Part shown: piece after piece, positions 1-64,000 of the stretch
Layout: each line of letters begins with the position of its first letter
Position numbering within the stretch: the first letter of the stretch is position 1
From: Frankia casuarinae
Lineage (GTDB): Bacteria > Actinomycetota > Actinomycetes > Frankiales > Frankiaceae
Assembly: GCF_000013345.1 (NCBI RefSeq)
Contig: NC_007777.1
Span: 930,001 to 994,000 of the forward strand
Reading direction: 5' to 3'
Length of the DNA: 64,000 bases
Notes under the pieces: generated by a model
The model's input: only the letters and a program-made list of their open reading frames with translations
What the model was told of the DNA's origin: nothing
Databases searched by the model: none
Position numbers and translations under genes: made by a program

Positions 1-163
1 CCACAACGCGTCGCTCGTCAACGCGATGCGCCGCCGGGTGCTCGAGCTGAGCGACGGCGCGCTGATCCGGGACGAGGCTCGCGGACGTTACAACCAGGAT
101 GATCTGGCGGTGCCGATGATTCCCCGGCCCCGGCCCAGGGTGCCGGCCGACCGGGTCCGCTGA
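1..163 (+). CDS. ftsE: Cell division ATP-binding protein FtsE, C-terminal end (partial)
   Basis: Only the last 53 codons are in the window (reading from base 2, stop TGA at 161-163). The visible part has the typical FtsE ending, a R-R-R-V-x-E-L-x-D-G-x-x-x-R-D stretch followed by a short Pro/Arg-rich actinobacterial tail. FtsE is the cytoplasmic ATPase partner of FtsX at the divisome, where the pair controls peptidoglycan hydrolases. Its stop codon overlaps the ftsX start by one base, so the two are translationally coupled. The nucleotide-binding motifs lie outside the window; identity rests on this tail and on the ftsX neighbour. Confidence 0.85.
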   Translation, partial: HNASLVNAMRRRVLELSDGALIRDEARGRYNQDDLAVPMIPRPRPRVPADRVR

Positions 164-1035
164 TGCGACCGGGTCTGCTGGCGTCGCTGCTGTGGACGGG
201 CCTGCGCCGCAACCTGGCGATGACCTGTGCCATGATCATAACTGTCACGATCTGCCTGGCGTTGCTGGGGTCGGGCCTGCTCCTGCGGGCGCAGGTGCAC
301 ACCATCGACGACTTCCTGCTCGACCAGATCGAGGTCGTCGTTGATCTCTCCGATGGCATCACCCCGGGCGAGCGGTCTGCCCTCGATGCCGAGATCGCGG
401 CGGATCCACTGGTCGCCGACGTGCGGTACGAAAGCAAACAGCAGGTGTACGACCGTTTCCGCCGGGACTTCCGTGGATCGCCCGACGTCCTCGCCGGTGT
501 CGGACCCGACGACCTGCCCGCGGCGCTACGACTCACGCTTACCGATCCGCGAGCGGCCCGCGACATCGTCGTCACCTACACCGGCCTCGACGGGGTGGAA
601 GCTGTTCGCGACCAGCGCGGCCTGCTTGACCCGTTGTACCGGTTCCTCGACGCCTTCACAGCGGGCGCTTTCGCCCTCGCCGGCGTGCAGGCCCTGGCGT
701 CCTTCGCCCTCATCTACACGATGATCCGGATCTCGGCGCACGCCCGGCGACGGGAGACTTCGATCATGAAGATGGTCGGTGCTTCCAACGGAACAATCCG
801 GGCTCCGTTCGTCTTGGAGATCGCGGCGGTGGGGCTGGTTGGCGGGCTGCTCGCCACGGGCGTGCTTGCGTTGGCGAAGATCTACCTGGTGGACGGCCGG
901 TTCGCGAAGCAGACGATGTTCCCCCTGTTCGGTTGGTCGGCGGTCTGGGAGACCGCGGCCGTCGTGCTGGGGGTCGGTGTGCTCGCCGCCGCCGTGATGG
1001 CTTCGGTGGCGCTCCGCCGTCATCTGCGGGTCTGA
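163..1035 (+). CDS. ftsX: Cell division protein FtsX (permease-like)
   Basis: A 290-residue membrane protein with the FtsX layout: one transmembrane segment near residues 20-43, an extracytoplasmic domain of about 120 residues, then three transmembrane segments (about 168-195, 217-240 and 262-283). The cytoplasmic turn after the second segment carries the conserved R-R-x-E-x-x-I-M-K-M-V-G-A motif of FtsX. FtsX works with FtsE to transmit ATP hydrolysis to cell-wall hydrolases at the septum. The start ATG at 163 shares a base with the ftsE stop. The 3' end runs 16 bp into the converging DUF222/HNH gene. Length and motifs are normal for the family. Confidence 0.95.
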   Translation: MRPGLLASLLWTGLRRNLAMTCAMIITVTICLALLGSGLLLRAQVHTIDDFLLDQIEVVVDLSDGITPGERSALDAEIAADPLVADVRYESKQQVYDRFRRDFRGSPDVLAGVGPDDLPAALRLTLTDPRAARDIVVTYTGLDGVEAVRDQRGLLDPLYRFLDAFTAGAFALAGVQALASFALIYTMIRISAHARRRETSIMKMVGASNGTIRAPFVLEIAAVGLVGGLLATGVLALAKIYLVDGRFAKQTMFPLFGWSAVWETAAVVLGVGVLAAAVMASVALRRHLRV

Positions 1036-2552
1036 GGCGTCATCCGTCGCTCGGCCCCGGTTCGCTTCGATTCGAACTGGACATCATCCTCGATGAATAC
1101 TTCCTTGAGATAATCTTCGGGTGACACCTCATATTGGCGTCCCTCCGGGCTCGTCCAGGTGAAATGTCCAGGCCTGGGCTGGCACACGGACCATCCCTTC
1201 TGCGTGGATTGATCGGGAGATGATGTGCCCGGCCGCCCCGGTCTTCTCGTAGCTCCTTGCTTGGCGTCACGCCTAGGCCGCTTTTCACCCGAGTGTTTCA
1301 GCCGGTGATGCCTCCGGCATTTTGGCCCGAGGTTCCGCTCGCTCGTCTGGCCACCTCGACGATGCGGCCTGGTATGATCAAGATCGCAGTGAATGGAAGG
1401 CTGCTCGCATCCCGGAAAGACACATGTAGGGTTTCGAGTTCGAACATGACGAGCCAGGGCGGCCGAGGGAAAGCGACGCCGGCTGACCTCCAGAACTCGT
1501 CCTTCCGGCGGATCCATCAGTATCCGCCGCCATGTGCATCGGGGGTTCTCGGCCATCTCGCGAACGAGTCCGGCCGGTATCGGGCCATAACCGGGAAGTT
1601 CCGCCGGCCGTTCCGACATACCCAGCAGACAGGAAGCCGACACGACCACCTGCATCTCGATACTGACACGGTCACGATCCCGCCCCATCAGCAGGTCGTA
1701 GAAAACGTCGGCCCGACGCTGCTCGAGCCCGCGACCGTCCTGCGCACCGCCCGCTCTCCTCGCCAGAAGGTCCACTCGTCGAAACGCCGCGAGCATGCGG
1801 TCCGCCGGAAGCGAGGCCGAGATGCGGCCCATACCATCCGGCTCGGCCCGCACTGTCACCCGACGCGCCTTCGTCGCCCTGCGGCGACGCTGTTCCGCGC
1901 CCTGAGGGTCTACCAGCACCACACGCCGTCGAACGGCGGCCGCGAACGCTGCGTGGCTCGGCCGCCCACCCCGGCGCAGAACCGTCTCCGCCACGTCCGC
2001 GGCCTGGTCGTCCGACAGGTTGGCCGTCAGTCGTTCCAGCACGGTCAGCCGCTGGGAATCTAGCTCACCATGTTCCAGAGCAGTCAGCGCTGCCGGCATG
2101 CGGCGGACGACGCCGACCGCGAAACCCAACTGTTTGTTTCCCGCCGCTGATGACATTCTCAGCTCGGCGGCCAGTTCGTCTCCCGCGAACTCGTGAAATC
2201 CCCTGGCAACCCCGCTCTCATCCTCTTCCGTGGGCGGCCGTAGCTGCGCGAACCTCGCTCTCACGAGCAGCCGTGCCGCCTCCCAGCGCGCGATCTCCCG
2301 ACCGATCTCCACATCTGCCCGGAGGCATCCGTCCGCGTCGAGTTCAGCTACACGATGACCATAAACCATCGATGAGTCCAGATGACGGGAAAGAGAACCA
2401 CGGTCGTCGACTCCGGTGTCGCGGGGGCCCAGGGCCTCTGCTTCCTCGCGCGGGCTGGACTCGCCTGAACTGGACTCGCCCGGACTGGACTGTGAGCCGG
2501 GCCGAAGCGATGAACCGGGTCTGGTCACTGGATGCATCATGCCGCCTGTCAT
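1020..2552 (-). CDS. DUF222 / HNH endonuclease domain protein (13E12-repeat type)
   Basis: A 510-residue protein with an N-terminal DUF222 region (about 60-340) and a C-terminal HNH nuclease domain (about 375-425). The HNH core shows a C-x5-C pair, a D-L-D-H-T motif, G-G-x-T, N-L, and C-R-x-H-H-R-x-K-H, so the predicted metal and catalytic residues are intact. The last 80 residues are basic, then polar. This is the family called 13E12 repeat in mycobacteria, usually multicopy and of unknown role. A perfect LexA box and promoter lie 70-115 bp upstream, which suggests DNA-damage induction. ATG 2552 is the longest start; later in-frame ATGs are possible because the first 60 residues are low complexity. 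Confidence 0.85.
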   Translation of the reverse strand: MTGGMMHPVTRPGSSLRPGSQSSPGESSSGESSPREEAEALGPRDTGVDDRGSLSRHLDSSMVYGHRVAELDADGCLRADVEIGREIARWEAARLLVRARFAQLRPPTEEDESGVARGFHEFAGDELAAELRMSSAAGNKQLGFAVGVVRRMPAALTALEHGELDSQRLTVLERLTANLSDDQAADVAETVLRRGGRPSHAAFAAAVRRRVVLVDPQGAEQRRRRATKARRVTVRAEPDGMGRISASLPADRMLAAFRRVDLLARRAGGAQDGRGLEQRRADVFYDLLMGRDRDRVSIEMQVVVSASCLLGMSERPAELPGYGPIPAGLVREMAENPRCTWRRILMDPPEGRVLEVSRRRFPSAALARHVRTRNPTCVFPGCEQPSIHCDLDHTRPHRRGGQTSERNLGPKCRRHHRLKHSGEKRPRRDAKQGATRRPGRPGTSSPDQSTQKGWSVCQPRPGHFTWTSPEGRQYEVSPEDYLKEVFIEDDVQFESKRTGAERRMTPQTRR

Positions 2553-2621
2553 GGGCGCGTAGAGGGAGCGGTTGGATCTGCCGGCAGGAATCGCCGCCGA
2601 TCCGCCTGAACACTCTGGTCA

Positions 2622-2666
2622 TCGAACGTGTGTTCGAGTATAGTACTCGCTGGCACCGTTCATCAA
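2622..2666 (-). promoter_or_regulatory. SOS promoter: LexA box plus -10/-35 for the HNH gene
   Basis: Bases 2622-2637 read TCGAACGTGTGTTCGA, a perfect match to the actinobacterial SOS box TCGAAC-N4-GTTCGA. On the minus strand a TATACT -10 (2642-2637) touches the box, and TTGATG (2666-2661) lies 18 bp upstream as a -35, so LexA bound here would cover the transcription start. A second palindrome, CGAGTA-N3-TACTCG (2635-2649), overlaps the -10. The box lies 70 bp upstream of the DUF222/HNH start codon. Mycobacterial 13E12-type genes are known LexA targets, which fits. Confidence 0.8.
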
Positions 2667-2734
2667 GTCCATCGTCATCAAGTCCATCGTCTCGACGGCC
2701 GAGCAAGCTCGACAGCCGAGCAAGGAGGTGGAAG

Positions 2735-2788
2735 GTGCTGAACGCCCAGGTCGCGCCGCCGCGGCGGCTCCTCCGCGGGGCGCGCTGA
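2735..2788 (+). CDS. Possible 17-residue leader peptide ORF
   Basis: A GTG at 2735 is preceded by a consensus Shine-Dalgarno sequence (AAGGAGG, 2722-2728) at good spacing and opens a 17-codon frame, MLNAQVAPPRRLLRGAR, ending at TGA 2786-2788. It lies about 185 bp upstream of smpB on the same strand, and its second half is GC-rich and could fold (gccgccgcggcggc). It may be a leader peptide, the 3' scar of a lost gene, or chance. Only the strong ribosome binding site supports it. Confidence 0.25.
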   Translation: MLNAQVAPPRRLLRGAR

Positions 2789-2972
2789 CGGCGCTCGTCG
2801 CCCTACGGAGCGCTCGGCGACGTCACCCGGGCCACGTCGGCGACCGACGATGGCGCTCACATGATCGATACCATGGGTGTCCTCGCGGTGGAGCCGGCGT
2901 GTCACCGACGCGGGAGGCAGGACGTAGGTTCGGAGAAGATTTCGCGAACGGTGTGGGAAGAGGGACAGGACA

Positions 2973-3452
2973 GTGCCGAGGGAGACGGGGCGCAGACTGA
3001 TCGCGCAGAACAAGCGCGCCCGGCATGACTACGACATCCTCGACACCTACGAGGCTGGGCTGGTGCTCCGTGGCACCGAGGTGAAGGCGCTGCGGGCCGG
3101 GCGGGCCTCGCTCGTCGACGGGTTCGCCCAGATCAGCGATGGTGAGATCTGGCTGCACAACGTGCACATCCCCGAGTACACCGAGGGGACCTGGACGAAC
3201 CACGCTCCCCGCCGCAAGCGCAAGATGCTGCTGCACCGGGCGGAGATCGAAAAGCTGGTCGGTAAGACCCAGGAGGGTGGGCTCACGCTGGTCCCGCTCT
3301 CGCTCTACTGGAAGGACGGGCGGGCGAAGATCGAAATTGCGCTGGCGCGTGGCCGCAAGTCCTACGACAAACGGCACGCGATCGCGGAGCGGGACGCGGC
3401 CCGGGAGATCGGCCGGGCGATGGGCCGCCGAGCCAAGGGGCGCTACCTCTGA
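2973..3452 (+). CDS. smpB: SsrA-binding protein SmpB
   Basis: A 159-residue protein that matches SmpB along its whole length. It shows the N-terminal R-x-L-I-A-Q-N-K-x-A-R-H-D-Y motif, the G-T-E-V-K-x-L-R-x-G motif, H-x-P-R-K-x-x-L-L in the middle, and the basic C-terminal tail with the K-x-Y-D-K-R family motif. SmpB binds tmRNA and brings it to stalled ribosomes for trans-translation. The start is GTG 2973 behind a purine-rich AGAGGGACAGG. The ssrA gene lies about 4.1 kb downstream on the same strand, and ftsE-ftsX upstream is the usual actinobacterial order, here separated by the HNH gene. Confidence 0.97.
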
Positions 3453-3581
3453 TAGCCAGCCGTCCATGACACCGTCCGTGGTGCCGCCGATGTTCCTGTC
3501 GACGTTTCTGTCGATGTTCCCGTCGTCGTTATTTCGTCGTCGTGCCGCGGATTCGCCGGTTCCGGCAGCATCCGGGTCGCC

Positions 3582-5015
3582 GTGACCGCCTCCGACGGCG
3601 ACCGGCTGGCGCAGTTCGAGGCCCTGCTGAGCGCCCAGGGTAAGGCGGTGCTGGCGGCGGCGGTCGCGGCATTTGCCGAGGATGAGCGTGCCGGTGGAGG
3701 CGCGGCCCGGGAACTGGCTGTCGGTGCCCGCCTGCGCGCCGAGGGCGTGTCCCCCGCGCTCCTCGCCGCCGCGTTCACTCAGGCGGAGCTGAGGCGGCGC
3801 GCGATGGTCAAGTTTGCTCGGGCCGATCGGATGTTCTTCACCCGAGCCGGGTTGGAACAAGCGTCCTCGCAGGCGGCGGCCGAGCATCGGGCCGCGCGGT
3901 TCGCCGGTCTGTGCCGGCTCGCCGACCTGTGCACGGGGATCGGCGGGGACGCGTTGGCCCTCGCGCGGGGCCGGGAGATCATGCTCGTCGACCGGGATCC
4001 GGTTCATCTGCGGATGGCCGCGCTCAACGTCGCCGTCCACGCGGTCGAGGGCACGACGGTGCTGCCCACGACGGTGCTGCCCACGACCGCGCCGCCCACG
4101 GGATCGACCGTGCCGACGGGATGCCTCGAGACGCGCCTGTCCGACGTGCGGGAGGTGGACCTCTCCGGATGCGACGCCGTGTTCGTCGATCCGGCCCGGC
4201 GTGCCGGCGACCGTCGGTTGGTGTCGCGGGCGAGCGAGCCGCCGCTGGCCTGGTGCTTCGGGCTTGCCGACAAGGTTGCGGCCGTCGCGGTGAAGGCCGC
4301 GCCAGGGCTGGCGACGGAGCTGGTTCCCCCCGGCTGGGAGATCGAGTTCGTGGCCGACGGACGGGATCTCAAGGAGGCCGTACTGTTTTCACCGGCCCTC
4401 GCGACCGCCCCGCGTCGCGCCACTGTGCTGCCCGGGCCGGGCGGCTCGGCGTCCCTGCGGGCCAGGGGAGCGCCGGTGAGCCTCACCGGGACCCCGGATC
4501 CAGTCGTCCCGGCGGATACAGGTCGGGCGGGTCGGGTGGGTCGGGTGGGTCGGGTCGGCGAGCTAGCCGGTCGGGTAGCGGCTCCGGGCCGGTTCCTCCA
4601 CGATCCGAGCCCGGCGGTCACTCGGGCGGGCCTGATCGGCGAGCTCGGGCGGCGCCTCGGAGCCTGGCAGATTGATCCGATGATCGCCTTCCTGACCTCC
4701 GACGAGGCAGTGACGACCCCCTTCGCCCGCCTGCTGTGCATCGAGGCCGAGCTGCCCTTCGACGTGCGCCGGATCGCGGACCTGTTGCGGTCTCGTGAGA
4801 TCGGGTCGCTGGACGTCCGGCGACGCGGTCTCGCCGGCGACGTCGAGGAGATCCGTCGCCGGTTGCTACCCCGCCGTCGTGATCTGATTCCCGGTGGACC
4901 GGCCGTCACCGTGGTGATGACGAGGCTGCGTGGAGCTCCCTGGGCCTTCGTCTGCACCCCGGTATCGGATGTCGGGGGTATCGGATGTCGGGGCGGTGGC
5001 GACCGACTCTCATGA
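3582..5015 (+). CDS. Class I SAM-dependent methyltransferase with THUMP-like domain
   Basis: A 477-residue actinobacterial protein. An N-terminal helical part (1-100) is followed by a Rossmann methyltransferase core with the SAM-binding motif L-A-D-L-C-T-G-I-G-G-D (about 108-118), an acidic V-D-R-D motif at the end of strand 2, and a D-P-A-R-R catalytic-type motif near residue 204. The C-terminal 90 residues match the THUMP-like domain of this family. The substrate is probably an RNA base but is not known from sequence. Two linkers hold in-frame repeats: TVLPT units near 4052-4088 and GRV units near 4531-4560. GTG 3582 is taken as the start. Confidence 0.82.
   Translation: MTASDGDRLAQFEALLSAQGKAVLAAAVAAFAEDERAGGGAARELAVGARLRAEGVSPALLAAAFTQAELRRRAMVKFARADRMFFTRAGLEQASSQAAAEHRAARFAGLCRLADLCTGIGGDALALARGREIMLVDRDPVHLRMAALNVAVHAVEGTTVLPTTVLPTTAPPTGSTVPTGCLETRLSDVREVDLSGCDAVFVDPARRAGDRRLVSRASEPPLAWCFGLADKVAAVAVKAAPGLATELVPPGWEIEFVADGRDLKEAVLFSPALATAPRRATVLPGPGGSASLRARGAPVSLTGTPDPVVPADTGRAGRVGRVGRVGELAGRVAAPGRFLHDPSPAVTRAGLIGELGRRLGAWQIDPMIAFLTSDEAVTTPFARLLCIEAELPFDVRRIADLLRSREIGSLDVRRRGLAGDVEEIRRRLLPRRRDLIPGGPAVTVVMTRLRGAPWAFVCTPVSDVGGIGCRGGGDRLS
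4052..4088 (+). repeat. 15-bp tandem repeat in methyltransferase gene
   Basis: The unit CACGACGGTGCTGCC occurs about 2.3 times and encodes repeated T-V-L-P-T, inserted between two structural elements of the methyltransferase domain. Confidence 0.6.
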
Positions 5016-5043
5016 CCGACCGACTCTCATGACCGACCGATCC
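5006..5043. repeat. 18-bp direct repeat at methyltransferase 3' end
   Basis: The sequence GACTCTCATGACCGACC occurs twice in a row across the stop codon of the methyltransferase gene, in the short gap before the next gene. It is a perfect local duplication with no recognised function. Confidence 0.6.
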
Positions 5044-5081
5044 CGGTGGACGCCATCGGGGGCGAAACAGGAGTGACGTTC

Positions 5082-5990
5082 ATGCGTGTTGCCTTCGTCG
5101 GACTGGGCACGATGGGATTTCCCATGGCCGGTCACCTGGTTCGGGCCGGGTTCTCCACCACCGCGTTCAATCGCACGGCCGCGACCGCGGCACGCTGGGC
5201 CGAGGAACATTCCGGCCGGATCGCGCCGTCGCCCGCCGCCGCGGCGACCGAGGTCGACGTCGTCTGCCTCTGCGTCGGTGCCGATGACGACGTCCGCGAG
5301 GTCGTCCTCGGTGCCGACGGGGTGCTGGGAGCGCTTCGGCCCGGTGCGATCATCGTCGATCACACGACGACCTCCGCGGAACTCGCGGAGGAGATCGCGG
5401 CGCGCACCGCCGAGGTCGGCGTCGGTTTCGTCGATGCCCCGGTCTCCGGCGGGGAGGCGGGTGCCATGGCCGGCCGGCTGAGCATCATGTGCGGTGGGGA
5501 TCCTGAGACGATCGAGCGGGCCAGGCCGGTGCTCGCCGCCTACGGCGCGACCATCACGAGGATCGGGCCGGTCGGTAGCGGACAACTCACCAAGATGGTC
5601 AATCAGATTCTGGTGGCGGGAGCCGTCGAAGGGGCGGCCGAGGCCATCAACTTTGCTATTGCCGCCGGTCTGGACACCGATCTGGTGCTTTCCGCCGTGG
5701 CCGGCGGCGCCGCCAACTCGTGGTACCTGGCGAATCGTGGTCAGACCATGGTGCGCGACGAGTTCGATTTCGGGTTTGCGGTCGACTGGATGCGCAAGGA
5801 TCTGCGGATCTGCCTTGCCGAGGCGGGCCGGCGTGGTATCCCGCTGCCGATGATCGAGCTGGCTGAGCGGGATCTCGCAGCTGCCCAGGCGGACGGCGAG
5901 GGCGGTCTCGACACGACGGTCGTCATCCGGCAGCGGCGCCGTGCGACCAGGCCGGGCGGCGCGGGTGGCGAAGTCTCTCCGGCTTCCTGA
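5082..5990 (+). CDS. NAD(P)-dependent beta-hydroxyacid dehydrogenase (HIBADH / tartronate semialdehyde reductase family)
   Basis: A 302-residue enzyme. The N-terminal Rossmann motif V-A-F-V-G-L-G-T-M-G-F-P-M-A is typical of 3-hydroxyisobutyrate dehydrogenases. The substrate loop D-A-P-V-S-G-G-E-x-G-A (about 118-128) and the catalytic-lysine helix G-x-G-Q-L-T-K-M-V-N-Q (about 165-175) are intact. The family reduces short beta-hydroxyacids or semialdehydes with NAD(P); the exact substrate cannot be read here. The ATG at 5082 is chosen because AGGAG lies 8 bp upstream and the Rossmann fold begins at once; a longer frame to 5046 is unlikely. The stop TGA abuts the stop of the converging DUF1275 gene. 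Confidence 0.9.
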   Translation: MRVAFVGLGTMGFPMAGHLVRAGFSTTAFNRTAATAARWAEEHSGRIAPSPAAAATEVDVVCLCVGADDDVREVVLGADGVLGALRPGAIIVDHTTTSAELAEEIAARTAEVGVGFVDAPVSGGEAGAMAGRLSIMCGGDPETIERARPVLAAYGATITRIGPVGSGQLTKMVNQILVAGAVEGAAEAINFAIAAGLDTDLVLSAVAGGAANSWYLANRGQTMVRDEFDFGFAVDWMRKDLRICLAEAGRRGIPLPMIELAERDLAAAQADGEGGLDTTVVIRQRRRATRPGGAGGEVSPAS

Positions 5991-6710
5991 TCATGGCGCC
6001 GCAACGGTGCCGGTCACGGTGGCGATCAGGCAGCCGGCGACGGTACCGGTCGCCAGGACGAGCGGGACGATCCGGCCGAGATGGAGCAGGCACAGGCCCC
6101 CGATCAGGGCTCCGGCGAACATGGCGACGGGGCCGGCGAACCGCCGCGTCCGCCGCGCCCCACCGCGGCCCGTTCCTCCGCCGAGCCGGGAGTCGATGAT
6201 GATCCCGGTCAACGTGCTGGTCAGCACATTCGTCGGGATGTCCGGAACGGCCATCCGCCGAGCCGTCGCGTGCTGCAGGCCCATCGCGAGGGCCAGCGGG
6301 AGGATGACGGCATAGGGCCGGGCCCCGGGGATCTCGGGGATCTCGGGTTCCGTACCGAGTCCCTGGGTGACCAGCGTGGCGATCAGCGCGCCGGCCATCA
6401 GCCCGGTCTGCGCGGCCATCGCGATGATCAACCACGAGAAGCGGCGACCGCCGATTATGGTCACCGTGCCGATCCGTCCGGCGATGACGGCTCCGGCCAG
6501 GAAGCCAGCCAGGGCCAGCGCCGACAGGTCGGCGGACAGGCCCGGGGCCCCGGCCAGCGCAAAGGCCAGCAGGACGACGTTTCCGGTCATGTTGGCCACG
6601 AACACCCGGCCGAGTCCGAGAAAACTGACCGCGTCGACGAGACCGCTGAGGATCGCCAACGCCACCAGCAGAGTCGGCAGCCGCCGACGCTGGTCGGGGG
6701 ACGGTCGCAT
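5991..6710 (-). CDS. DUF1275 (YoaK family) integral membrane protein
   Basis: A 239-residue protein with about six hydrophobic segments. It shows the family signature G-x-V-D-A-V-S-F-L-x-L-G-R-V-F-V-A-N-M-T-G-N in the first 45 residues and a T-N-V-L-T-S-T motif near residue 150. The function of the family is unknown; it is a probable small-solute or permease-like membrane protein. The ATG at 6710 is used because homologous sequence begins there; the upstream frame lies over the VOC gene and is not conserved. It follows the VOC gene at 95 bp on the same strand, but a strong hairpin separates them. Confidence 0.85.
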   Translation of the reverse strand: MRPSPDQRRRLPTLLVALAILSGLVDAVSFLGLGRVFVANMTGNVVLLAFALAGAPGLSADLSALALAGFLAGAVIAGRIGTVTIIGGRRFSWLIIAMAAQTGLMAGALIATLVTQGLGTEPEIPEIPGARPYAVILPLALAMGLQHATARRMAVPDIPTNVLTSTLTGIIIDSRLGGGTGRGGARRTRRFAGPVAMFAGALIGGLCLLHLGRIVPLVLATGTVAGCLIATVTGTVAAP

Positions 6711-6777
6711 GGGCACAGTTTCACCGAGCGACGGCCCGTGCGGCGGAAGGCGGGAACTCCCGGCGCCTCTGATTTCG

Positions 6778-6815
6778 GCGGCTCTGATCTGATCTTCTGA
6801 TCTGATCAGAGCCGC
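6778..6815 (-). terminator. Hairpin between VOC gene and DUF1275 gene
   Basis: A 17-bp inverted repeat with one mismatch (arms 6778-6794 and 6799-6815) and a TTCT loop. It contains the stop codon of the VOC gene in one arm. There is no T tract, as is common in high-GC actinobacteria. It probably ends or attenuates VOC transcription before the DUF1275 gene. Confidence 0.55.
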
Positions 6816-7279
6816 AACGGACGGACCGGAGCCGCGGCGAGCGCGGGAGTGCTCCGCCAGTCGACCCCGGGAACGTCGATGTAGAGCTCGATCTCGTTGC
6901 CATCCGGGTCGAGGATGTACAAGCTGTGGGTGACCGTGTGATCCGACGCGCCGACGACGGTCACATCCGCGTCGTGCAGACGGGCGAGCACCGCGCGCAG
7001 CTCGTCGTCGCTGTCGCCAACCTTCAGCCCGAAGTGGTACAATCCCACCCGCCGGCCCTGGGGTATGGCCGCCGCGTCCTCGCCGACCTCGATGAGGAGC
7101 AGCTCGTGGTGGGTGCGTCCGGAGGAGAACGCGGCGGCGGGGGCCCGCAGTGGGTTGCCGTCCGCGCCCGCCGGGTCGGGAAAGATCTGCCGCCAGCCGA
7201 GTACGTCCCGGTAGAAGGCGCTGGAACGCTCGATGTCCCGGACGTAGAGGACGAGATGTCCCAGTTCCTTGATCTCCAC
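6806..7279 (-). CDS. VOC family (glyoxalase/dioxygenase fold) protein
   Basis: A 157-residue single-domain protein of the vicinal-oxygen-chelate fold. It opens with a beta-alpha-beta motif L-G-H-L-V-L-Y-V-R-D-I-E-R-S-x-x-F-Y-R-D-V-L-G and has H-H-E-L-L-L-I-E, L-Y-H-F-G-L-K-V and H-x-x-x-x-L-Y-I-L-D-P-D-G-N-E-I-E-L. The putative metal ligands (His near the N-terminus, His mid-protein and the terminal Glu) are present, as in ring-cleaving dioxygenases and related enzymes. The substrate is unknown. GTG 7279 is chosen because GGGAG lies 6 bp before it. Its stop lies within a terminator-like hairpin. Confidence 0.85.
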   Translation of the reverse strand: MEIKELGHLVLYVRDIERSSAFYRDVLGWRQIFPDPAGADGNPLRAPAAAFSSGRTHHELLLIEVGEDAAAIPQGRRVGLYHFGLKVGDSDDELRAVLARLHDADVTVVGASDHTVTHSLYILDPDGNEIELYIDVPGVDWRSTPALAAAPVRPLRL

Positions 7280-7590
7280 GGTGATCTCCCGAGGCGCTGG
7301 TCGTCTGGTAGCCGTTATCCATACAACAACTCCGTACAACGACGTTGCCCGCGACGGCATGCCCACGGGGCCGGGCCGCTGTGACGCGCGGCCGCCACGC
7401 CCGCCACAGCCGCCACATCGGAAACCCGTTGGTACGCGGGGTGCCCGACGTGGGAACATGGAGCCGGCGTCCGAGCGTTGGACGCAGTGACGCGCGCGAT
7501 GGGTCGGGTTGGCAGGAGCGTCTGTTGGCTGGTGCCGGCGTCTGCGTCTGCGTCTGCGGTACACTGAAACGTCGTAACTGATCAGAACTT

Positions 7591-7961
7591 GGGGGTGACC
7601 GGCTTCGACTCCGGACGTCGAGGCAGGGGAAGCGGGCCGAGGATGAGCGGTTATCTCGTTAACGATCCGTTCAGAACAACAGCTGCCAACAAGACGCAGC
7701 CCACTACCCCCACTTACGCGCTCGCCGCTTAAGAGGGACTAGGTAGTCGTCAGCCTGGGAGAGCCTCCGGCCCAGAATCTGACGTCGCTAGGAGGATCAC
7801 CGGCTGACCTGGTCGCGGGGTCGGTCGGGACATCAAACAGCGACTGAGCCTATGTCGGCTTGCCTGCGTGTCCGACGAGGCTGAGAAACAAGTAGCAGGA
7901 TGCGCCCGGAGAAGCCCTGTGTCGGGGCCGGAGGACGCGGGTTCGATTCCCGCCACCTCCA
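7591..7961 (+). ncRNA. ssrA: Transfer-messenger RNA (ssrA)
   Basis: The 5' end GGGGGTG pairs with CACCTCC at 7954-7960 to form the acceptor stem. The 3' end has the tRNA-like arm with GGTTCGATTCC. The tag-coding part starts at GCC 7685 and reads ANKTQPTTPTYALAA, ending at TAA 7730-7732; the ALAA end is the typical protease signal. The terminal CCA is not encoded: the base after the discriminator A is followed by CAAG. A TACACT at 7560-7565 is a possible -10, behind a GTCTGC hexamer repeat (7539-7558). smpB, its partner, is 4.1 kb upstream. Length (371 nt) is normal. Confidence 0.95.
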
Positions 7962-8027
7962 CAAGCCGGCCCGTCGTGGTTGCCGACCTTTGGTCAGCCT
8001 CCCGGCGGGCCGCGATGTTTTCCGGGA
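7958..8027 (+). repeat. tmRNA 3'-flank repeat, copy A
   Basis: About 70 bp starting in the last bases of ssrA (TCCACAAGC) recur at 12189-12258 with only three or four mismatches, in the same orientation. Patchy similarity continues to about 8150 (12380 in the other copy). The block contains a small hairpin around TCCGGGAGGGACCCCCGGA that may act as the ssrA terminator. The two copies bracket a 4.2-kb accessory module. Confidence 0.85.
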
Positions 8028-8167
8028 GGGACCCCCGGACCCCCGTGCGACCGGCATGGATCTGGTGGGCGGCTGTTCGGTGGTGTCCGGGTGGGCCAAG
8101 GCCGGGGCCTCCTGGGGCGAGCCTCCGGGAACCCCGCGGGCGCGATCTGTTGGCGGTTCGGCCGCTG

Positions 8168-9142
8168 GTGCCGGGTGTGCCTCATGCCGCGGCGTTGCTC
8201 GGTGAGGGTTCCGAGGTGCTCGGTTTCGATGACGAGGTCTCCCCGGACCACGATTTCGGCCCTCGTGTGCAGTTGTTCGTCCCGCCGGGCTTTGACACCG
8301 AGCCGGTCAACGTCACGCTGGAGAGGCTGCCGGCTCGGTTCGAGGGTTTCCCGGTCATCTATCCGGACAGCGACCGACATGACGGCCGGCCGCACCACCA
8401 GGTGGAGGTGACGACCACGCGAGCGTTCTTCGTCGATCGACTCGGTGTCGACCCCGCCGACGGGATGGGTCTGGCGGACTGGCTGTTGGCGCCGACGCAG
8501 ATCCTGGCGAGTCTCACGGGCGGCGTGGTTCTGCATGACCCGCTCGCTCTTCTTACCGCGCGGCGCCGGGCGCTGGCCTGGTATCCCGATGATGTCTGGC
8601 GCTATGTCCTGGCGGCCGGCTGGCTGCGGGTCAGCCAGGAGGAGCCGTTCGTCGGCCGCGCCGGCGGCCGGGACGACGATCTTGGCTCGCGCGTGCTTGC
8701 GGCCCGGGTGGCCCGTGACCTTGCCCGGATCGGGTTTCTGCTCGAATGCCGGTGGGCCCCGTACAACAAGTGGCTGATGACCGCGTTCGCGCAGCTGGCC
8801 CTCGGCGGCCAGGTCGGTCGGTACCTTCACCGTGCGCTGCGCGCGATGCGGTGGCGGGAGCGTGAGGCGGCGCTGTGTGCCGCGGCCAGTCACCTCGCCG
8901 ACGTCACGAACCGGCTGGGTCTGGCTGAGCCTGTCGACCCTGCGCCGCGCCGCTTTCACACCCGGGACATCCAGATACTCGGCGCTGACCGCCTCACCCG
9001 TGCGTTGACCGATGCGATCAGCGATCCGCAGCTGCGAGCCCTCCTCACCGGTTTCGGACATCGACCTGACGGCCTACTCGGCCATCTCCCGGGCGCGTCG
9101 GGCCGCCTGGCGGCGTGGCTTATGACGGTCCACGCCGAATGA
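8168..9142 (+). CDS. DUF4037 domain protein, probably 5'-truncated
   Basis: From about 8138 the frame encodes a protein matching the DUF4037 family: H-A-A-A-L-L-G-x-G-S-E-V-L-G-F-D-D-E-x-S-x-D-H-D-F-G-P-R, the nucleotidyltransferase-like G-S-(D/E) signature, near the start, then a long helical C-terminal half with W-x-x-Y-N-K-W. The usual N-terminal helix of the family is missing: upstream of 8138 the frame runs straight into the tmRNA flank repeat. GTG 8168 is the first plausible start in conserved sequence; GTG 8177 or ATG 8015 (inside the repeat) are alternatives, and no good ribosome binding site is seen. It is either a gene with a replaced 5' end or a pseudogene. The function is unknown. 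Confidence 0.65.
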   Translation: MPGVPHAAALLGEGSEVLGFDDEVSPDHDFGPRVQLFVPPGFDTEPVNVTLERLPARFEGFPVIYPDSDRHDGRPHHQVEVTTTRAFFVDRLGVDPADGMGLADWLLAPTQILASLTGGVVLHDPLALLTARRRALAWYPDDVWRYVLAAGWLRVSQEEPFVGRAGGRDDDLGSRVLAARVARDLARIGFLLECRWAPYNKWLMTAFAQLALGGQVGRYLHRALRAMRWREREAALCAAASHLADVTNRLGLAEPVDPAPRRFHTRDIQILGADRLTRALTDAISDPQLRALLTGFGHRPDGLLGHLPGASGRLAAWLMTVHAE

Positions 9143-9170
9143 GCCGGCGGACGGACCGAAAGACGGGTAG

Positions 9171-9188
9171 CGTATCTCATCGGATACG
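9171..9188. promoter_or_regulatory. Palindromic operator upstream of XRE antitoxin gene
   Basis: CGTATC-N6-GATACG is a perfect inverted repeat 53 bp upstream of the XRE gene start. It is a likely autoregulatory binding site for the HTH antitoxin, placed where the promoter of the two-gene unit should be. Confidence 0.55.
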
Positions 9189-9241
9189 TTTGGTGTCGTG
9201 ATGGAGAGGACCGTAGCGGAGGGGGTCGCAGTGGAGGGGGC

Positions 9242-9751
9242 ATGGCGGATTCGCTGACAGGCCGACTGATCGAATCCGCGCGGCTGGAGGCGGGCCTGTC
9301 CGGGGCTGAGCTCGCGCGGCGGGCGGGCACGTCACGGCCGACGTTGGCGGCCTATGAGCACGGGGTGAAGTCACCGACGTTGGAGACCGCGACGCGTCTG
9401 CTGGCGGCGGCGGGCTTCCGGCTCGACGCGGTGCCGGTGCCCTCGTTCGAGGTCGTGGTGGACGGGCGGGGGCGACCGTTCACCGTGCCGGATCGGCTGC
9501 CTCGGCTCCCGATACGGCAGGCGTTGGCACGGGTGCGCCTGCCTGTCCATCTGAACTGGTCCAACCCCGACCGGACCTACGACCTCGCCGACCGCCGACA
9601 GCGCCACAGGCTGTACGAGATCGTCCTGCGAGAGGGGACGGCGGATGACATCCTCGCCTACGTCGACGGGGCACTGCTCGCCGACGCCTGGCCGGAGCTC
9701 GTCCTTCCCGCCCCGATCCGGCGCGCCTGGGAACGGGTTGCCTTCAGATGA
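9242..9751 (+). CDS. XRE-family HTH antitoxin-like protein
   Basis: A 169-residue protein with an N-terminal helix-turn-helix (about 5-58): L-x-x-S-G-A-E-L-A-R-R-A-G-T-S-R-P-T-L-A-x-Y-E-x-G-x-x-x-P-x-L-x-T. The rest is a helical region rich in Arg, Leu and Asp. The start ATG 9242 follows a strong GTGGAGGGGG. It overlaps the next gene by four bases (ATGA), the layout of a toxin-antitoxin operon with the DNA-binding antitoxin first. The second gene is an AbiEii/AbiGii-type nucleotidyltransferase, so this protein probably neutralises and represses that unit. The upstream inverted repeat fits autoregulation. Confidence 0.8.
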   Translation: MADSLTGRLIESARLEAGLSGAELARRAGTSRPTLAAYEHGVKSPTLETATRLLAAAGFRLDAVPVPSFEVVVDGRGRPFTVPDRLPRLPIRQALARVRLPVHLNWSNPDRTYDLADRRQRHRLYEIVLREGTADDILAYVDGALLADAWPELVLPAPIRRAWERVAFR

Positions 9752-10377
9752 TCACATCGTTGCAGCGGGCGGTTGCGCGGATCTTCTTCGGGCTGCCCGA
9801 GAGCGCGGGCTTCGCGGTCGCGGGCGGCGCCGCGCTCATCGTGCGTGATCTCGTCGACCGCGAAACCCGCGACGTCGATCTGTTCACCGCCCTCCCGCCC
9901 ACGGCATCGATCCCCGACACGGCGGCGGCGTTCGAACGCGCAGCGGCTTCGCAGGGCTGGGCCGTTCGGCGGGTCCAGCTCACGGACAGCTTCGCCAGAC
10001 TTGTCGTCGAGACAGATGGTGAGGTATTGATCGTGGATCTTGGCGTCGACAGCCCGCCGGACGAACCACCCACCCTCACCGAACTCGGCCCGACACTCAG
10101 CGCCCACGACCTGGCGGCCCGCAAGACCCTCGCTCTGTTCGGCCGAGCCGAGGCGCGTGATTTCACCGACGTGTACGACCTGGTGAACGTCTTCGCCAAG
10201 GAGGAGCTCGTCCACCTCGCCCAGGCCCAGGATGGCGGCTTCGACCTGCGGGTGTTCGCCGACATGATCGGAACCATCGGCCGGTTCACCGACGACGACC
10301 TGGGGCTGCCCGGCCCGGCCGCCGACCGGCTACGCCACTTCTTCTCCGCCTGGCGTCAGGAAATCACCGGCGGCTGA
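9748..10377 (+). CDS. AbiEii/AbiGii-type nucleotidyltransferase toxin
   Basis: A 209-residue protein of the nucleotidyltransferase superfamily. It has A-V-A-G-G-A-A-L-I-V-R, the G-G-x-A-L substrate-loop motif, then T-R-D-V-D-L-F, which supplies the paired Asp residues of the active site, and a third acidic strand V-L-I-V-D-L-G-V-D. The central A-x-x-K-x-L-A-L-F-G-R-A-E-x-R-D-F-x-D-V-Y-D-L motif is typical of AbiEii toxins. Such enzymes transfer nucleotides to target molecules such as tRNA and can abort phage infection. Translation is coupled to the preceding antitoxin gene. All expected active-site acids are present, so it should be active. Confidence 0.85.
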   Translation: MITSLQRAVARIFFGLPESAGFAVAGGAALIVRDLVDRETRDVDLFTALPPTASIPDTAAAFERAAASQGWAVRRVQLTDSFARLVVETDGEVLIVDLGVDSPPDEPPTLTELGPTLSAHDLAARKTLALFGRAEARDFTDVYDLVNVFAKEELVHLAQAQDGGFDLRVFADMIGTIGRFTDDDLGLPGPAADRLRHFFSAWRQEITGG

Positions 10378-11789
10378 GTGACGACCGGTCCCCATCCGGA
10401 TTCCAGCTCGACCGTGCCCATGATCGCGGTCACCAGACGGACCGCGGTGTCCGGACCCACCAGAGCCACGGAACACATGTTCGGCTCGGTGGATGATGTT
10501 GTCGGTCGGAGACTCACTGGGCATCGTCCCTGGTCAGGAGCCGCTTGGCGACTGGGCGGACAGTGATTTCGGGACCCTGCACCAAGATTGAACGGTGGCG
10601 GGGTCAAACGGTCGTAGCGACGGCCCTCGCCCAGCGTGGACGTGACCTCCTCATCGAAGCCCTCGTAGTCGTGGATGGCCCATTCCTCGGCCGCCTCGCC
10701 GTGCCGCCGGGCTGGTGAGGTCGCCAGGATGCGGGCAACGGCGCCCTCCAGGTCTTCGACATCATGGTCGGCGGCGATCCAGCGGCCGTGTAGCTCGCCG
10801 TTGGTGTAGTCGGCGAGGCTGGCCACGTAGACGCGGGGTCCGTCACCATGGGCGTCGTCCCCGTCAGCTTGCTCAGCCAGGGGCACGATCTCGCCGTCCC
10901 GCCAGAGGCCTGGTTGCGCCGGCTGGTAGCCGCCGTCTCCGACGACGGGGCACAGCGGTCCGCCGTCCTGGTGCGTCCAGGTGGACTCGTCAAGTCCGAC
11001 CGAGTGTTCGATGATCTGCTCTTCGCACTCCGGGCAGGCGTAGCCGACCCGTTCGCACCGGTCGTCCTGCTCGTGTCGTTCGAGCTGGACAAGAGCGTCT
11101 TCGTAGCGTCGGTACTCCCGGAGGATGGCCTGCCACCGCTGGTCGAGGGCTTCACCGTCCTCCGTCTCCCAGACGTACCGAAAGCCCTGCTCGTCCTGGG
11201 AGATGATCGTGCCGCCGCCGGTGCCGTGGTCGACGATCAGGCCGAACCAGCCCAGCTCCTCGGCGCGGCCGATCTCCTCGTCCGGCGGTTCGCCGAACAG
11301 TTCGTTCAGTCGGTCTGGATGCAGGAAATGATCTTTCCTGGACGTCTCGTCGGCTTCGGCCAGTTCGGGGGCGACGGCGATCCCGCCGAGCATCCGCGTG
11401 CGCTCCCGCGTGGCCTCGATGCGGTCAAGGAGAGCGGCGTGCTCGGCCCAGCCGCTCACCGGACCCTTGTCGGGCCTGGCCTGGCAGTAGGTTCGCAGCG
11501 CTTCGACCCACGAGGCGACTTCCGGCGTCTGGGATTCGAGGTCTTCGTACAGCTCGTGGTAGACGGTGTCCTCGATAATGTTGCCGGTGCTGGCCAGGCT
11601 GTAGAGGGCGCTGACCTGACCACCGTGCAGCTGTCCGGCGATGTAGCGCGCGGTGCGGTCGTCGATGGGCCGCTCCTCCTGGGCGGCGGCCTCGATGCCT
11701 CGGTTGATCAGGCGCTCGTCGTGCGACTGCTCGGCGGGTGGGACGTCTCCCTGGTTGATGATCCTTTCGTGTGATGGTGCGTGTTCCAT
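10356..11789 (-). CDS. ArdA-type antirestriction protein, C-terminally replaced
   Basis: A 477-residue frame. Residues 318-378 match the first domain of actinobacterial ArdA (R-V-Y-V-A-S-L-A-D-Y-x-x-G-x-L-H-G-x-W-I ... E-E-W-A-I-H-D-Y-E-G-F). ArdA proteins mimic DNA and block type I restriction enzymes. Before it lies a long acidic region and a probable zinc ribbon (C-P-E-C near 258 with a later Cys in G-G-P-L-C-P), as in mobile-element proteins of Streptomyces and mycobacteria. After residue 378 (about base 10655) the usual two further ArdA domains are absent; the last 99 residues are unrelated and look like read-through. The gene is therefore probably truncated. It converges on the toxin gene with a 22-bp overlap. 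Confidence 0.7.
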   Translation of the reverse strand: MEHAPSHERIINQGDVPPAEQSHDERLINRGIEAAAQEERPIDDRTARYIAGQLHGGQVSALYSLASTGNIIEDTVYHELYEDLESQTPEVASWVEALRTYCQARPDKGPVSGWAEHAALLDRIEATRERTRMLGGIAVAPELAEADETSRKDHFLHPDRLNELFGEPPDEEIGRAEELGWFGLIVDHGTGGGTIISQDEQGFRYVWETEDGEALDQRWQAILREYRRYEDALVQLERHEQDDRCERVGYACPECEEQIIEHSVGLDESTWTHQDGGPLCPVVGDGGYQPAQPGLWRDGEIVPLAEQADGDDAHGDGPRVYVASLADYTNGELHGRWIAADHDVEDLEGAVARILATSPARRHGEAAEEWAIHDYEGFDEEVTSTLGEGRRYDRLTPPPFNLGAGSRNHCPPSRQAAPDQGRCPVSLRPTTSSTEPNMCSVALVGPDTAVRLVTAIMGTVELESGWGPVVTQPPVIS

Positions 11790-11872
11790 GGGTGTGGTTC
11801 CTGTTTAGTTGACCTTGCTGGTGCAGCAGAAAGCCCGGCCGCCACGAGGGCAGCCGGGCTTCCGCGGCCGGG

Positions 11873-12193
11873 TCAGGTTGCTGTTGGTGAGGTGCCGCCT
11901 CGTCGTACGCCCCGCTCGCGCAGCAGGACCTTCACGGAGGTCGGGCCGATCGAGAACTTCTCCGCGAGCGCTTGGGCGGTCGTGCCCGCCCGGTAGAGAT
12001 CGATCAGGGACTCGATGTCAGCGGGGGACAGCCGCTCTGTGACCTTGCGCACGGTGGGACGACGCCCGCGGCCGGTGTTGCCCGGCAAGCCGGGCTGAGG
12101 GCCTTCGTCGACCTCGTCCAGGACGGTGCAGAGGGTCCGAAGATCGCGGAGGTACCCACAAGAGGGGTTGGAGTATCTCCGGAGGAGGTCCAC
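11873..12193 (-). CDS. Small HTH protein resembling recombinase C-terminal domain
   Basis: A 106-residue protein. Its C-terminal half is a resolvase/Hin-type helix-turn-helix: L-S-P-A-D-I-x-x-L-I-x-L-Y-R-A-G-T-T-A-Q-A-L-A-E-K-F-S-I-G-x-x-S-V-K-V-L-L-R-E-R-G-V-R-R. The N-terminal half (L-R-D-L-R-T-L) is like the linker found in actinobacterial HTH-only proteins derived from serine recombinases. No catalytic recombinase domain is present. It starts inside the edge of repeat copy B and lies 84 bp upstream of the antirestriction gene on the same strand. It may be a regulator of the module or a relic of its integrase. Confidence 0.6.
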   Translation of the reverse strand: MDLLRRYSNPSCGYLRDLRTLCTVLDEVDEGPQPGLPGNTGRGRRPTVRKVTERLSPADIESLIDLYRAGTTAQALAEKFSIGPTSVKVLLRERGVRRGGTSPTAT

Positions 12194-12258
12194 AAGCTGG
12201 CCCGTCGTGGTTGCCGACCTTTGGTCGGCTTCCCGGCGGGCCGCGATGTTTTCCGGGG
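12189..12258 (+). repeat. tmRNA 3'-flank repeat, copy B
   Basis: Second copy of the block at 7958-8027, in direct orientation 4,231 bp downstream. It begins with TCCACAAGC, the last bases of the tmRNA plus three, but without the tmRNA T-arm. Weaker similarity continues to about 12380. Confidence 0.85.
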
Positions 12259-12691
12259 GGCGACCCCCCGAGCCCCCCGTCCGGCCGGCGTGGAGCTGGC
12301 CCGGGGTGGTCAGGTGGTGTAGCCGGGGCGTGGGTCTCCTGGGTGAGCCTCCGGGACCTTGCGGGCGCGATCCGGTGGCAGGGCGGTGGGATCATGGCGT
12401 CATCGGCGGTGGTGGCACGGTCTGGGAACTCCATCTGTCCGCGGCGCGCTACGTCCGGAGATCACCAAAGATTGCGATGACGTAGCGGAGCCGACTACGG
12501 AGCTGCTGACCCGCTACTGGCGGCTACGCGGCTGCCTGCCGGGCGACGATGGGAACCTGACCCCGGTCACACCGGCGACTTCATCCCGTCCTGCACCTCT
12601 GTAGCGATGCCGGTGTCCGCTTCGCCGCAGGCCACCGCCGCATCCTCGCGAGGTATACACTTGAAGTATATTCCTAGCGTACAGTGCCCTC
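12259..12691. other. Intergenic region upstream of padR
   Basis: The first 120 bp continue the diverged flank repeat, with runs such as GGGGGGCGACCCCCC that can fold. The rest holds no recognisable gene; the last 40 bp contain the padR promoter region with its inverted repeat. Confidence 0.55.
12654..12670. promoter_or_regulatory. Inverted repeat in padR promoter region
   Basis: TATAC-N7-GTATA lies 22 bp upstream of the padR start in a short AT-rich island. PadR regulators usually repress their own operon from such a site. Confidence 0.5.
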
Positions 12692-13216
12692 GTGAGTGTT
12701 CCTTTGACCCTGCTGGGGCTGTTGGAGCGGGAGCCGAGTCACGGCTATGACCTCAAGCGCGTCTACGACGAGTTCTTCGGCCGAGGCAAGCCACTGCCGT
12801 TCGGGCAGGTGTACGCCACGCTCGGCCGGTTGGCGCGCGACGGCAAGGTCATGGTCGGCGAGGCGGAGCCCGGCGACGGGCCCGACCGCAAGCGCTACGT
12901 CATCACCGAGGCAGGGGCGACGGAGTTCGAGAGCTGGCTGACCGAGCCGGTGGCGCCCGAACCCTCCCTGCGGACGGTGCTGTTCACCAAGGTCGTGCTG
13001 GCGCTGATGCTCGGCCGCGACGCCCAGCAGTACCTCGACGCGCAGCGCGCTGCCCACCTGCGGCGGATGCGCGAGCTGACCGAGCTACGGCGTACCGGCC
13101 CGCTCGTCGACGCGTTGCTCGCCGACTACGGACTGTTCCATCTGGAAGCCGATCTGCGCTGGATCGACCTGACCACGGCTCGGCTGGGCGCGATCGCCGA
13201 GGTGGTGCGCTCATGA
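12692..13216 (+). CDS. PadR family transcriptional regulator
   Basis: A 174-residue protein with the PadR winged helix at the N-terminus (L-T-L-L-G-L-L-E-R-E-P-S-H-G-Y-D-L-K-R and F-G-Q-V-Y-A-T-L-G-R-L-x-R-D-G) followed by the helical dimerisation half. It starts with GTG 12692 and overlaps the ABC ATPase gene by four bases (ATGA). The three-gene order PadR, ATPase, FtsX-like permease is a common actinobacterial unit in which the regulator senses a toxic compound and derepresses its exporter. An inverted repeat upstream is a likely operator. Confidence 0.92.
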   Translation: MSVPLTLLGLLEREPSHGYDLKRVYDEFFGRGKPLPFGQVYATLGRLARDGKVMVGEAEPGDGPDRKRYVITEAGATEFESWLTEPVAPEPSLRTVLFTKVVLALMLGRDAQQYLDAQRAAHLRRMRELTELRRTGPLVDALLADYGLFHLEADLRWIDLTTARLGAIAEVVRS

Positions 13217-13899
13217 CCGTCCTGATCGAGGCCCGCGATCTCGCGCTCACTTTCGGTGAGACCCCTGCCCTGCGTGGCGCCAGCCTGACCGTCGATGCCG
13301 GCGAGGTGCTCGCCATCATGGGCCCGAGCGGTTCCGGCAAGTCCACCTTGCTGCACTGTCTGGCCGGCATCCTCACCCCCGACTCGGGGGAGGTGCACTT
13401 CAACGGCCGACGAATCGACACCATGAACGAGGCCCGGCGCAGCGAACTGCGCCGGCGTACCTTCGGCTTCGTCTTCCAGTTTGGTCAGCTCGTCCCCGAG
13501 CTGACCGCCGAGGAGAACGTCGCTCTGCCATTGCTGTTCGGCGGCACCAGCCGGGCAGGAGCACTCGCCCAGGCCCGGCCCTGGTTCGCCCGGCTCGGCC
13601 TGGACGGCATGCAGCGGCGCCGTTCCGGCGAACTGTCGGGAGGCCAGGCGCAGCGCATCGCGCTCGCCCGTGGCCTGGTCGCCCGGCCCCAGGTGCTCTT
13701 CGCCGACGAGCCGACCGGCGCACTCGACTCGCTCACCGGCGAACAGGTGATGGAACTGTTGGTGGGTACGGCCCGCGAGCAGGGCACGACCGTCATCCTG
13801 GTCACCCACGAGCCCCGGGTCGCCGCCTACGCCGACCGGGAGGCCGTCGTCCGGGACGGCAGGGCCAGCACATTCGCGGCCGAACGGATCGCCCCGTGA
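13213..13899 (+). CDS. ABC transporter ATP-binding protein (MacB/LolD type)
   Basis: A 228-residue ATPase with Walker A G-P-S-G-S-G-K-S-T (about 35-43), a Q-loop near 88, the ABC signature L-S-G-G-Q-A-Q-R, and Walker B V-L-F-A-D-E-P-T followed by the H-loop V-T-H-E. The G-A-L-D-S motif after Walker B is that of the LolD/MacB group, which pairs with FtsX-like permeases. It overlaps both neighbours by four bases. It should power the following permease. All catalytic residues are present. Confidence 0.95.
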   Translation: MTVLIEARDLALTFGETPALRGASLTVDAGEVLAIMGPSGSGKSTLLHCLAGILTPDSGEVHFNGRRIDTMNEARRSELRRRTFGFVFQFGQLVPELTAEENVALPLLFGGTSRAGALAQARPWFARLGLDGMQRRRSGELSGGQAQRIALARGLVARPQVLFADEPTGALDSLTGEQVMELLVGTAREQGTTVILVTHEPRVAAYADREAVVRDGRASTFAAERIAP

Positions 13900-16124
13900 T
13901 CCCCTTCGCGTTCCGCCTCGCCGTCAGTGGCGGCCGCCACGCCCTCGCCCGGCTTGTGATGATCATCGCTGCCGTCGCCATCGGCGTGGGGCTGCTGCTG
14001 TCCACGCTCGCCAGCCTGGGCGCCGTCGACCGGTCGAACGCCCGGCAACTCTGGTACAACACCGGCGCTGCCAGCCGGACCGAGACGGCCTCGGTGGACC
14101 CTCTGTGGTGGCGGGCCCACCGCGACTTCTACGACGGCAGGTCGCTCATCGAGGTGGACGTCGCAGCCACCGGACCGACCTCACCCGTCCCGCCGGGTCT
14201 GCGCAGGCTTCCGGCCCCCGGCGAGTACTACGCCTCGCCGGCGCTTGCCACGCTGCTGCGCGAGACCCCGGCGGCCCAGCTGGGCGACCGCATCCCGGGC
14301 CGGATGGTCGGCAGGATCGGTAACGCCGCGCTTGCCTCTCCGGACTCGCTGGTGGCGGTCATCGGCCGCGCCCCGGCCGAGGTCAAGGCCGCGCCCGGGG
14401 CACGAGCGGTCACCACCATCGCCGGCACGCTGCCGCCCGCCTGCGACGATGCATGTCTCGGCGAGGGCGTGCGCGGTGACGCCATGACCCTCATCCTCTC
14501 GGTGGTGGCCGCCGCGCTGATCTTCCCGGTTCTGATCTTCGTCGGGACTGCGACCCGCCTGTCCGCCGCGACGCGGGAGCAGCGGTACGCCGCGATGCGA
14601 CTTGTCGGCGCCACTCCCGGGCAGATCTCGTTGATCGCAGCGGTCGAGTCCGCACTGGCAGCCGCCGCTGGCACAGCCGCCGGCTTCGGCCTCTACCTCG
14701 CGCTGCGCCCGGTACTCGCCACCGTGCCGTTCACCGGCAGCCGCTTCTTCGCCGAGGATCTGACTCTCACCGCGTCCCAGACTCTGGGGGTCGCCCTGGG
14801 TGTCCCGGTGGCAGCGGCGATCGCGGCTCGTATCGCGCTGCGCCGGGTCATCATCTCCCCGCTGGGCGTGACCCGCCGGGTGACCCCACGTCCGCCCCGG
14901 GCCTGGCGGCCGGTCCCGTTGCTGGCCGGTCTCGGGGAACTTGCCTTCTTCGTCGATCGCCGCCCGGCGACCACCAACGGTCAGACAGCGGCCTACCTCG
15001 GCGGCTTCCTGCTGGTGATGCTGGGCCTGGTGGTCGGGGGGCCGTGGCTCACCATGGCCGCCGCCCGGGTAGTCGCACGGCGTACCAGCCGTCCGGCGAC
15101 TCTGATCGCGGCGCGCCGGCTCGCGGACGACCCGAAGGCTGGTTTCCGTTCGGTCAGCGGACTGGTCCTGGCCCTGTTCGTCACCACGGCGACGGTCAGT
15201 GTCATCGGAACCATCAACCACAACCGCGGGGTGCTCAGCGGTGATCCGCAGACCCGGGTCGCGGTAGTGGACGGTGCGCAGCCCGGTGACCCGCCGATGA
15301 CAGGCGCCGTGCCGGACCGGCTCCTCGCGGACATCCGGGCAGTCCCGGGCTTCCGGGGCCTCGGCATCGTCCACGCCAACCCCCACAGGATCGGAATGGA
15401 CCCGGCGGATCCCCGGCCATGGGCGCCCGGCCTGGTGGTCTGCACCGACCTGGTGCAAATCCCGGTCATCGGCCGCTGCCCACCCGGGGTGGGCGTCGCG
15501 GCCGTCCCGCTCTTCACGTTCCTCGACGTCCAGTCGAACAACGTCAAGCAGTGGCCCTCCGCCGCGATCTCCCGGGAGCAGGCCGCCACGCTGCCCGTAC
15601 AGATGCTCTACGTGACCACCGACGGGTCGACGGCGGCCATGGAGCAGACCCGGACCCTGCTGACCAGGACCTACCCGAACTACATGGCCCGGACGGTCAA
15701 CGACTGGGGCTCCCACCAGCAACAGGAGTTGGCCAGCTGGCGCCAGCTGGCCAACGTGGTGCTGCTGACCACCCTGCCGATCGCGGGCGCCAGCCTCGCC
15801 GTCAGCATCGTCGCGGGCCTGTCCGAACGCAGGCGCCCCTTCGCGATCCTGCGGCTCACCGGCGCGCCCCTACGGCTGTTGCAACGAGTCATCGGCCTGG
15901 AAAGCGCGCTGCCGCTGCTGGCAGGAGCCGCCCTCGCGATCGGGACAGGCTTCGCGGCGGCGGCCATGTTCCTGAAATCCCAGATGAAATACGATCTGAT
16001 CTTGCCAGGCGAGGCGTACTACACGCTCGTCGTCCTCGGTCTGGCCGCGGCGCTGGGAATCATCACCTCGACCCTTCCACTGCTCAGGCGGATCACAGGC
16101 TCGGAGACCGCGCGTAACAGCTGA
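13896..16124 (+). CDS. FtsX-like ABC transporter permease
   Basis: A 742-residue membrane protein of the type with two FtsX-like modules. An N-terminal transmembrane helix (about 22-45) and an extracytoplasmic part are followed by three helices (about 198-320) bearing R-L-S-A-A-T-R-E-Q-R-Y-A-A-M-R-L-V-G-A-T. A second module follows at about 360-742, with helices near 368-390 and 420-440, a large outer domain, and three final helices with R-R-R-P-F-A-I-L-R-L-T-G-A. Such permeases export peptides, lipids or antibiotics, or act as sensors for antimicrobial peptides. The substrate is unknown. It is the last gene of the padR unit. Confidence 0.92.
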   Translation: MIPFAFRLAVSGGRHALARLVMIIAAVAIGVGLLLSTLASLGAVDRSNARQLWYNTGAASRTETASVDPLWWRAHRDFYDGRSLIEVDVAATGPTSPVPPGLRRLPAPGEYYASPALATLLRETPAAQLGDRIPGRMVGRIGNAALASPDSLVAVIGRAPAEVKAAPGARAVTTIAGTLPPACDDACLGEGVRGDAMTLILSVVAAALIFPVLIFVGTATRLSAATREQRYAAMRLVGATPGQISLIAAVESALAAAAGTAAGFGLYLALRPVLATVPFTGSRFFAEDLTLTASQTLGVALGVPVAAAIAARIALRRVIISPLGVTRRVTPRPPRAWRPVPLLAGLGELAFFVDRRPATTNGQTAAYLGGFLLVMLGLVVGGPWLTMAAARVVARRTSRPATLIAARRLADDPKAGFRSVSGLVLALFVTTATVSVIGTINHNRGVLSGDPQTRVAVVDGAQPGDPPMTGAVPDRLLADIRAVPGFRGLGIVHANPHRIGMDPADPRPWAPGLVVCTDLVQIPVIGRCPPGVGVAAVPLFTFLDVQSNNVKQWPSAAISREQAATLPVQMLYVTTDGSTAAMEQTRTLLTRTYPNYMARTVNDWGSHQQQELASWRQLANVVLLTTLPIAGASLAVSIVAGLSERRRPFAILRLTGAPLRLLQRVIGLESALPLLAGAALAIGTGFAAAAMFLKSQMKYDLILPGEAYYTLVVLGLAAALGIITSTLPLLRRITGSETARNS

Positions 16125-16573
16125 TGCTTCCCGCCACGCCCCCATCGCGACGGAGCCCAACTGTGGCCTGCCCTGTCTGTCGTCCGGATTCGGTGGATGA
16201 GCGACGCCTGGACCGTTCCCGCTTCGGTGGACACCCGGATTAGCTGTCCGATCCGTCGGGAGAGCGAGCGATGGGCGCGACACGCCGCAGATTCACCGAG
16301 GAGTACAAGGAGCACGCGGTCGTTGTACTCGGCCGGGTTGTGGACACCGTCCACATCCCCCAGCAGACGCCCGACGACCACCCGGTTCACCTCCGGGAAC
16401 GCCTCCCAAGACGGCACGCTCGCCGGTGCTTCCTGGCTCTGGGGGGCACGGCAGCCTCTGCGGACACCACATACCTCCTTCGCCCACCTCGGCCCGGGCC
16501 TCACACAGTCGCCGCACGACCGTGACCACCGCCAACAGGCCGTCAACCCCTACGACAGGGGTAGCGCCCCGCG
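16125..16573. other. Intergenic region with transposase relics
   Basis: 450 bp between the permease and the converging epimerase gene. It holds an IS3-type orfA start (see 16230-16335). On the minus strand, near 16300-16430, a coding-like stretch reads P-S-W-E-A-F-P-E-V-N-R-V-V-V-G-R-L-L-G, which I could not assign. No intact gene. Confidence 0.5.
16230..16335 (+). pseudogene. IS3-family transposase orfA remnant (5' end)
   Basis: After a GGTGGACACC motif, like the terminal repeat of many IS3 elements, an ATG at 16271 opens M-G-A-T-R-R-R-F-T-E-E-Y-K-E-H-A-V, the usual N-terminus of IS3-type OrfA. Similarity stops after about 20 codons and no orfB follows. It is a short decayed fragment. Confidence 0.5.
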
Positions 16574-17671
16574 TCAGGCCCGCTGCCCCATGCCGGTGCG
16601 GACCTCTTCCCACCGGCTCCGCGCGGTGCTTGGCGTGAGCGGGGGTGTGGGCAGGCCCGCGCCCTCGCGCAGGCCGGTGAGGAAGCTGCCGATCGCGGCG
16701 CGGGCGTCGTGGCGGGGCGACCAGCCGAGCTCCGTCCGGGCCCGGGTGGTGTCCATGATCGGTAGATGCAGGACGGCGTCGAAGAGCTGCGGGGAGGCGG
16801 GCACCAGATGCAGGTGCCAGGCGGTAGCCAGAGCGCCCCGGGCCAGGCCGGCCGGCATCCGGATGATTCTCGCATTGAGGATGTCGGCGAGCAGGGGTAC
16901 GTCGACCACCGGGTCGGCCGCGATGTTGAAGGCGCCGCGGGCCCCGGTCAGGGCCGCCAACCGGTAGGCGTCCGCGACGTCGGAGGAGTGCACCACCTGG
17001 AAGCGTAGCCCCGGCAGATCCGGCAGCACGGGGACCGTCGCGGGGTGCGTGGGCGCCGCTGCCGGCCGTACCACCCGGCCGGGTAGCAACGGCCCGGCGA
17101 GCAGGCGCCGTTGCTGGCTGGCGGCCTCCCGCTTGAAGATGAACCCGGGCCGCAGCCGTACCACCCGGATGCCCGGATAGTCACGTTCGAAGGTGTCGAG
17201 GACCCGCTCCAGATACGCCTTCTCCCGGGTGTAGGCGGCCTCGGGCCAGCCGTGGGTCGGCCATCCCTCGTCAACGATGCCTTCCCGGGCGGCGGGCGAG
17301 TAGGCGCCGACCGACGAGGCATGCACCAGCGCGGGCACGCCGGCTCGGGCAACGGCCTCGAACACGCGGATGGATCCCAGGACGTTGGTCCGCCATGTGG
17401 TCAAGGGGTTGTGGGTGGGTTGGAACAACCAGGCCAGGTGGATCACGACGTCGGCGCCCTGGAACAGCGGGGCGAGGTCGTCCGTGACGACATCGGCCTG
17501 TGCCCACCGGGTCTTCGGCGCCGTCCATGTCGGGGTGCGGCGGGACACCCCGACCAGGGAGCCGACCTCGGCCGACCGGCCGAGGGCTGCCAGCACGCTC
17601 GTGCCGACATTCCCCGTGGCTCCCACCACGACGATCTTCAGGTTGCTCGGGGTCGGCGTCACCTGATCCAC
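16574..17671 (-). CDS. NAD-dependent epimerase/dehydratase family protein (extended SDR)
   Basis: A 365-residue protein with the N-terminal NAD-binding motif V-V-G-A-T-G-N-V-G-T-S. The D-V-V-I-H-L-A-W strand, the H-A-S-S-V-G-A-Y-S serine/tyrosine region and A-Y-T-R-E-K-A-Y, carrying the catalytic Tyr-x3-Lys, are in the expected order. The C-terminal half binds a substrate, probably a nucleotide sugar or other small metabolite, not identified here. GTG 17671 is preferred to GTG 17680 because AGGAGG then lies at proper spacing. No obvious operon partner is adjacent. Confidence 0.85.
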   Translation of the reverse strand: MDQVTPTPSNLKIVVVGATGNVGTSVLAALGRSAEVGSLVGVSRRTPTWTAPKTRWAQADVVTDDLAPLFQGADVVIHLAWLFQPTHNPLTTWRTNVLGSIRVFEAVARAGVPALVHASSVGAYSPAAREGIVDEGWPTHGWPEAAYTREKAYLERVLDTFERDYPGIRVVRLRPGFIFKREAASQQRRLLAGPLLPGRVVRPAAAPTHPATVPVLPDLPGLRFQVVHSSDVADAYRLAALTGARGAFNIAADPVVDVPLLADILNARIIRMPAGLARGALATAWHLHLVPASPQLFDAVLHLPIMDTTRARTELGWSPRHDARAAIGSFLTGLREGAGLPTPPLTPSTARSRWEEVRTGMGQRA

Positions 17672-18257
17672 CTCATCCACCTCCTGCGGTCGGCCGGGAA
17701 TCCCCCGTCGGGGGAAGCGGTCTCCCTTCGGAGGAACGGATACCCGCCGACGGGCGTCCAGATGCAGCCCTCAGCTCTCGATGAGTTGCGGTGCGCCGTC
17801 CGTCACTCCGAGGCGGCCGCGAGGGAGGCGGCCGCGAGGGAGGCGGCCGCGAGGGAGGCGGCCGCGAGGGAGGCGGCCGGTCTTGCCGCGAGGTCGTCCA
17901 TCACCGTGGGGGAGACCCATTCGGCGGCCGGCCGGCGCAGGTGGGTGAAGACGGCTGGTCCGCGCTCCGCCTCGGCCCGTTCTCCCGGTCCGTTCCGCGT
18001 TGACCGGTCATCTCTGTCACCGACCGCTATCGACACAATTCTTTCTGTCGTATCGTCGTCCGGTCCGCGTTGCGGATATGGATCGGCGGGGTAACCGCAC
18101 CCGCCCTCCTTGCCGGTTCGTCTTTATTATTTTTACCTTAGTTCCGCGAAACGCTGGCGGGTCGCGTCCCTTCGTGGTCGCCTATCGTTAGTGGTCCACC
18201 GCGTCGCCCACCACTCGGCGGCAGGAACATCAATTCCGTTCGTCAGTACTATGTGAA
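17672..18257. other. Intergenic region with 15-bp tandem repeat
   Basis: Carries a perfect short tandem repeat at 17810-17879 and an AT-rich patch (about 18115-18145 and 18240-18300) unusual for this genome, probably promoter sequence for the Nudix gene. No conserved coding sequence was recognised. Confidence 0.5.
17810..17879. repeat. 15-bp tandem repeat, about 4.7 units
   Basis: Unit GAGGCGGCCGCGAGG, identical in every copy. Each unit carries a NotI-like GCGGCCGC core. It lies in an intergenic region upstream of the epimerase gene. Identity between copies suggests recent expansion. Confidence 0.85.
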
Positions 18258-19037
18258 GTGTGTGATAATATGAAGAAGGATCTTGACTTTTCCCTAGTCG
18301 ACCGGGCTCTGTCGGACCCGGCCGGCGTACCCGGTGACGGTCTGATGCTGCGGTCGGCGATGTCCTCGAAGCCGCCGGCCACCCCACGGCAGCGTCCTGA
18401 CCACGGCACCGAGGCGAGCTTGAACCGACCTCCGATGGCGCGACCCTACGCTGCGGCGGGTGTCCTGTTCTTCGATGAAGAAGACCGCATACTGCTCGTT
18501 GAACCGTCGTACAAGCCGGGCTGGGACATTCCGGGAGGCTTTGTCGAACCGGGGGAATCGCCCTACTCGGCGTGCGTACGGGAGGTCGCCGAGGAGCTCG
18601 GTATCGCCCCACCGATCGGTGGTCTGCTCGCGATCGACTGGGCGCCATGTCTTAACGACGGGTGGCTCGACAGCGAGATGCTGGCCTTCGTCTTCGACGG
18701 CGGTGTGCTGCCTGCCTCATGGCGGGAGCGCATCCGGCTGGACATGGACGAGATCATCAACTGCGCGTTCGTCTCCGTGGACGAGGTGGGCGGGTTGCTG
18801 CCGTCCCCGCACGCGCGACGGGTCCGTGCCGCCGCGGCCCTGCGGGGGGTGCCGCAGCGTAGCGGATATCTGGAGTTCGGTAATCAGATTCCCGAGTCCG
18901 TCGGTGGTTCGGTGAGCGTCGCGTCGCTCGGTGAACCGGATGCTCGGGGCGCGGGCGCGGCTCAGGTGCTCGCGGGGCCACCCGCATGTGGTGCGGTGAT
19001 GATGTCCAGCTTGGCGAACGAGGTGATGGAGGCATGA
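18258..19037 (+). CDS. Nudix hydrolase
   Basis: The frame gives 259 residues; the conserved domain begins near residue 60 (M-A-R-P-Y-A-A-A-G-V-L-F-F). The Nudix box is complete, G-x5-E-x7-R-E-V-x-E-E-L-G-I at about 97-119, so the metal-binding glutamates are present. Nudix enzymes cleave nucleoside diphosphates linked to another group; the substrate is not predictable. The start is uncertain: GTG 18258 is the longest, while ATG 18270, 18357 and 18435 are alternatives, none with a clear ribosome binding site. A hairpin downstream separates it from the converging MMPL gene. Confidence 0.82.
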   Translation: MCDNMKKDLDFSLVDRALSDPAGVPGDGLMLRSAMSSKPPATPRQRPDHGTEASLNRPPMARPYAAAGVLFFDEEDRILLVEPSYKPGWDIPGGFVEPGESPYSACVREVAEELGIAPPIGGLLAIDWAPCLNDGWLDSEMLAFVFDGGVLPASWRERIRLDMDEIINCAFVSVDEVGGLLPSPHARRVRAAAALRGVPQRSGYLEFGNQIPESVGGSVSVASLGEPDARGAGAAQVLAGPPACGAVMMSSLANEVMEA

Positions 19038-19231
19038 CCGCCGGCGTCTCGGTGAGGATCCGGCGCACCGCCGGTTTGGCGTGACGGTTGCGCACCCACG
19101 CCCCCAACCGGGCCCGGGCACAGGGGAACAACGTGCCCAGTACCGTCGCGGTCGCGCTCGTGGTTCCTTCGATGGCGACGAACGTGTCCTCGGCCGGCTC
19201 ACCATCCTGGCCGATCCCGGCAGGCCAAGCG

Positions 19232-19268
19232 CCGCGGGGCGCCCGCCGGCCAGGCGGACGCCCCGCGG
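19232..19268. terminator. Bidirectional terminator between Nudix and MMPL genes
   Basis: A perfect 10-bp stem CCGCGGGGCG (19232-19241) with CGCCCCGCGG (19259-19268). The loop contains a further small stem. It sits between two convergent genes. Confidence 0.65.
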
Positions 19269-19318
19269 GCTGTCACTGTTCGGGTGGTCCCGCAGTGTTT
19301 CGGGTGGTCCCGTGAAGA

Positions 19319-21646
19319 TCAGCGCATGGGCTCGCCGGTGCGTGAGCTCCGCTCCTCGCGGGCTGCCTGCCCGGGAAGCGGGCGGACCGGCCCCCCGGCC
19401 GCGGGACGGCCCGCGACGGCGTCCTCGGGCAGCGGGGTGTGCCGGATCTCCTCCAGATCCTCGGCGGACTCGACGGAGATCCGCGGCAGGACCCGGTCGA
19501 GCCAGGCCGGCACCCACCAGTTCGCCGTGCCGAAGATGTGCATCAGCGAGGGCACCAGCACGGTCCGGATGATGAAGGCGTCGATGAGGATCGCCGTCGA
19601 GAGCCCGAGGCCCATCAGCTTGATCACTCGTTCGTCACCGAGGATGAACGAGGCGAAGACCAGGATCATGATCGCGCCAGCCGCGGAGATGACCCGGCCG
19701 GTCTCGGCCTGGCCGAGCGAGACGGCGATCCGGTTGTCCCGGCGCGCGGTCCACTCCTCGTGCATCCGGCTGACCAGGAACACCTCGTAGTCCATGGACA
19801 GGCCGAACAGGATCGCGAAGAGGATCACCGGGATGAACGCCTCGACCGGGCCGCCGCTGATGCTGAACAGCGATGCGCCCCAGCCCCACTGGAACACCGC
19901 GACGACCACGCCGAAGGCCGCCCCGACCGCGAGCAGGTTCATCAGCGAGGCGGTCAACGGGACCAGCAGGCTGCGGAACACCGCTACCAGCAGCAGGAAG
20001 GCGAGGAGAACCACGATCCCGATGAACAGCGGCAGCTTGCCCGACAGCGTGCTGGAGAAGTCCTCGAAGGTGGCCGTGATGCCGCCGACGTAGATGCCGG
20101 TGCCGGCCTGGTTCGCCTGCGGGATCACGTGGTCGCGCAGCTGGTTGAGCAGCTTCGAGGTCGCCTCGGCCTGCGGGCTCGTCGTCGGGTACAGGGTGGC
20201 GATCGCCGCCTGCCCGTTTGGGCTCGGCCGCGGGGCCGAGACGGAGGCGACGCCTGGTGTCGCGCGGGCCGCCGCCACCACAGCGCGGAGGCTTGCCGTG
20301 TCCTGCGGCGAATGGATCTCGGCGACGATGCTGAACGGACCGTTGAACCCCGGTCCGAAGCCCTCGGCCAGCAGGTCGTAGCCGCGCTTGGTGGTCTTGG
20401 CGGTGTCGCCGTTGCCGAGGTCGGACGAGCCGAGCCGCAGCGAGAGGAACGGGATCGCGATGACGGCGATGACCACCGCGCTGACCACCGCGAACAACTG
20501 GGGCCGCCCCTCCAGCCGCTTCGCCCAGTGCCACCAGAAGCCCGAGGTGCTTTCGTGCACCGGGCCCTCCTCAGCCAGCCTGCGCCGGTCGCGCCGGTTG
20601 AGCACCTTCATGCCGTAGAAGCCGAGCAGGGCCGGCAGCAGGGTGACGGCCGCGGTCATCGTCATCGCCACGGCTACCGCCGCCGAGATCGCCACGCCGT
20701 AGAGGAAGCTCACGCCGAGCGCGAACATGCCGAGCAGCGCGATGCAGACGGTCATGCCGGCGAAGAGCACGGCGCGCCCGGAGGTGTTGACCGCGGTGAC
20801 CGTGGCCTCCTCCGGGCTCTTGCCTGCGCGTAGGCCGATGCGGTGCCGGTTGACGATGAACAGGGCGTAGTCGATGCCGACGCCCAGTCCGATCAAGGTC
20901 GCGAGGACCGGGCTGAACTCGGCGATCGTGAGGACGTGGGAGAGCAGGATGATCAGGATGCTGCCGACCCCGAGGGCCATGATGGCGGTGATCAGGGGCA
21001 GAGTGACGGCCAGCAACGAGCCGAAGGCGACGAAGAGGATGATCGCCGCGGCGATGATGCCGATCAGCTCGCTGTAGCTTTGCTGCTGCTGCTCGATGAT
21101 CGAGACGATCTGACCGGTCGCCTCCACCTGCAGGTCGTCGCCGCCGTAGCCTCGAGCGGTGTCGACGAACCGCTGGATGTCGTCCTTGGGCAGCTCGATG
21201 CCCTGCAGGTCGAAGTCGACGGTCGCGAAGGCCGTGTGCCCGTCCTTGCTGATCTGGGCGGCGCCCCGCGGCCCGTATGGGCTCGTGATCCCGGTGACGT
21301 GCGGGACCTTGGCGAGCTCGCCGAGCATCTCGCTGGCCCGATCGGAGATGGCACGGTTGGTGATACGAGTCTTGTCACTGTGCAGCACGATGGTGGCGCT
21401 GTCTCCCGACGCCGCCGGGAAGTCGCGTTGCAGGAGGTCGATGGCCTTCTGCGAATCGGTGCCGGGCAGGGAGAAGGCGTCCTTGTAACTACTTCCGGCC
21501 ACCTGGCTGATGCCGCCGAGCCCGAGCAGCGCGACGATCCACAGGAACAGGACGAGCCGACGGTGCCGGAAGCACCAGCGGGCGAGCGAGGCCACGGTTT
21601 CCCCTCGGGCGTTGGTGATCGGTGGTGTCGCTACCTGCGACGTCAT
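19319..21646 (-). CDS. MMPL family RND-type exporter
   Basis: A 775-residue membrane protein of the MMPL/RND superfamily. An N-terminal helix (W-C-F-R-H-R-R-L-V-L-F-L-W-I) and an outer domain are followed by a five-helix bundle (about 195-365) with G-L-G-V-G-I-D-Y-A-L-F-I-V-N-R-H-R. A second outer domain and a second bundle (about 550-705) follow, with F-G-L-S-M-D-Y-E-V-F-L-V-S-R-M. The paired D-Y motifs are the proton-relay residues of actinobacterial MMPL proteins, which export lipids or hydrophobic compounds. It is transcribed divergently from a TetR regulator 98 bp away, which probably represses it. The C-terminal 70 residues are a disordered tail. Confidence 0.93.
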   Translation of the reverse strand: MTSQVATPPITNARGETVASLARWCFRHRRLVLFLWIVALLGLGGISQVAGSSYKDAFSLPGTDSQKAIDLLQRDFPAASGDSATIVLHSDKTRITNRAISDRASEMLGELAKVPHVTGITSPYGPRGAAQISKDGHTAFATVDFDLQGIELPKDDIQRFVDTARGYGGDDLQVEATGQIVSIIEQQQQSYSELIGIIAAAIILFVAFGSLLAVTLPLITAIMALGVGSILIILLSHVLTIAEFSPVLATLIGLGVGIDYALFIVNRHRIGLRAGKSPEEATVTAVNTSGRAVLFAGMTVCIALLGMFALGVSFLYGVAISAAVAVAMTMTAAVTLLPALLGFYGMKVLNRRDRRRLAEEGPVHESTSGFWWHWAKRLEGRPQLFAVVSAVVIAVIAIPFLSLRLGSSDLGNGDTAKTTKRGYDLLAEGFGPGFNGPFSIVAEIHSPQDTASLRAVVAAARATPGVASVSAPRPSPNGQAAIATLYPTTSPQAEATSKLLNQLRDHVIPQANQAGTGIYVGGITATFEDFSSTLSGKLPLFIGIVVLLAFLLLVAVFRSLLVPLTASLMNLLAVGAAFGVVVAVFQWGWGASLFSISGGPVEAFIPVILFAILFGLSMDYEVFLVSRMHEEWTARRDNRIAVSLGQAETGRVISAAGAIMILVFASFILGDERVIKLMGLGLSTAILIDAFIIRTVLVPSLMHIFGTANWWVPAWLDRVLPRISVESAEDLEEIRHTPLPEDAVAGRPAAGGPVRPLPGQAAREERSSRTGEPMR

Positions 21647-21744
21647 GCTGACGATTTGCTGCTGATTGCTACCGAGAAACTTACCGGTCGTTCAGTAGGT
21701 AGAGTTGAGGGTAACATCCGTCGCGGACTCGATCGGGGGGGTGT
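21647..21744. promoter_or_regulatory. Divergent promoter region, MMPL/TetR
   Basis: 98 bp between the two divergent genes. TTACC at 21681-21685 and GGTAA at 21710-21714 form distant inverted arms around ACCGGTCGTTCAGTAGGT, a sequence of the kind bound by TetR proteins. The exact operator is not certain. Confidence 0.4.
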
Positions 21745-22752
21745 ATGGCCGCCATGACCGAGCCGACATCGCCCGATCCGGCATCGCTCGATCCACGGGG
21801 CGATACCAGATCGCGGATCCTCGCCGCCGCCATGAGCCTCTTCAGCGAACAGGGGTATGCCGGCACCTCGGTGCGGGACATCTCCGAGCGGCTGGGAGTG
21901 ACGAAGGCGGCGCTCTATTACCACTTTCCGTCGAAGGAGTCGATCCTCGACGCTCTGCTGGAGCCCTTCGTGTCCGAGTTGGGTCGACTTGTCGATCTCG
22001 TTCGGCAGTCCCCGCCGCCGCCCCCCCGGATCATCATCGAGCGATTCGTCGAGGCGCTGGCGGGCCCCGGTGGCGTGCTGCTCGTCTTCGCCGACGACCC
22101 TTCGGTGATTCACCGTAAGATCGGCAAGAGCGACATACTGTCCCTGCAGCAGGCCCTCGTGCACGGGCTCGCGGGGCCGGCTCCCACCCATCTCGGGTTG
22201 CTGCGCGCGTACTGCGCGGTCGGATCCCTGCGGGGGGGGATCATCGGGATGGCGATCGAACGTGCCCAGGCCGCCGCCAGGCAGTCCACCAGCGCCGACG
22301 AGGAGCGCCGCAGCGGCGCGGGCGAGGCGGTCACCTGCTCCGAGCGCATCCGGGTCCTTGTCTCGCAGGTATCGAGGACATTCACCCCGCTGGTCTCCGC
22401 CGCGGAGCAGGGGGAGATCGTGGCTGCCGCCCTCGCCGCTCTCGGTGACGATCCCGCCGACTCCGTCTCCGTCTCCGCCGCTGGTTCCGGCGGCTGCGGC
22501 GCGGTGGGTGATGAGGGGCATGAAAGTGACAGGTCTCCCTCCGGTGCTGACCTGACCGGGTCACGGGATGCTCCGGTCGCCGACGCGGGTCCGGTCGCCG
22601 ACGCGGGTCCGGTCGCCGACGCGGGTCCGGTCGCCGACGCGGGTCCGGTCGAGACATCCTGCCCGGCGCACGAAGAACGTCCCGCGTGCCGGGAGGCCGC
22701 GGCGCCTCACCGGTCTCCCGCGCCGGACCTGGCCTCCGTCCGGCTCCACTGA
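21745..22752 (+). CDS. TetR family transcriptional regulator with long repeat-bearing tail
   Basis: A 335-residue protein. The N-terminal HTH (about 18-65) is typical: T-R-S-R-I-L-A-A-A-x-x-L-F-S-E-Q-G-Y-A-G-T-S-V-R-D-I-S-E-R-L-G-V-T-K-A-A-L-Y-Y-H-F-P-S-K. The ligand domain continues to about residue 235. The remaining 100 residues are Pro/Ala/Ser-rich and contain four identical V-A-D-A-G-P units coded by an 18-bp tandem repeat; normal TetR proteins end before this. It is divergent from the MMPL exporter and most likely represses it. ATG 21745 follows a G-run. Confidence 0.9.
   Translation: MAAMTEPTSPDPASLDPRGDTRSRILAAAMSLFSEQGYAGTSVRDISERLGVTKAALYYHFPSKESILDALLEPFVSELGRLVDLVRQSPPPPPRIIIERFVEALAGPGGVLLVFADDPSVIHRKIGKSDILSLQQALVHGLAGPAPTHLGLLRAYCAVGSLRGGIIGMAIERAQAAARQSTSADEERRSGAGEAVTCSERIRVLVSQVSRTFTPLVSAAEQGEIVAAALAALGDDPADSVSVSAAGSGGCGAVGDEGHESDRSPSGADLTGSRDAPVADAGPVADAGPVADAGPVADAGPVETSCPAHEERPACREAAAPHRSPAPDLASVRLH
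22575..22646 (+). repeat. 18-bp tandem repeat in TetR gene, 4 units
   Basis: Unit GGTCGCCGACGCGGGTCC, four perfect copies, encoding P-V-A-D-A-G in the disordered C-terminal tail. Confidence 0.9.
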
Positions 22753-23689
22753 CGACTGTATGCGCCGGACCGTGAGCGATCCGGTGCATCACCCCTTCGT
22801 ATCCACCCACCTTCGCGGTTCATGTGCCTCATCTCACTCTTCAGACGTTCGTAGATGGTGGTCCGTCTATTTGGTCGTGGCAAATGCCGCTTTCGCTCTT
22901 GTTTGTCTGGGGCGGTAGGGTGGTCGCGTGTGGAGGATGGATCAGCGTTTGGATGATGAGCCTTCCGCCTGTCCGGCGCACGCCGCGGACGGGTCGACAC
23001 ATCTGCCGCCGGAGGTAGGTCTCGGCGGCTTTGCCTCCGTCGCGGCCGGTGATCCTGTGGTGACCGGATCGGACTGACGGGAGGGTGTTGGCGTCGGAGC
23101 AGGCCGACCATGACCCTGACGCCGTGTACCGGCATCGAGTCGGCAAGGTGTCGTCGGCGCGTCCTTCCTCCGGAGGCAATGCGGTTGTAAATAGTCCGCA
23201 ATACCCAGTCGTCGATGTGGAGCCAGTTCGAAGTCCCCGGAAGAAGGTCTCCGAGAGCAGATTCCGAATCGATCGGACCGCTGTCATATCGGGCGACGCC
23301 GGACGGTCGGGATGAGGGAGTGTGATAGGGAGTCCGGAGTCGCGCTAGGCCCCCGCCGTCCGATGTCGCCCATCTGACCATGGACGATCCGGCGACGGGA
23401 CGGTGGAATGGTGGCAGTCGTGAGCCCGGTGGCGCGGAGTTACCAACGCGCCGCGGATCCGGAGCCCGGCGTTGATGAGATGAGCAGTGGCTGTTCGGAT
23501 CGGTGCCGCCCGCCAGGGTGGCCGACGCAACGATCCGGCCGGCGAGTTCGTGCCAGCGGACCACACCGAATCACCTTCGGTCGGACCACCTCGCAACGCG
23601 GGGCGACGAGTAGGGAAAGTTGTAGGTGACGTGCAACCAGTGCCCGCGGGGGAGAACGGCGTGAGGGGAATGACCGGAAGCGGTGTGTC
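22753..23689. other. 937-bp region without a recognised gene
   Basis: Frames on both strands are low quality. One short frame with coding-like codons (22937-23077) is listed separately. No transposase motif, RNA gene or clear repeat was found. GC content dips around 22840-22910 and 23180-23290. Confidence 0.5.
22937..23077 (+). CDS. Possible small acidic protein (46 residues)
   Basis: ATG 22937 (or GTG 22928) opens a short frame rich in Asp, Pro and Ala that ends at TGA 23075. A TAGGGT about 10-20 bp upstream could be a -10 giving a near-leaderless message. No family was recognised. It may be chance. Confidence 0.2.
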   Translation: MDQRLDDEPSACPAHAADGSTHLPPEVGLGGFASVAAGDPVVTGSD

Positions 23690-24526
23690 GTGAGCACCCG
23701 GTCTCGCCCCGCTTTCGGTAACGGAGTGTCTACATCTCTCACCGGGCTGGCCCTACGGGCCGGCTCGGTCGTCTCGACCTGGCCGCCCCGGACCGCCGTC
23801 ATCACGGGAGCATCCAGCGGTATCGGCCGGGAGGCCGCGCTGCTGCTGGCCGCGGACCGATGCCGGTCGCTGCTGGTCGGTCGCAACGGGGCCGCGCTTG
23901 ACGAGGTGGCCGCGGCGACCGAGGGGCACCGGATCGCGGTCGACCTGTCTAGTCCCGGCTCGGAACTGATGGTCTCCTCCCGGGCGACCGAGCTTCTCGG
24001 CGAGGTCGACCTGCTGGTGTGCTCGGCAGGCCTCGGGGCGGCGGGCCCGTTCGAGGTAATGTCCCCGGCCGCGATCGCGGAGCTGGTCACGGTCAACGTG
24101 CTGTCGCCGATGATGCTGGTCCGGGCCATGTTGCCGGCCATGCTCGACCGCGGCCAGGGGCGCATCCTGCTGGTGGGCAGCATCGCCGGCGCGCTGGGAG
24201 TGCGCGGTGAGGTCGCCTATTCCGCAACCAAGGCCGCTCTGCTCGGTTTCGCCGACGCGTTGCGGTCCGAGGTTGCCGGTCGCGGTGTGACGGTGACCCT
24301 GTGTCTACCTGGTGTCGTCGACACACCATTTTTCCACCGCCGTGGCGCGCCCTACGTCCGTCGCTGGCCCCGGCCCATACCGGCCGGGCTTGTCGCGCAG
24401 CGCATGCTGGCGGCCACCGGACGCGGCGACGCTGAGATCTGGGTGCCACGCTGGTTACTCGGCGCGGTGCGGGTCCACGGTGCGATCCCGTCGGTCTACC
24501 GCAGGCTGGCGGGTGTCTTCGGATGA
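23690..24526 (+). CDS. SDR family NAD(P)-dependent oxidoreductase
   Basis: A 278-residue classical short-chain dehydrogenase. It has the cofactor motif T-G-A-S-S-G-I-G (about 39-46), C-S-A-G-L-G in the place of N-N-A-G, the catalytic Ser in L-V-G-S-I-A-G, and Tyr-x3-Lys in Y-S-A-T-K. The C-terminal part with L-P-G-V-V-D-T-P-F and W-x-P-R-W is like reductases acting on lipids or sterol-like substrates. The gene lies 440 bp upstream of the hopanoid operon on the same strand, but a role in it is only a guess. GTG 23690 is taken as the start. Confidence 0.88.
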   Translation: MSTRSRPAFGNGVSTSLTGLALRAGSVVSTWPPRTAVITGASSGIGREAALLLAADRCRSLLVGRNGAALDEVAAATEGHRIAVDLSSPGSELMVSSRATELLGEVDLLVCSAGLGAAGPFEVMSPAAIAELVTVNVLSPMMLVRAMLPAMLDRGQGRILLVGSIAGALGVRGEVAYSATKAALLGFADALRSEVAGRGVTVTLCLPGVVDTPFFHRRGAPYVRRWPRPIPAGLVAQRMLAATGRGDAEIWVPRWLLGAVRVHGAIPSVYRRLAGVFG

Positions 24527-24965
24527 TCCGCGGCGTGGTCTACCCGGCCGCTTCCGGCTCTCCGACCGGCCCTGGGGGTGAGCGACACCGACGATGAGAG
24601 TGCCGCGGCCGACGGGCGGCCACCGGCCGCAGGCCGCCCAGGTGGTGCCGCCGGAGCATCATTCCGCCCACGGACCTGTGAGGACCAACCGAAGGGGGCC
24701 GGCCAGGCGGAGCTCATCCCGATACCGGCCCAGGGCCGGCCCATCTCCCGTACCGGCCCGCGCTGATCGTGCCCATGACCACCCGGTGCGATCCGCATCC
24801 TGATCGCCTCGGCGAGACCCGGGCAGCCACCCCCACCGCGGAGCCTTCCGAAGAGCCTTCCGAACCCGGGCTCTGCGGGTACGTCCGCGCCGGTCGTGGC
24901 ATCCGGGGATGCGGGATCCGACCCGACCGCGTCCGTAGTGCAGACCGCCATCGAAGGAGAGGCGT
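24527..24965. other. Upstream region of the hopanoid operon
   Basis: 439 bp leading to hpnC. It holds a weak 62-codon frame (24578-24766, GTG start after a G-run) that I do not accept as a gene. The hopanoid operon promoter must lie here; a GAAGGAGAGG ribosome binding site precedes the hpnC ATG. Confidence 0.45.
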
Positions 24966-26039
24966 ATGACAGCCATCGACGCCCGAACCAGCCCATCACG
25001 CACGCCTGCCCAGCCGGCCGCGACGGGCCTGGCAACTCCCGCCGAGCAGCTGCTGCGCGCCGCCCCGGCGGAGAACTTCCCGGTCTCGCCGTTCGTTCTG
25101 CCCGCGGCGGTTCGTTTCCACTTCAACGCGTTGTACGCCTTCAGCCGGCTCGTCGACAACCTCGGCGACGAGGCGGCCGGCGACCGGCTCGCCCTGCTCG
25201 ACCGGTTGTCGGCGGACCTCGAGGTGATCTGGACAGGTGGGCAGCCGGAGCTGCCGGTCCTGCGCCTGCTCGCGCGGACCGTGCGGGACTGTGACCTGCC
25301 CGCCGAACCGTTCCAGCGCCTCGTCGAGGCCAACCGGCAGGACCAGCGGGTCACCCGTTACGAGACCTTCGACGACCTGGTCCGCTACTGCACGCTCTCG
25401 GCCGATCCGATCGGACGGATGGTGCTGGGCGTCTTCGGGCTGGCGACCCCCGACCGGGTCGTGCTGTCGGACCGGGTGTGCACCGCCTTGCAGCTCGCCG
25501 AGCACTGGCAGGACGTGGCCGAGGACCTCGCCGCCGGCCGGATCTACCTGCCGCTGGAGGATCTGGACACCTTCGGGGTGACCGAGGCCGATCTGCGGGC
25601 TTCCGTCGCGAGTCCGGCCGTGCGCCATCTGATGGCCTTCGAGGTCGCTCGGGCCCGTACGGTGATCGACCAGGGCGCTCCCCTGGTGTCGATGGTGCCC
25701 GGGCGGCTGCGGCTGGCCCTGGCCGGTTTCGTGGGCGGGGGCCGGGCGGCGTTGGACGCGATCCGGCGCGCCGACTACGACGTGCTCGGTGGGCCACCGA
25801 AGGCGACGAAGCCACGGGTCGCCGAGTTCGCGCTGGCGGCGCTGGCCCGGTCGCTGGCTCCCGGAGCGTCGGCGGTGGCGCACACGGCGGCCGCCGTCGC
25901 CACCGCGACCAGCGCGGCCGGGGCCTGGCCGGGTTCCGGTTCCGGTTCCACAGCCCACGGCGGCACCGCCGCGACGAGTACCCAGGCCGGCGTCCCCGCA
26001 GCACAGTCCGTTCTTCCGGAGATGGGTGAGGTTCGATGA
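24966..26039 (+). CDS. hpnC: Hydroxysqualene synthase HpnC
   Basis: A 357-residue member of the squalene/phytoene synthase family. It shows the first aspartate-rich region (Y-A-F-S-R-L-V-D-N-L-G-D-E, about 58-70) and the second (E-H-W-Q-D-V-A-E-D-L-A-A-G-R-I-Y-L-P, about 179-196). The H-W-Q-D-V form separates HpnC from HpnD. The pathway is farnesyl diphosphate to presqualene diphosphate (HpnD), hydroxysqualene (HpnC), then squalene (HpnE). The last 65 residues are a low-complexity Ala/Thr/Gly tail. ATG 24966 has a clear ribosome binding site. It is the first gene of the operon and overlaps hpnD by four bases. Confidence 0.95.
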   Translation: MTAIDARTSPSRTPAQPAATGLATPAEQLLRAAPAENFPVSPFVLPAAVRFHFNALYAFSRLVDNLGDEAAGDRLALLDRLSADLEVIWTGGQPELPVLRLLARTVRDCDLPAEPFQRLVEANRQDQRVTRYETFDDLVRYCTLSADPIGRMVLGVFGLATPDRVVLSDRVCTALQLAEHWQDVAEDLAAGRIYLPLEDLDTFGVTEADLRASVASPAVRHLMAFEVARARTVIDQGAPLVSMVPGRLRLALAGFVGGGRAALDAIRRADYDVLGGPPKATKPRVAEFALAALARSLAPGASAVAHTAAAVATATSAAGAWPGSGSGSTAHGGTAATSTQAGVPAAQSVLPEMGEVR

Positions 26040-26950
26040 GTACCGCGGCGCAGTTCCCCGCGGGCCGGCCGACCGTGGCGGAGGCGTATGCCGCCTGCGA
26101 GGCCGTGACCAAGGAGGCGGCACGCAACTTCTCCTACGGCATTCGCCTGCTGCCGGCCGAGAAGCGGGGGGCGCTGAGCGCCGTCTACGCGCTCGCCCGC
26201 CGCCTCGACGACATCGGCGACGGCGATCTTCCCGAGGAGGCGAAGTTCGCCGGGCTGGCGCAGGTCCGCGCGGAGGTCGAGGAGCTGGGGACGAACAGCT
26301 CCGATGATCCGGTCTTCGTCGCCCTCGCCGACGCCGCCCGCCGGTTCCCGATCCCGTTGGAGGCGTTCATCGAACTCGCCGACGGGGTCGAGAGTGACGT
26401 GCGCGGCACCACCTACGACACGTTCGACGATCTCGTCGGCTACTGCCGCCTGGTCGCCGGGACGATCGGGCGTCTCTCGCTCGGCATCTTTGGCAGCGAG
26501 CGGGCCACCTCCCACCGCGACGCCTCGGGGGTCGCGGACGCCCTCGGGGTCGCACTCCAGCAGACGAACATCCTCCGGGACGTGCGCGAGGACCTGCTCG
26601 GCGGCCGGATCTACCTGCCGCGCCAGGAGCTGAAGGCCGCCGGCGTCGAACTCGAGGTGGACGCGACCGGTCGCCTCGGCGGCCCCCCCGACGCGCTCAT
26701 CGCGTACCTGCGGACGTCGGCGCAGCGAGCGGAGGAGTGGTATGGGCGTGGGCTCGTCCTGCTCGACCTGCTCGACCGGCGCAGCGCGGCCTGTTGTGGG
26801 GCGATGGCCGGCATCTACCTGCGGCTCAACCGGCGGATCAAGACCGATCCGTCCGCGGTGCTCGATCGTCGGCTGGCGCTGCCCGGCTGGGAGAAGGCGG
26901 TCGTCGCCGCCCGCAGCCTCGCGGGGCGGCCCGAGATGAGGGCGGCATGA
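26036..26950 (+). CDS. hpnD: Presqualene diphosphate synthase HpnD
   Basis: A 304-residue squalene/phytoene synthase family enzyme. The motifs are Y-A-L-A-R-R-L-D-D-I-G-D-G (about 49-61), Y-D-T-F-D-D-L-V-G-Y-C-R-L-V-A-G-T-I-G, and the second aspartate-rich motif Q-Q-T-N-I-L-R-D-V-R-E-D-L (about 179-191). It joins two farnesyl diphosphates to presqualene diphosphate. The length is normal, and the gene is coupled by ATGA overlaps to hpnC and hpnE. Confidence 0.96.
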   Translation: MSTAAQFPAGRPTVAEAYAACEAVTKEAARNFSYGIRLLPAEKRGALSAVYALARRLDDIGDGDLPEEAKFAGLAQVRAEVEELGTNSSDDPVFVALADAARRFPIPLEAFIELADGVESDVRGTTYDTFDDLVGYCRLVAGTIGRLSLGIFGSERATSHRDASGVADALGVALQQTNILRDVREDLLGGRIYLPRQELKAAGVELEVDATGRLGGPPDALIAYLRTSAQRAEEWYGRGLVLLDLLDRRSAACCGAMAGIYLRLNRRIKTDPSAVLDRRLALPGWEKAVVAARSLAGRPEMRAA

Positions 26951-28656
26951 CCACGGGTGCCGGTGCGGACGTCGCGCCGGCATGGGGGACGCGGCCCGCC
27001 GGGCGGACGGACGAACGCCCGCATCTCGCCGTCGTCGGCGGCGGGCTCGCGGGCATGGCCGCGGCGCTGCTGGCCGTGGACAGCGGGGCCCGCGTGACCC
27101 TGCTGGAGGCACGTCCCCGCCTCGGCGGGGCGACGACGTCGTTCCGGCGCGGGCAGCTGTGGATCGACACCGGCCAGCACGTGTTCATGCGGTGCTGCAC
27201 GGCCTACCGTGGGCTGCTGCAGCGACTCGGCGTCGAACACCTGACCACCCTGCAGTCCCGGCTGGACGTGCCGGTGCTGCTCGGCGACTCGTTGACCCGG
27301 ACCCGGCTGCGCCGGACGAGGGTCCCGCTGCCGGCGCCACTGCACCTGGCCCCGGCGTTGCTGGGGTACCAGGCGCTGCCGATCGCCGAACGGCTGCGGG
27401 CCGGGCTCGCGGCGTTTCAGCTCGGGCGGCTCGACCAGCGCTCCCCGGCGGTGGACGAGCAGTCGTTCGGCACCTGGTTGTCCACCCACGGCCAGGGCCC
27501 CGCGGCGACGAAGGCGTTGTGGGAACTGCTGACGGTCGCGACGCTGAACGTGCCCGCCGCCGACGCCTCCCTCGGCCTCGCAGCCAAGGTCGTGCGGACC
27601 GGTCTGCTGGAGGGCGCCGCCGCCGGGGACCTCGGCTGGGCCGAGGTCCCCCTGTCCCGACTGCACGGCGACGCGGCGATGGAGACGCTCACCGCGGCCG
27701 GCGCCGACGTGCGCACCGGGGTGAAGGTCCGGTCCATCACCGCCGCGGGCAGCGGATGGGAACTGGCCGTCACCGCGGGCGGGACCGGTCGCGGCGCGGC
27801 GGTGCCCGGCACCGACGACCGCGGCGTGCTGCGGGCGGACGCGGTCGTGCTCGCGGTGCCGCCGCCCGCCGCCGCGTCCCTTCTGCCAGCCGGCGCCGAA
27901 CCCGAGGCGGCCCGGCTGCGTGAGCTCGGCGACTCGCCGATCATCAACGTGCACATGATCTATCCTCGACCGGTGATCGACGGCCCGTTCCTGGCCGTGG
28001 TCGACTCGCCCATTCAATGGATCTTCGATCGCACGGTCTCCTCCGGGCTCGCCGCTGCCGGCCCGCCCGGTGCCCAGTACCTGGCGCTGTCGCAGTCCGC
28101 GGCGGAGCCATGGGTCGATCGTCCGGCGAACGAGCTGCGGACCCTGTTCGTCGAGGAGATGGCCCGGCTGTTCCCGGCCGCGCGGGCGGCCGGGCCACTG
28201 GAGGTTTTCGTCACTCGGGAACGTACGGCGACCTTCCGGCAGGTGCCCGGTTCGCTCGCGTTGCGTCCGGGCGCGTCGACCGGCCTGACCGGCTTCGCCC
28301 TGGCCGGAACCTGGACCGACACCGGATGGCCGGCGACCATGGAGTCGGCCGTGCGTAGCGGACTCACTGCTGTCCGTGAGAACCTGGCCGGTATGGGGGT
28401 CGACGTCAACGAGCCACGCGGGCCGGGCCCGCAGGCCCGAAGGACGGACGGACGGCTCCCCGAGCAGGTGGGTGAGTCGGTACCGGTAGGCACTGAATCG
28501 GTGAGCGCACCGGGCGGCGGCGCCACGGCCGCGCAGGTGCGGGATCCACAGGATCCACGAGGGGACAACGCGGTTCCCGCCGGATCGGCGGCGGTCGTCC
28601 GGCCGCTTCCGTCCGGCCAGCCAAGGCACACATCCACAGGGGGATTCCCGGTATGA
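26947..28656 (+). CDS. hpnE: Hydroxysqualene dehydroxylase HpnE
   Basis: A 569-residue flavoprotein of the amine oxidase/phytoene desaturase fold. The dinucleotide motif V-V-G-G-G-L-A-G-M-A-A-A is followed by E-A-R-P-R-L-G-G-A-T (about 26-65) and G-Q-H-V-F-M-R-C-C-T-A-Y-R, the HpnE-type signature. The C-terminal F-A-L-A-G-T-W-T-D-T-G-W-P-A-T-M-E-S-A-V-R-S-G motif closes the FAD site near residues 450-475. It reduces hydroxysqualene to squalene. The start ATG 26947 overlaps the hpnD stop; longer frames into hpnD are artefacts. The last 90 residues are a disordered tail not needed by homologues. Confidence 0.95.
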   Translation: MTTGAGADVAPAWGTRPAGRTDERPHLAVVGGGLAGMAAALLAVDSGARVTLLEARPRLGGATTSFRRGQLWIDTGQHVFMRCCTAYRGLLQRLGVEHLTTLQSRLDVPVLLGDSLTRTRLRRTRVPLPAPLHLAPALLGYQALPIAERLRAGLAAFQLGRLDQRSPAVDEQSFGTWLSTHGQGPAATKALWELLTVATLNVPAADASLGLAAKVVRTGLLEGAAAGDLGWAEVPLSRLHGDAAMETLTAAGADVRTGVKVRSITAAGSGWELAVTAGGTGRGAAVPGTDDRGVLRADAVVLAVPPPAAASLLPAGAEPEAARLRELGDSPIINVHMIYPRPVIDGPFLAVVDSPIQWIFDRTVSSGLAAAGPPGAQYLALSQSAAEPWVDRPANELRTLFVEEMARLFPAARAAGPLEVFVTRERTATFRQVPGSLALRPGASTGLTGFALAGTWTDTGWPATMESAVRSGLTAVRENLAGMGVDVNEPRGPGPQARRTDGRLPEQVGESVPVGTESVSAPGGGATAAQVRDPQDPRGDNAVPAGSAAVVRPLPSGQPRHTSTGGFPV

Positions 28657-29669
28657 CCATGACGGTTCCGGATGCGATCGAGCGTGGGCGGACCCTCACC
28701 GTGCCTGCCTTGCGCGCCACGGTGGATCGGCTCCACCCACGACTTCGTCACGTCGTCGCCTACCACCGCGGCTGGGTCGACGCCGAGGGCGCGCCACTGT
28801 CCGGCGGCGGGGGCAAGCTGGTACGCCCGGCGCTGGCGCTGCTGTCGGCGCAGGCCGCCGGCGCCCCGGCGGAGACCGGGCTGCCGGCAGCGGTCGCCGT
28901 CGAGCTGGTGCACGACTTCTCGCTGCTGCACGACGATCTTATGGACGGCGACACCGAGCGCCGCCACCGGCCCACGGCCTGGACGATCTTCGGTGCCGAC
29001 GGCGCGATCCTCGCCGGGGACGCGCTGCTCGGCCTCGCGACCCAGGTCCTGCTGGAGGTCGAGGGGGAGCCCGGCCGTCGTGCGGCGCTGATCCTGGGCG
29101 CGGGCGTCCAGGACCTCGTCCGTGGCCAGGCCGAGGACCTGATGTTCGAGAAACGGTCGGACGTCAGCGTCGCCGAGACGCTGCACATGGAGGACGGCAA
29201 GACCGGCGCGCTGCTGGCCTGCTCGGCCTCCCTCGGCGCCGTGCTCGCCGGGGCCGGTGACGACATGGTCAACGCCCTCGCCGAGTACGGCTCCCGGCTC
29301 GGCACCGCGTTCCAGCTCATCGACGACCTGCTTGGTATCTGGGGTGATCCCTCGGTGACCGGCAAGCCGGTGTTGTCGGACCTGCGTTCCCGCAAGAAGT
29401 CGGTGCCGGTCGTGGTGGCCCTGGAGGCCGGCGGAGCCGCGGCCGAGGAGCTGCGGGCGTTCCTCACCGGCACCGGGGAGTCCACCGAGGCGGAGCTGAC
29501 GCACATCGCGGACCTGATCGAGCGGGCCGGCGGGCGGGACTGGACCACCGCCGAGGCCGACGGCCAGCTGAAGGCCTGCGAGAACGTGCTCCGCTCGCTG
29601 TCGATGCCCGCCGAGATCGAGGCGGAACTGCTGGCCCTCGCGCGCTTCGTGACCGAACGAGACCGCTGA
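28653..29669 (+). CDS. Polyprenyl diphosphate synthase (FPP/GGPP type)
   Basis: A 338-residue trans-isoprenyl diphosphate synthase. It has the first aspartate-rich motif D-D-L-M-D-G-D (about 94-100), the basic R-R-H-R-P-T after it, and the second motif Q-L-I-D-D-L-L-G-I-W-G-D (about 222-233). The residues before the first motif (F-S-L-L-H) are small or aromatic, which does not settle chain length. In this operon it most likely supplies farnesyl diphosphate for squalene. It overlaps hpnE by four bases and is followed 100 bp later by shc. Confidence 0.93.
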   Translation: MTMTVPDAIERGRTLTVPALRATVDRLHPRLRHVVAYHRGWVDAEGAPLSGGGGKLVRPALALLSAQAAGAPAETGLPAAVAVELVHDFSLLHDDLMDGDTERRHRPTAWTIFGADGAILAGDALLGLATQVLLEVEGEPGRRAALILGAGVQDLVRGQAEDLMFEKRSDVSVAETLHMEDGKTGALLACSASLGAVLAGAGDDMVNALAEYGSRLGTAFQLIDDLLGIWGDPSVTGKPVLSDLRSRKKSVPVVVALEAGGAAAEELRAFLTGTGESTEAELTHIADLIERAGGRDWTTAEADGQLKACENVLRSLSMPAEIEAELLALARFVTERDR

Positions 29670-29769
29670 GGAGACGACGGGTGAGTGCAGTCGCCGTTCC
29701 CGCCCGGCCCGGCGATCAGCACGTTGATCGTCTTCATGACCATCGCATGTACGACGAGGGGAGTCGTCG

Positions 29770-31995
29770 ATGAGCCTGACCTCGGACCCGTCCCCGGCTG
29801 CTCCAAAGGCCGCGAAGAGCTCGAAGCGCGTTAACATTCCCGCGCCCGCCACGCCCGACGCTTACGGGATCTCCCGGTCCTCGCCACCGCTGTCCGGCGG
29901 TGGTGTGTCCGGCGGTGGTGTGTCCGGCGGTGGCGCGGCGACCGCCGACGGCACCCCGCCCACGACGCAGACCTCGGTCGATCCGGACCTGGCCGCGGCG
30001 ATGACCGCGGCCAACCAGGCTCGGGACCACCTCCTCGGGCTGCAGTCCGAGGAGGGCTGGTGGAAGGGCGACCTCGAGACGAACGTCACGATCGACGCCG
30101 AACACCTGTTCATGAAGCAGTTCCTCGGCATCCGCACCGAGGAGGAGACCGAGCCGATCGCCCGGTGGGTGCGGTCCCAGCAACTCGCGGACGGCGGCTG
30201 GGCCACGTACTACGGCGGACCGGCCGAGCTGTCCACCACGGTCGAGGCGTACATCGCCCTGCGTCTGGCCGGTGACGAGCCCGACGCCCCGCACATGGCG
30301 GCGGCGGCCGCGCTCATCCGCTCCCAGGGCGGGGTGGCGGCCGCCCGGGTGTTCACCCGCATCTGGCTGGCGACCTTCGGCGAGTGGTCCTGGGACGACG
30401 TGCCCGTCCTGCCGCCGGAACTGATCTTCCTGCCGTCCTGGTTCCCGCTGAACGTCTACGACTTCGGCTGTTGGGCCCGCCAGACGATCGTCGCGTTGAC
30501 GATCGTCGGGTCGCTCCGGCCCGTGCGCGACCTCGGCTTCAGCATCGACGAGATCAAGGTCGCGGCACCCGTGACGCCGCCGAAGCCGGCCCCGCTGCAC
30601 AGCTGGGAAGGCGCCTTCGAGCGGTTGGACGCGATCCTGCACCGCTATGAGCGCCGGCCGATCAAGGTGCTGCGCACCCTGGCGCTGCGCCGGGCCACCG
30701 AGTGGGTCGTCGCCCGCCAGGAGGCCGACGGGTGCTGGGGGGGCATCCAGCCGCCGTGGATCTACTCCGTCATGGCGCTGCATCTCATGGGATACCCCCT
30801 CAACCACCCGGTGATCGCCACGGCGTTCCGGGGAATGGAACGCTACATCATCCGGCGCGAGACCCCGGAGGGGCCGACCGCCCAGATCGAGGCATGCCAG
30901 TCGCCGGTCTGGGACACCGCGCTCGCGGTGGTCGCGCTCTCGGACGCCGGCGTCCCCGCCGACCATCCCGCGATGGTGCGGGCCGGCCGCTGGCTGGTCG
31001 ACGAAGAGGTCAGGGTGGCCGGGGACTGGGCGGTCCGCCGTCCGGCGCTCGCCCCTGGCGGCTGGGCGTTCGAGTTCGACAACGACTTCTACCCGGATAC
31101 CGACGACACCGCCGAGGTCGTGTTGGCGCTGCGTCGCCTGCTCGGTGGCAGCCATGTCACCCCGGGTGGCACCGTCACCCCGAGTGGCAGCGTCACCCCG
31201 GGCGGCACCGCCGAGCTCTCGCCGGCCGCGCGTGACCGCGCCTCCCGCGGCCTCGCGGCGGTCGACCCGCAGCTGGCCGGGGCGATGCGCGCGGCCGCGG
31301 CCCGTGGGGTCGACTGGAGCGTCGGCATGCGGTCGTCGGACGGGGCCTGGGGTGCCTTCGACGCCGACAACGTGCGGACGCTGACAGCGAAGATCCCGTT
31401 CTGCGACTTCGGCGAGGTTGTCGACCCGCCGTCGGCGGACGTCACCGCCCACATCGTGGAGATGCTGGCCGACCTCGGCCGTTCCGACCACCCGATCACC
31501 CGGCGGGCGGTGCAATGGCTGCTGGACAACCAGGAACCGGGCGGCTCCTGGTTCGGCCGGTGGGGGATCAACCACGTCTACGGCACCGGCGCCGTGGTTC
31601 CGGCGCTGATCGCCGCCGGCGTTCCCGCCGACCACCCGGCGATCACAGCCGCGGTGCGCTGGCTGCTGGAGCACCAGTCGCCCGACGGTGGATGGGGTGA
31701 GGACCCACGCTCCTACGACGATCCGGCCTGGATCGGTCGGGGTGAGCTCACCGCCTCGCAGACCGCCTGGGCCCTGCTCGCGCTGCTGGCTGTCGACCCG
31801 CACAGCAAGGCCGTCAAACGGGGAGTGCGCTGGCTGTGCGAGACCCAGCGGCCGGATGGGACCTGGGACGAGCCCCAGTTCACCGGAACCGGTTTCCCCG
31901 GTGACTTCTACCTCAACTACCACCTGTACCGGCTGGTCTTCCCGCTGACCGCGCTCGGTCGGTACGTGACCCTCACCGGGGTGGCCACGCCATGA
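29770..31995 (+). CDS. shc: Squalene-hopene cyclase
   Basis: A 741-residue class II terpene cyclase. It has the catalytic D-T-D-D (D-x-D-D, about residues 441-444), the D-N-x-R-x-L-T-A-K-I-P-F-C-D-F-G-E-V-V-D-P-P-S-A-D-V-T region, and several QW repeats (Q-S-x-E-G-W-W, Q-x-x-D-G-C-W-G-G, Q-x-x-D-G-G-W-G-E, Q-R-P-D-G-T-W-D). It converts squalene to hopene and hopanol at the membrane. A long N-terminal tail with S-G-G-G-V repeats and an inserted Thr/Pro/Gly repeat after the D-x-D-D region (31157-31210) are extra to the family. GAGGGGAG precedes ATG 29770. It overlaps the next gene by four bases. Confidence 0.97.
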   Translation: MSLTSDPSPAAPKAAKSSKRVNIPAPATPDAYGISRSSPPLSGGGVSGGGVSGGGAATADGTPPTTQTSVDPDLAAAMTAANQARDHLLGLQSEEGWWKGDLETNVTIDAEHLFMKQFLGIRTEEETEPIARWVRSQQLADGGWATYYGGPAELSTTVEAYIALRLAGDEPDAPHMAAAAALIRSQGGVAAARVFTRIWLATFGEWSWDDVPVLPPELIFLPSWFPLNVYDFGCWARQTIVALTIVGSLRPVRDLGFSIDEIKVAAPVTPPKPAPLHSWEGAFERLDAILHRYERRPIKVLRTLALRRATEWVVARQEADGCWGGIQPPWIYSVMALHLMGYPLNHPVIATAFRGMERYIIRRETPEGPTAQIEACQSPVWDTALAVVALSDAGVPADHPAMVRAGRWLVDEEVRVAGDWAVRRPALAPGGWAFEFDNDFYPDTDDTAEVVLALRRLLGGSHVTPGGTVTPSGSVTPGGTAELSPAARDRASRGLAAVDPQLAGAMRAAAARGVDWSVGMRSSDGAWGAFDADNVRTLTAKIPFCDFGEVVDPPSADVTAHIVEMLADLGRSDHPITRRAVQWLLDNQEPGGSWFGRWGINHVYGTGAVVPALIAAGVPADHPAITAAVRWLLEHQSPDGGWGEDPRSYDDPAWIGRGELTASQTAWALLALLAVDPHSKAVKRGVRWLCETQRPDGTWDEPQFTGTGFPGDFYLNYHLYRLVFPLTALGRYVTLTGVATP
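29892..29934 (+). repeat. 15-bp tandem repeat in shc 5' end
   Basis: Unit GTCCGGCGGTGGTGT, nearly three copies, encoding S-G-G-G-V in the non-conserved N-terminal tail. Confidence 0.75.
31157..31210 (+). repeat. 18-bp degenerate tandem repeat inside shc
   Basis: About three copies of a TCACCCCGGGTGGCACCG-like unit encode V-T-P-G-G-T / V-T-P-S-G-S, an insertion in a surface loop just after the catalytic D-x-D-D region. Confidence 0.75.
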
Positions 31996-33818
31996 ACATC
32001 TTCGCATCCGCGGCCGGCGGCGACGGGAACGCCGGGGGCGCAGGGGACGTCGGGGACGGCGCGTCCGCCGGGGACGGCGCGTCCGCCGCCACGACGAGCG
32101 CGGCTCAGAGGGCCGTCGCCGCGGCCGCGGGTGCCGGGATCAGGACCGTTCCGGCCTCCCCCACCGAGATCCCGGCGCAGGAGTCGTCGTCGCCGTCCCT
32201 GCCGTCGGCCGCGCTCCCGGCGTCGGTCCACCGGCCGGCCGCGGCGGTCGTCCCGGAGCAGGAGCCAACCCCCGTGCGCGGTCGGGCGCGGCTGGTCGTC
32301 GCGGCGGCCCTGCGGGTCGAGGCAATGGCCGCCGGTCGGTCGGGCCTCAGCGCGGACACCGTCATCGTGCGCACCGGCATGGGTCCGGAACGGGCGCGCA
32401 AGGCCGCCCGGCTGGTGCGCGACACAGGCCCGGACGCCGTCGCCCTCGTCGGTCTCTCCGGGGGACTGGCGGCCGGGATCGAGCCCGGTGACGTCGTCGT
32501 GGCCAGCGAGATCCGCAACGCCGACGGCACCGTCGCCGGCCGTTGCGCGGCCGCGCCCCTGCTGGCCGGCGACCTGCGCCGGCTCGGGCTCACCGTGCAC
32601 GTCGGCCCGATCGTCACCGTGCCGCGGCTCGTCGGCGGCACGGCCCGCGCGGAACTCGCCGCGACCGGGGCCCTTGCCGTCGACATGGAGTCCGCGGAGC
32701 TGGCGGCGGGAGTCGGCGACGTGCCGTTCGCCGCCGTCCGCGTCATCGTCGACACGGCGGCGCAGCCGCTGGGACGTATCGACCTGGCCCGCCGCGGAAT
32801 CCGTGGTCTGCGCACGATGCGTCCGCTCGGGCGCCCCATCGAGGCGTGGGCCGCCGCGGTCGGCCGTCGCCAGGTTCTGCTCGCCGAGCCGCGGGCGTTC
32901 TGCGCCGGCGTCGAACGGGCGATCGAGGTCGTCGAGCGCGCCCTGGAGATCTACGGCGCGCCGGTCTACGTCCGTAAGCAGATCGTGCACAACGCCCACG
33001 TGGTAGCCGACCTGGCCAGCCGTGGAGCGATCTTCGTCGAGGAGCTCGACGAGGTGCCCGGCGGCTCGACGGTCGTCTTCTCCGCGCACGGAGTGGCCCC
33101 GGCCGTCTGGGACCAGGCGGGCGAGCGCGGCCTGTCCGTTATCGACGCCACCTGTCCGCTGGTGGAGAAGGTGCACACCGAGGCCCGCCGGTTCACCGCC
33201 CGCGGGGACACCGTGCTGCTCATCGGCCATTCCGGCCACGAGGAGGTGGACGGAACCCTCGGCGAGGCGCCCGGCCGCATCACGCTGGTCGAGTCCTCGG
33301 CCGACGTCGGCTCCCTCGACGTTCCCGATCCCGAGCGCGTTACCTACCTCATGCAGACCACGCTGGCCCTGGACGAGGCCGCGGAGGTCGTCGACGCGTT
33401 GACGGAGCGGTTCCCGGCGATCGTCGGGCCGGGCTCCACCGATATCTGCTACGCGACCTCGAACCGGCAGAACGCGGTCCGCAAGGTTGCCGAGGAGGCC
33501 CAGCTCGTCCTCGTCGTCGGCTCGGCCAACAGCGCGAACTCCGTGCGGCTCGTCGAGGTGAGCAGGCGCGACGGCGTCGAGGCGCATCTGGTCGGGGACG
33601 TCGGGGACGTGCATCTGTCCTGGCTTGCCGGCGTGGACACGATCGGCATCTCGGCCGGCGCCTCGGCCCCGCCGTCCCTCGTCAACGAGCTCCTGACCGC
33701 GTTGTCGGGTCTCGGCGCGACGGACGTCTCGGTGCGTTCCGTCGGCACCGAGACGCTCGCCTTCCACCTGCCCAAGGAACTGCGCCGACCGGCCCCGGCG
33801 CCCGTTCCAGGGCCATAG
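31992..33818 (+). CDS. HpnG-type nucleoside phosphorylase fused to IspH
   Basis: A 608-residue two-domain protein. After a 95-residue disordered tail, residues about 97-285 match the HpnG/purine-nucleosidase family (V-A-A-A-L-R-V-E, G-M-G-P-E-R-A, G-L-S-G-G-L-A, D-M-E-S-A-E-L). HpnG removes adenine from adenosylhopane. Residues about 293-600 are IspH (4-hydroxy-3-methylbut-2-enyl diphosphate reductase), with the three iron-sulfur cysteines in F-C-A-G-V (304), A-T-C-P-L-V (388) and D-I-C-Y-A-T-S-N-R-Q (486) and the G-H-x-G-H-E-E-V proton-relay motif. The same polypeptide thus serves isoprenoid precursor supply and hopanoid side-chain processing. It overlaps shc by four bases. Both domains look intact. 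Confidence 0.93.
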   Translation: MNIFASAAGGDGNAGGAGDVGDGASAGDGASAATTSAAQRAVAAAAGAGIRTVPASPTEIPAQESSSPSLPSAALPASVHRPAAAVVPEQEPTPVRGRARLVVAAALRVEAMAAGRSGLSADTVIVRTGMGPERARKAARLVRDTGPDAVALVGLSGGLAAGIEPGDVVVASEIRNADGTVAGRCAAAPLLAGDLRRLGLTVHVGPIVTVPRLVGGTARAELAATGALAVDMESAELAAGVGDVPFAAVRVIVDTAAQPLGRIDLARRGIRGLRTMRPLGRPIEAWAAAVGRRQVLLAEPRAFCAGVERAIEVVERALEIYGAPVYVRKQIVHNAHVVADLASRGAIFVEELDEVPGGSTVVFSAHGVAPAVWDQAGERGLSVIDATCPLVEKVHTEARRFTARGDTVLLIGHSGHEEVDGTLGEAPGRITLVESSADVGSLDVPDPERVTYLMQTTLALDEAAEVVDALTERFPAIVGPGSTDICYATSNRQNAVRKVAEEAQLVLVVGSANSANSVRLVEVSRRDGVEAHLVGDVGDVHLSWLAGVDTIGISAGASAPPSLVNELLTALSGLGATDVSVRSVGTETLAFHLPKELRRPAPAPVPGP

Positions 33819-33904
33819 TGCGCCCGGCTCCCGGGCGGTCCCGAGGTGCGGCCCGGCGAGGGCGAAGCCGGTGGCGTCGCCCGGGCGACACGGTGGGGTT
33901 CGGT

Positions 33905-34270
33905 TCAGCCGGATGCGGCGCCGCGATCGGCCGCGGGCGGCCGGGTCGGTGCGGCGTGCCGCTCACCCCACCGGCGCAGGGCCAGCAGGACCGGTGCCAG
34001 GTCCCGGCCGGAGGACGTCAGCCGGTACTCGTGCCGGGACCGGGCGCCCGCCTCCTGGTACGGCTGACGCTCCAGCACCCCCGCGCGCTCCAGCGCCCGC
34101 AGCCGCTCGACCAGCACGGCTCGGGGCGCCCCGGTGCCGGCCCGGATGCCCTCGAAGCGGTGGACCCCCAGCGTGATCTCCCGGATGACCAGCAGGGACC
34201 AGCGCTCACCCACGACCTCCAGCGTCCGCGCGATCGGACAGGCCCGCGGGCCGTCGGACGATTCCTGCAT
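33905..34270 (-). CDS. HxlR family transcriptional regulator
   Basis: A 121-residue winged-helix protein with the HxlR signature: an N-terminal C-P-I-A-R-T-L-E-V-V-G-E-R-W-S-L-L-V-I-R-E-I, then R-F-x-x-I-R, L-V-E-R-L-R-A-L-E-R-A-G-V-L-E-R and Y-R-L-T-x-x-G-R-D-L. The single Cys near residue 11 is where redox- or electrophile-sensing members carry their sensor. It is divergent from the PaaI-type thioesterase gene, with an inverted repeat between them, so it probably controls that gene and itself. Confidence 0.9.
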   Translation of the reverse strand: MQESSDGPRACPIARTLEVVGERWSLLVIREITLGVHRFEGIRAGTGAPRAVLVERLRALERAGVLERQPYQEAGARSRHEYRLTSSGRDLAPVLLALRRWGERHAAPTRPPAADRGAASG

Positions 34271-34284
34271 CGGTGCATCCTATC

Positions 34285-34301
34285 GATACTGGGTACGTAT
34301 C
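34285..34301. promoter_or_regulatory. HxlR operator candidate
   Basis: GATAC-N7-GTATC, a perfect inverted repeat in the 59-bp gap between the divergent HxlR and thioesterase genes, in a GTAC-centred AT-richer stretch. Confidence 0.6.
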
Positions 34302-34329
34302 CTGAATGCAGCCAGTCTAGGCTGCGGGC

Positions 34330-34905
34330 ATGACCACGACTGAGCCCGAATCCGCGCGGCCCGAATCCGCCTCAGGCCACCCGCACGACCCGGCTGCCTG
34401 GGGCGAGCCGCGGAGCAAGACGATCACCTGGCACGACCCGCTGCCGGTCGCCGCGGCGGCGGCGTCGCTGAGCGGGTTGGAGTTCCTGTCCGCGATGCGT
34501 GACGGGCGCATTCCGCCGCCCCCGATCTCCCGCCTGTTCGACTTCCGGCCGGTCGAGGTCGCGCCGGGAGACGTTGTCTTCACCTGTCTGCCGGACGAGT
34601 CGGCCTACAACCCGATCGGCCTCGTCCACGGTGGCCTGGTCTGCACGATCCTGGACACCGCGACTGCCTGCGCGGTGCACTCCACGCTGGCGGCCGCGGT
34701 GGCGTATACCTCCATCGAGATCAAGGTTAATTACCTGCGGCCGGTACGCGTCGTCGTCGGCCGGCCGAGCCGGCTCACCGCGCACGGCTGGGTGACCAGG
34801 CCGGGACGGCGGGTGGCTTTCGCTGAGGGAGACGTCCGGGATGACCAGGGCAAGGTCGTGGCCACCGCCAGCAGCACCTGTCTGATCATGGGTGAGACGG
34901 CCTGA
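34330..34905 (+). CDS. PaaI family hotdog-fold thioesterase
   Basis: A 191-residue protein with a hotdog domain (about 70-188). It shows the signature N-P-I-G-L-V-H-G-G-L-V-C-T-I-L-D-T-A, the H-G-G and D residues of the acyl-CoA thioesterase site, and K-V-N-Y-L-R-P-V. It probably hydrolyses an aryl- or acyl-CoA ester. It is divergent from an HxlR regulator and lies between the hopanoid operon and hpnH without an evident link to them. Just after the stop, a direct repeat of TGATCCCATGGCC occurs. Confidence 0.88.
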   Translation: MTTTEPESARPESASGHPHDPAAWGEPRSKTITWHDPLPVAAAAASLSGLEFLSAMRDGRIPPPPISRLFDFRPVEVAPGDVVFTCLPDESAYNPIGLVHGGLVCTILDTATACAVHSTLAAAVAYTSIEIKVNYLRPVRVVVGRPSRLTAHGWVTRPGRRVAFAEGDVRDDQGKVVATASSTCLIMGETA

Positions 34906-35144
34906 TCCCATGGCCTGATCCCATGGCCTGATTCCGCGGCCTGGCCGGAGACCCGACCCGACGCTCGGCCGGGCCGGATGCGACCACGGGCACGTCGTCG
35001 GGCTGCTGGCCCGACATCGTCCGTGGACTGTCCCGAACCCGTGTCCGCGCTGTCCCGGCCTTGTCTTCCCGGTGTCCGCAACTCGGCGGGGTCGGCTAAC
35101 GGACACCCTTGTGGGGCAGTTCATCGGACGATCCACATGCAGTC

Positions 35145-35154
35145 TGTACGTACA
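35145..35154. promoter_or_regulatory. Palindrome upstream of hpnH
   Basis: TGTACGTACA, a perfect 10-bp palindrome 65 bp before the hpnH start. TATGGT at 35160-35165 with TGCAGT at 35138-35143 (16-bp spacing) may be the promoter, which would place the palindrome between -35 and -10. Confidence 0.35.
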
Positions 35155-35218
35155 CGCTGTATGGTCAATGCAGAGATCATCGCTCATCCACTGGTGACCT
35201 AACGAGAGGGGGCCAGCC

Positions 35219-36223
35219 GTGGCGGTCGAGTGGCGGTACCAGCTCCGGATTGGGACCTACCTGGCGAAGCAGAAGCTGCTTCGTCGCAAGCACTTCCCGC
35301 TCGTACTGGAGCTGGAGCCGCTGTTTGCCTGCAACCTGTCCTGCACTGGATGTGGCAAGATCCAGCATCCGGCGTCCGTGCTCAAGCAGCGGATGAGCGT
35401 CGACGACGCCTTGGCCGCGGTGGAGGAATGCGGTGCTCCGGTGGTCGCGATCGCGGGCGGCGAGCCGCTGATGCACCCGCAGATCCACGAGATCGTGAAC
35501 CAGCTGGTCAAGCGCAAGAAGTTCGTGATCCTCTGCACGAACGGGCTGCTGCTCCAGAAGAAGCTCAAGAACTTCACCCCGTCGCCGTACTTCACCTTCG
35601 TCCTGCACATCGACGGTCTGCGTGAGCGGCACGACGCGGTGGTGGAGAAGGAGGGCACGTTCGACGAGTGCGTCCGTGCCTTCCACGCGGCGAAGGCCGC
35701 GGGCTTCCGGGTCGGGTCCAACTCGACGTTCTTCAACAACGACAGCCCGCAGGACGTCATCGACATCCTGACGTTCCTCAACGACGACCTCAAGGTCGAC
35801 CAGATCCAGCTCTCACCCGGCTATGCCTACGAGAAGGCGCCCGACCAGGAGCACTTCCTGGGGGTCCAGGAGACCCGCGAGATGTTCTCGAAGGTCTTCG
35901 CGGACGGCCGGCGCAAGAAGTTCCGGCTCAACCACTCGCCGGTCTTCCTGGACTTCCTGGAGGGTAAGAGGGAGCTCAGCTGCACCGCGTGGGGCATCCC
36001 GAGCTACTCGCTCTTCGGCTGGCAGAAGCCCTGCTACCTGATGAGTGACGGGTACGTCTCGTCCTACAAGGAGCTCGTCGAGACCACCGACTGGGACGCC
36101 TACGGTCGTGGCAAGGACCCGCGGTGCGCGAACTGCATGGCGCACTGCGGCTATGAGACCTCCGCGGTGCTGGCCACCATGGGTTCCCTCAAGGAGTCCA
36201 TCCGAGCGGCCCGCAGCGTCTGA
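35219..36223 (+). CDS. hpnH: Adenosylhopane synthase HpnH (radical SAM)
   Basis: A 334-residue radical SAM enzyme. The iron-sulfur motif C-N-L-S-C-T-G-C is at residues about 38-45, G-G-E-P-L near 82-86, and a C-terminal cysteine region is present (C-x2-C-x3-C near 300). HpnH attaches the 5'-deoxyadenosyl group of SAM to hopene to form adenosylhopane, the first step of the extended side chain; the next enzyme, HpnG, is the N-terminal half of the fusion protein upstream. The start GTG 35219 follows GAGAGGGGG. It is separated from the main operon by the HxlR/thioesterase pair, so it has its own promoter. A very strong terminator follows. Confidence 0.97.
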   Translation: MAVEWRYQLRIGTYLAKQKLLRRKHFPLVLELEPLFACNLSCTGCGKIQHPASVLKQRMSVDDALAAVEECGAPVVAIAGGEPLMHPQIHEIVNQLVKRKKFVILCTNGLLLQKKLKNFTPSPYFTFVLHIDGLRERHDAVVEKEGTFDECVRAFHAAKAAGFRVGSNSTFFNNDSPQDVIDILTFLNDDLKVDQIQLSPGYAYEKAPDQEHFLGVQETREMFSKVFADGRRKKFRLNHSPVFLDFLEGKRELSCTAWGIPSYSLFGWQKPCYLMSDGYVSSYKELVETTDWDAYGRGKDPRCANCMAHCGYETSAVLATMGSLKESIRAARSV

Positions 36224-36298
36224 GCTGGCTCATCGTGGTCTGAGCCGGCTCACGGCGCCACCGTCACCGTCAGGTGACGTCGTCCGGCCGGCAGGTCG

Positions 36299-36330
36299 CC
36301 GCCCCGACCGGGTTCACCCGGTCGGGGCGG
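36299..36330. terminator. Terminator after hpnH
   Basis: A perfect 15-bp inverted repeat, arms 36299-36313 and 36316-36330, with a two-base centre. It lies between convergent hpnH and the TetR gene and probably serves both. Confidence 0.8.
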
Positions 36331-36417
36331 TCGTCGTCTGTGCCGCCCCGCCTCGCGTCGGCGGGAGCAGGGCCGGCGGGAGCAGGGTTTCGCTGGCGTT
36401 GACGACGCCAGCCGGCC

Positions 36418-37095
36418 TTAGCCGGCGGTCCCGCGGGAGCCGGCGCCGCCGTCGGCACTGACCGGCGGCTGCTCGGCGAGATCGCCACCGCGGCCGAGCC
36501 CGCGCAGCAGCCGGTCGAGCACGGTGCCGACCTCGAGGCGGGCGGTGTCCGGGTCCGCGGCGCCGGCGGTGTAGATGCTCGCCTCCGACAGCAGGGCGGC
36601 GACCAGCCTGGTCAGCGGGACCACTGGCAGCGGGTCGATGCGGTCCTCGGCCATCGCGCGCTCCAGCCACTCCGAGAGCAGCCGGTAGCCGTGCTTCTCA
36701 ACGAGCGCATCCCAGGCGTCGTTGCCCAGCACGGCCGGACCGTCGACGAGGACAATGCGCTGGAAGTCGCTGTCCGCGGTGGAGATGTCGAGCAGGGACT
36801 GGAACCCGGACCGGAGCTGCGTCCAGGCGTCGCTGGGAAGCTCCGCGTCCCGGGCAAGTTCACCGGCGACGAGCTGTTCGGCCACCTCCGTCGCGACCTG
36901 TTCCATCACGGTGCGAAACAGTGCGGCCTTGTCGCGGAAGTGGTGATAAAGCGCGCCGCGGGTGACCTGCGCGTCGGCGACGATCTCCTCGGTGCCGGTG
37001 GAGGCGAACCCCTGTTCGGCGAACCGACGGCGGGCGGCGGAGATCAGGGCCTGACGGGTGTCAGCCGTCTGCTCGGTACGACGGCTTCGTGTCAC
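36418..37095 (-). CDS. TetR family transcriptional regulator
   Basis: A 225-residue protein with an N-terminal HTH (about 13-60): R-Q-A-L-I-S-A-A-R-R-R-F-A-E-Q-G-F-A-S-T-G-T-E-E-I-V-A-D-A-Q-V-T-R-G-A-L-Y-H-H-F-R-D-K. A helical ligand-binding domain follows, with I-V-L-V-D-G-P-A-V-L-G, common in regulators of oxidoreductases or efflux. The target is unknown; the nearest divergent gene is hpnB, 449 bp away. The GTG start at 37095 has AAGGGG just upstream. Confidence 0.9.
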   Translation of the reverse strand: MTRSRRTEQTADTRQALISAARRRFAEQGFASTGTEEIVADAQVTRGALYHHFRDKAALFRTVMEQVATEVAEQLVAGELARDAELPSDAWTQLRSGFQSLLDISTADSDFQRIVLVDGPAVLGNDAWDALVEKHGYRLLSEWLERAMAEDRIDPLPVVPLTRLVAALLSEASIYTAGAADPDTARLEVGTVLDRLLRGLGRGGDLAEQPPVSADGGAGSRGTAG

Positions 37096-37543
37096 CCCTT
37101 GATTATGGTGTAGCCGAGGCCGTTGTACCCACTACCGTCCCGGCACGAGCGGGCCTGGTCGTGACGAAGCTGCTCCGATGCACCCGCAACCGCCGACGGA
37201 CGCCGATCCGTGGCTGTTGCCTCGCCCCCTGGTCGCGCCCTCGCCAGCCGTTCGTCGCGCATCGCCGATCACTTTTCGTTTTCAACTGGTTGCAGCCGGG
37301 TATCTCCGATCACCCCTGTCGATCATGAGGTTACGGGAGGTGCTCATTGTTGCCGCGGGGCGTGGTGGGCACCATCGTCGATGCTCATGTCGGCTACCCC
37401 GCCGCCGGCCGGAGGCCTGGGATTTCATGGTGGCGCGGCAGGAGAGTTTCGGGGGGGAGATCTCCATACCGGCTCGGCCAGACCGGGACGGAAGCCTTGT
37501 AACCCCGCATTACCCGGGGCGCCCGCACGCCCTTGAGGGGCCC
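37096..37543. other. Region upstream of hpnB
   Basis: 448 bp between a TetR gene and hpnB. An open frame continues upstream of hpnB from 37178, but its composition is not conserved and the good ribosome binding site is at the GTG. No other gene was seen. Confidence 0.45.
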
Positions 37544-39034
37544 GTGGCAGTATCACTTTCTGTGACAGTGCTGCTGTGGGTCGCCGTTGCCTCTCTGCTC
37601 GCCTGGCTCTACCTGACCGTCGGCCATGGGTTCTTCTGGCGGACCGATCAGCGCCTGCCATCCCGGCAGGCGCCGACCGCTTGGCCCAGTGTGGCGATCG
37701 TCGTGCCGGCTCGGGACGAGGCCGACGTGCTTCCCGTGACGCTTCCGACGCTGCTTGCCCAGGACTATCCCGGTCCTGTCCAGCTGATCCTGGTGGACGA
37801 CGGTTCCACCGACGGGACCACGGAGGTTGCCCGGGACCTGGCGGAACAGGCCGCCACGCGTGGTGAGACCAACGTGACGCCGGCCATGACCACATCCACC
37901 GAACCCCCCACTGGCTGGACCGGGAAGCTGTGGGCGCTGCGGCGGGGCATCGAGTGCGCTGGCGACGTCGACTTCCTGCTCCTCACCGACGCGGACATCT
38001 CCCACCGCCCGGGATCGCTGACCGCGCTCGTCGAGTCGGCGACCTCCCAGAAGCTGGACATGGTGTCGCAGATGGCCGTGCTACGGGTGCAGACCGGCTG
38101 GGAGCGTCTGATCGTCCCGGCCTTCGTGCACTTCTTCGCGATGCTGTACCCGTTCCGGTGGTCGAACCGGCCGGGTTCGCGGGTGGCCGCCGCGGCCGGC
38201 GGATGCTCCCTGATCCGCCGGGAGGCCCTTGCGGCGGCCGGTGGACTGGCGGAGGTGCGCGGCGCCGTCATCGACGACGTGGCGATCGCGCGGATCATCA
38301 AGCGCTCGGGCGGGCGGACGTGGCTCGGACTCGCCGAGCAGGTCCACAGCCAGCGCCCGTATCCGCGGCTCGCGGATCTGTGGAAGATGGTGTCCCGCAG
38401 CGCCTATGCGCAGTTGCGGCACTCCCCGTCGCTGCTGGTCGGGACCGTGTTGGGACTGAGCCTGGTCTTCGTCATCCCAGTGGTCGCGACCATCGTGGGC
38501 ATCGTGACCGGCGACGTCGCCACGGCTCTCGTCGGTGGGATCGCTTGGTTGATCATGACTGTCACCTATCTGCCGATGACCCGCTACTATTGTCAGCCGC
38601 TGCCGCTGGCCCTGCTGCTCCCCGGAGTGGCCGTGCTGTACCTCGCGATGACGGTGGACTCGGCGCGGCTCAAGCGGGCCGGGCGGGGAGCGGCCTGGAA
38701 GGGACGTACCTACCAGGATCACGGTGCCCCGGCCGCCGCCCCCGAGTATCCGAACGGCCCGGGTGAACGGCGTGAGGGTTCGGTGGCCGGGCCGCCCGAC
38801 TCCGGCGGCTCATCGGCCTCCGCCGGCGGCTCATCGGCTTTGCCATCCGCCTCGTCCACGGTGCCCGCAACACCCCTGGTAATGGCGACATCCTCGGCGG
38901 TCCCCGCGCCGGCCGTGGCGCCGGCTTCCCCCACGCCTACGTCCATACCGACGCCCACTCCCACGCGGTGGCCCGCATCGTCATCGGCCTCGCCGCCGGT
39001 CCGGGGCGGATCGACCGATCAGCCCCGGACCTAG
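37544..39034 (+). CDS. hpnB: Hopene-associated glycosyltransferase HpnB
   Basis: A 496-residue family 2 glycosyltransferase. It opens with a hydrophobic segment (about 4-26), then V-A-I-V-V-P-A-R-D-E-A-D-V-L and I-L-V-D-D-G-S-T-D-G-T, the T-D-A-D-I sugar-metal motif, and A-A-G-G-C-S-L-I-R-R-E. Two or three C-terminal membrane helices (about 300-375) complete the HpnB form. It probably modifies hopanoids at the membrane, but its exact product is not established. GTG 37544 is preferred because GAGGGG lies just upstream and the first helix begins there. The last 115 residues are a Ser/Pro/Thr-rich tail absent from most homologues. Confidence 0.88.
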   Translation: MAVSLSVTVLLWVAVASLLAWLYLTVGHGFFWRTDQRLPSRQAPTAWPSVAIVVPARDEADVLPVTLPTLLAQDYPGPVQLILVDDGSTDGTTEVARDLAEQAATRGETNVTPAMTTSTEPPTGWTGKLWALRRGIECAGDVDFLLLTDADISHRPGSLTALVESATSQKLDMVSQMAVLRVQTGWERLIVPAFVHFFAMLYPFRWSNRPGSRVAAAAGGCSLIRREALAAAGGLAEVRGAVIDDVAIARIIKRSGGRTWLGLAEQVHSQRPYPRLADLWKMVSRSAYAQLRHSPSLLVGTVLGLSLVFVIPVVATIVGIVTGDVATALVGGIAWLIMTVTYLPMTRYYCQPLPLALLLPGVAVLYLAMTVDSARLKRAGRGAAWKGRTYQDHGAPAAAPEYPNGPGERREGSVAGPPDSGGSSASAGGSSALPSASSTVPATPLVMATSSAVPAPAVAPASPTPTSIPTPTPTRWPASSSASPPVRGGSTDQPRT

Positions 39035-39053
39035 CCGGTGGTCCCGAGCTAGG
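39030..39053. terminator. Weak hairpin after hpnB
   Basis: CCTAGC and GCTAGG, 12 bp apart, overlap the hpnB stop codon. A short stem between the converging hpnB and urease genes. Confidence 0.3.
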
Positions 39054-39313
39054 ACGGGGTGCCGTGGCCGAGTCGGTAGAGGGCGGTGGCTAGGAACGCT
39101 CCGTCGCGTGAGTGAGTCATCCATCCCGGCCGGGACAGTCGAACAGGACCGGCTGGCGGTCGGCCTCACCATCCGCGACAGGCAGATCGTCGCCCTGCTG
39201 GGTCGGCCTCCGGCTTGGACCGCGACAGTAACCGCCGGGCCCGCGCCGGACAGGCGGTCGCGCTGTTCTATCGGCTCTACGGCACCGCACCCGCGCCTGA
39301 CTGCCCGTCCGAG

Positions 39314-40273
39314 TCAGACCGTGGCAGGAGCCGGCCCTTGTTCCAGACGACGTCGGAGAGTAACCGCATTCTCGGCAAGGGCGGAGATGAGATAACCCGG
39401 ACCAGCCAGGGGAAGCAGCGCCACCCCGTCCGCGACGGCCGCTTGCGCGCCGGATTCCGCCCTCTTTGCCGGCACGGACTCCCGCCGGGCTGCCGGAGAG
39501 CCCACCGGATCGGGCCCCGCGACGAGGAGCGACCCGAGGGCACGAGCCGAGCCGAGGAGGGCTGGTCCGGTCAGGCCAGGTATCTCGGGACCGAGGACGA
39601 GATCCTGGCGCAGCAGGGGGGTCGGTTCGGATGGCGGATCCACCTCCGCATGGGCGTCCATGTCCACCCGCAGGGTGCTACGTATCGATCCGGTCGTCTC
39701 CCCGAATCGGCCCAGCACGATCTCCTCGCGCAGCCGTAGCCAGGCCGTGGTCGCCAAGTGCACATCGGTCACCAGGAGATGGTCCGAGCCCCGCGCCGCG
39801 ACGGTCGGCTCCGGCGCGAAGTCCAGCGCGCCACCCGGGGCCACCCGTGCCGACACGGTGAAGCGGGACGGCCCGGGCCCGTGACCGGGCAGGGCCACCG
39901 TCGCGGCCACCGAACGCACCACCAGGCGCACCCCGCTGCCGACGGAGATGTCGAGTCCCAGATCATCACCCGCCAGCGGTCCGGCGGTCGCGTTGACCAG
40001 GTGAACCGTCGCGGTCGGCAGCGCGTCCGCGGATAGCGCGGGCACCGTAGACGGGGCCCTGGTCCGACCAGGGGATGCTCCGGTCTGGCGCAGGACGATC
40101 GGCACGTCGGAGCGCAACTCGATGAGCCTCGCCGTGCCGTCCGGAGCCGATTCGACCCGGATGACGGCCCGTGCCCGTACGGCCGTGCGGCCCGTTCGGG
40201 CGGCCGTGACGAGGGGGCCCTCCGGCCCGGCCGCGACCCCGCCCAGGATGACCCCCCGTCTCATGGCTGCCAT
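39314..40273 (-). CDS. ureD: Urease accessory protein UreD
   Basis: A 319-residue protein of the UreD/UreH family, with L-V-N-A-T-A-G-P-L-A-G-D-D-L, the V-A-P-G-G-A-L-D-F-A-P-E-P-T motif and L-R-L-R-E-E-I-V-L-G-R-F-G-E in the right order. UreD binds apo-urease and, with UreF and UreG, forms the complex that loads nickel and carbamylates the active-site lysine. It is the last gene of the leftward urease cluster. Only 142 bp separate it from ureF, where ureG would normally be. Confidence 0.88.
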   Translation of the reverse strand: MAAMRRGVILGGVAAGPEGPLVTAARTGRTAVRARAVIRVESAPDGTARLIELRSDVPIVLRQTGASPGRTRAPSTVPALSADALPTATVHLVNATAGPLAGDDLGLDISVGSGVRLVVRSVAATVALPGHGPGPSRFTVSARVAPGGALDFAPEPTVAARGSDHLLVTDVHLATTAWLRLREEIVLGRFGETTGSIRSTLRVDMDAHAEVDPPSEPTPLLRQDLVLGPEIPGLTGPALLGSARALGSLLVAGPDPVGSPAARRESVPAKRAESGAQAAVADGVALLPLAGPGYLISALAENAVTLRRRLEQGPAPATV

Positions 40274-40415
40274 GGTGCCAGCCGGGGGCGACGGGATCGG
40301 CCGGCGCCCGCGGGTCCACCCGGCGCCGCGCGATCGCGATCGGCCGAGTAGCCGACCATGCGAGTAGCCGACGGGCCGGGTCTGGGACCGATGACGACGA
40401 GTCGGCGGGCACCGG

Positions 40416-41213
40416 TCAGGATGTGAACATCCGTAGCGCCGTGGTGCGGTGCCGTTCGGCCAGGAGATCGAGGCGGATACCGGTGACGGCGGGCAGCAGC
40501 CGGGGCGGGCGTCGGGAAGCCTCCGCGCCGGCCAGCGCGATCGCCTCGACCTCGTCGGTGAGCCGGGCGAGCACGGCGGTGACGGCCAAGGGGTCCAGCC
40601 CCATCAGGCGGGTCGCGGCGGTCGCGGGTCCGGTGACCGTGGTGTGGGCGGCGACCAGGGCGGCGTCCGAGGGACGCAGGCCCGCGCCCGCGGCGACCAT
40701 GCCTAGTGCGCACGGGTGGTGCGGTGCACGTGGACCGGGCGGCACGGGCCAGGCGGCCCGGCCCGCTCGCAGCAGCGTGCGCCCCTGAGCCCGGCTCGCG
40801 TCGCGTTGGGCGGGGGAGGGCATCCGGGCGTCGAGCTCGGCGTCCAAGGTGGCGATGGTGGTGGGTGTGACGATGGTGACGGGTGTGACGGATGCGGTGG
40901 GGACGTGGTCGGCGTGTGGCGCCCGCGTCGCGGGACCCGGCTGCGTGCCGGCCCGGCAGGCTGCGGCCGCGAAGGCCGCGGCGACCAGGCCGGTCGTGGT
41001 GAGCCGTCCGACGAGGAAGGCCGCCAGGTCGGACAGGTTCGCCAGACTCCCGTCCGTCACCGCTGCTTCAACACCGCCCGAGTGGGCGTGACCTCCCGTG
41101 GGCATCCGGCCGTCCGCGAGGACCAGCAGCGTCGCCCGCCGTCCGGATCGCCCGGTCGGACCAGCCACGTCCTCGGTCCCGCCGTCCCGTGCGGTATCGC
41201 CCTCAATCGTCAC
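40416..41213 (-). CDS. ureF: Urease accessory protein UreF
   Basis: A 265-residue protein. The UreF start motif L-L-V-L-A-D-G-R-M-P-T-G-G-H-A-H-S-G-G-V-E is at about 29-50, and the C-terminal half has the G-L-R-P-S-D-A and R-L-M-G-L-D-P motifs of actinobacterial UreF. A low-complexity insert (about 95-125) is not typical. UreF gates GTP hydrolysis by UreG during nickel insertion. It is separated from ureC by 145 bp that include an 18-bp duplicated sequence. Confidence 0.88.
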   Translation of the reverse strand: MTIEGDTARDGGTEDVAGPTGRSGRRATLLVLADGRMPTGGHAHSGGVEAAVTDGSLANLSDLAAFLVGRLTTTGLVAAAFAAAACRAGTQPGPATRAPHADHVPTASVTPVTIVTPTTIATLDAELDARMPSPAQRDASRAQGRTLLRAGRAAWPVPPGPRAPHHPCALGMVAAGAGLRPSDAALVAAHTTVTGPATAATRLMGLDPLAVTAVLARLTDEVEAIALAGAEASRRPPRLLPAVTGIRLDLLAERHRTTALRMFTS

Positions 41214-41262
41214 CGTAGCCGCTCCCGGCGTTAGTCAGTGTCCGAACCGCTGTGGCGTTTAC

Positions 41263-41298
41263 ATTCATCGGGCCCGGAAGATTCATCGGGCCCGGAAG
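41263..41298. repeat. 18-bp direct repeat between ureC and ureF
   Basis: ATTCATCGGGCCCGGAAG occurs twice in tandem. A further small CAGAAC repeat follows before the ureC stop. No function is apparent. Confidence 0.8.
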
Positions 41299-41358
41299 CC
41301 TCTGGATACGCAGTGACAGCCGTGGTAAGAACCGTCAGAACACTCAGAATCAGAACAT

Positions 41359-43086
41359 TCAGAACAGGAAGTAGCGCTGGGTCATCGGGAGTTCGCTCAC
41401 CGGATCCGCCTCGATCGCCTCACCGTCCACCGTGACGGTGAACGTGTCGGGGTCCACCCGGATGTCCGGTGTCGCGGTGTTCTCGGGAAGATCCGCCTTG
41501 CCGCGGCGGCGCACATCCGCGACCGGCACCACCGGGGTGGCGAGCCCCAGCCGTCCGGGCAGCCCGTCCTCGATCGCCGCCGGGGCAACGAAGATCAACG
41601 ACGACGCGGCGGCCGGACCACGGGCGGCTCCCCACATCGGCCGGGGCAGCACCGGCTGCGGGGTCGGGATGGAGGCGTTCGCATCGCCCATCGCGGCCCA
41701 GGCGATGAACCCGCCCTTGAGGACCAGCGACGGCCGCACCCCGAAGAACGCCGGGTCGTACAGCACCAGGTCGGCGAGCTTGCCGGGCTCCACCGAGCCG
41801 ATCTCCGCGTCCAGGCCGTGCGCCACCGCCGGGCAGATCGTGTACTTGGCGATGTAGCGTCGGGCCCGGGTGTTGTCGGCCCGATCGTCGCCGGCCAGGG
41901 ACCCGCGCCGGAGCTTCATCACATGCGCGGTCTGCCAGGTACGCAGGACGACCTCGCCGATCCGGCCCATCGCCTGCGAGTCCGAACCGATCATCGAGAT
42001 CGCGCCCAGGTCGTGCAGGATGTCCTCGGCGGCGATCGTCGACGGCCGGATCCGGCTCTCGGCGAAGGCCAGGTCCTCGGGCACGCTGGGGTTGAGATGG
42101 TGACAGACCATCAGCATGTCGAGGTGCTCGTCGAGGGTGTTGACGGTGTGCGGGCGGGTCGGATTCGTCGATGACGGCAGCACGTTGCCGGCGGCCGCGA
42201 CCGTGATGATGTCCGGGGCATGCCCGCCGCCGGCCCCCTCGGTGTGGTACGCATGGATCGCCCGGCCGGCGATGGCGGCCAGCGTGTCCTCGACGAAGCC
42301 GGCCTCGTTCAGGGTGTCGGAGTGCAGCGCAACCTGGACGCCGGCGGCGTCGGCGACCCGCAGGCAGGCGTCGATTGCGGCCGGCGTCGTCCCCCAGTCC
42401 TCGTGCAGCTTGAAGCCGGCCGCCCCGGCGCGCAGCTGTTCCCACATCGACTCGTCGCTGACCGTGTTGCCCTTGCCGAGCAGGACAACGTTGACCGGCC
42501 AGTCGTCCAGCGCGGACAGCATCCGCGCCAGGTTCCAGGATCCGGGCGTCACCGTCGTCGCCTTCGTGCCCTCGGCCGGGCCGGTGCCGCCGCCGATCAG
42601 CGTGGTGATGCCGGCGCCCAGCGCCTCCGGAACCTGCTGCGGGCAGATCAGATGGACGTGGCAGTCCACCGCGCCGGCGGTGAGGATCTTCCCGTTACCG
42701 GCGATGATCTCGGTGCCGGGCCCCATCACCAGCTCGGGATGGACGCCGTCCATTGTGTCCGGGTTGCCGGCCTTACCCAGCGCGACGATCCGGCCATCGC
42801 GGATCCCCACGTCGGCCTTGACCACACCCCAGTGGTCGAGAACGACGGCGCCGGTGATGACGAGGTCGGGCGCACCCTCGGCGCGGGTTGCCAGGGACTG
42901 CCCCATCGACTCACGGATGACCTTGCCGCCCCCGAAGACGGCCTCGTCACCGGTCCCGGTGCCCGCCGGCCCGCGGCTGCGGTCCTCCGTCACCTCGATG
43001 AACAGGTCGGTGTCCGCGAGCCGGATACGGTCGCCGACCGTGGGGCCGTACAGCGCCGCGTAGCGGGAGCGGTCGAGTCGGCTCAC
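41359..43086 (-). CDS. ureC: Urease alpha subunit UreC
   Basis: A 575-residue nickel amidohydrolase. The first metal motif C-H-V-H is near residue 142, the lysine to be carbamylated is in [12 protein letters not shown] near 225, and [10 protein letters not shown] and [12 protein letters not shown] follow. The mobile flap has the catalytic histidine in M-V-C-H-H-L. It hydrolyses urea to ammonia and carbamate. The length is normal. It overlaps ureB by four bases. Confidence 0.97.
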
Positions 43087-43463
43087 GAACCCTCTCCCTG
43101 AAAGCCCGATATATCCTCGATCGTCGCGGTGTCCGCAATCCGGGTGCCGCTCGCGGCGTCCAACGGGCCGGCCGATTCCGGCCGCAGGCCCGGCACGACC
43201 CGGGCGCCGGCCAGCGGCACCAGTTCGATCTCGCGTTCCACGCCGGGTTCGAAGCGGACCGCGGTGCCGGCGGGCACCGCGAGCCGGTGGCCCCAGGCAC
43301 TCGCCCGGTCGAAGTCGAGAGCGGGGTTCGCCGCGGCGAAGTGGTAGTGCGAGCCGACCTGCACCGGCCGGTCGCCCATGTTACGGACCAGCACCGTGCG
43401 TACCGGGCGTCCGGCGTTGATCTCGACGGGATCGTCGCCGGTCAGGATCTCCCCGGGGATCAC
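43083..43463 (-). CDS. ureB: Urease beta subunit UreB
   Basis: A 126-residue protein with I-P-G-E-I at the start, the [15 protein letters not shown]-x-x-x-N-P-A-L-x-F-D-R motif and R-F-E-P-G. Urease beta is a structural subunit of the (alpha-beta-gamma)3 enzyme. It overlaps ureA and ureC by four bases each. The last 20 residues extend slightly past typical homologues. Confidence 0.96.
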
Positions 43464-43762
43464 GGGATCGGCCGGTGGACGGTGACCAGCTTGGTGCCGT
43501 CCGGGAAGGTGGCTTCGACCTGCACCTCGCCGAGCATCTCCGGCACGCCCTCCATGACGTCGTCCCGGGTGAGCACGGTTCGCCCGGCGCTCATCAGGTC
43601 CGCGACGCCGCGACCGTCCCGCGCGCCCTCCAGCAGGAACGAGGTGATGATCGCGGTCGCTTCGGGATGGTTCAGCCGCAGCCCACGGGCTCGCCGTTCA
43701 CGGGCGAGCCCGGCCGCCACATGGATCAGCAGTCGTTCCTGTTCATGGGGGCTCAGCAGCAC
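43460..43762 (-). CDS. ureA: Urease gamma subunit UreA
   Basis: A 100-residue protein, the usual UreA length, beginning [15 protein letters not shown] and ending with the V-T-V-H-x-P-I tail. The conserved L-N-H-P-E-A-x-A-x-I and E-G-A-R-D-G motifs are present. The start GTG 43762 is chosen to match the family; the open frame to 43981 adds 73 non-conserved residues. It is the first gene of the ureABC unit; its promoter would lie in the gap up to 44,000. Confidence 0.95.
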
Positions 43763-44384
43763 GAATGCGAAGCCTAGCAGGTCGGGGAATGCCGCCGGCC
43801 TGGTTCGGTTCGGCGCGGTCCACGACATGCCGGCGACGCTCCGGCCCCGATGCTCGTCGGACATATCGGGGCGCAATGTGACGGTCAGGTGAACGGCGAC
43901 GCTCTCGCAACCCAAGAAAAGTTTCGTCCAGGTTTCTGTCCCGACATTGCCGGGGACGCCGCGGGAGCGTGGTTCCGTCAACAGTAAGAATGGAGTTACT
44001 GGTAATTCACCCGGGCGCGATGGGACCGATACGCATCCTTTCTAGCGTCCGGGGAACCGCTCTGGCGTCCGGGGAACCGCTCGGGCCGGTCGGACCGACC
44101 GGCAGGTGGGGGTACGCCCGGAATGAGGCTGACAGGGGTTCGGTTGCTCACACTGGTCTTCGGGCGGGGCCGCGCCGCGGTCGGCATGATCGCCGGGATC
44201 GTCGTGTTCTTCCCGTCCCTGGTCAACATGGTGTTCCACCCGCGTTACCGGCTGGCTCCGGCGCATGGTGGGTAATGACACGTGGCAAACAACAATCACG
44301 CCATCGCCGCCCTCCCGGCGGGTGGTGCCGGTCCGCCGACTCCGGGGACACCCGGCTTGTCTTGGAGTAAAGGAAGTAATGGGG
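43763..44384. other. Region between ureA and the adenine-deaminase-like gene
   Basis: Divergent promoter space of 620 bp. It holds a 21-bp near-perfect direct repeat of GCGTCCGGGGAACCGCTC (44045-44085) and a relic of an ABC permease (44123-44275). The urease promoter is expected near 43,990, where an AT-richer stretch (AACAGTAAGAATGGAGTTAC) lies. Confidence 0.5.
44123..44275 (+). pseudogene. Remnant of an ABC transporter permease
   Basis: A 50-codon frame containing G-M-I-A-G-I-V-V-F-F-P-S-L-V-N-M-V, which resembles the core of nitrate/sulfonate/thiamine-type ABC permeases (I-V-x-F-F-P-x-L-V-N). Flanking sequence on both sides is unrelated. It is a fragment of a lost transporter, perhaps of purine or urea breakdown products given its position. 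Confidence 0.4.
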
Positions 44385-46265
44385 GTGATTTCGCCGTTGG
44401 TCATACGTGATCCCGTTCCGGGCGTGCCGCCATCGGATGCAGACTCGGTGCTGACCGGCAGACGAGAGGCCGCCATGAACGCCGAACGCTCCAGCCGGGG
44501 ACCCCGACTGATGACGGTGTCCGGCGGAGCGTCCCAGCCGACCGTCTCCTCTGCCACGCCCCACCGATCGGCGACCCCGGCCCGCACGGCGGCGTCGGGC
44601 ACGACCTCCACCACCGCTCCCGCGGTCGACCCGCGTGATCCGGCGGCGGCTCCTGGTCCGACCGGGCAGGCACCCGTGGTCGGCGCGGACCTGCTGCGTC
44701 CGTCCGAGGCACAGCTCGCTCGACTGCGTCGGGTGGCCGCGGGTGAGGAGGAAGCCGACCTCGTCATACGCGGTGGGCTTGTCGTCGCCGTCCACAGCGG
44801 TGCCGTGGCCGCGCGGGACATCCTGATCGTGGGGTGCTACATCGCCGCGGTCACGAAGCCGGGAACGTTGGCGGGTCGGCGCTCGCTCGACGCCGCCGGC
44901 AGATTCGTCCTGCCGGCCTATGTCGACGCCGGCCTGCGTGTCGAGGAGACGCTGCTCACTCCGGGGGAACTGGCTCGCCTGATCGTCCCGCGGGGAACCG
45001 TCACCCTGGTGACCGACCCGGCCGTCCTGGTCGCGCTGGGCGGTCTGCGCGGTGTGGATCTGGTGACGGGATCCTCGACCCCGTTGCGGGTGCTGGTCCG
45101 AGCGGGGCAGGTGCCCGGGAGGCAGGTCCCCGGGACCGGGGCGCCCGCAGCCCCGGTCGTCGAGGTGCCTCCGATACCGCCCGCCTCCGCGCTGACCGCG
45201 CTGTCCTCGGTAGGGGCGGCGCCCGTCAAGTCGTCCGCCACGGAGGCCGGCGGTCTGCTGTGGGCGGCCGGCAGCGGGGCCGAGCCGGTCCGGGGCAGGG
45301 CCAGATCGGTCGCGGAGCTTGCCACGGTCGGGCATCTCGATCACGACGTGCGACTCGCGGTCGGTCGGGGGATGGGCCAGATCGACGCCATCCGGCGGTT
45401 CTCCCTGCTCCCCGCCCGCAGGCACGATCTGGAACCCACCCTGGGGTCAATCGCGCCCACCCGCTTCGCTGATCTCCAGGTCGTCTCCTCCCTGGCCGGA
45501 ACCGCGCCGCCCGACGTGGTGGTGGCGGGTGGCCGGATCGCCGCGGAATGCGGCCGACCCCTGTTCGACAACCTCGACATCTCGCCCGCCTGGGCCACCA
45601 GCCGGACACGACTCCCGGCGAACCTGCACGCCGGCTCCTTCACATCACTCGGCCTGCGACGGTCCCACCGGCAGGATGCCAGTGTGGTCGTGGTGAGCGT
45701 CGATCCCCCCCGCGACCCGGGGACGGCGCCGCCCGTCGGTGGACCAGCGCGGGCGTTGCGGATGACCGGGACGGGCCAGGTCTCCGGCCTCTCCCACCCG
45801 CGTGGACTCCGTACCGTGCGGGTGGAACCCACCCTGCGGGACGGCTGGGCGGTAGCCGATCCGTCTCGGGACCTTCTCAAGATCGCAATTTTCGGTCGGG
45901 ACGGCTCCTCGGACGAGATCGACGTCGGGCTGCTCCGCGGGTGCGGGCTGACCCGGGGCGCGCTCGCGGTCACGACGGCGGAGCCGCCGGGGCATCTGAT
46001 CGTCGTCGGGGCGCGGGACGACGACATGGTGACCGCCGCTCGGGCCCTCGAGGGCATGGGCGGGGGCTACGTGGTGGTCGACCAGGGCTGGGTGCGGGCG
46101 GCGTGCGCGCTGCCCCTGCTCGGGGTGATGAGTGACGCACCCTGGGAGGCGGTGCTGGGAGAGCTGGCCGCGGTGGACACGGCCGCAGCCGATCTCGGCT
46201 GCCGGCTGCCGTTCCCGCTGCGCACGCTGGCCGGATGGGGCTGCGCCCTCTACACCCGGCCCTGA
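44385..46265 (+). CDS. Adenine-deaminase-like protein lacking metal ligands
   Basis: A 626-residue protein aligned to adenine deaminase (AdeC type). The amidohydrolase N-terminus is recognisable (L-V-I-R-G-G-L-V-V ... F-V-L-P-A-Y-V-D-A-G-L-R-V-E-E-T-L-L-T-P), as are G-H-L-D-H-D-V near residue 345, G-S-I-A-P-T-R-F-A-D-L, and the whole C-terminal adenine deaminase domain (I-A-I-F, V-G-L-L-R-G-C-G-L, M-G-G-G-Y-V-V-V-D-Q-G, G-V-M-S-D). However, the H-V-H pair is replaced by G-L-R, the D-P-H-E motif by D-P-A-V, and the middle of the barrel is shortened to a Pro/Ala linker. No deaminase activity is expected. GTG 44385 is preferred (AAAGGAAG eight bases upstream); ATG 44379 and 44475 are alternatives. 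Confidence 0.8.
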   Translation: MISPLVIRDPVPGVPPSDADSVLTGRREAAMNAERSSRGPRLMTVSGGASQPTVSSATPHRSATPARTAASGTTSTTAPAVDPRDPAAAPGPTGQAPVVGADLLRPSEAQLARLRRVAAGEEEADLVIRGGLVVAVHSGAVAARDILIVGCYIAAVTKPGTLAGRRSLDAAGRFVLPAYVDAGLRVEETLLTPGELARLIVPRGTVTLVTDPAVLVALGGLRGVDLVTGSSTPLRVLVRAGQVPGRQVPGTGAPAAPVVEVPPIPPASALTALSSVGAAPVKSSATEAGGLLWAAGSGAEPVRGRARSVAELATVGHLDHDVRLAVGRGMGQIDAIRRFSLLPARRHDLEPTLGSIAPTRFADLQVVSSLAGTAPPDVVVAGGRIAAECGRPLFDNLDISPAWATSRTRLPANLHAGSFTSLGLRRSHRQDASVVVVSVDPPRDPGTAPPVGGPARALRMTGTGQVSGLSHPRGLRTVRVEPTLRDGWAVADPSRDLLKIAIFGRDGSSDEIDVGLLRGCGLTRGALAVTTAEPPGHLIVVGARDDDMVTAARALEGMGGGYVVVDQGWVRAACALPLLGVMSDAPWEAVLGELAAVDTAAADLGCRLPFPLRTLAGWGCALYTRP

Positions 46266-46755
46266 CCTCCACACCCGACCCTGACCGGCGTCGCTGGATC
46301 AGCGGGCGCTCCGGGGCCCAGGGCGGGGAGCGTGGTGCACTCACCCGAGGCCACGAAGCGCCAGCCGTGCCGCAGCGCCGGGTCGATAGACGGCGTGACA
46401 TGTCCACCTCAAACCTGTCGCATCCCTCTCCACAGTTCGCGCCAGCATCGGTAAGGTAACACTGGGTAACGTTGGGGGTGTTGGTCTGGGTCGGTGCGAG
46501 TGGAAGCTGGCGATAACACGGGTGAGATAGCGCAGGTGAGGTGATGAACGCTGCCGCCAAGCAAGATCAGAACTACGTCACTGAGCGTCTGTCTTGATGA
46601 ACATCCACGTAACCTTCCGCCGTTATGGTCGGTTCTTATGCAGCGTTCGTCCGCCTGCCTGACCCCCGGATCGCCGGCTGGCTTCCCGCGTCATCCCCTC
46701 CCGCGCTTCCTTCCACTGGTCGGACCATTGGTCGGATCGGGCGGGGGAGGCCGCT
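46266..46755. other. Upstream region of the xanthine dehydrogenase operon
   Basis: 490 bp with two direct GGTAAC repeats 10 bp apart (46455-46460, 46465-46470) and a further GTAACC near 46610, in a locally AT-richer sequence. These could be half-sites of a nitrogen regulator, but they do not match a full GlnR box. No gene was recognised. Confidence 0.4.
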
Positions 46756-47670
46756 GTGACGACTAGCGGTGCGACGGCCGTCATGTTCCGTCCACGTACG
46801 GTAGGGGAGGCAGTGGAGATGCTGGCGACCGCCCATGACGCTGGCAGGGCGGTCGATCTGCTGGGCGGCGGCACCGATCTCGTCCCCGCCCTCCGGTCCG
46901 GCGAGCGTCGGCCGGGGGCGGTAGTCGCCCTGCGCCGGGTCCTGGAACTGCGGGTCCGCGGCGCCGGGGCGGATTCGCTCACCGTCGGTGCGGGCGTGAC
47001 TTACACCGACCTCGCGGGCTGGTCACTGTCGCCCGGCCTCGCCCTCGCCGCCCGGGTGGTCGGTTCCGCGCAGATCCGCAACCTCGGCACGGTCGGTGGC
47101 GCGCTGGGCTCGGCACGTCCCACCGGTGACCTGCTCACCTTCCTCACCGCCGCGGACGCCGAGATCCTCGTGGCCTCGCCGCGCGGACCCGGCCGGATGA
47201 CGCTGCCCGCGTTCCTCGCCGACGGGCTCGCCCCCGACGCCCTGGTCACCGCGGTAAGGCTGCCGCGGCCGGCCGGACCGCAGAGCTATCTCAAGATTGG
47301 GGGCAGGCAGGCCGCCTACCAGGCGTTGGTGTCGTGCGCCGTCCTCGTCGACCGGATGCGCCATCGACTGGCCTGCGCGATCGGGGGGGTGGGTCGGCTG
47401 CCGATCCGGATGACCGTCGCCGAGCGGTTCGCACACGACGCGGTGGACTGGTCCGCAGGGGCCGCGTCCTCGTCGGCGGCCCGCCGGTTCGGTGAGCTGG
47501 TAAGCGAGGCGGTCTCGCGGGTCGGGCCGGAGCTCGCGGCGGGTCCGCGGGTCTCCGCCGACTACCGCCGGCATGCTGCCGGCGTGCTGGCCGCCCGGGC
47601 GTTCACCCGATGCCTGGATGCCGCGGGGGCGCCGGTGGACCCCCGAGTCGAGCGGGACGTCCGGCCATGA
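46756..47670 (+). CDS. Xanthine dehydrogenase family FAD-binding subunit
   Basis: A 304-residue CoxM/XdhB-type subunit. The FAD motifs are L-L-G-G-G-T-D-L-V-P (about 35-44) and I-R-N-L-G-T-V-G-G-A-L-G-S-A (about 105-118), and the second domain has Y-L-K-I-G-G-R and A-I-G-G-V. It passes electrons from the iron-sulfur subunit to NAD or another acceptor. GTG 46756 is the start. It overlaps the iron-sulfur gene by four bases in the order FAD, 2Fe-2S, molybdenum subunit, the usual order for three-gene hydroxylases. Confidence 0.92.
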   Translation: MTTSGATAVMFRPRTVGEAVEMLATAHDAGRAVDLLGGGTDLVPALRSGERRPGAVVALRRVLELRVRGAGADSLTVGAGVTYTDLAGWSLSPGLALAARVVGSAQIRNLGTVGGALGSARPTGDLLTFLTAADAEILVASPRGPGRMTLPAFLADGLAPDALVTAVRLPRPAGPQSYLKIGGRQAAYQALVSCAVLVDRMRHRLACAIGGVGRLPIRMTVAERFAHDAVDWSAGAASSSAARRFGELVSEAVSRVGPELAAGPRVSADYRRHAAGVLAARAFTRCLDAAGAPVDPRVERDVRP

Positions 47671-48269
47671 CCGCCCGTTTCGCGAGGGAAGTCCCGGCCG
47701 GACCGCCGGCCGGACCGCCGGCCGGGTCGTCCTGGCCGGACGACGGCGTCGTCGCGCCATATCACCTCCATGTCGACGGCTTCCTGCACACGGTGGCCGG
47801 CGCCTGGATCGGGGACTCCCTGCTCACCGTCCTGCGGGACGTCATCGGGGTGACCTCGGTGAAGGACGCGTGTGAGCAGGGGCGCTGCGGTGCCTGCTCC
47901 GTTCTCCTGGACGGCCGGTTGGTGGCGTCCTGCACGGTGCTCGCCGCGGACGCCAACGACGCCCAGGTGAGCACCGTTGCCGGTCTGAGGACGGCGGGAC
48001 CCGCCAGGGCCGTGCGGGCGGCGTTCCTTGAGGAGGGTGCCGTGCAGTGCGGCTTCTGCACCCCCGGGTTCGTGGTCGCGGTGACGGACCTGCTCACCCG
48101 GCGGCCGGATGCGGACGAGGAGGAGATCAGGGAATCGCTGGCCGGCAACATCTGCCGGTGCACGGGTTACGGCCGGATACTCGCTGCCATCAGAACAGTG
48201 CAGGCTGAGCGGGGCACCCTACTTTCGGGGGATGCACCTGCTCCGCCCCACCGGGGGGTGGGGCGATGA
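47667..48269 (+). CDS. Xanthine dehydrogenase family (2Fe-2S) subunit
   Basis: A 200-residue CoxS/XdhC-type iron-sulfur protein. The plant-type cluster motif C-E-Q-G-R-C-G-A-C with a fourth Cys (about 66-86) and the helical second cluster C-G-F-C-T-P-G ... C-R-C-T-G-Y (about 125-170) are complete. An extra 30-residue N-terminal stretch contains A-G-P-P repeats. The start ATG 47667 overlaps the FAD gene stop. It carries electrons from the molybdenum site to FAD. Confidence 0.95.
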   Translation: MTARFAREVPAGPPAGPPAGSSWPDDGVVAPYHLHVDGFLHTVAGAWIGDSLLTVLRDVIGVTSVKDACEQGRCGACSVLLDGRLVASCTVLAADANDAQVSTVAGLRTAGPARAVRAAFLEEGAVQCGFCTPGFVVAVTDLLTRRPDADEEEIRESLAGNICRCTGYGRILAAIRTVQAERGTLLSGDAPAPPHRGVGR

Positions 48270-50611
48270 GTCTGGGGATCGGTCGTCCGGTGCGTCGTCC
48301 GGATGGGCCGGACAAGGTGACCGGTAGCTTCTCCTACGTTGGTGATCTGCGTGTTCCGGGGATGGTGCACGCCCGCACCCTGCGATCGCCCCATGCCCGG
48401 GCGCGGATCCGGCGCGTCGACGTCGACGCCGCGCGCCGGCTGCCCGGCGTTGTGGGGATGGTGACCGCCGCCGACGTCCCCGGCATGGCCACCTACGGGC
48501 TGATCGTCGCCGACCAGCCGGTGTTCGCCGCGACCGAGATTCGGTACGCAGGGGAGCCGGTCGCCGCCGTGGCCGCGGTTGACGTCCGGACCGCGCGCCG
48601 GGCGCTCGCCGCGATCGAGGTGGACTACGAGCCGCTGGCACCTTCGACCGACCCCGACCGGGTATGGCAGCCGGATGCCGAGCCGCTGCATCCGGCGGGC
48701 AACCTGTACCGCGAGATCGAGCTGCGCCACGGGGATCCCGACGCGCTCGGCCCGGTGGTGGTCGAGGACCAGTACCTCGTCGGGATGCAGGACCAGGCGT
48801 TTCTTGCTCCCGAGGCGGCCCTGGCGATGCCGGCCGCCGATGGTGGGGTGGACCTGCGGGTGGCGACCCAGTGGCTGCATTCGGACCGGGAGCAGATCGC
48901 GGCCTGCCTCGGTCTCCCGGAGGAGCTCGTCCGTCTCACCCTGGCCGGTGTGGGGGGTGCCTTCGGCGGCCGGGAGGACGTCACCCTTCAGATCCACGGC
49001 GCCCTGCTCGCCCGGGCTACGGGGCTTCCGGTGCGGATCGCCTACGACCGGGTTGAGTCCTTCCTGGGCCATCCGCACCGGCATCCGGCCCGGATGTGGT
49101 TCCAGCACAGCGCCACCGCCGACGGAAACCTGGTCAGCGTGCGGGCACGGCTGGTGCTGGATGGCGGTGCCTACGCGTCGTCCTCGCCGGCGGTGCTGGC
49201 GAACGCGGTCACCCATGCCGCGGGTCCGTACCGGGTCCCGAACGCCCACCTGCACGGAGTCGTCGTGCGGACCAACAACCCCCCGTGCGGCGCCATGCGG
49301 GGGTTCGGGGTGCCGCAGGTGACCATCGGTCACGAGGCCCAGATGGACCGGCTGGCCGACGCCCTCGGCATGGATCCGGTGGACCTGCGCGTCCGCAATG
49401 CCGTCCGACCGGGGGATGTGCTGCCCACTGGTCAGGTGATGGGCGCACCGCTGCCGGCGCGGGAGGTCATCGAGGCGGTGGCCTCGCGTCCGCTCCCGCC
49501 GGCGATGCCGGCGAACGTCGCGGTGACCGCGTTGCCCGGCGGCCGACCGGCCGCGGCCGAACCGAGCCGGGTCCGTCGGGGGGTCGGCTACGCCCTGGCC
49601 TACAAGAACCTGCTCTTCTCGGAGGGCATGGACGACTCCTCCGTCGCCCGTGCCCGCCTGGAGCTGGCTGAGGACGGAACGGTACGGGTCCGGCTGCACA
49701 GCGCGTGCGCCGAGGTGGGCCAGGGGTTTGTGACGATCGCGGGGCAGATCGCCCGCACCGAGCTCGGCGTCGAACAGGTCGTGTTGGCGCCCGCGGACAC
49801 CGCGGTCGGCAGTGCCGGATCGACCAGCGCGTCCCGGCAGACCTGGATGAGCGGAGGCGCCGTGCGCGGAGCCTGCGCCGCGGTCGCCGATCGCCTGCTC
49901 GCCCGGGTCGCCCGCACCGCGGGGCTGCCCGCGGAGGTCGTCGAGGCACCTCGACGGACGCTGACCGTCAACGCCGGGGAGATCGTCGGGGTGGAGGCCG
50001 GGTTGCGGGTTCCGCTCGCCGAGGCGCTGGCCGACGGGCCGATCGAAGCGGAGTACACCTTCCACCACCGGCGTACCTCCGCGCTGGACGCCGACGGACA
50101 GGGCGATCCGCACGTGGCCTTCGCCGCCGCGGCGCACCGCGCGGTTGTCGATGTCGATGTCGACCTCGGTCTCGTGCGGGTCGTGTCGATGGCGCTGGCC
50201 CAGGACTGCGGTACGGTGCTCAACCCCCTGGCGCTGCGTGGTCAGGTCGAGGGGGGAACTGCCCAGGGGCTGGGCCTCGCCGTCATGGAGGAGCTGGTCA
50301 CGGTGGACGGGGTGGTGGTCAATCCCACGTTTCACGACTATCTGCTGCCGACCATCGCCGACGTCCCGGACCTCGATTTCGTCGCCGTCACCCATCCGCA
50401 GCCGGATGCGCCCTACGGGGTGAAGGGCGTGGGGGAGGCGCCTACCTGTACCGCGACCCCGGCGATCATCGCGGCGATCCGGGTCGCCGTCGGACGGGAT
50501 CTGCGGCGCGTTCCGGTACGACCCGAGGACCTCGTCACCATCTCTCCGATGACCGCGCCTCCGACGACCGCGCCTCCGACGACGCCGGGACAAGGTGTTC
50601 CGGCGGCATGA
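48266..50611 (+). CDS. Xanthine dehydrogenase family molybdopterin-binding subunit
   Basis: A 781-residue molybdenum hydroxylase large subunit. It begins G-R-P-V-R-R-P-D-G-P-D-K-V-T-G, has G-G-A-F-G-G-R-E-D (about 230-238), the R-G-F-G-V-P-Q cofactor loop (about 348), and the catalytic glutamate in the terminal G-V-K-G-V-G-E-A-P-T motif (about 720-730). The active-site acids fit a purine hydroxylase more than CO dehydrogenase, whose C-S-F-R loop is absent. By context it oxidises hypoxanthine and xanthine to urate. It overlaps allB by four bases. A maturation protein (XdhC-type) is not in the window. Confidence 0.92.
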   Translation: MSLGIGRPVRRPDGPDKVTGSFSYVGDLRVPGMVHARTLRSPHARARIRRVDVDAARRLPGVVGMVTAADVPGMATYGLIVADQPVFAATEIRYAGEPVAAVAAVDVRTARRALAAIEVDYEPLAPSTDPDRVWQPDAEPLHPAGNLYREIELRHGDPDALGPVVVEDQYLVGMQDQAFLAPEAALAMPAADGGVDLRVATQWLHSDREQIAACLGLPEELVRLTLAGVGGAFGGREDVTLQIHGALLARATGLPVRIAYDRVESFLGHPHRHPARMWFQHSATADGNLVSVRARLVLDGGAYASSSPAVLANAVTHAAGPYRVPNAHLHGVVVRTNNPPCGAMRGFGVPQVTIGHEAQMDRLADALGMDPVDLRVRNAVRPGDVLPTGQVMGAPLPAREVIEAVASRPLPPAMPANVAVTALPGGRPAAAEPSRVRRGVGYALAYKNLLFSEGMDDSSVARARLELAEDGTVRVRLHSACAEVGQGFVTIAGQIARTELGVEQVVLAPADTAVGSAGSTSASRQTWMSGGAVRGACAAVADRLLARVARTAGLPAEVVEAPRRTLTVNAGEIVGVEAGLRVPLAEALADGPIEAEYTFHHRRTSALDADGQGDPHVAFAAAAHRAVVDVDVDLGLVRVVSMALAQDCGTVLNPLALRGQVEGGTAQGLGLAVMEELVTVDGVVVNPTFHDYLLPTIADVPDLDFVAVTHPQPDAPYGVKGVGEAPTCTATPAIIAAIRVAVGRDLRRVPVRPEDLVTISPMTAPPTTAPPTTPGQGVPAA

Positions 50612-51969
50612 ACGAGCCCACCGCGGACGTTCTGCCGGAGCGGCCACAGGCGCTACGGTCACGGCGAGTCGTGCTGCCCGGGGGCGAGCGTCCGGCAGCC
50701 GTGCACGTCGCGGACGGCCGGATCGCCGCGATCACCGCCGCGGACGAGATCCCTCCCGGGACCCTGGTCACGGACCTCGGCGAGCTGGCTCTGCTTCCCG
50801 GCGTGGTCGACTCCCACGTGCACATCAACGAACCGGGGCGGACCGAGTGGGAGGGGTTCGCGACCGCGACCCGGGCCGCCGCGGCCGGTGGTGTCACCAC
50901 GATCATCGACATGCCGCTGAATTCCGTTCCGCCGACGACCTCGCTCGCCGCCCTGGCCGCCAAACGTGCGGTGGCGGCCGGCCAGGTCGCCGTCGACGTC
51001 GGCTTCTGGGGCGGCATCATCGGCGCCGACGCCCGCAACCTCGATGATCTGGCCGCCCTGCACGGCGCCGGGGTCTTCGGATTCAAGGCCTTCCTGGCCC
51101 CGTCGGGGGTCGAGGAGTTCCCGCACGTCTCGATGGACGTCCTCGGGGCCGCCGCCCGGCGCACCGCCCGGATGGGGGCCCTCACCGTCGTGCACGCCGA
51201 GGCGCCCTCCGTTCTCGCCCTGGCACCTCCCACCGTGGGGCGGGCCTTCGCCAGCTGGTTGGCGTCGCGCCCGCCGGCCGCGGAGACCGAGGCCGTGGCC
51301 GCGCTGGCGGCGCTGTCCGCCGCCAGCGGTGCCCGCCTGCACGTGCTGCATCTGGCGGCGGCCGATGCCCTCGACGACGTGCTCGCGGCGCGGGACGCGG
51401 GGTTGCCGATGACGGTGGAGACGTGCCCGCACTACCTGACCTTCACGGCCGAGGAGGTCCCCGACGGAGCTACCGTCTTCAAGTGCGCACCTCCCATCCG
51501 GGACAGCAGGAATCTGGACCGGTTGTGGGACGGGGTGGCCCAGGGCCTGTTCGCCGGGATCGTCACTGATCATTCGCCGTCCACTCCCGCGTTGAAGCAG
51601 ATCGACGCCGGTGATTTCGCGGCGGCGTGGGGTGGCATCGCGTCTGTCCAGATCGGGCTACCCGCGGTCTGGACTCAGGCCCGGGCGCGGGGGCACACCC
51701 TCACCGACGTCGTCGGTTGGATGTGTGCCGGACCGGCCGACCTGGTAGGACTGGCCGGCAAGGGGCGCATCGCGATCGGCGCTGACGCCGATCTGGTGAT
51801 CTTCGACGCGGATGCGTCGTTCCTGGTGGAGCCCTCGATGCTGCGCCACCGCCACCCGCTCACCCCCTATGCCGGACGCGTGTTGAACGGGGTGGTGCTG
51901 GCGACCTATCTGCGGGGGCGGCGAGCGGACGGGGATCGTCCTCCGCGGGGGCGGCTATTAGAGAGGTAG
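50608..51969 (+). CDS. allB: Allantoinase
   Basis: A 453-residue cyclic amidohydrolase. The metal motif D-S-H-V-H-I-N-E-P-G-R-T-E-W-E-G-F is that of allantoinase, the lysine to be carbamylated is in G-F-K-A-F-L-A-P-S-G, H-A-E and H-L-A-A-A-D follow, and the last ligand is in V-T-D-H-S-P-S. It opens allantoin to allantoate. The start ATG 50608 overlaps the molybdenum subunit gene, so allantoinase is co-transcribed with the urate-forming enzyme. The third-last codon is TTA, rare in such GC-rich genomes. Confidence 0.95.
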   Translation: MNEPTADVLPERPQALRSRRVVLPGGERPAAVHVADGRIAAITAADEIPPGTLVTDLGELALLPGVVDSHVHINEPGRTEWEGFATATRAAAAGGVTTIIDMPLNSVPPTTSLAALAAKRAVAAGQVAVDVGFWGGIIGADARNLDDLAALHGAGVFGFKAFLAPSGVEEFPHVSMDVLGAAARRTARMGALTVVHAEAPSVLALAPPTVGRAFASWLASRPPAAETEAVAALAALSAASGARLHVLHLAAADALDDVLAARDAGLPMTVETCPHYLTFTAEEVPDGATVFKCAPPIRDSRNLDRLWDGVAQGLFAGIVTDHSPSTPALKQIDAGDFAAAWGGIASVQIGLPAVWTQARARGHTLTDVVGWMCAGPADLVGLAGKGRIAIGADADLVIFDADASFLVEPSMLRHRHPLTPYAGRVLNGVVLATYLRGRRADGDRPPRGRLLER

Positions 51970-52215
51970 GCATCACCCGGCCGGGCCGCGGGACCGTCCG
52001 GCGTACCGGAGCCCTCCCCACGGATGTGATCCGATGCACCCACCGACGCGGACCACTCCCGAGGGAGCAGGCCCGAAGTACGCTTTGCGCCCCGCTAACA
52101 CGTCGTCCCGTCCTGACCTGATCCGGTCCGCACGGTGGTGACGGGCCGTGCGGCCACCCGACGACACGTGAACAGTCCGGTTTCGTACGGCTGGTTGACC
52201 CCGTGAAAGGACCCG

Positions 52216-53766
52216 ATGAGCGACGCGCCCGACCTGACGAATCTTGTCGATCTCGCGGCGGCCCGCTTCGGCGGTACGGTCGTGGCCGTCAACGACGAGT
52301 TCTTCGCGTTCGCCGAACGGATGCTGCTGCCCGAACCGCCGATCGTGCGGCCGGGCGTGTTCACCGAACGGGGCCAGTGGACCGACGGTTGGGAGACCCG
52401 TCGGCGGCGGGATCTTCCCGGATCCGACTGGGCCATCATCCGGCTGGGCTCACCCGGCATCGCCCACGCGGTGACCGTGGACACCACCCACTTCACCGGC
52501 AACGCTCCCGGGGCCGTCGAGGTGCACGGCGCCACCCTGCCCGGGTATCCCTCCGCGGCGGAGGTCGCCGAGGAGTCCGTGGCCTGGGTCCCGCTGGTGC
52601 CGCGGACGCCGATCGTGCCGGACGCGGCCAACGTGTTGCCGGTGGCTGACCAGGGCCGGACCCGCATCACCCATCTGCGCCTGACCATCCACCCGGATGG
52701 CGGAGTCGCCCGGCTGCGCGTGCATGGCACGGTGGTGCCGGACCCCCGGATGTTCGACCGGGTGACCTCCGATCTCGCCGCCGCCTACCTGGGCGGTGTC
52801 GTGGTGGCCGCCAGCGACATGCACTACGGTGACCGCCATAACCTGAACGCCTCGGGTGAGGCCCGGGCGATGGGAGAGGGCTGGGAGACCCGCCGGCGCC
52901 GTGGGGACGGCCACGACTGGGCGGTGGTCCGGCTCGCGACGCAGGGCACGATCGTGCGGGCCGAGGTTGACACCCGGCACTTCCGCGGCAACGCGCCCCG
53001 GGCGGTGGCCCTCTGGGCGGCGGACAACCCCGACCTTCTCGACCCCGACGACGTCACCGCGATCACCGAGTGGTACCCGATGCTGCCGCGGACCCGGGTG
53101 CAGCCGAACACCCGTCACCTTTTCGATCTCGAGGTCCCGATCCAGGCCACCCACGTGCGGGTCGACGCGATACCCGACGGCGGGCTGGCGAGGCTGCGGC
53201 TCACCGGCGCTCCGACGCCCGTCGGGCGGGAGGCGCTCGCGATGCGCTGGTTCGACGCGTTGTCCCCGGACGCGGCTCGCGAGGAGCTGCTGGCCTGCTG
53301 CGAGTCCGAGGACTGGGCTGCGGCCGTGGCGGCCCGTCGGCCCTTCGGGACCCTCGCGGCCCTGCTGCCGGCAGCCGAGCAGGAATGGTGGAACCTGCCC
53401 GCATCGGCCTGGCTGGAGGCGTTCACCGCGCATCCCCGGATCGGGGAGCGCCCGGCCCACACGCCCGCCCCGCCCACCACGGCGAGGGCGACCGTGGTGT
53501 CCCTCGACGCCCCCCGACGGGAGCAGGCGGCGATGGACCAGGCGACGGCGGAAGTCAGGGCGGCCTTCGAGCAGGGAAACGCGGCCTACGAGGAGCGCTT
53601 CGGCTACATCTTCCTGGTCCGGGCGGCGGGCCGCGACGCGGAGGAGATGCTCGCTCTGCTGCGGGCACGGCTGGACAACGATCCCGCGGACGAGCTGCGC
53701 ATCGCGGCCGGTCAGCAGGCTGAGATCACGGCCCTGCGCATCAGGCGCCTGATCACCGGCGCCTGA
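52216..53766 (+). CDS. Allantoicase fused to OHCU decarboxylase
   Basis: A 516-residue two-domain protein. Residues 1-335 are allantoicase, with its two repeated modules (each with D-G-W-E-T-R-R-R-R or E-G-W-E-T-R-R-R-R and V-D-T-x-H-F-x-G-N-A-P), which splits allantoate into urea and ureidoglycolate. Residues about 345-516 are 2-oxo-4-hydroxy-4-carboxy-5-ureidoimidazoline (OHCU) decarboxylase, with the catalytic histidine in A-H-P-R-I-G-E and Y-E-E-R-F-G-Y-I-F-L-V-R-A-A-G-R; this step makes S-allantoin. The two activities flank allantoinase in the pathway. AAAGGA precedes ATG 52216. The 247 bp from allB may contain its own promoter. Confidence 0.93.
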   Translation: MSDAPDLTNLVDLAAARFGGTVVAVNDEFFAFAERMLLPEPPIVRPGVFTERGQWTDGWETRRRRDLPGSDWAIIRLGSPGIAHAVTVDTTHFTGNAPGAVEVHGATLPGYPSAAEVAEESVAWVPLVPRTPIVPDAANVLPVADQGRTRITHLRLTIHPDGGVARLRVHGTVVPDPRMFDRVTSDLAAAYLGGVVVAASDMHYGDRHNLNASGEARAMGEGWETRRRRGDGHDWAVVRLATQGTIVRAEVDTRHFRGNAPRAVALWAADNPDLLDPDDVTAITEWYPMLPRTRVQPNTRHLFDLEVPIQATHVRVDAIPDGGLARLRLTGAPTPVGREALAMRWFDALSPDAAREELLACCESEDWAAAVAARRPFGTLAALLPAAEQEWWNLPASAWLEAFTAHPRIGERPAHTPAPPTTARATVVSLDAPRREQAAMDQATAEVRAAFEQGNAAYEERFGYIFLVRAAGRDAEEMLALLRARLDNDPADELRIAAGQQAEITALRIRRLITGA

Positions 53767-53806
53767 TCACCGGCGCCTAGGTCGAACGACCGTGGCACAA
53801 TACTGT

Positions 53807-54112
53807 TCATCTTTGCTGCCAGGCGGTGATGAGTTCGGCTGGGCCGTAGGATGCGGCGAGACCGGTGGCCGCAACTCCGCTGCGGCTGATGGCGACCAAT
53901 GGCAGCGGAAGGTTCGTGAGCGCCGCCCGGTGTTTCCGCAGTGCCGCCAGGTCGTGGTCATCGAACGGTGCGCGTTCCAGCCATGTGACGGAGCCGAGGA
54001 AGTACAGCTCCTTGGCGACCGGTTCCCGGTCGGTGCCGACGACGTCGATCTCGACAGTGTTGGAGCGGTTCCAGTAGGCGCCGACAGCCGGGGGTACCGG
54101 CGTATCCACCAC
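53807..54112 (-). pseudogene. DUF234-type ATPase C-terminal fragment
   Basis: A 101-codon open frame reading V-G-A-Y-W-N-R-S-N-T-V-E-I-D-V-V-G-T-D, then K-E-L-Y-F-L-G-S-V-T-W-L-E ... P-F-D-D-H-D-L-A-A-L. This is the DUF234 C-terminal domain found in archaeal-type AAA ATPases of actinobacteria, including the nuclease-like E-I-D-V-V. The ATPase part (about 350 residues) is absent. It lies between the allantoicase and HIU hydrolase genes on the opposite strand and is a relic. Confidence 0.65.
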
Positions 54113-54213
54113 GGTCGACCAGGAGCGGTGTGGTGCGATGGTCAGCCCGGATGGTGGGATGGTCGAGGCCCGACCCGGGCCGCGGCGACGGAGGACGCGA
54201 CCGAGGAGGCGTG

Positions 54214-54540
54214 GTGAGTCTGTCCACCCATGTCCTGGACACGGCCACGGGGCGGCCAGCCGCCGGGCTGCCGCTCCGGTTGGAACGGGCGGTGCGTACC
54301 CTTGACGGCACGACCACGGGCTGGATCGCGGTCACCGAGGCCGTCACCGACGACGACGGCCGGGTGGCGGATCTGCCGGCGACCATCCCAGGCCCCTGGC
54401 GGCTCGTCTTCGACACCGCGAGCCGCTCGGCGTTCTTTCCCGAGGTGACCATCGCGTTCGTGATCGAGGACCCGGCGGGTCATCATCACGTCCCGCTGCT
54501 GCTCGCTCCGTTCGGTTATTCGACCTATCGGGGGAGCTGA
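54214..54540 (+). CDS. hiuH: 5-hydroxyisourate hydrolase (transthyretin-like)
   Basis: A 108-residue protein with the family's start S-T-H-V-L-D-T-A-T-G-R-P-A-A-G and the terminal tetrapeptide Y-R-G-S, the signature that distinguishes HIU hydrolase from transthyretin. The second histidine-bearing strand (H-H-H-V-P-L-L-L-A-P-F-G-Y) is present. It hydrolyses 5-hydroxyisourate, the uricase product, to OHCU, the substrate of the fusion protein encoded upstream. GTG 54214 is chosen: GAGGAGG lies 5 bp before it. Confidence 0.95.
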   Translation: MSLSTHVLDTATGRPAAGLPLRLERAVRTLDGTTTGWIAVTEAVTDDDGRVADLPATIPGPWRLVFDTASRSAFFPEVTIAFVIEDPAGHHHVPLLLAPFGYSTYRGS

Positions 54541-54559
54541 CCCGCCCTGGATGGCGGGT
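54540..54559. terminator. Hairpin after hiuH
   Basis: ACCCGCC / GGCGGGT with a six-base loop directly after the hiuH stop, between convergent genes. Confidence 0.55.
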
Positions 54560-54563
54560 GTCG

Positions 54564-55943
54564 TCAACCCGCGGCGACCGGTCTGCCGCCGAAGCGGTTG
54601 ACCGTCACCCGGTCGAGACCAGCCGCGGTCAGGCTCGCGTCGTCCAGCAGGCCGGCGTCGAGCGCCCGCAGGACGTGCCCGGCGAGCGCGCGGCCGGTGG
54701 CCGGCTCGTCGGCGACCGCTCCCGGATGCCGGGCGGTGGCGTACGTGGTGGCGTACGCGGTGGCATAGGAGGAAAGCCGGCCCAGCGCCTCGTCGAGCCC
54801 GGCCAGCAGGCAGCCGGCCACCGCCGCGTGCCGGCTCACCAACTGACCCGGATGCAGATCCCAGCCCTGGTAGATGCCCCGGTACCAGGCGCGGCGCACC
54901 AGTTCGGCGTGCCGCCGCCAGGCCCGGTGGACACCTCGGCCCGCCGTGTCCTCGACAGTTGCGGTGCCCTCCGTAGTTGCGGTGCCCTCCGTAGTTGCGG
55001 TGCCCTCCGTAGTTGCGGTGCCCTCCGTCGCGTCCGTCGGGCTCTCGATCGGCAGCAGGTTCGAGGACCCGTCCGCGACCCGGATTCCGGTGCCGGCGGT
55101 GACGAGCTGCATCAGCGTGGTGGCGTACTCCACCGCCGGATGGTCGCTGGCCTGGTGCGCGGCGGTGATGCCGAGAGCCGCCGAGTAGTCGTAGGTGCCG
55201 ACGTGCAGCCCGACGAGGCGTCCAGGGCCCAGTGCAAGACCGGTCTCGACCAGCGCCGGCAGGGCGAGAACCGCGGCCGGGGTCTCCACCTGCACCTCGA
55301 AGGGCACCGGGGCGATGTCGAGGCGTTGCTCTAGTTCGGCGAGCAGATCGGCGAAGACCGCGACCTGCGCGGCGGCGCTCACCTTGGGCAGGGTCAGCAC
55401 CAACCCGGCGGGTGGGCCGTCGTCGCCGGCCAGCGCCGTGAGGAAGAGGTCCAGGCTGCGCAGTCCCCGGTCCCGGAGGGCCGGGTCCAGCGACTTCATC
55501 CGCAGGCCGTAGGACGCGGGCAGGGCGTCCGCCGCCGCGGCGGCGCGCAGGGCGACGGCCGCCGCGACGGCGTCGGCGTCCTCGGTGTCGTCCATCCGGA
55601 CGCCGTAGCCGTCCTCCAGGTCGATCCGCAGATCCTGCACCGGTTCAACGGTCAGCGCGTGCAGCACGTGTGCGTGGACCGGCTCGGCGATGACCGGGTC
55701 CGGGTCGCCCCCGGTGGCGGCGGCGAGCCTGGCCGGGTCGGTGCCGCGGGCGGCCAGGAGCTCCCGGGCTGCCTCCCCCCAGGCCAGCACGATGTCCGGG
55801 CGCATCCGGTCGGCGGGCAGGTAGCAGGTGTGCACCGGCTGGCGGGTTCCCGGATCACCGGGATGACGAGCGATGACCGCCGTATCGATCGGTGCGAGCG
55901 CGGCGGTCAGACGGGCGACGACATCGGTCGGCAACGTCGGCAT
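54564..55943 (-). CDS. DUF6986 (HpcH/HpaI aldolase / citrate lyase-like) protein
   Basis: A 459-residue protein with a TIM-barrel fold of the citrate lyase beta/aldolase type. Its motifs include D-L-R-I-D-L-E-D-G-Y-G (about 108-118), L-T-L-P-K-V, F-E-V-Q-V-E-T-P (the metal-binding glutamate), and L-H-V-G-T-Y-D-Y-S-A-A-L-G. The enzyme reaction is not established. Its position beside HIU hydrolase suggests a role in handling the C2 or C4 end products of ureide breakdown (inference). An insertion of four identical T-E-G-T-A-T units near residue 305-330 comes from an 18-bp tandem repeat. Confidence 0.78.
   Translation of the reverse strand: MPTLPTDVVARLTAALAPIDTAVIARHPGDPGTRQPVHTCYLPADRMRPDIVLAWGEAARELLAARGTDPARLAAATGGDPDPVIAEPVHAHVLHALTVEPVQDLRIDLEDGYGVRMDDTEDADAVAAAVALRAAAAADALPASYGLRMKSLDPALRDRGLRSLDLFLTALAGDDGPPAGLVLTLPKVSAAAQVAVFADLLAELEQRLDIAPVPFEVQVETPAAVLALPALVETGLALGPGRLVGLHVGTYDYSAALGITAAHQASDHPAVEYATTLMQLVTAGTGIRVADGSSNLLPIESPTDATEGTATTEGTATTEGTATTEGTATVEDTAGRGVHRAWRRHAELVRRAWYRGIYQGWDLHPGQLVSRHAAVAGCLLAGLDEALGRLSSYATAYATTYATARHPGAVADEPATGRALAGHVLRALDAGLLDDASLTAAGLDRVTVNRFGGRPVAAG
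54957..55028. repeat. 18-bp tandem repeat in DUF6986 gene, 4 units
   Basis: Unit AGTTGCGGTGCCCTCCGT, four perfect copies, coding on the minus strand for T-E-G-T-A-T. Confidence 0.9.
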
Positions 55944-56293
55944 GCCCCCAGTGTCGGCCTCACGTACACCGCCGGATACCTCCCCCGGCGGGATGCCCCT
56001 GTCCGCTTCTACAGCTGCACGCCCACGCGGACGGCGAAGGCGCGCAGTTCATCCGGCCCGCGGCCGCCCTGGTCCTGGACCGGTCGAGGCCGCCGCCGGT
56101 GCGATGCGCACCGATCGGGGGGGTCGATACGCGGCACCGGCGGCGGCTGCTGGGGGGTGACGTCCCGGCGGGTGTCGCCGGAACGCCATCGCCGGGGCCG
56201 AACGGGTGACGTCGCCAACCGACCCGGACTGGCCCATTGCTTTGTATCAAACACCTCGCGGAGGTATCCCACCAGGGTCGGTCCCGTCGGCGT
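55944..56293. other. Gap between two leftward genes
   Basis: 350 bp. A minus-strand frame (56009-56272, 87 codons) starts M-G-Y-L-R-E-V-F-D-T-K-Q but turns into Arg/Pro low complexity; I do not accept it as a gene. TTTGTATC around 56240 is locally AT-rich and may be a promoter for the DUF6986 gene. Confidence 0.4.
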
Positions 56294-57844
56294 TCACCGG
56301 GCCCCGGCCGCCCTGGCTCCCGTCGTACCCGCGGCCCGCCCGGCGCCGGGAGCGGTTCCGGCATCAGCGATGCCGGCATCGTCAAAGGCTGCCTGCATGC
56401 CGGCGGCGAGCTCGCGGTGGCGGGCGAGCATCGCCGACAGGTCGGGATGCACCGGATGGCCGTCCAGGACGACCGCGCGACCCGCGACCACCGTGTGGCG
56501 GGCCGCGACCGGGCCGCAGCGCAGCCACGCCTCGACGGGATCGGACAGCGCCCCGGCGAAGCCGACCCCGTCGAGGGGCCATGCCACCAGATCGCCCACC
56601 GCCCCGACGGACAGCTCGCCGATCTTCCCGGCCCGGCCGAGGCAGCCGGCCCCGCCCCGACTGGCGATCTCCAGCGCGTCCCGGGCCGACATCGCCGCGG
56701 CGCCGTGCCGCAGCCGCCCGAGCAGCATCGCCGTGCGGGCCTCCAGCCACAGCGACGCCGAGTCCGCCGACGCCGAGCCGTCACAGCCCAGTCCCACCGG
56801 TACCCCCGCCGCACGCAGCTCCGCGACCGGGGCGAGCCCACCGCCGAGGATCATGTTGCTGCTCGGGCAGTGCGCGACCCCGGTGCCCCAGGCGCCCAGC
56901 CGGGCCACCTCGGCGGGGTTCGGGCGGATGCAGTGCGCCACCCAGGCCCGGTCGCCGCCCCAGCCGACCTCGGCGAACTGGTCGATGGGACGCCGGCCGA
57001 ACCGCGCGAGGCAGTACTCGTCCTCCTCGGGGTCCTCGGCGAGATGCGTGTGCAGCCGCACGTCGAGCGACTCGGCGAGCTCCGCCGTGGCCCGCATCAG
57101 CTCCGGGCTGACCGAGAACGGTGAGCAGGGCGCCAGGGCGATCCGCACCATGGCGCCCGGCGAGGGGTCGTGATGGCGGGCCACCAGCCGGGCCGACTCG
57201 GCGAGGATCTCGTCGTCGTCCTGCACCACCGAGTCGGGCGGCAGTCCGCCGTCCTTCACCGACAGCGACATCGATCCGCGGCTGGGATGGAAGCGCATGC
57301 CCAGCGCCGTCGCCGCGGCGATCTCGGCGGAGACGAGGTCTCCGCCCCCGCGCGGATGCACATACAGGTGGTCCGTGGTCGTCGTGCAACCGCCGAGGGC
57401 GAGCTCGGTGAGCCCGACGTAGGCGGAGACGTGCACGGCCTCCTCGTCCAGCCGGGACCACAGCGGGTACAGGGTCGACAGCCAGGTGAACAGCGTGCCG
57501 TTCAGGGCCGGAGCGAACGCGCGGGTGAGGTTCTGGTACATGTGGTGATGCGTGTTCACCAGGCCGGGAGTGATCAGGCAGCCGTCCGCCCGCAACGTGC
57601 GCACGGCGGGAGGCGGTGGCTCGTCGGGACCGCCGAGGGCGCTGACCAGGCCGTTCGTCACTGCGATCCACCCGCCGCGGATCTCCCGGCGGTCGGCGTC
57701 CACCGTCGCGACCAGTTCGGCGCCGACGACGACCAGGTCGGCGGGAACGGGAACGGCGACGGGACGGGAGACGGCGGGCGTGGCGGACGTGGGCATGGCG
57801 GGCATGGCGGACGTCAGCGTGGGGGCCTTCTGCGGATCGGCCAT
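56294..57844 (-). CDS. 8-oxoguanine deaminase-type amidohydrolase
   Basis: A 516-residue metal-dependent deaminase. The first metal motif is N-T-H-H-H-M-Y-Q-N-L-T-R (about 104-115), then T-H-L-A-E-D, V-A-H-C-I-R, and the final ligand in G-L-G-C-D-G-S-A-S-A-D. The Q-N-L-T-R-A and C-T-T-T-T-D-H motifs match bacterial 8-oxoguanine deaminases and related aminohydrolases. It would turn 8-oxoguanine, or a related base, into urate and ammonia, joining the urate pathway here. ATG 57844 is chosen from homology. N- and C-terminal low-complexity tails are present. Confidence 0.85.
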   Translation of the reverse strand: MADPQKAPTLTSAMPAMPTSATPAVSRPVAVPVPADLVVVGAELVATVDADRREIRGGWIAVTNGLVSALGGPDEPPPPAVRTLRADGCLITPGLVNTHHHMYQNLTRAFAPALNGTLFTWLSTLYPLWSRLDEEAVHVSAYVGLTELALGGCTTTTDHLYVHPRGGGDLVSAEIAAATALGMRFHPSRGSMSLSVKDGGLPPDSVVQDDDEILAESARLVARHHDPSPGAMVRIALAPCSPFSVSPELMRATAELAESLDVRLHTHLAEDPEEDEYCLARFGRRPIDQFAEVGWGGDRAWVAHCIRPNPAEVARLGAWGTGVAHCPSSNMILGGGLAPVAELRAAGVPVGLGCDGSASADSASLWLEARTAMLLGRLRHGAAAMSARDALEIASRGGAGCLGRAGKIGELSVGAVGDLVAWPLDGVGFAGALSDPVEAWLRCGPVAARHTVVAGRAVVLDGHPVHPDLSAMLARHRELAAGMQAAFDDAGIADAGTAPGAGRAAGTTGARAAGAR

Positions 57845-57981
57845 GGCCGCTGATTCTGCGGCCGGCACGTTACGGTCGGGTGAAGCGTCCGTGCCCGGGA
57901 GGTCGTGGCGTGCCAGGTGACGTGAGCAGGTGTGCGGGGTCGGCTGGCGGGCCGGTCGGCGTGACGGTCGGCGTGACGGTC

Positions 57982-58860
57982 GTGGCCACCCCACCAGTCA
58001 TCATGATCGACGATTCGGGTGATCCCCGGGTCGACGACTACATCTCGTTGACCGACGTCGCGCTGCGCCGTCGGCGGGAGCCGGCCGACGGGCTGTTCAT
58101 CGCCGAGGGTGAACGAGTGATAACCAGGGCGCTGCGGGCCGGCTACCGGCCGCGCTCGGTCCTGGTCTCGCCGGCGCGCCTGGCGGCCGTGCCCGCGGAC
58201 CTCGGCGTTGACGTCCCGGTGTACGTCGCGGGACCCGACGTGCTCGCGGCGATCACCGGCTTCGAGGTGCATCGGGGGGCGCTTGCGGCGATGGGCCGCC
58301 AGCCGCCCCGCGCCGCCGCCGACCTCCTGGTCGATGCCCGGCGGGTACTGGTGTGTGAGGACATCGTGAGCCACACCAACCTGGGGGCGATTTTCCGTTC
58401 GGCCGCGGGACTCGGGATGGACGCGGTGCTCCTGAGCCCGCGCTGCGCCGATCCGCTCTACCGGCGTTCCGTGCGGGTGTCGATGGGGGAGGTGTTCGCC
58501 GTCCCCTACGCCCGGCTCGAACCCTGGCCGGAGGCCCTTGGTCTGCTGCGGGATGCCGGGTTCACGCTGCTGGCGCTGACTCCGGCGGCGGACGCCGAGG
58601 ATCTTGGCTCCTTCGCGGCCGGACTCACCCCCCGCGCCGCGCCCGCGCTTGCACCTGCGCCCGCACCTGCGCCCGCACCTGCGCCGGTGCCGGCGGCGGC
58701 CCGGGTCGCGCTGCTGCTGGGCACGGAGGGCGCCGGGCTGTCGGCGGCGGCACAGGCCGCGGCGACGGCCCGGGTCCGGATTCCGATGGCGCACGGGGTC
58801 GACTCGCTGAACGTCGCGGCGACCGCCGCCATCGCCTGCTACCTGCTGGGCCGCCGTTGA
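57982..58860 (+). CDS. TrmH/SpoU family RNA 2'-O-methyltransferase
   Basis: A 292-residue SPOUT methyltransferase. An N-terminal RNA-binding part with F-I-A-E-G-E-R-V-I-T-R-A-L is followed by motif 1, E-D-I-V-S-H-T-N-L-G-A-I-F-R-S-A (about 123-138), motif 2, L-L-L-G-T-E-G-A-G-L, and motif 3, I-P-M-A-H-G-V-D-S-L-N-V-A-A-T-A-A-I. Residues close to motif 2 are separated by an Ala/Pro repeat linker from a 12-bp tandem repeat. The start is uncertain among GTG 57961, 57973 and 57982 and ATG 58003; 57982 is used. The target RNA is unknown. Confidence 0.88.
   Translation: MATPPVIMIDDSGDPRVDDYISLTDVALRRRREPADGLFIAEGERVITRALRAGYRPRSVLVSPARLAAVPADLGVDVPVYVAGPDVLAAITGFEVHRGALAAMGRQPPRAAADLLVDARRVLVCEDIVSHTNLGAIFRSAAGLGMDAVLLSPRCADPLYRRSVRVSMGEVFAVPYARLEPWPEALGLLRDAGFTLLALTPAADAEDLGSFAAGLTPRAAPALAPAPAPAPAPAPVPAAARVALLLGTEGAGLSAAAQAAATARVRIPMAHGVDSLNVAATAAIACYLLGRR
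58651..58686 (+). repeat. 12-bp tandem repeat in TrmH-type gene, 3 units
   Basis: Unit GCACCTGCGCCC, three copies, encoding A-P-A-P in a linker of the methyltransferase. Confidence 0.8.
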
Positions 58861-58870
58861 GCCGCCGGGT

Positions 58871-59383
58871 TCAGGATGCGAGCCAGCGGCAGCCGGGCAA
58901 CGGCAGGTTCCGCAGCACCCAGAAGGCGATGATCAGTATCGGAACGGCGGGAAGCAGGCGGGCCGGTACCCGGGGCAACGGGTGGCGCCAGCCGGCCGCC
59001 CGCGCCACCGCCACGATCCAGCCGAACACCAGCATCGGGGCGGCGATGACGAAGTAGACGTTGTAGTCGGCCGCGGCCGCGAGGTGTCCGTGCAGGAGCT
59101 GGTGCAGGCCGCGGAGGGTGCCGCAACCAGGGCAGTCCAGGGACGTGGCCCACCGGAACGGGCACATAGGGTAGTGGCCCGGCTGGGCGGGGTCGACGAG
59201 GTACACCCGGCCGCAGACGCCGACGGCGGCTACACCGAGCACGGCGAAACCCGCCAACCGGGCCCGCGGTGACCAGACCCGGCCCGCGCCGATAATCGTC
59301 CCCGGGGTGCCCGGGGTGCCCGGGGTGCCCGGGGTGCCCGGGGTGCCCGGGGTGCCCGGGGTGCCCGGGGTGCGCAGAGCCAT
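58871..59383 (-). CDS. DUF2752 membrane protein
   Basis: A 170-residue protein with the DUF2752 signature C-P-F-R-W-A-T-S-L-D-C-P-G-C-G-T-L-R near the middle and three hydrophobic segments (about 45-65, 110-130 and 145-165). The function of the family is unknown. The N-terminal part is a (G-T-P)n repeat from a 9-bp tandem repeat, so the start is unclear: ATG 59383 is used; the frame remains open to 59563, which would overlap the divergent ureohydrolase gene. Confidence 0.78.
   Translation of the reverse strand: MALRTPGTPGTPGTPGTPGTPGTPGTPGTIIGAGRVWSPRARLAGFAVLGVAAVGVCGRVYLVDPAQPGHYPMCPFRWATSLDCPGCGTLRGLHQLLHGHLAAAADYNVYFVIAAPMLVFGWIVAVARAAGWRHPLPRVPARLLPAVPILIIAFWVLRNLPLPGCRWLAS
59304..59375. 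repeat. 9-bp tandem repeat, 8 units
   Basis: Unit GGGGTGCCC repeated eight times (last copy with one change), in the 5' end of the DUF2752 gene. Copy number is likely to vary between strains. Confidence 0.9.
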
Positions 59384-59553
59384 GGCCGCGCCGGTCGGTT
59401 CCGACGCCGTGGGTGCCGGGTGGTCTGGGTGCGGTGCCGCGACCTCCACCGGAGAAGCGTAACCGGGGCGCGGACCAGTGGGTGGCGGACCGGGGGTGGC
59501 GGACCGGGGGTGGCGGACCGTGGGACAGTGGAAGGGCCCGATCGGAGGGACGG

Positions 59554-60576
59554 ATGACGGCACGAAACGGCGATCGTGAGCCGGGTCCGGACGCGCCCGG
59601 CTACGCGGGGCTCGCGACCTTCTGCGGACTGCCCTGGCTGCCCGGGACGGAGGCGCTGGCGGCCCGCCGGCCCGACGTTGCCGTCGTCGGTGCTCCGTTC
59701 GACATCTCGACGACCCACCGTCCCGGCGCCCGGTTCGGCCCTCGGGCGATGCGGGCCAACGCCTACAACCCCGGCACCTACCATCTCGACCTCGGTATCG
59801 AGATCTTCGACTGGCTCGACGTCGTTGACGCTGGCGACGCGCACTGTCCGCATGGGCTCACCGAGGCGTCCCATCGCAACATCCGGGCCAAGGTCGCGCG
59901 GATCGCCGGGCTCGGCACGATCCCGCTCGTCATCGGTGGCGACCATTCGATCACCTGGCCGGCCGCAACCGGCGTGGCCGACGCCGTGGGCTGGGGTGAA
60001 CTCGGTCTGCTGCACTTCGACGCGCATGCCGACACCGCGGACGTCATCGACGGCAACCTCGCCTCGCACGGCACTCCGATGCGACGGCTCATCGAGTCCG
60101 GTGCCGTGCGTGGACGCAACTTTGTCCAGGTGGGGCTGCGCGGCTACTGGCCGCCGCCGGACGTTTTCGCCTGGATGCGCGAGCAGGAGATGACCTGGCA
60201 TCTCATGCACGAGATCTGGGAGCGGGGCAGCCGTGACGTCGTCGTGGACGCGATCGCGCAGGCCACGGACGGGTGCCGGGCCATGTACCTGTCGGTCGAC
60301 ATCGACGTCCTGGATCCGGGGTTCGCGCCGGGCACCGGCACCCCGGAACCCGGGGGGATGACCCCGGCCGACCTGCTGCGGGCGGTCCGTCAGATCGCGC
60401 TCGACACGCCGCTTGTGGCCGCCGACATCGTCGAAGTCTCCCCGCCGTACGACCACGCGGAAACGACGGTCAACAGCGCCCATCGCGTCGCCATGGAGGT
60501 CTTCGCGGGACTTGCCTACCGCAGGCGGGAAGCCGCCGGTGGCGTTCCGGACCTGCCCGGGTCGGCCCCGGCCTGA
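59554..60576 (+). CDS. Agmatinase-family ureohydrolase
   Basis: A 340-residue arginase/agmatinase-fold enzyme. The binuclear manganese site is complete: G-G-D-H-S-I, H-F-D-A-H-A-D-T, and S-V-D-I-D-V-L-D-P-G-F-A-P-G-T-G-T-P-E-P-G-G. It would release urea from agmatine, a guanidino acid or guanidine itself; the substrate is not determined by these motifs. The position in a cluster ending in urease suggests that the urea is used as nitrogen source. GGAGGGA precedes ATG 59554. Confidence 0.88.
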   Translation: MTARNGDREPGPDAPGYAGLATFCGLPWLPGTEALAARRPDVAVVGAPFDISTTHRPGARFGPRAMRANAYNPGTYHLDLGIEIFDWLDVVDAGDAHCPHGLTEASHRNIRAKVARIAGLGTIPLVIGGDHSITWPAATGVADAVGWGELGLLHFDAHADTADVIDGNLASHGTPMRRLIESGAVRGRNFVQVGLRGYWPPPDVFAWMREQEMTWHLMHEIWERGSRDVVVDAIAQATDGCRAMYLSVDIDVLDPGFAPGTGTPEPGGMTPADLLRAVRQIALDTPLVAADIVEVSPPYDHAETTVNSAHRVAMEVFAGLAYRRREAAGGVPDLPGSAPA

Positions 60577-60645
60577 GCCGCCCTCCGTGGTAACCGTCCG
60601 TGGCAACCGGGAGTCGGTTGGACCGTCGACCGAACCATCGGCGTT

Positions 60646-60681
60646 TCGTATTCCCGCGAGTGCTTCGTATTCCCGCGAGTA
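60646..60681. repeat. 17-bp direct repeat after ureohydrolase gene
   Basis: TTCGTATTCCCGCGAGT occurs twice with one intervening base or so, between the converging ureohydrolase and DUF5709 genes. Confidence 0.7.
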
Positions 60682-60693
60682 CGCAGAGCGCCC

Positions 60694-61146
60694 TTATTCC
60701 AGGTGCAGTGCGCCCTCCTCAGCCGTGCGTGCATCCACGTCCGGCGTGACGATGCTGGGAATGGCGAAGTTCGCGTCGTAATCCTCCGCGAGGGTCGTCG
60801 TCCCCTCGCCGTACGCGTCCGCATCGAGAACAGCCCCGGACTCCCGCCGCTCGGCTTCCAGGTAGGGGTCGGCGTCCGGCGTTTCCGCGGCGAGTTGCCG
60901 ATCGAAGGACGGCCCCGCACGCTCCTCACGCGGTGTGCTCGGATAGCGGACGCCGGCACTCGGTCTGTCGGGCGCGTCCCAACTGTCGTCCAATGGATCT
61001 CGGCCGGCATCCGTCGAGCCGAGATCGTCGCTGTCGAGCATCTCCGCGGGTTCCAGGGGAGCATCCTCGCGGTACCACGGCTGTTCGGAGTCGGCTGTGA
61101 TGGAACCAGGGTCGAACTGCTCGGAACCCGAGGCTGGCTGCGCCAT
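60694..61146 (-). CDS. DUF5709 protein
   Basis: A 150-residue acidic, mostly disordered protein of the actinobacterial DUF5709 family: D-P-L-D-D-S-W-D-A-P-D-R-P-S near residue 55, then S-F-D-R-Q-L-A-A-E-x-P-D and A-E-E-G-A-L-H near the end. The function is unknown. ATG 61146 is taken because homology starts there; the open frame runs to 61281. Confidence 0.82.
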   Translation of the reverse strand: MAQPASGSEQFDPGSITADSEQPWYREDAPLEPAEMLDSDDLGSTDAGRDPLDDSWDAPDRPSAGVRYPSTPREERAGPSFDRQLAAETPDADPYLEAERRESGAVLDADAYGEGTTTLAEDYDANFAIPSIVTPDVDARTAEEGALHLE

Positions 61147-61695
61147 GGCTGTCTCCCTGACCGGCCCACGGACGCGGCGCGGCCTGCTTGGGACATCCCG
61201 CAACATTCCGCCCAGCAAAGCGAGTCCGGCCACTGTTGATATCGGTGCGTCCCGGGCCGCTCCCGGCACGCCTCGCCGCATGACCTTCCCGGCGACGGCC
61301 GGGCTAAGCCCGCCGCCGTGGTCCTTGCTCGCCGTGGCCCCATGGTTCGACCACCGTCTGGTTCTCGCGGATGATCCTCGTGGACGGCGTGTGCGGATGA
61401 TCCCGGCGCCGGTCGCGGATCCGGCCGTGGATCCGCGCCACCTTCGCCCGGGCCTTCGTCCGCTTCACCGACCCTGCCGCGTGCGGGACAGCTCCCGCTG
61501 CGCCCGGGCGAGGCGCTGCCGGTCGCGGCGTGAACGACGTGGATCAGGCGACCGGGTGGGGGTGTGTGCCGCCGCGGACCGGGCGCCCGCCGAGAGTGGC
61601 ATTGCGAGTGCCATCGGCAGCGGGACGGACACGGTTACCGCGTGGGGTGACCCCGCTTGTCGGCGAATAGGAGATGGCGTATACCGTCCCGCTTT
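61147..61695. other. Intergenic region with TnpB relic
   Basis: 549 bp between the divergent DUF5709 and HTH-protein genes. It contains a fragment of an IS200/IS605-type TnpB gene on the minus strand (61346-61536). No other gene was recognised. Confidence 0.55.
61346..61536 (-). pseudogene. TnpB (IS200/IS605 family) remnant with frameshift
   Basis: Two adjacent minus-strand frames read R-L-A-R-A-Q-R-E-L-S-R-T-R-Q-G and then G-S-V-K-R-T-K-A-R-A-K-V-A-R-I-H-G-R-I-R-D, followed by S-T-R-I-I-R-E-N-Q-T-V-V-E. This is the order of the TnpB region just before its first catalytic domain. A frameshift near 61478 separates the two parts, and the RuvC-like domain is gone. No terminal repeats or omega-RNA end were seen. 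Confidence 0.7.
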
Positions 61696-62691
61696 GTGGC
61701 TACTGTTGCTGACCGGATACTCGACCAGCTTGCCAAAGTTCCCGCGGGTTTGGACGACGGCAGGTTGGCGGCGGCGATCGGGGCGAGCCGGGGCACGGTG
61801 AACCAGGTCTGCCGGAAGCTCGCGCAGGCGGGGCGGCTGGACCGGGGGCAGGGTCCCGACGGCCTGATTCTCAACCGTCTGACGCTCGCGGCGACCTCGC
61901 CGCCCGAGGAGTCGGAATCCGCCGATGTCGTCCCCTCGGCCGATGTCGTCCCCTCAGCGCTCGTCGAGGAGGTCACTTCTCCCGCCGTGGCCGAGCCTGT
62001 TCCCGATGCGTCCGCGTCGGTCGAGTTCCCGTCGGCCCAGCCTGTTCCCGACGTCTCCGCGTCGGTTGAACGTGCTTCTGCGGGGTCTGAGCCTGCCGTC
62101 GCCGCAGCCGAGGCGGTCACGGCCACAGGCGCCGATGAGCAGGCGGTCGATGGCGAGCCGGTGGACGTGCCCGCCGAGCCGGCCGCCGAGGTCGTCGAGG
62201 TCATTGAGGTCGTCGAGCCCGACCCGGTCGCCGAGGCGGGTGCGGCGCCGGCCGTGCCGGCCCCGGGGCGCGCCGAGGATCCGGTCACGGTGATCGGCCA
62301 GGCCCTGGCCGCCCTGGACGAGGCGATGTCCGTGTTGGGCAGCACGATCGTCCCGGCCTCACTCGATGCGGTAGGTGGTGCGTCGCATGCCTCTCCGTCG
62401 CCGGGCGGTACGGTAACCGAGCTTTCCGGGGAGCAGGGGGCTCCCACGGAGCGCGCCGAGGGCGTCGGGGGTGGCAGCCGGCCGGTAGTCGGTGCGCCCC
62501 TGCCCACAGGGACGGCCGCGAGCCGGGAGACCCACGAGCCGGCGAGCGGGGGTACCGCACGCCGGGAAGGCGGGGAAGACGGGGCCGGGGGGAGCACCCC
62601 GACTTTGGAGAAGGCACCGGCCGATCGCGCGAGCACCGCACCGGTGCGTCGAAGCTGGTGGCGCCGAATGTTTGTCCGTAACGCCCATTGA
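61696..62691 (+). CDS. HTH protein with long Val/Glu/Pro-rich tail
   Basis: A 331-residue protein of no recognised family. Residues about 1-55 look like a winged helix or helix-turn-helix (V-A-D-R-I-L-D-Q-L-A-K-V-P-A-G-L-D-D-G-R-L-A-A-A-I-G-A-S-R-G-T-V-N-Q-V-C-R-K-L). The next 250 residues are low complexity, rich in Val, Glu, Pro and Ala. A short conserved-looking helix (T-V-I-G-Q-A-L-A-A-L-D-E-A-M-S-V-L-G) lies near 200, and the protein ends in a basic aromatic tail (R-R-S-W-W-R-R-M-F-V-R). It may bind DNA at one end and membrane at the other. GTG 61696 is the likely start; TTG 61657 is the longest. Confidence 0.6.
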   Translation: MATVADRILDQLAKVPAGLDDGRLAAAIGASRGTVNQVCRKLAQAGRLDRGQGPDGLILNRLTLAATSPPEESESADVVPSADVVPSALVEEVTSPAVAEPVPDASASVEFPSAQPVPDVSASVERASAGSEPAVAAAEAVTATGADEQAVDGEPVDVPAEPAAEVVEVIEVVEPDPVAEAGAAPAVPAPGRAEDPVTVIGQALAALDEAMSVLGSTIVPASLDAVGGASHASPSPGGTVTELSGEQGAPTERAEGVGGGSRPVVGAPLPTGTAASRETHEPASGGTARREGGEDGAGGSTPTLEKAPADRASTAPVRRSWWRRMFVRNAH

Positions 62692-62802
62692 TGTAACTAG
62701 CGGTACATAGTCGGCAGTGGGACCGGCTGTCGTCAGCTGAAGCGTCGACGATGTTGATCGGCAATAACGTTTCGAGCGTCACCGATCTACCAGGGGAGAG
62801 CA

Positions 62803-64000
62803 TGTCCATGCGAGCGAGATCGCTCGTCGCCGCCGCCGCCATTGTGCTGTCGTCGCTGGCGCTCGTCGCCTGCGGCAGCCGGGCCAGTAGCAGCGGAACG
62901 ACCTCGGCCGGCAACAAACCGGCCGGGGTGTCGAACAATACAGCTTCGGATATCGGCGTCACGCCGACCGAGATCAAGATCGGTACAATCGCTGGCCTGA
63001 GCAGCGGTTTCGGACCGGACACGTTCTCCGCCTCACTGTACGGGGCGCGGGCCTATTTCAAGGCGCTCAACGCCGCGGGCGGAGTAAACGGGCGCACCGT
63101 GAACCTCGTCGAGTGTGACGACAAGGGCAGCGGGGACGGAAATGCGAACTGCGCGCACAAGCTCGTCGACGACGAGAAGGTCTTCGCGCTCGCCGGGGTG
63201 ACGGCGTTCGACTACACGGGTGCGCAGTACATCAACTCCAAGGGTGTTCCGGATATCGGCGGCCAGCCCGTGTCCGCCGCCTACGATCAGTATCCGCACC
63301 TGTACTCGATCTACGGCAGCTATTATCCGCGCACCGGCAGCCGTCCCGGCTACAACGGCACGCTCTACGCGGGGACCGAGATCTACCGCTGGTTCAAGCA
63401 GAATCTGAAGACCAACGTCGCCGGGGTTGTGTACTACAACGTCGCCCCGTCGGAGCGGTACGCCAAGTCGATCGCGGACGGCCTGCGCAAGGAGGGCTAC
63501 ACGGTCGTCGAGGAGCAGATCAATCTCGGCGCCCCGAGTTGGGACGCAACGGTCCTCGACCTCAAGCGGCGCGGCGTCCAGATCGTCTTCGACGCGATGG
63601 ACGACGGCGGTAACGCTCAGCTGTGCAACGCCATCGAGTCCCAGAAACTGCCGATCACGGCGAAGGTGACCCCGCCGCAGGGCTGGGCCAACAACATCCG
63701 CCAGGTCTACAGCGCCTCCCCGAACTGCCGGAACACGATCTACTCCACCGGCGGCACCGCCAACTATGCGGACACTCAGATTCCCGCGGTCGCCACGTTC
63801 CAGAAGGATCTGCAGGCGGCCGCGCCCGATCGGGTGGCCAAGATGAACCTGTGGATGCTCGAGGGTTACGCCTCGGCCCAGTGGCTGACCGACGCGATCC
63901 GCTCCTGCGGCGCCGACGTCACCCGCGCCTGCGTCGAGGCGTACATGAACAGCGGCAAGGACTACGACGGTCACGGCCTGCTCATCCCGACCGGCCGGAA
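62803..64000 (+). CDS. Branched-chain amino acid-type ABC substrate-binding lipoprotein (partial)
   Basis: The frame is open to the window end (399 codons). A lipoprotein signal is clear: M-S-M-R-A-R-S, a hydrophobic run, then the lipobox L-V-A-C-G near residue 24. The mature part begins I-K-I-G-T-I-A-G-L and has G-A-R-A-Y-F-K-A-L-N-A-A-G-G-V-N-G-R, matching Leu/Ile/Val-binding (LivK/type I periplasmic) proteins, with V-T-A-F-D-Y-T-G and Y-Y-N-V-A-P-S-E-R-Y-A. The ligand is unknown; such proteins also bind amides, urea and aromatics. The AGGGGAG ribosome binding site precedes ATG 62803. The transporter genes must lie beyond the window. Confidence 0.9.

Follow-up and report, generated by a model that had tools for sequence, protein, structure and literature searches.

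The window analysed here is a stretch of 64,000 nucleotides comprising positions 930001-994000 of the 5,433,628-base single-contig genome of the nitrogen-fixing plant symbiont Frankia casuarinae, here called CcI3. A published sqhC primer for CcI3 (PMC4058466) has an exact match at 31511 of the window, in keeping with CcI3 or a strain almost identical to it. Between the genes for urease and those for xanthine dehydrogenase (XDH), it contains a + strand open reading frame that is free of interruptions (44385-46265 in window coordinates) and encodes a relative of adenine deaminase (ADE), here designated dAde. The gene, its segments and its neighbours are as follows:

41359..43463, - strand: ureC and ureB, neighbours of dAde
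43460..43762, - strand: ureA (urease gamma), the head-to-head neighbour of dAde in CcI3 and its most constant partner
44464..44469, + strand: Shine-Dalgarno-like GAGAGG, 5 nt before ATG 44475
44475..46265, + strand: dAde, a barrel-amputated adenine deaminase pseudoenzyme of 596 aa, start ATG 44475 (open reading frame, profile matches, orthologues)
44475..44681, + strand: Pro/Ala/Ser/Thr-rich leader, residues 1-69 (relaxed, pooled dN/dS 0.54; pLDDT under 40)
44682..45095, + strand: N-terminal ADE segment, residues 70-207, sandwich half and start of the barrel (pooled dN/dS 0.22)
44931..44939, + strand: G-L-R replacing the metal-binding H-x-H, by sequence comparison with intact ADEs
45015..45026, + strand: D-P-A-V at the D-P-H-E site (D-P-D-C in the closest intact relatives)
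45096..45329, + strand: Pro/Ala linker, residues 208-285, in place of the catalytic middle (pooled dN/dS 0.67)
45330..45647, + strand: post-barrel segment and C-terminal sandwich half, residues 286-391 (pooled dN/dS 0.25)
45648..45806, + strand: second linker, residues 392-444 (pooled dN/dS 0.45)
45807..46262, + strand: Adenine_deam_C domain (PF13382), termed Ade_C, residues 445-596 (pooled dN/dS 0.16)
46756..50611, + strand: FAD, Fe-S and Mo subunits of XDH, conserved yet dispensable neighbours

The true start is most likely ATG 44475, because it is preceded by GAGAGG at a distance of 5 nt and because relatives within the genus carry TTG or GTG in this column, mostly after AAGG-type sites; a start codon occupies the column in each of the ten orthologues of the genus considered. 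The urease cluster (39314-43981) comprises ureABC together with ureF and ureD-like genes, the latter two being identified by inspection of the sequence, as NCBIfam gave no match. The sole CcI3 ureG above the cut-off is located at 3.14 Mb, and a role of dAde as substitute for a missing UreG was rejected on this ground. Farther downstream, a fused allantoicase and OHCU decarboxylase is encoded at 52216-53766.

Domain composition and loss of the active centre

In Pfam, dAde matches Adenine_deam_C with 118.6 bits (2.4e-34; cut-off 27) and the amidohydrolase barrel PF01979 with 15.3 bits, which is below the cut-off of 25, so that a complete barrel is not recognised. The score of 136.9 bits against the adenine deaminase model TIGR01178 is far below the curated cut-off of 472.5 and places dAde outside the family as delimited by that model. 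In a search of the genome, three parts of TIGR01178 match at the dAde locus, namely positions 1-121 (E 2.5e-13), 253-332 (E 1.8e-4) and 400-523 (E 8.8e-19), and positions 122-252 have no match there. The N-terminal, post-barrel and C-terminal regions of ADE are thus all represented, in agreement with the original prediction, which had been made from the window alone and had described both ends of the enzyme as preserved.

In an alignment of 24 dAde orthologues with 32 intact ADEs, all six metal ligands (HxH, E, H, H, D) are present in each of the 32 intact enzymes; an identical set was listed in a modelling study of YerA (PMC12133300). The copy in the window has none of the six, with G-L-R at the HxH site. 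No full-length dAde copy contains a complete HxH, the first histidine being retained as H-x-R in some Pseudofrankia-type copies, and in every orthologue the ligand set is incomplete or absent, so that none displays the metal site of an adenine deaminase. The E, H and H of the middle fall into an unalignable linker, in which stray E or H letters stand at non-homologous positions by chance. Measured between the alignment columns that hold residues 207 and 292, the middle has a length of 84 aa in CcI3 and of 29-145 aa in the dAde clade, compared to 153-159 aa in the 32 intact enzymes, and the Pro/Ala linker is unconserved in the clade, whereas the middle of the intact homologues is uniform. The exchange of H-V-H for G-L-R and the reduction of the catalytic middle to a Pro/Ala linker, both noticed beforehand, are therefore confirmed. 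The change from D-P-H-E to D-P-A-V had also been read correctly, but its use as a sign of a dead enzyme does not hold: since the closest intact relatives carry DPDC or DPVC where other ADEs carry DPHE, the loss of H and E is a trait of the subfamily, and DPAV by itself does not mark an inactive enzyme. An assembly error or a hidden barrel-bearing frame was ruled out, as the 24 aligned orthologues, from separate assemblies, share the same state.

Judged by its residues, dAde is presumably incapable of metal-dependent deamination. It derives from an active enzyme family, lacks the catalytic residues and is subject to purifying selection (see below), and is in this sense a pseudoenzyme. As specific roles, purine sensor, regulator or scaffold had been put forward, all of them hypothetical. 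We regard a nucleobase sensor as improbable: its position in a locus of purine and urea catabolism and its homology to a purine enzyme would suit dAde for this task, but the would-be base-binding pocket has been deleted together with the metal site and the greater part of the barrel, and no DNA-binding or other output domain was recognised in the protein by Pfam or the adenine deaminase family model. Purine sensing via the old pocket in particular is unlikely, because what was lost is precisely the barrel that binds the nucleobase.

Distribution and origin

Orthologues of dAde were found in 32 of the 35 Frankiaceae genomes searched, including those of Frankia torreyi, F. canadensis, Parafrankia, Protofrankia and Pseudofrankia. 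Among about 360 genomes from elsewhere in the class, none yielded an orthologue, the only matches being distant intact ADEs. The three Frankiaceae genomes without dAde (G007, G015, G018) also have no match for urease or XDH; their lack of the gene says little, because two of them are incomplete (85% and 63%) and one is small (only 3.0 Mb). In the phylogenetic tree, all inactive sequences form a single clade (support 0.998), whose sister group consists of intact ADE paralogues of Frankiaceae (L062-L064) and the sequence L142, the joint clade having a support of 1.0. The deepest branch of the dAde clade, L103, has a C-terminal tail resembling that of the intact paralogue (seen as L058), as would be expected of an early stage.

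A true adenine deaminase elsewhere in the genome, the search for which had been proposed as a check, was not found: with TIGR01178, CcI3 has no other match of note and hence no intact homologue. That dAde might be the partner of a functional ADE present alongside it in the cell was rejected for CcI3 for this reason. Five CcI3 proteins match the adenosine deaminase family (PF00962), and any of these might supply adenine deamination. In another genome (G024), the intact-type ADE paralogue is seemingly split over two frames and devoid of its middle (L067:5196-7467), which is possibly a second, independent decay.

Selection on the retained domains

The dN/dS values were pooled over eight independent close pairs using Nei-Gojobori counts, which take no account of the pronounced base bias of these genomes; differences between parts of the gene can therefore be trusted more than the values as such. 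The three retained domains have values of 0.16-0.25, Ade_C being the most constrained, and taken together they differ clearly from the leader and linkers (0.20 vs 0.55; Fisher p 4e-18). The constraint on the retained domains is similar to that on allantoinase and on the FAD subunit of XDH, both in the neighbourhood, and weaker than that on ureC. The idea that a dead enzyme has been kept is upheld by these values, which show no neutral decay, and by the family-wide conservation of a protein devoid of ligands and barrel core. The absence of stop codons, from which retention had been concluded, is real, but it is weak evidence in G+C-rich DNA; the argument therefore rests on dN/dS and on the 32 genomes. 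A decaying gene or an assembly artefact, to which the lost active centre and the variable linkers could point, is hardly conceivable in view of the intact frame and of an identical lesion combined with strong purifying selection across 32 independent assemblies. With near certainty, dAde can be considered a true, ancient and selectively retained pseudoenzyme.

Thirty-four residues are invariant in the dAde clade and occur in at most one fifth of the intact enzymes. Half of them (17 of 34) are located in Ade_C, for example E526, M528, W539 and C544. These residues suggest a new function; some of the 34 are already common to the sister enzymes, and thus not all are innovations of the dAde clade.

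Predicted structure

AlphaFold models were calculated for the protein of the window and for the shortest orthologue (L096, 467 aa). Both are confident in Ade_C only, with a pLDDT below 50 for the N-terminal half, and because the input consisted of 24 sequences, Ade_C is the only part to be relied on. With the window model, Foldseek returned 3nqb, 3t81 and 9jql as top matches. In VIA-align, the Ade_C region of the L096 model superimposes on residues 386-579 of 3nqb with a Z score of 18.1 and an rmsd of 2.7 over 180 residues; the low-confidence N-terminal part of this model gave no usable match. The structure prediction recommended previously was thus informative for Ade_C, whose fold matches 3nqb, but not for the N-terminal half. 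Ade_C of the known enzyme crystallises by itself, and a role as lid has been proposed for it (PMC12133300).

An active enzyme of a new kind, in which Ade_C and the sandwich would have evolved a different, metal-independent activity, might account for the clade-specific invariant residues of Ade_C. We consider this very unlikely, as polar catalytic residues clustered in the manner of an active site were not identified and Ade_C is held to be non-catalytic in the known enzyme (PMC12133300).

Conservation of the neighbourhood

The constant element of the neighbourhood is urease, whose subunit genes adjoin dAde in every genome whose contig extends that far. The linkage to XDH is less strict: dAde is retained in Frankia sp. 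R82, whose genome yields no match for XDH, and also in strain CIT1, where XDH is on a different contig and has an internal stop. Because XDH is missing in the one strain and moved in the other, a functional unit with XDH only was rejected. In most relatives, genes for a Rieske-type oxygenase and a HATPase_c_4 protein lie on the opposite strand between dAde and XDH (L092:11668-14219); they are missing in CcI3. The location between urease and XDH emphasised by the original prediction is therefore correct for CcI3 but not general, also because a transporter precedes the gene in most relatives. In Candidatus Frankia meridionalis and Protofrankia coriariae (L094, L100), ureC and/or xdhD are split over several frames, which may be due to sequencing errors or reflect real pseudogenes; the dAde frame is intact in both. 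Upstream of dAde, only weak or chance-level matches were obtained in a promoter scan and in a loose search for boxes of nitrogen regulators.

In most Frankia, Parafrankia and Pseudofrankia genomes, four ABC-transporter genes, coding for an NMT1/THI5-like binding protein, an ATPase and two permeases, are located between ureA and dAde on the strand of the latter (e.g. L092:5800-9450). This arrangement raises the question of whether dAde assists or regulates the transporter, for instance as a substrate-handling or gating subunit. In the large genomes of the three genera, the order binding protein-ATPase-permease-permease-dAde on one strand makes dAde the fifth gene, as in most Frankiaceae. Outside the family, the most closely related intact ADE is likewise located behind an ABC operon that includes a PnrA-like binding protein, so the pairing of ADE and transporter may be ancestral. 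CcI3 and the Protofrankia/cluster-2 group, however, have no transporter beside dAde, and the protein is still under purifying selection there; nor does the NMT1-like binding protein have a match elsewhere in the CcI3 genome. We therefore consider a transporter subunit unlikely, albeit less so than a sensor. In the region L162:2517-10415, the intact sister ADE is preceded by genes for a GntR regulator, a PnrA-like binding protein, an ABC ATPase and a permease, which likely form a purine uptake operon.

Proposed evolution and role of dAde

In the scenario we favour, an ADE of the subfamily that is still intact in Pseudofrankia-type genomes would have lost, in the common ancestor of the Frankiaceae, the HxH motif and most of the TIM barrel, including the stretch that carried the bridging Glu, both later His residues and the region of the catalytic Asp. 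The remnant, in which flexible Pro/Ala linkers connect the N-terminal segment, the post-barrel sandwich segment and the lid domain Ade_C, would then have come under new selection. Most likely it would serve the adjacent urease/ureide nitrogen-recycling locus as a binding or assembly partner without catalytic activity, Ade_C being its working surface. A role in binding or assembly is favoured because of the new constraint in Ade_C and the persistence beside urease.

Overall, a retained pseudoenzyme that most probably acts for the urease/purine-nitrogen locus as a partner in binding or assembly is the best explanation, and we give this role and partner about an even chance. The fuller version, according to which ligands and most of the TIM-barrel core were deleted before the radiation of the Frankiaceae and lid and sandwich became a new module serving urease/ureide nitrogen recycling in plant symbionts, is more tentative, and that the partner or ligand itself belongs to the urease/purine-nitrogen pathway is a slightly more doubtful assumption still. 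The linkage to urease could reflect an ancestral conserved gene order rather than function. In the literature collection searched, no paper dealt with an adenine deaminase-like protein of Frankia or with an ADE pseudoenzyme, and the main texts of the CcI3 transcriptome and oxygen papers mention neither adenine deaminase nor urease.

Comparison with known systems

Adenine deaminase Ade (TIGR01178; Atu4426, PDB 3nqb/3t81; C-terminal domain of YerA, 9jql) is collinear with dAde in the N-terminal, post-barrel and Ade_C regions, but dAde has no metal ligand, a linker instead of the catalytic middle and a score far below the family cut-off. Within its sister clade, the intact Frankiaceae paralogues L062, L063 and L064 as well as L142 retain HLH or HIH, E, H, H and D and a full middle of 154 aa, all of which dAde does not. 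An automated label "adenine deaminase" would therefore be wrong for dAde.

The nearest documented precedent for the putative role of dAde is the pseudo-dihydroorotase (pDHO) of the Pseudomonas ATCase complex, which is likewise an inactive amidohydrolase relative beside an enzyme of nitrogen metabolism. This pDHO is required for ATCase activity and holds its partner enzyme in the active complex; it reportedly equals active DHOase in size and fold, and a related fungal pDHO domain has been described as devoid of the zinc ligands (PMC7053772). The partner of pDHO has been demonstrated, whereas that of dAde is putative. Known inactive amidohydrolases such as pDHO retain the barrel; in dAde the barrel core itself is deleted, and the lid domain, which is otherwise known from an active enzyme, is under strong selection in nearly the whole symbiont family. 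Ade_C function can thus be tested in dAde free of catalysis, and the protein draws attention to an as yet uncharacterised component of the Frankia locus for urease and purine nitrogen.
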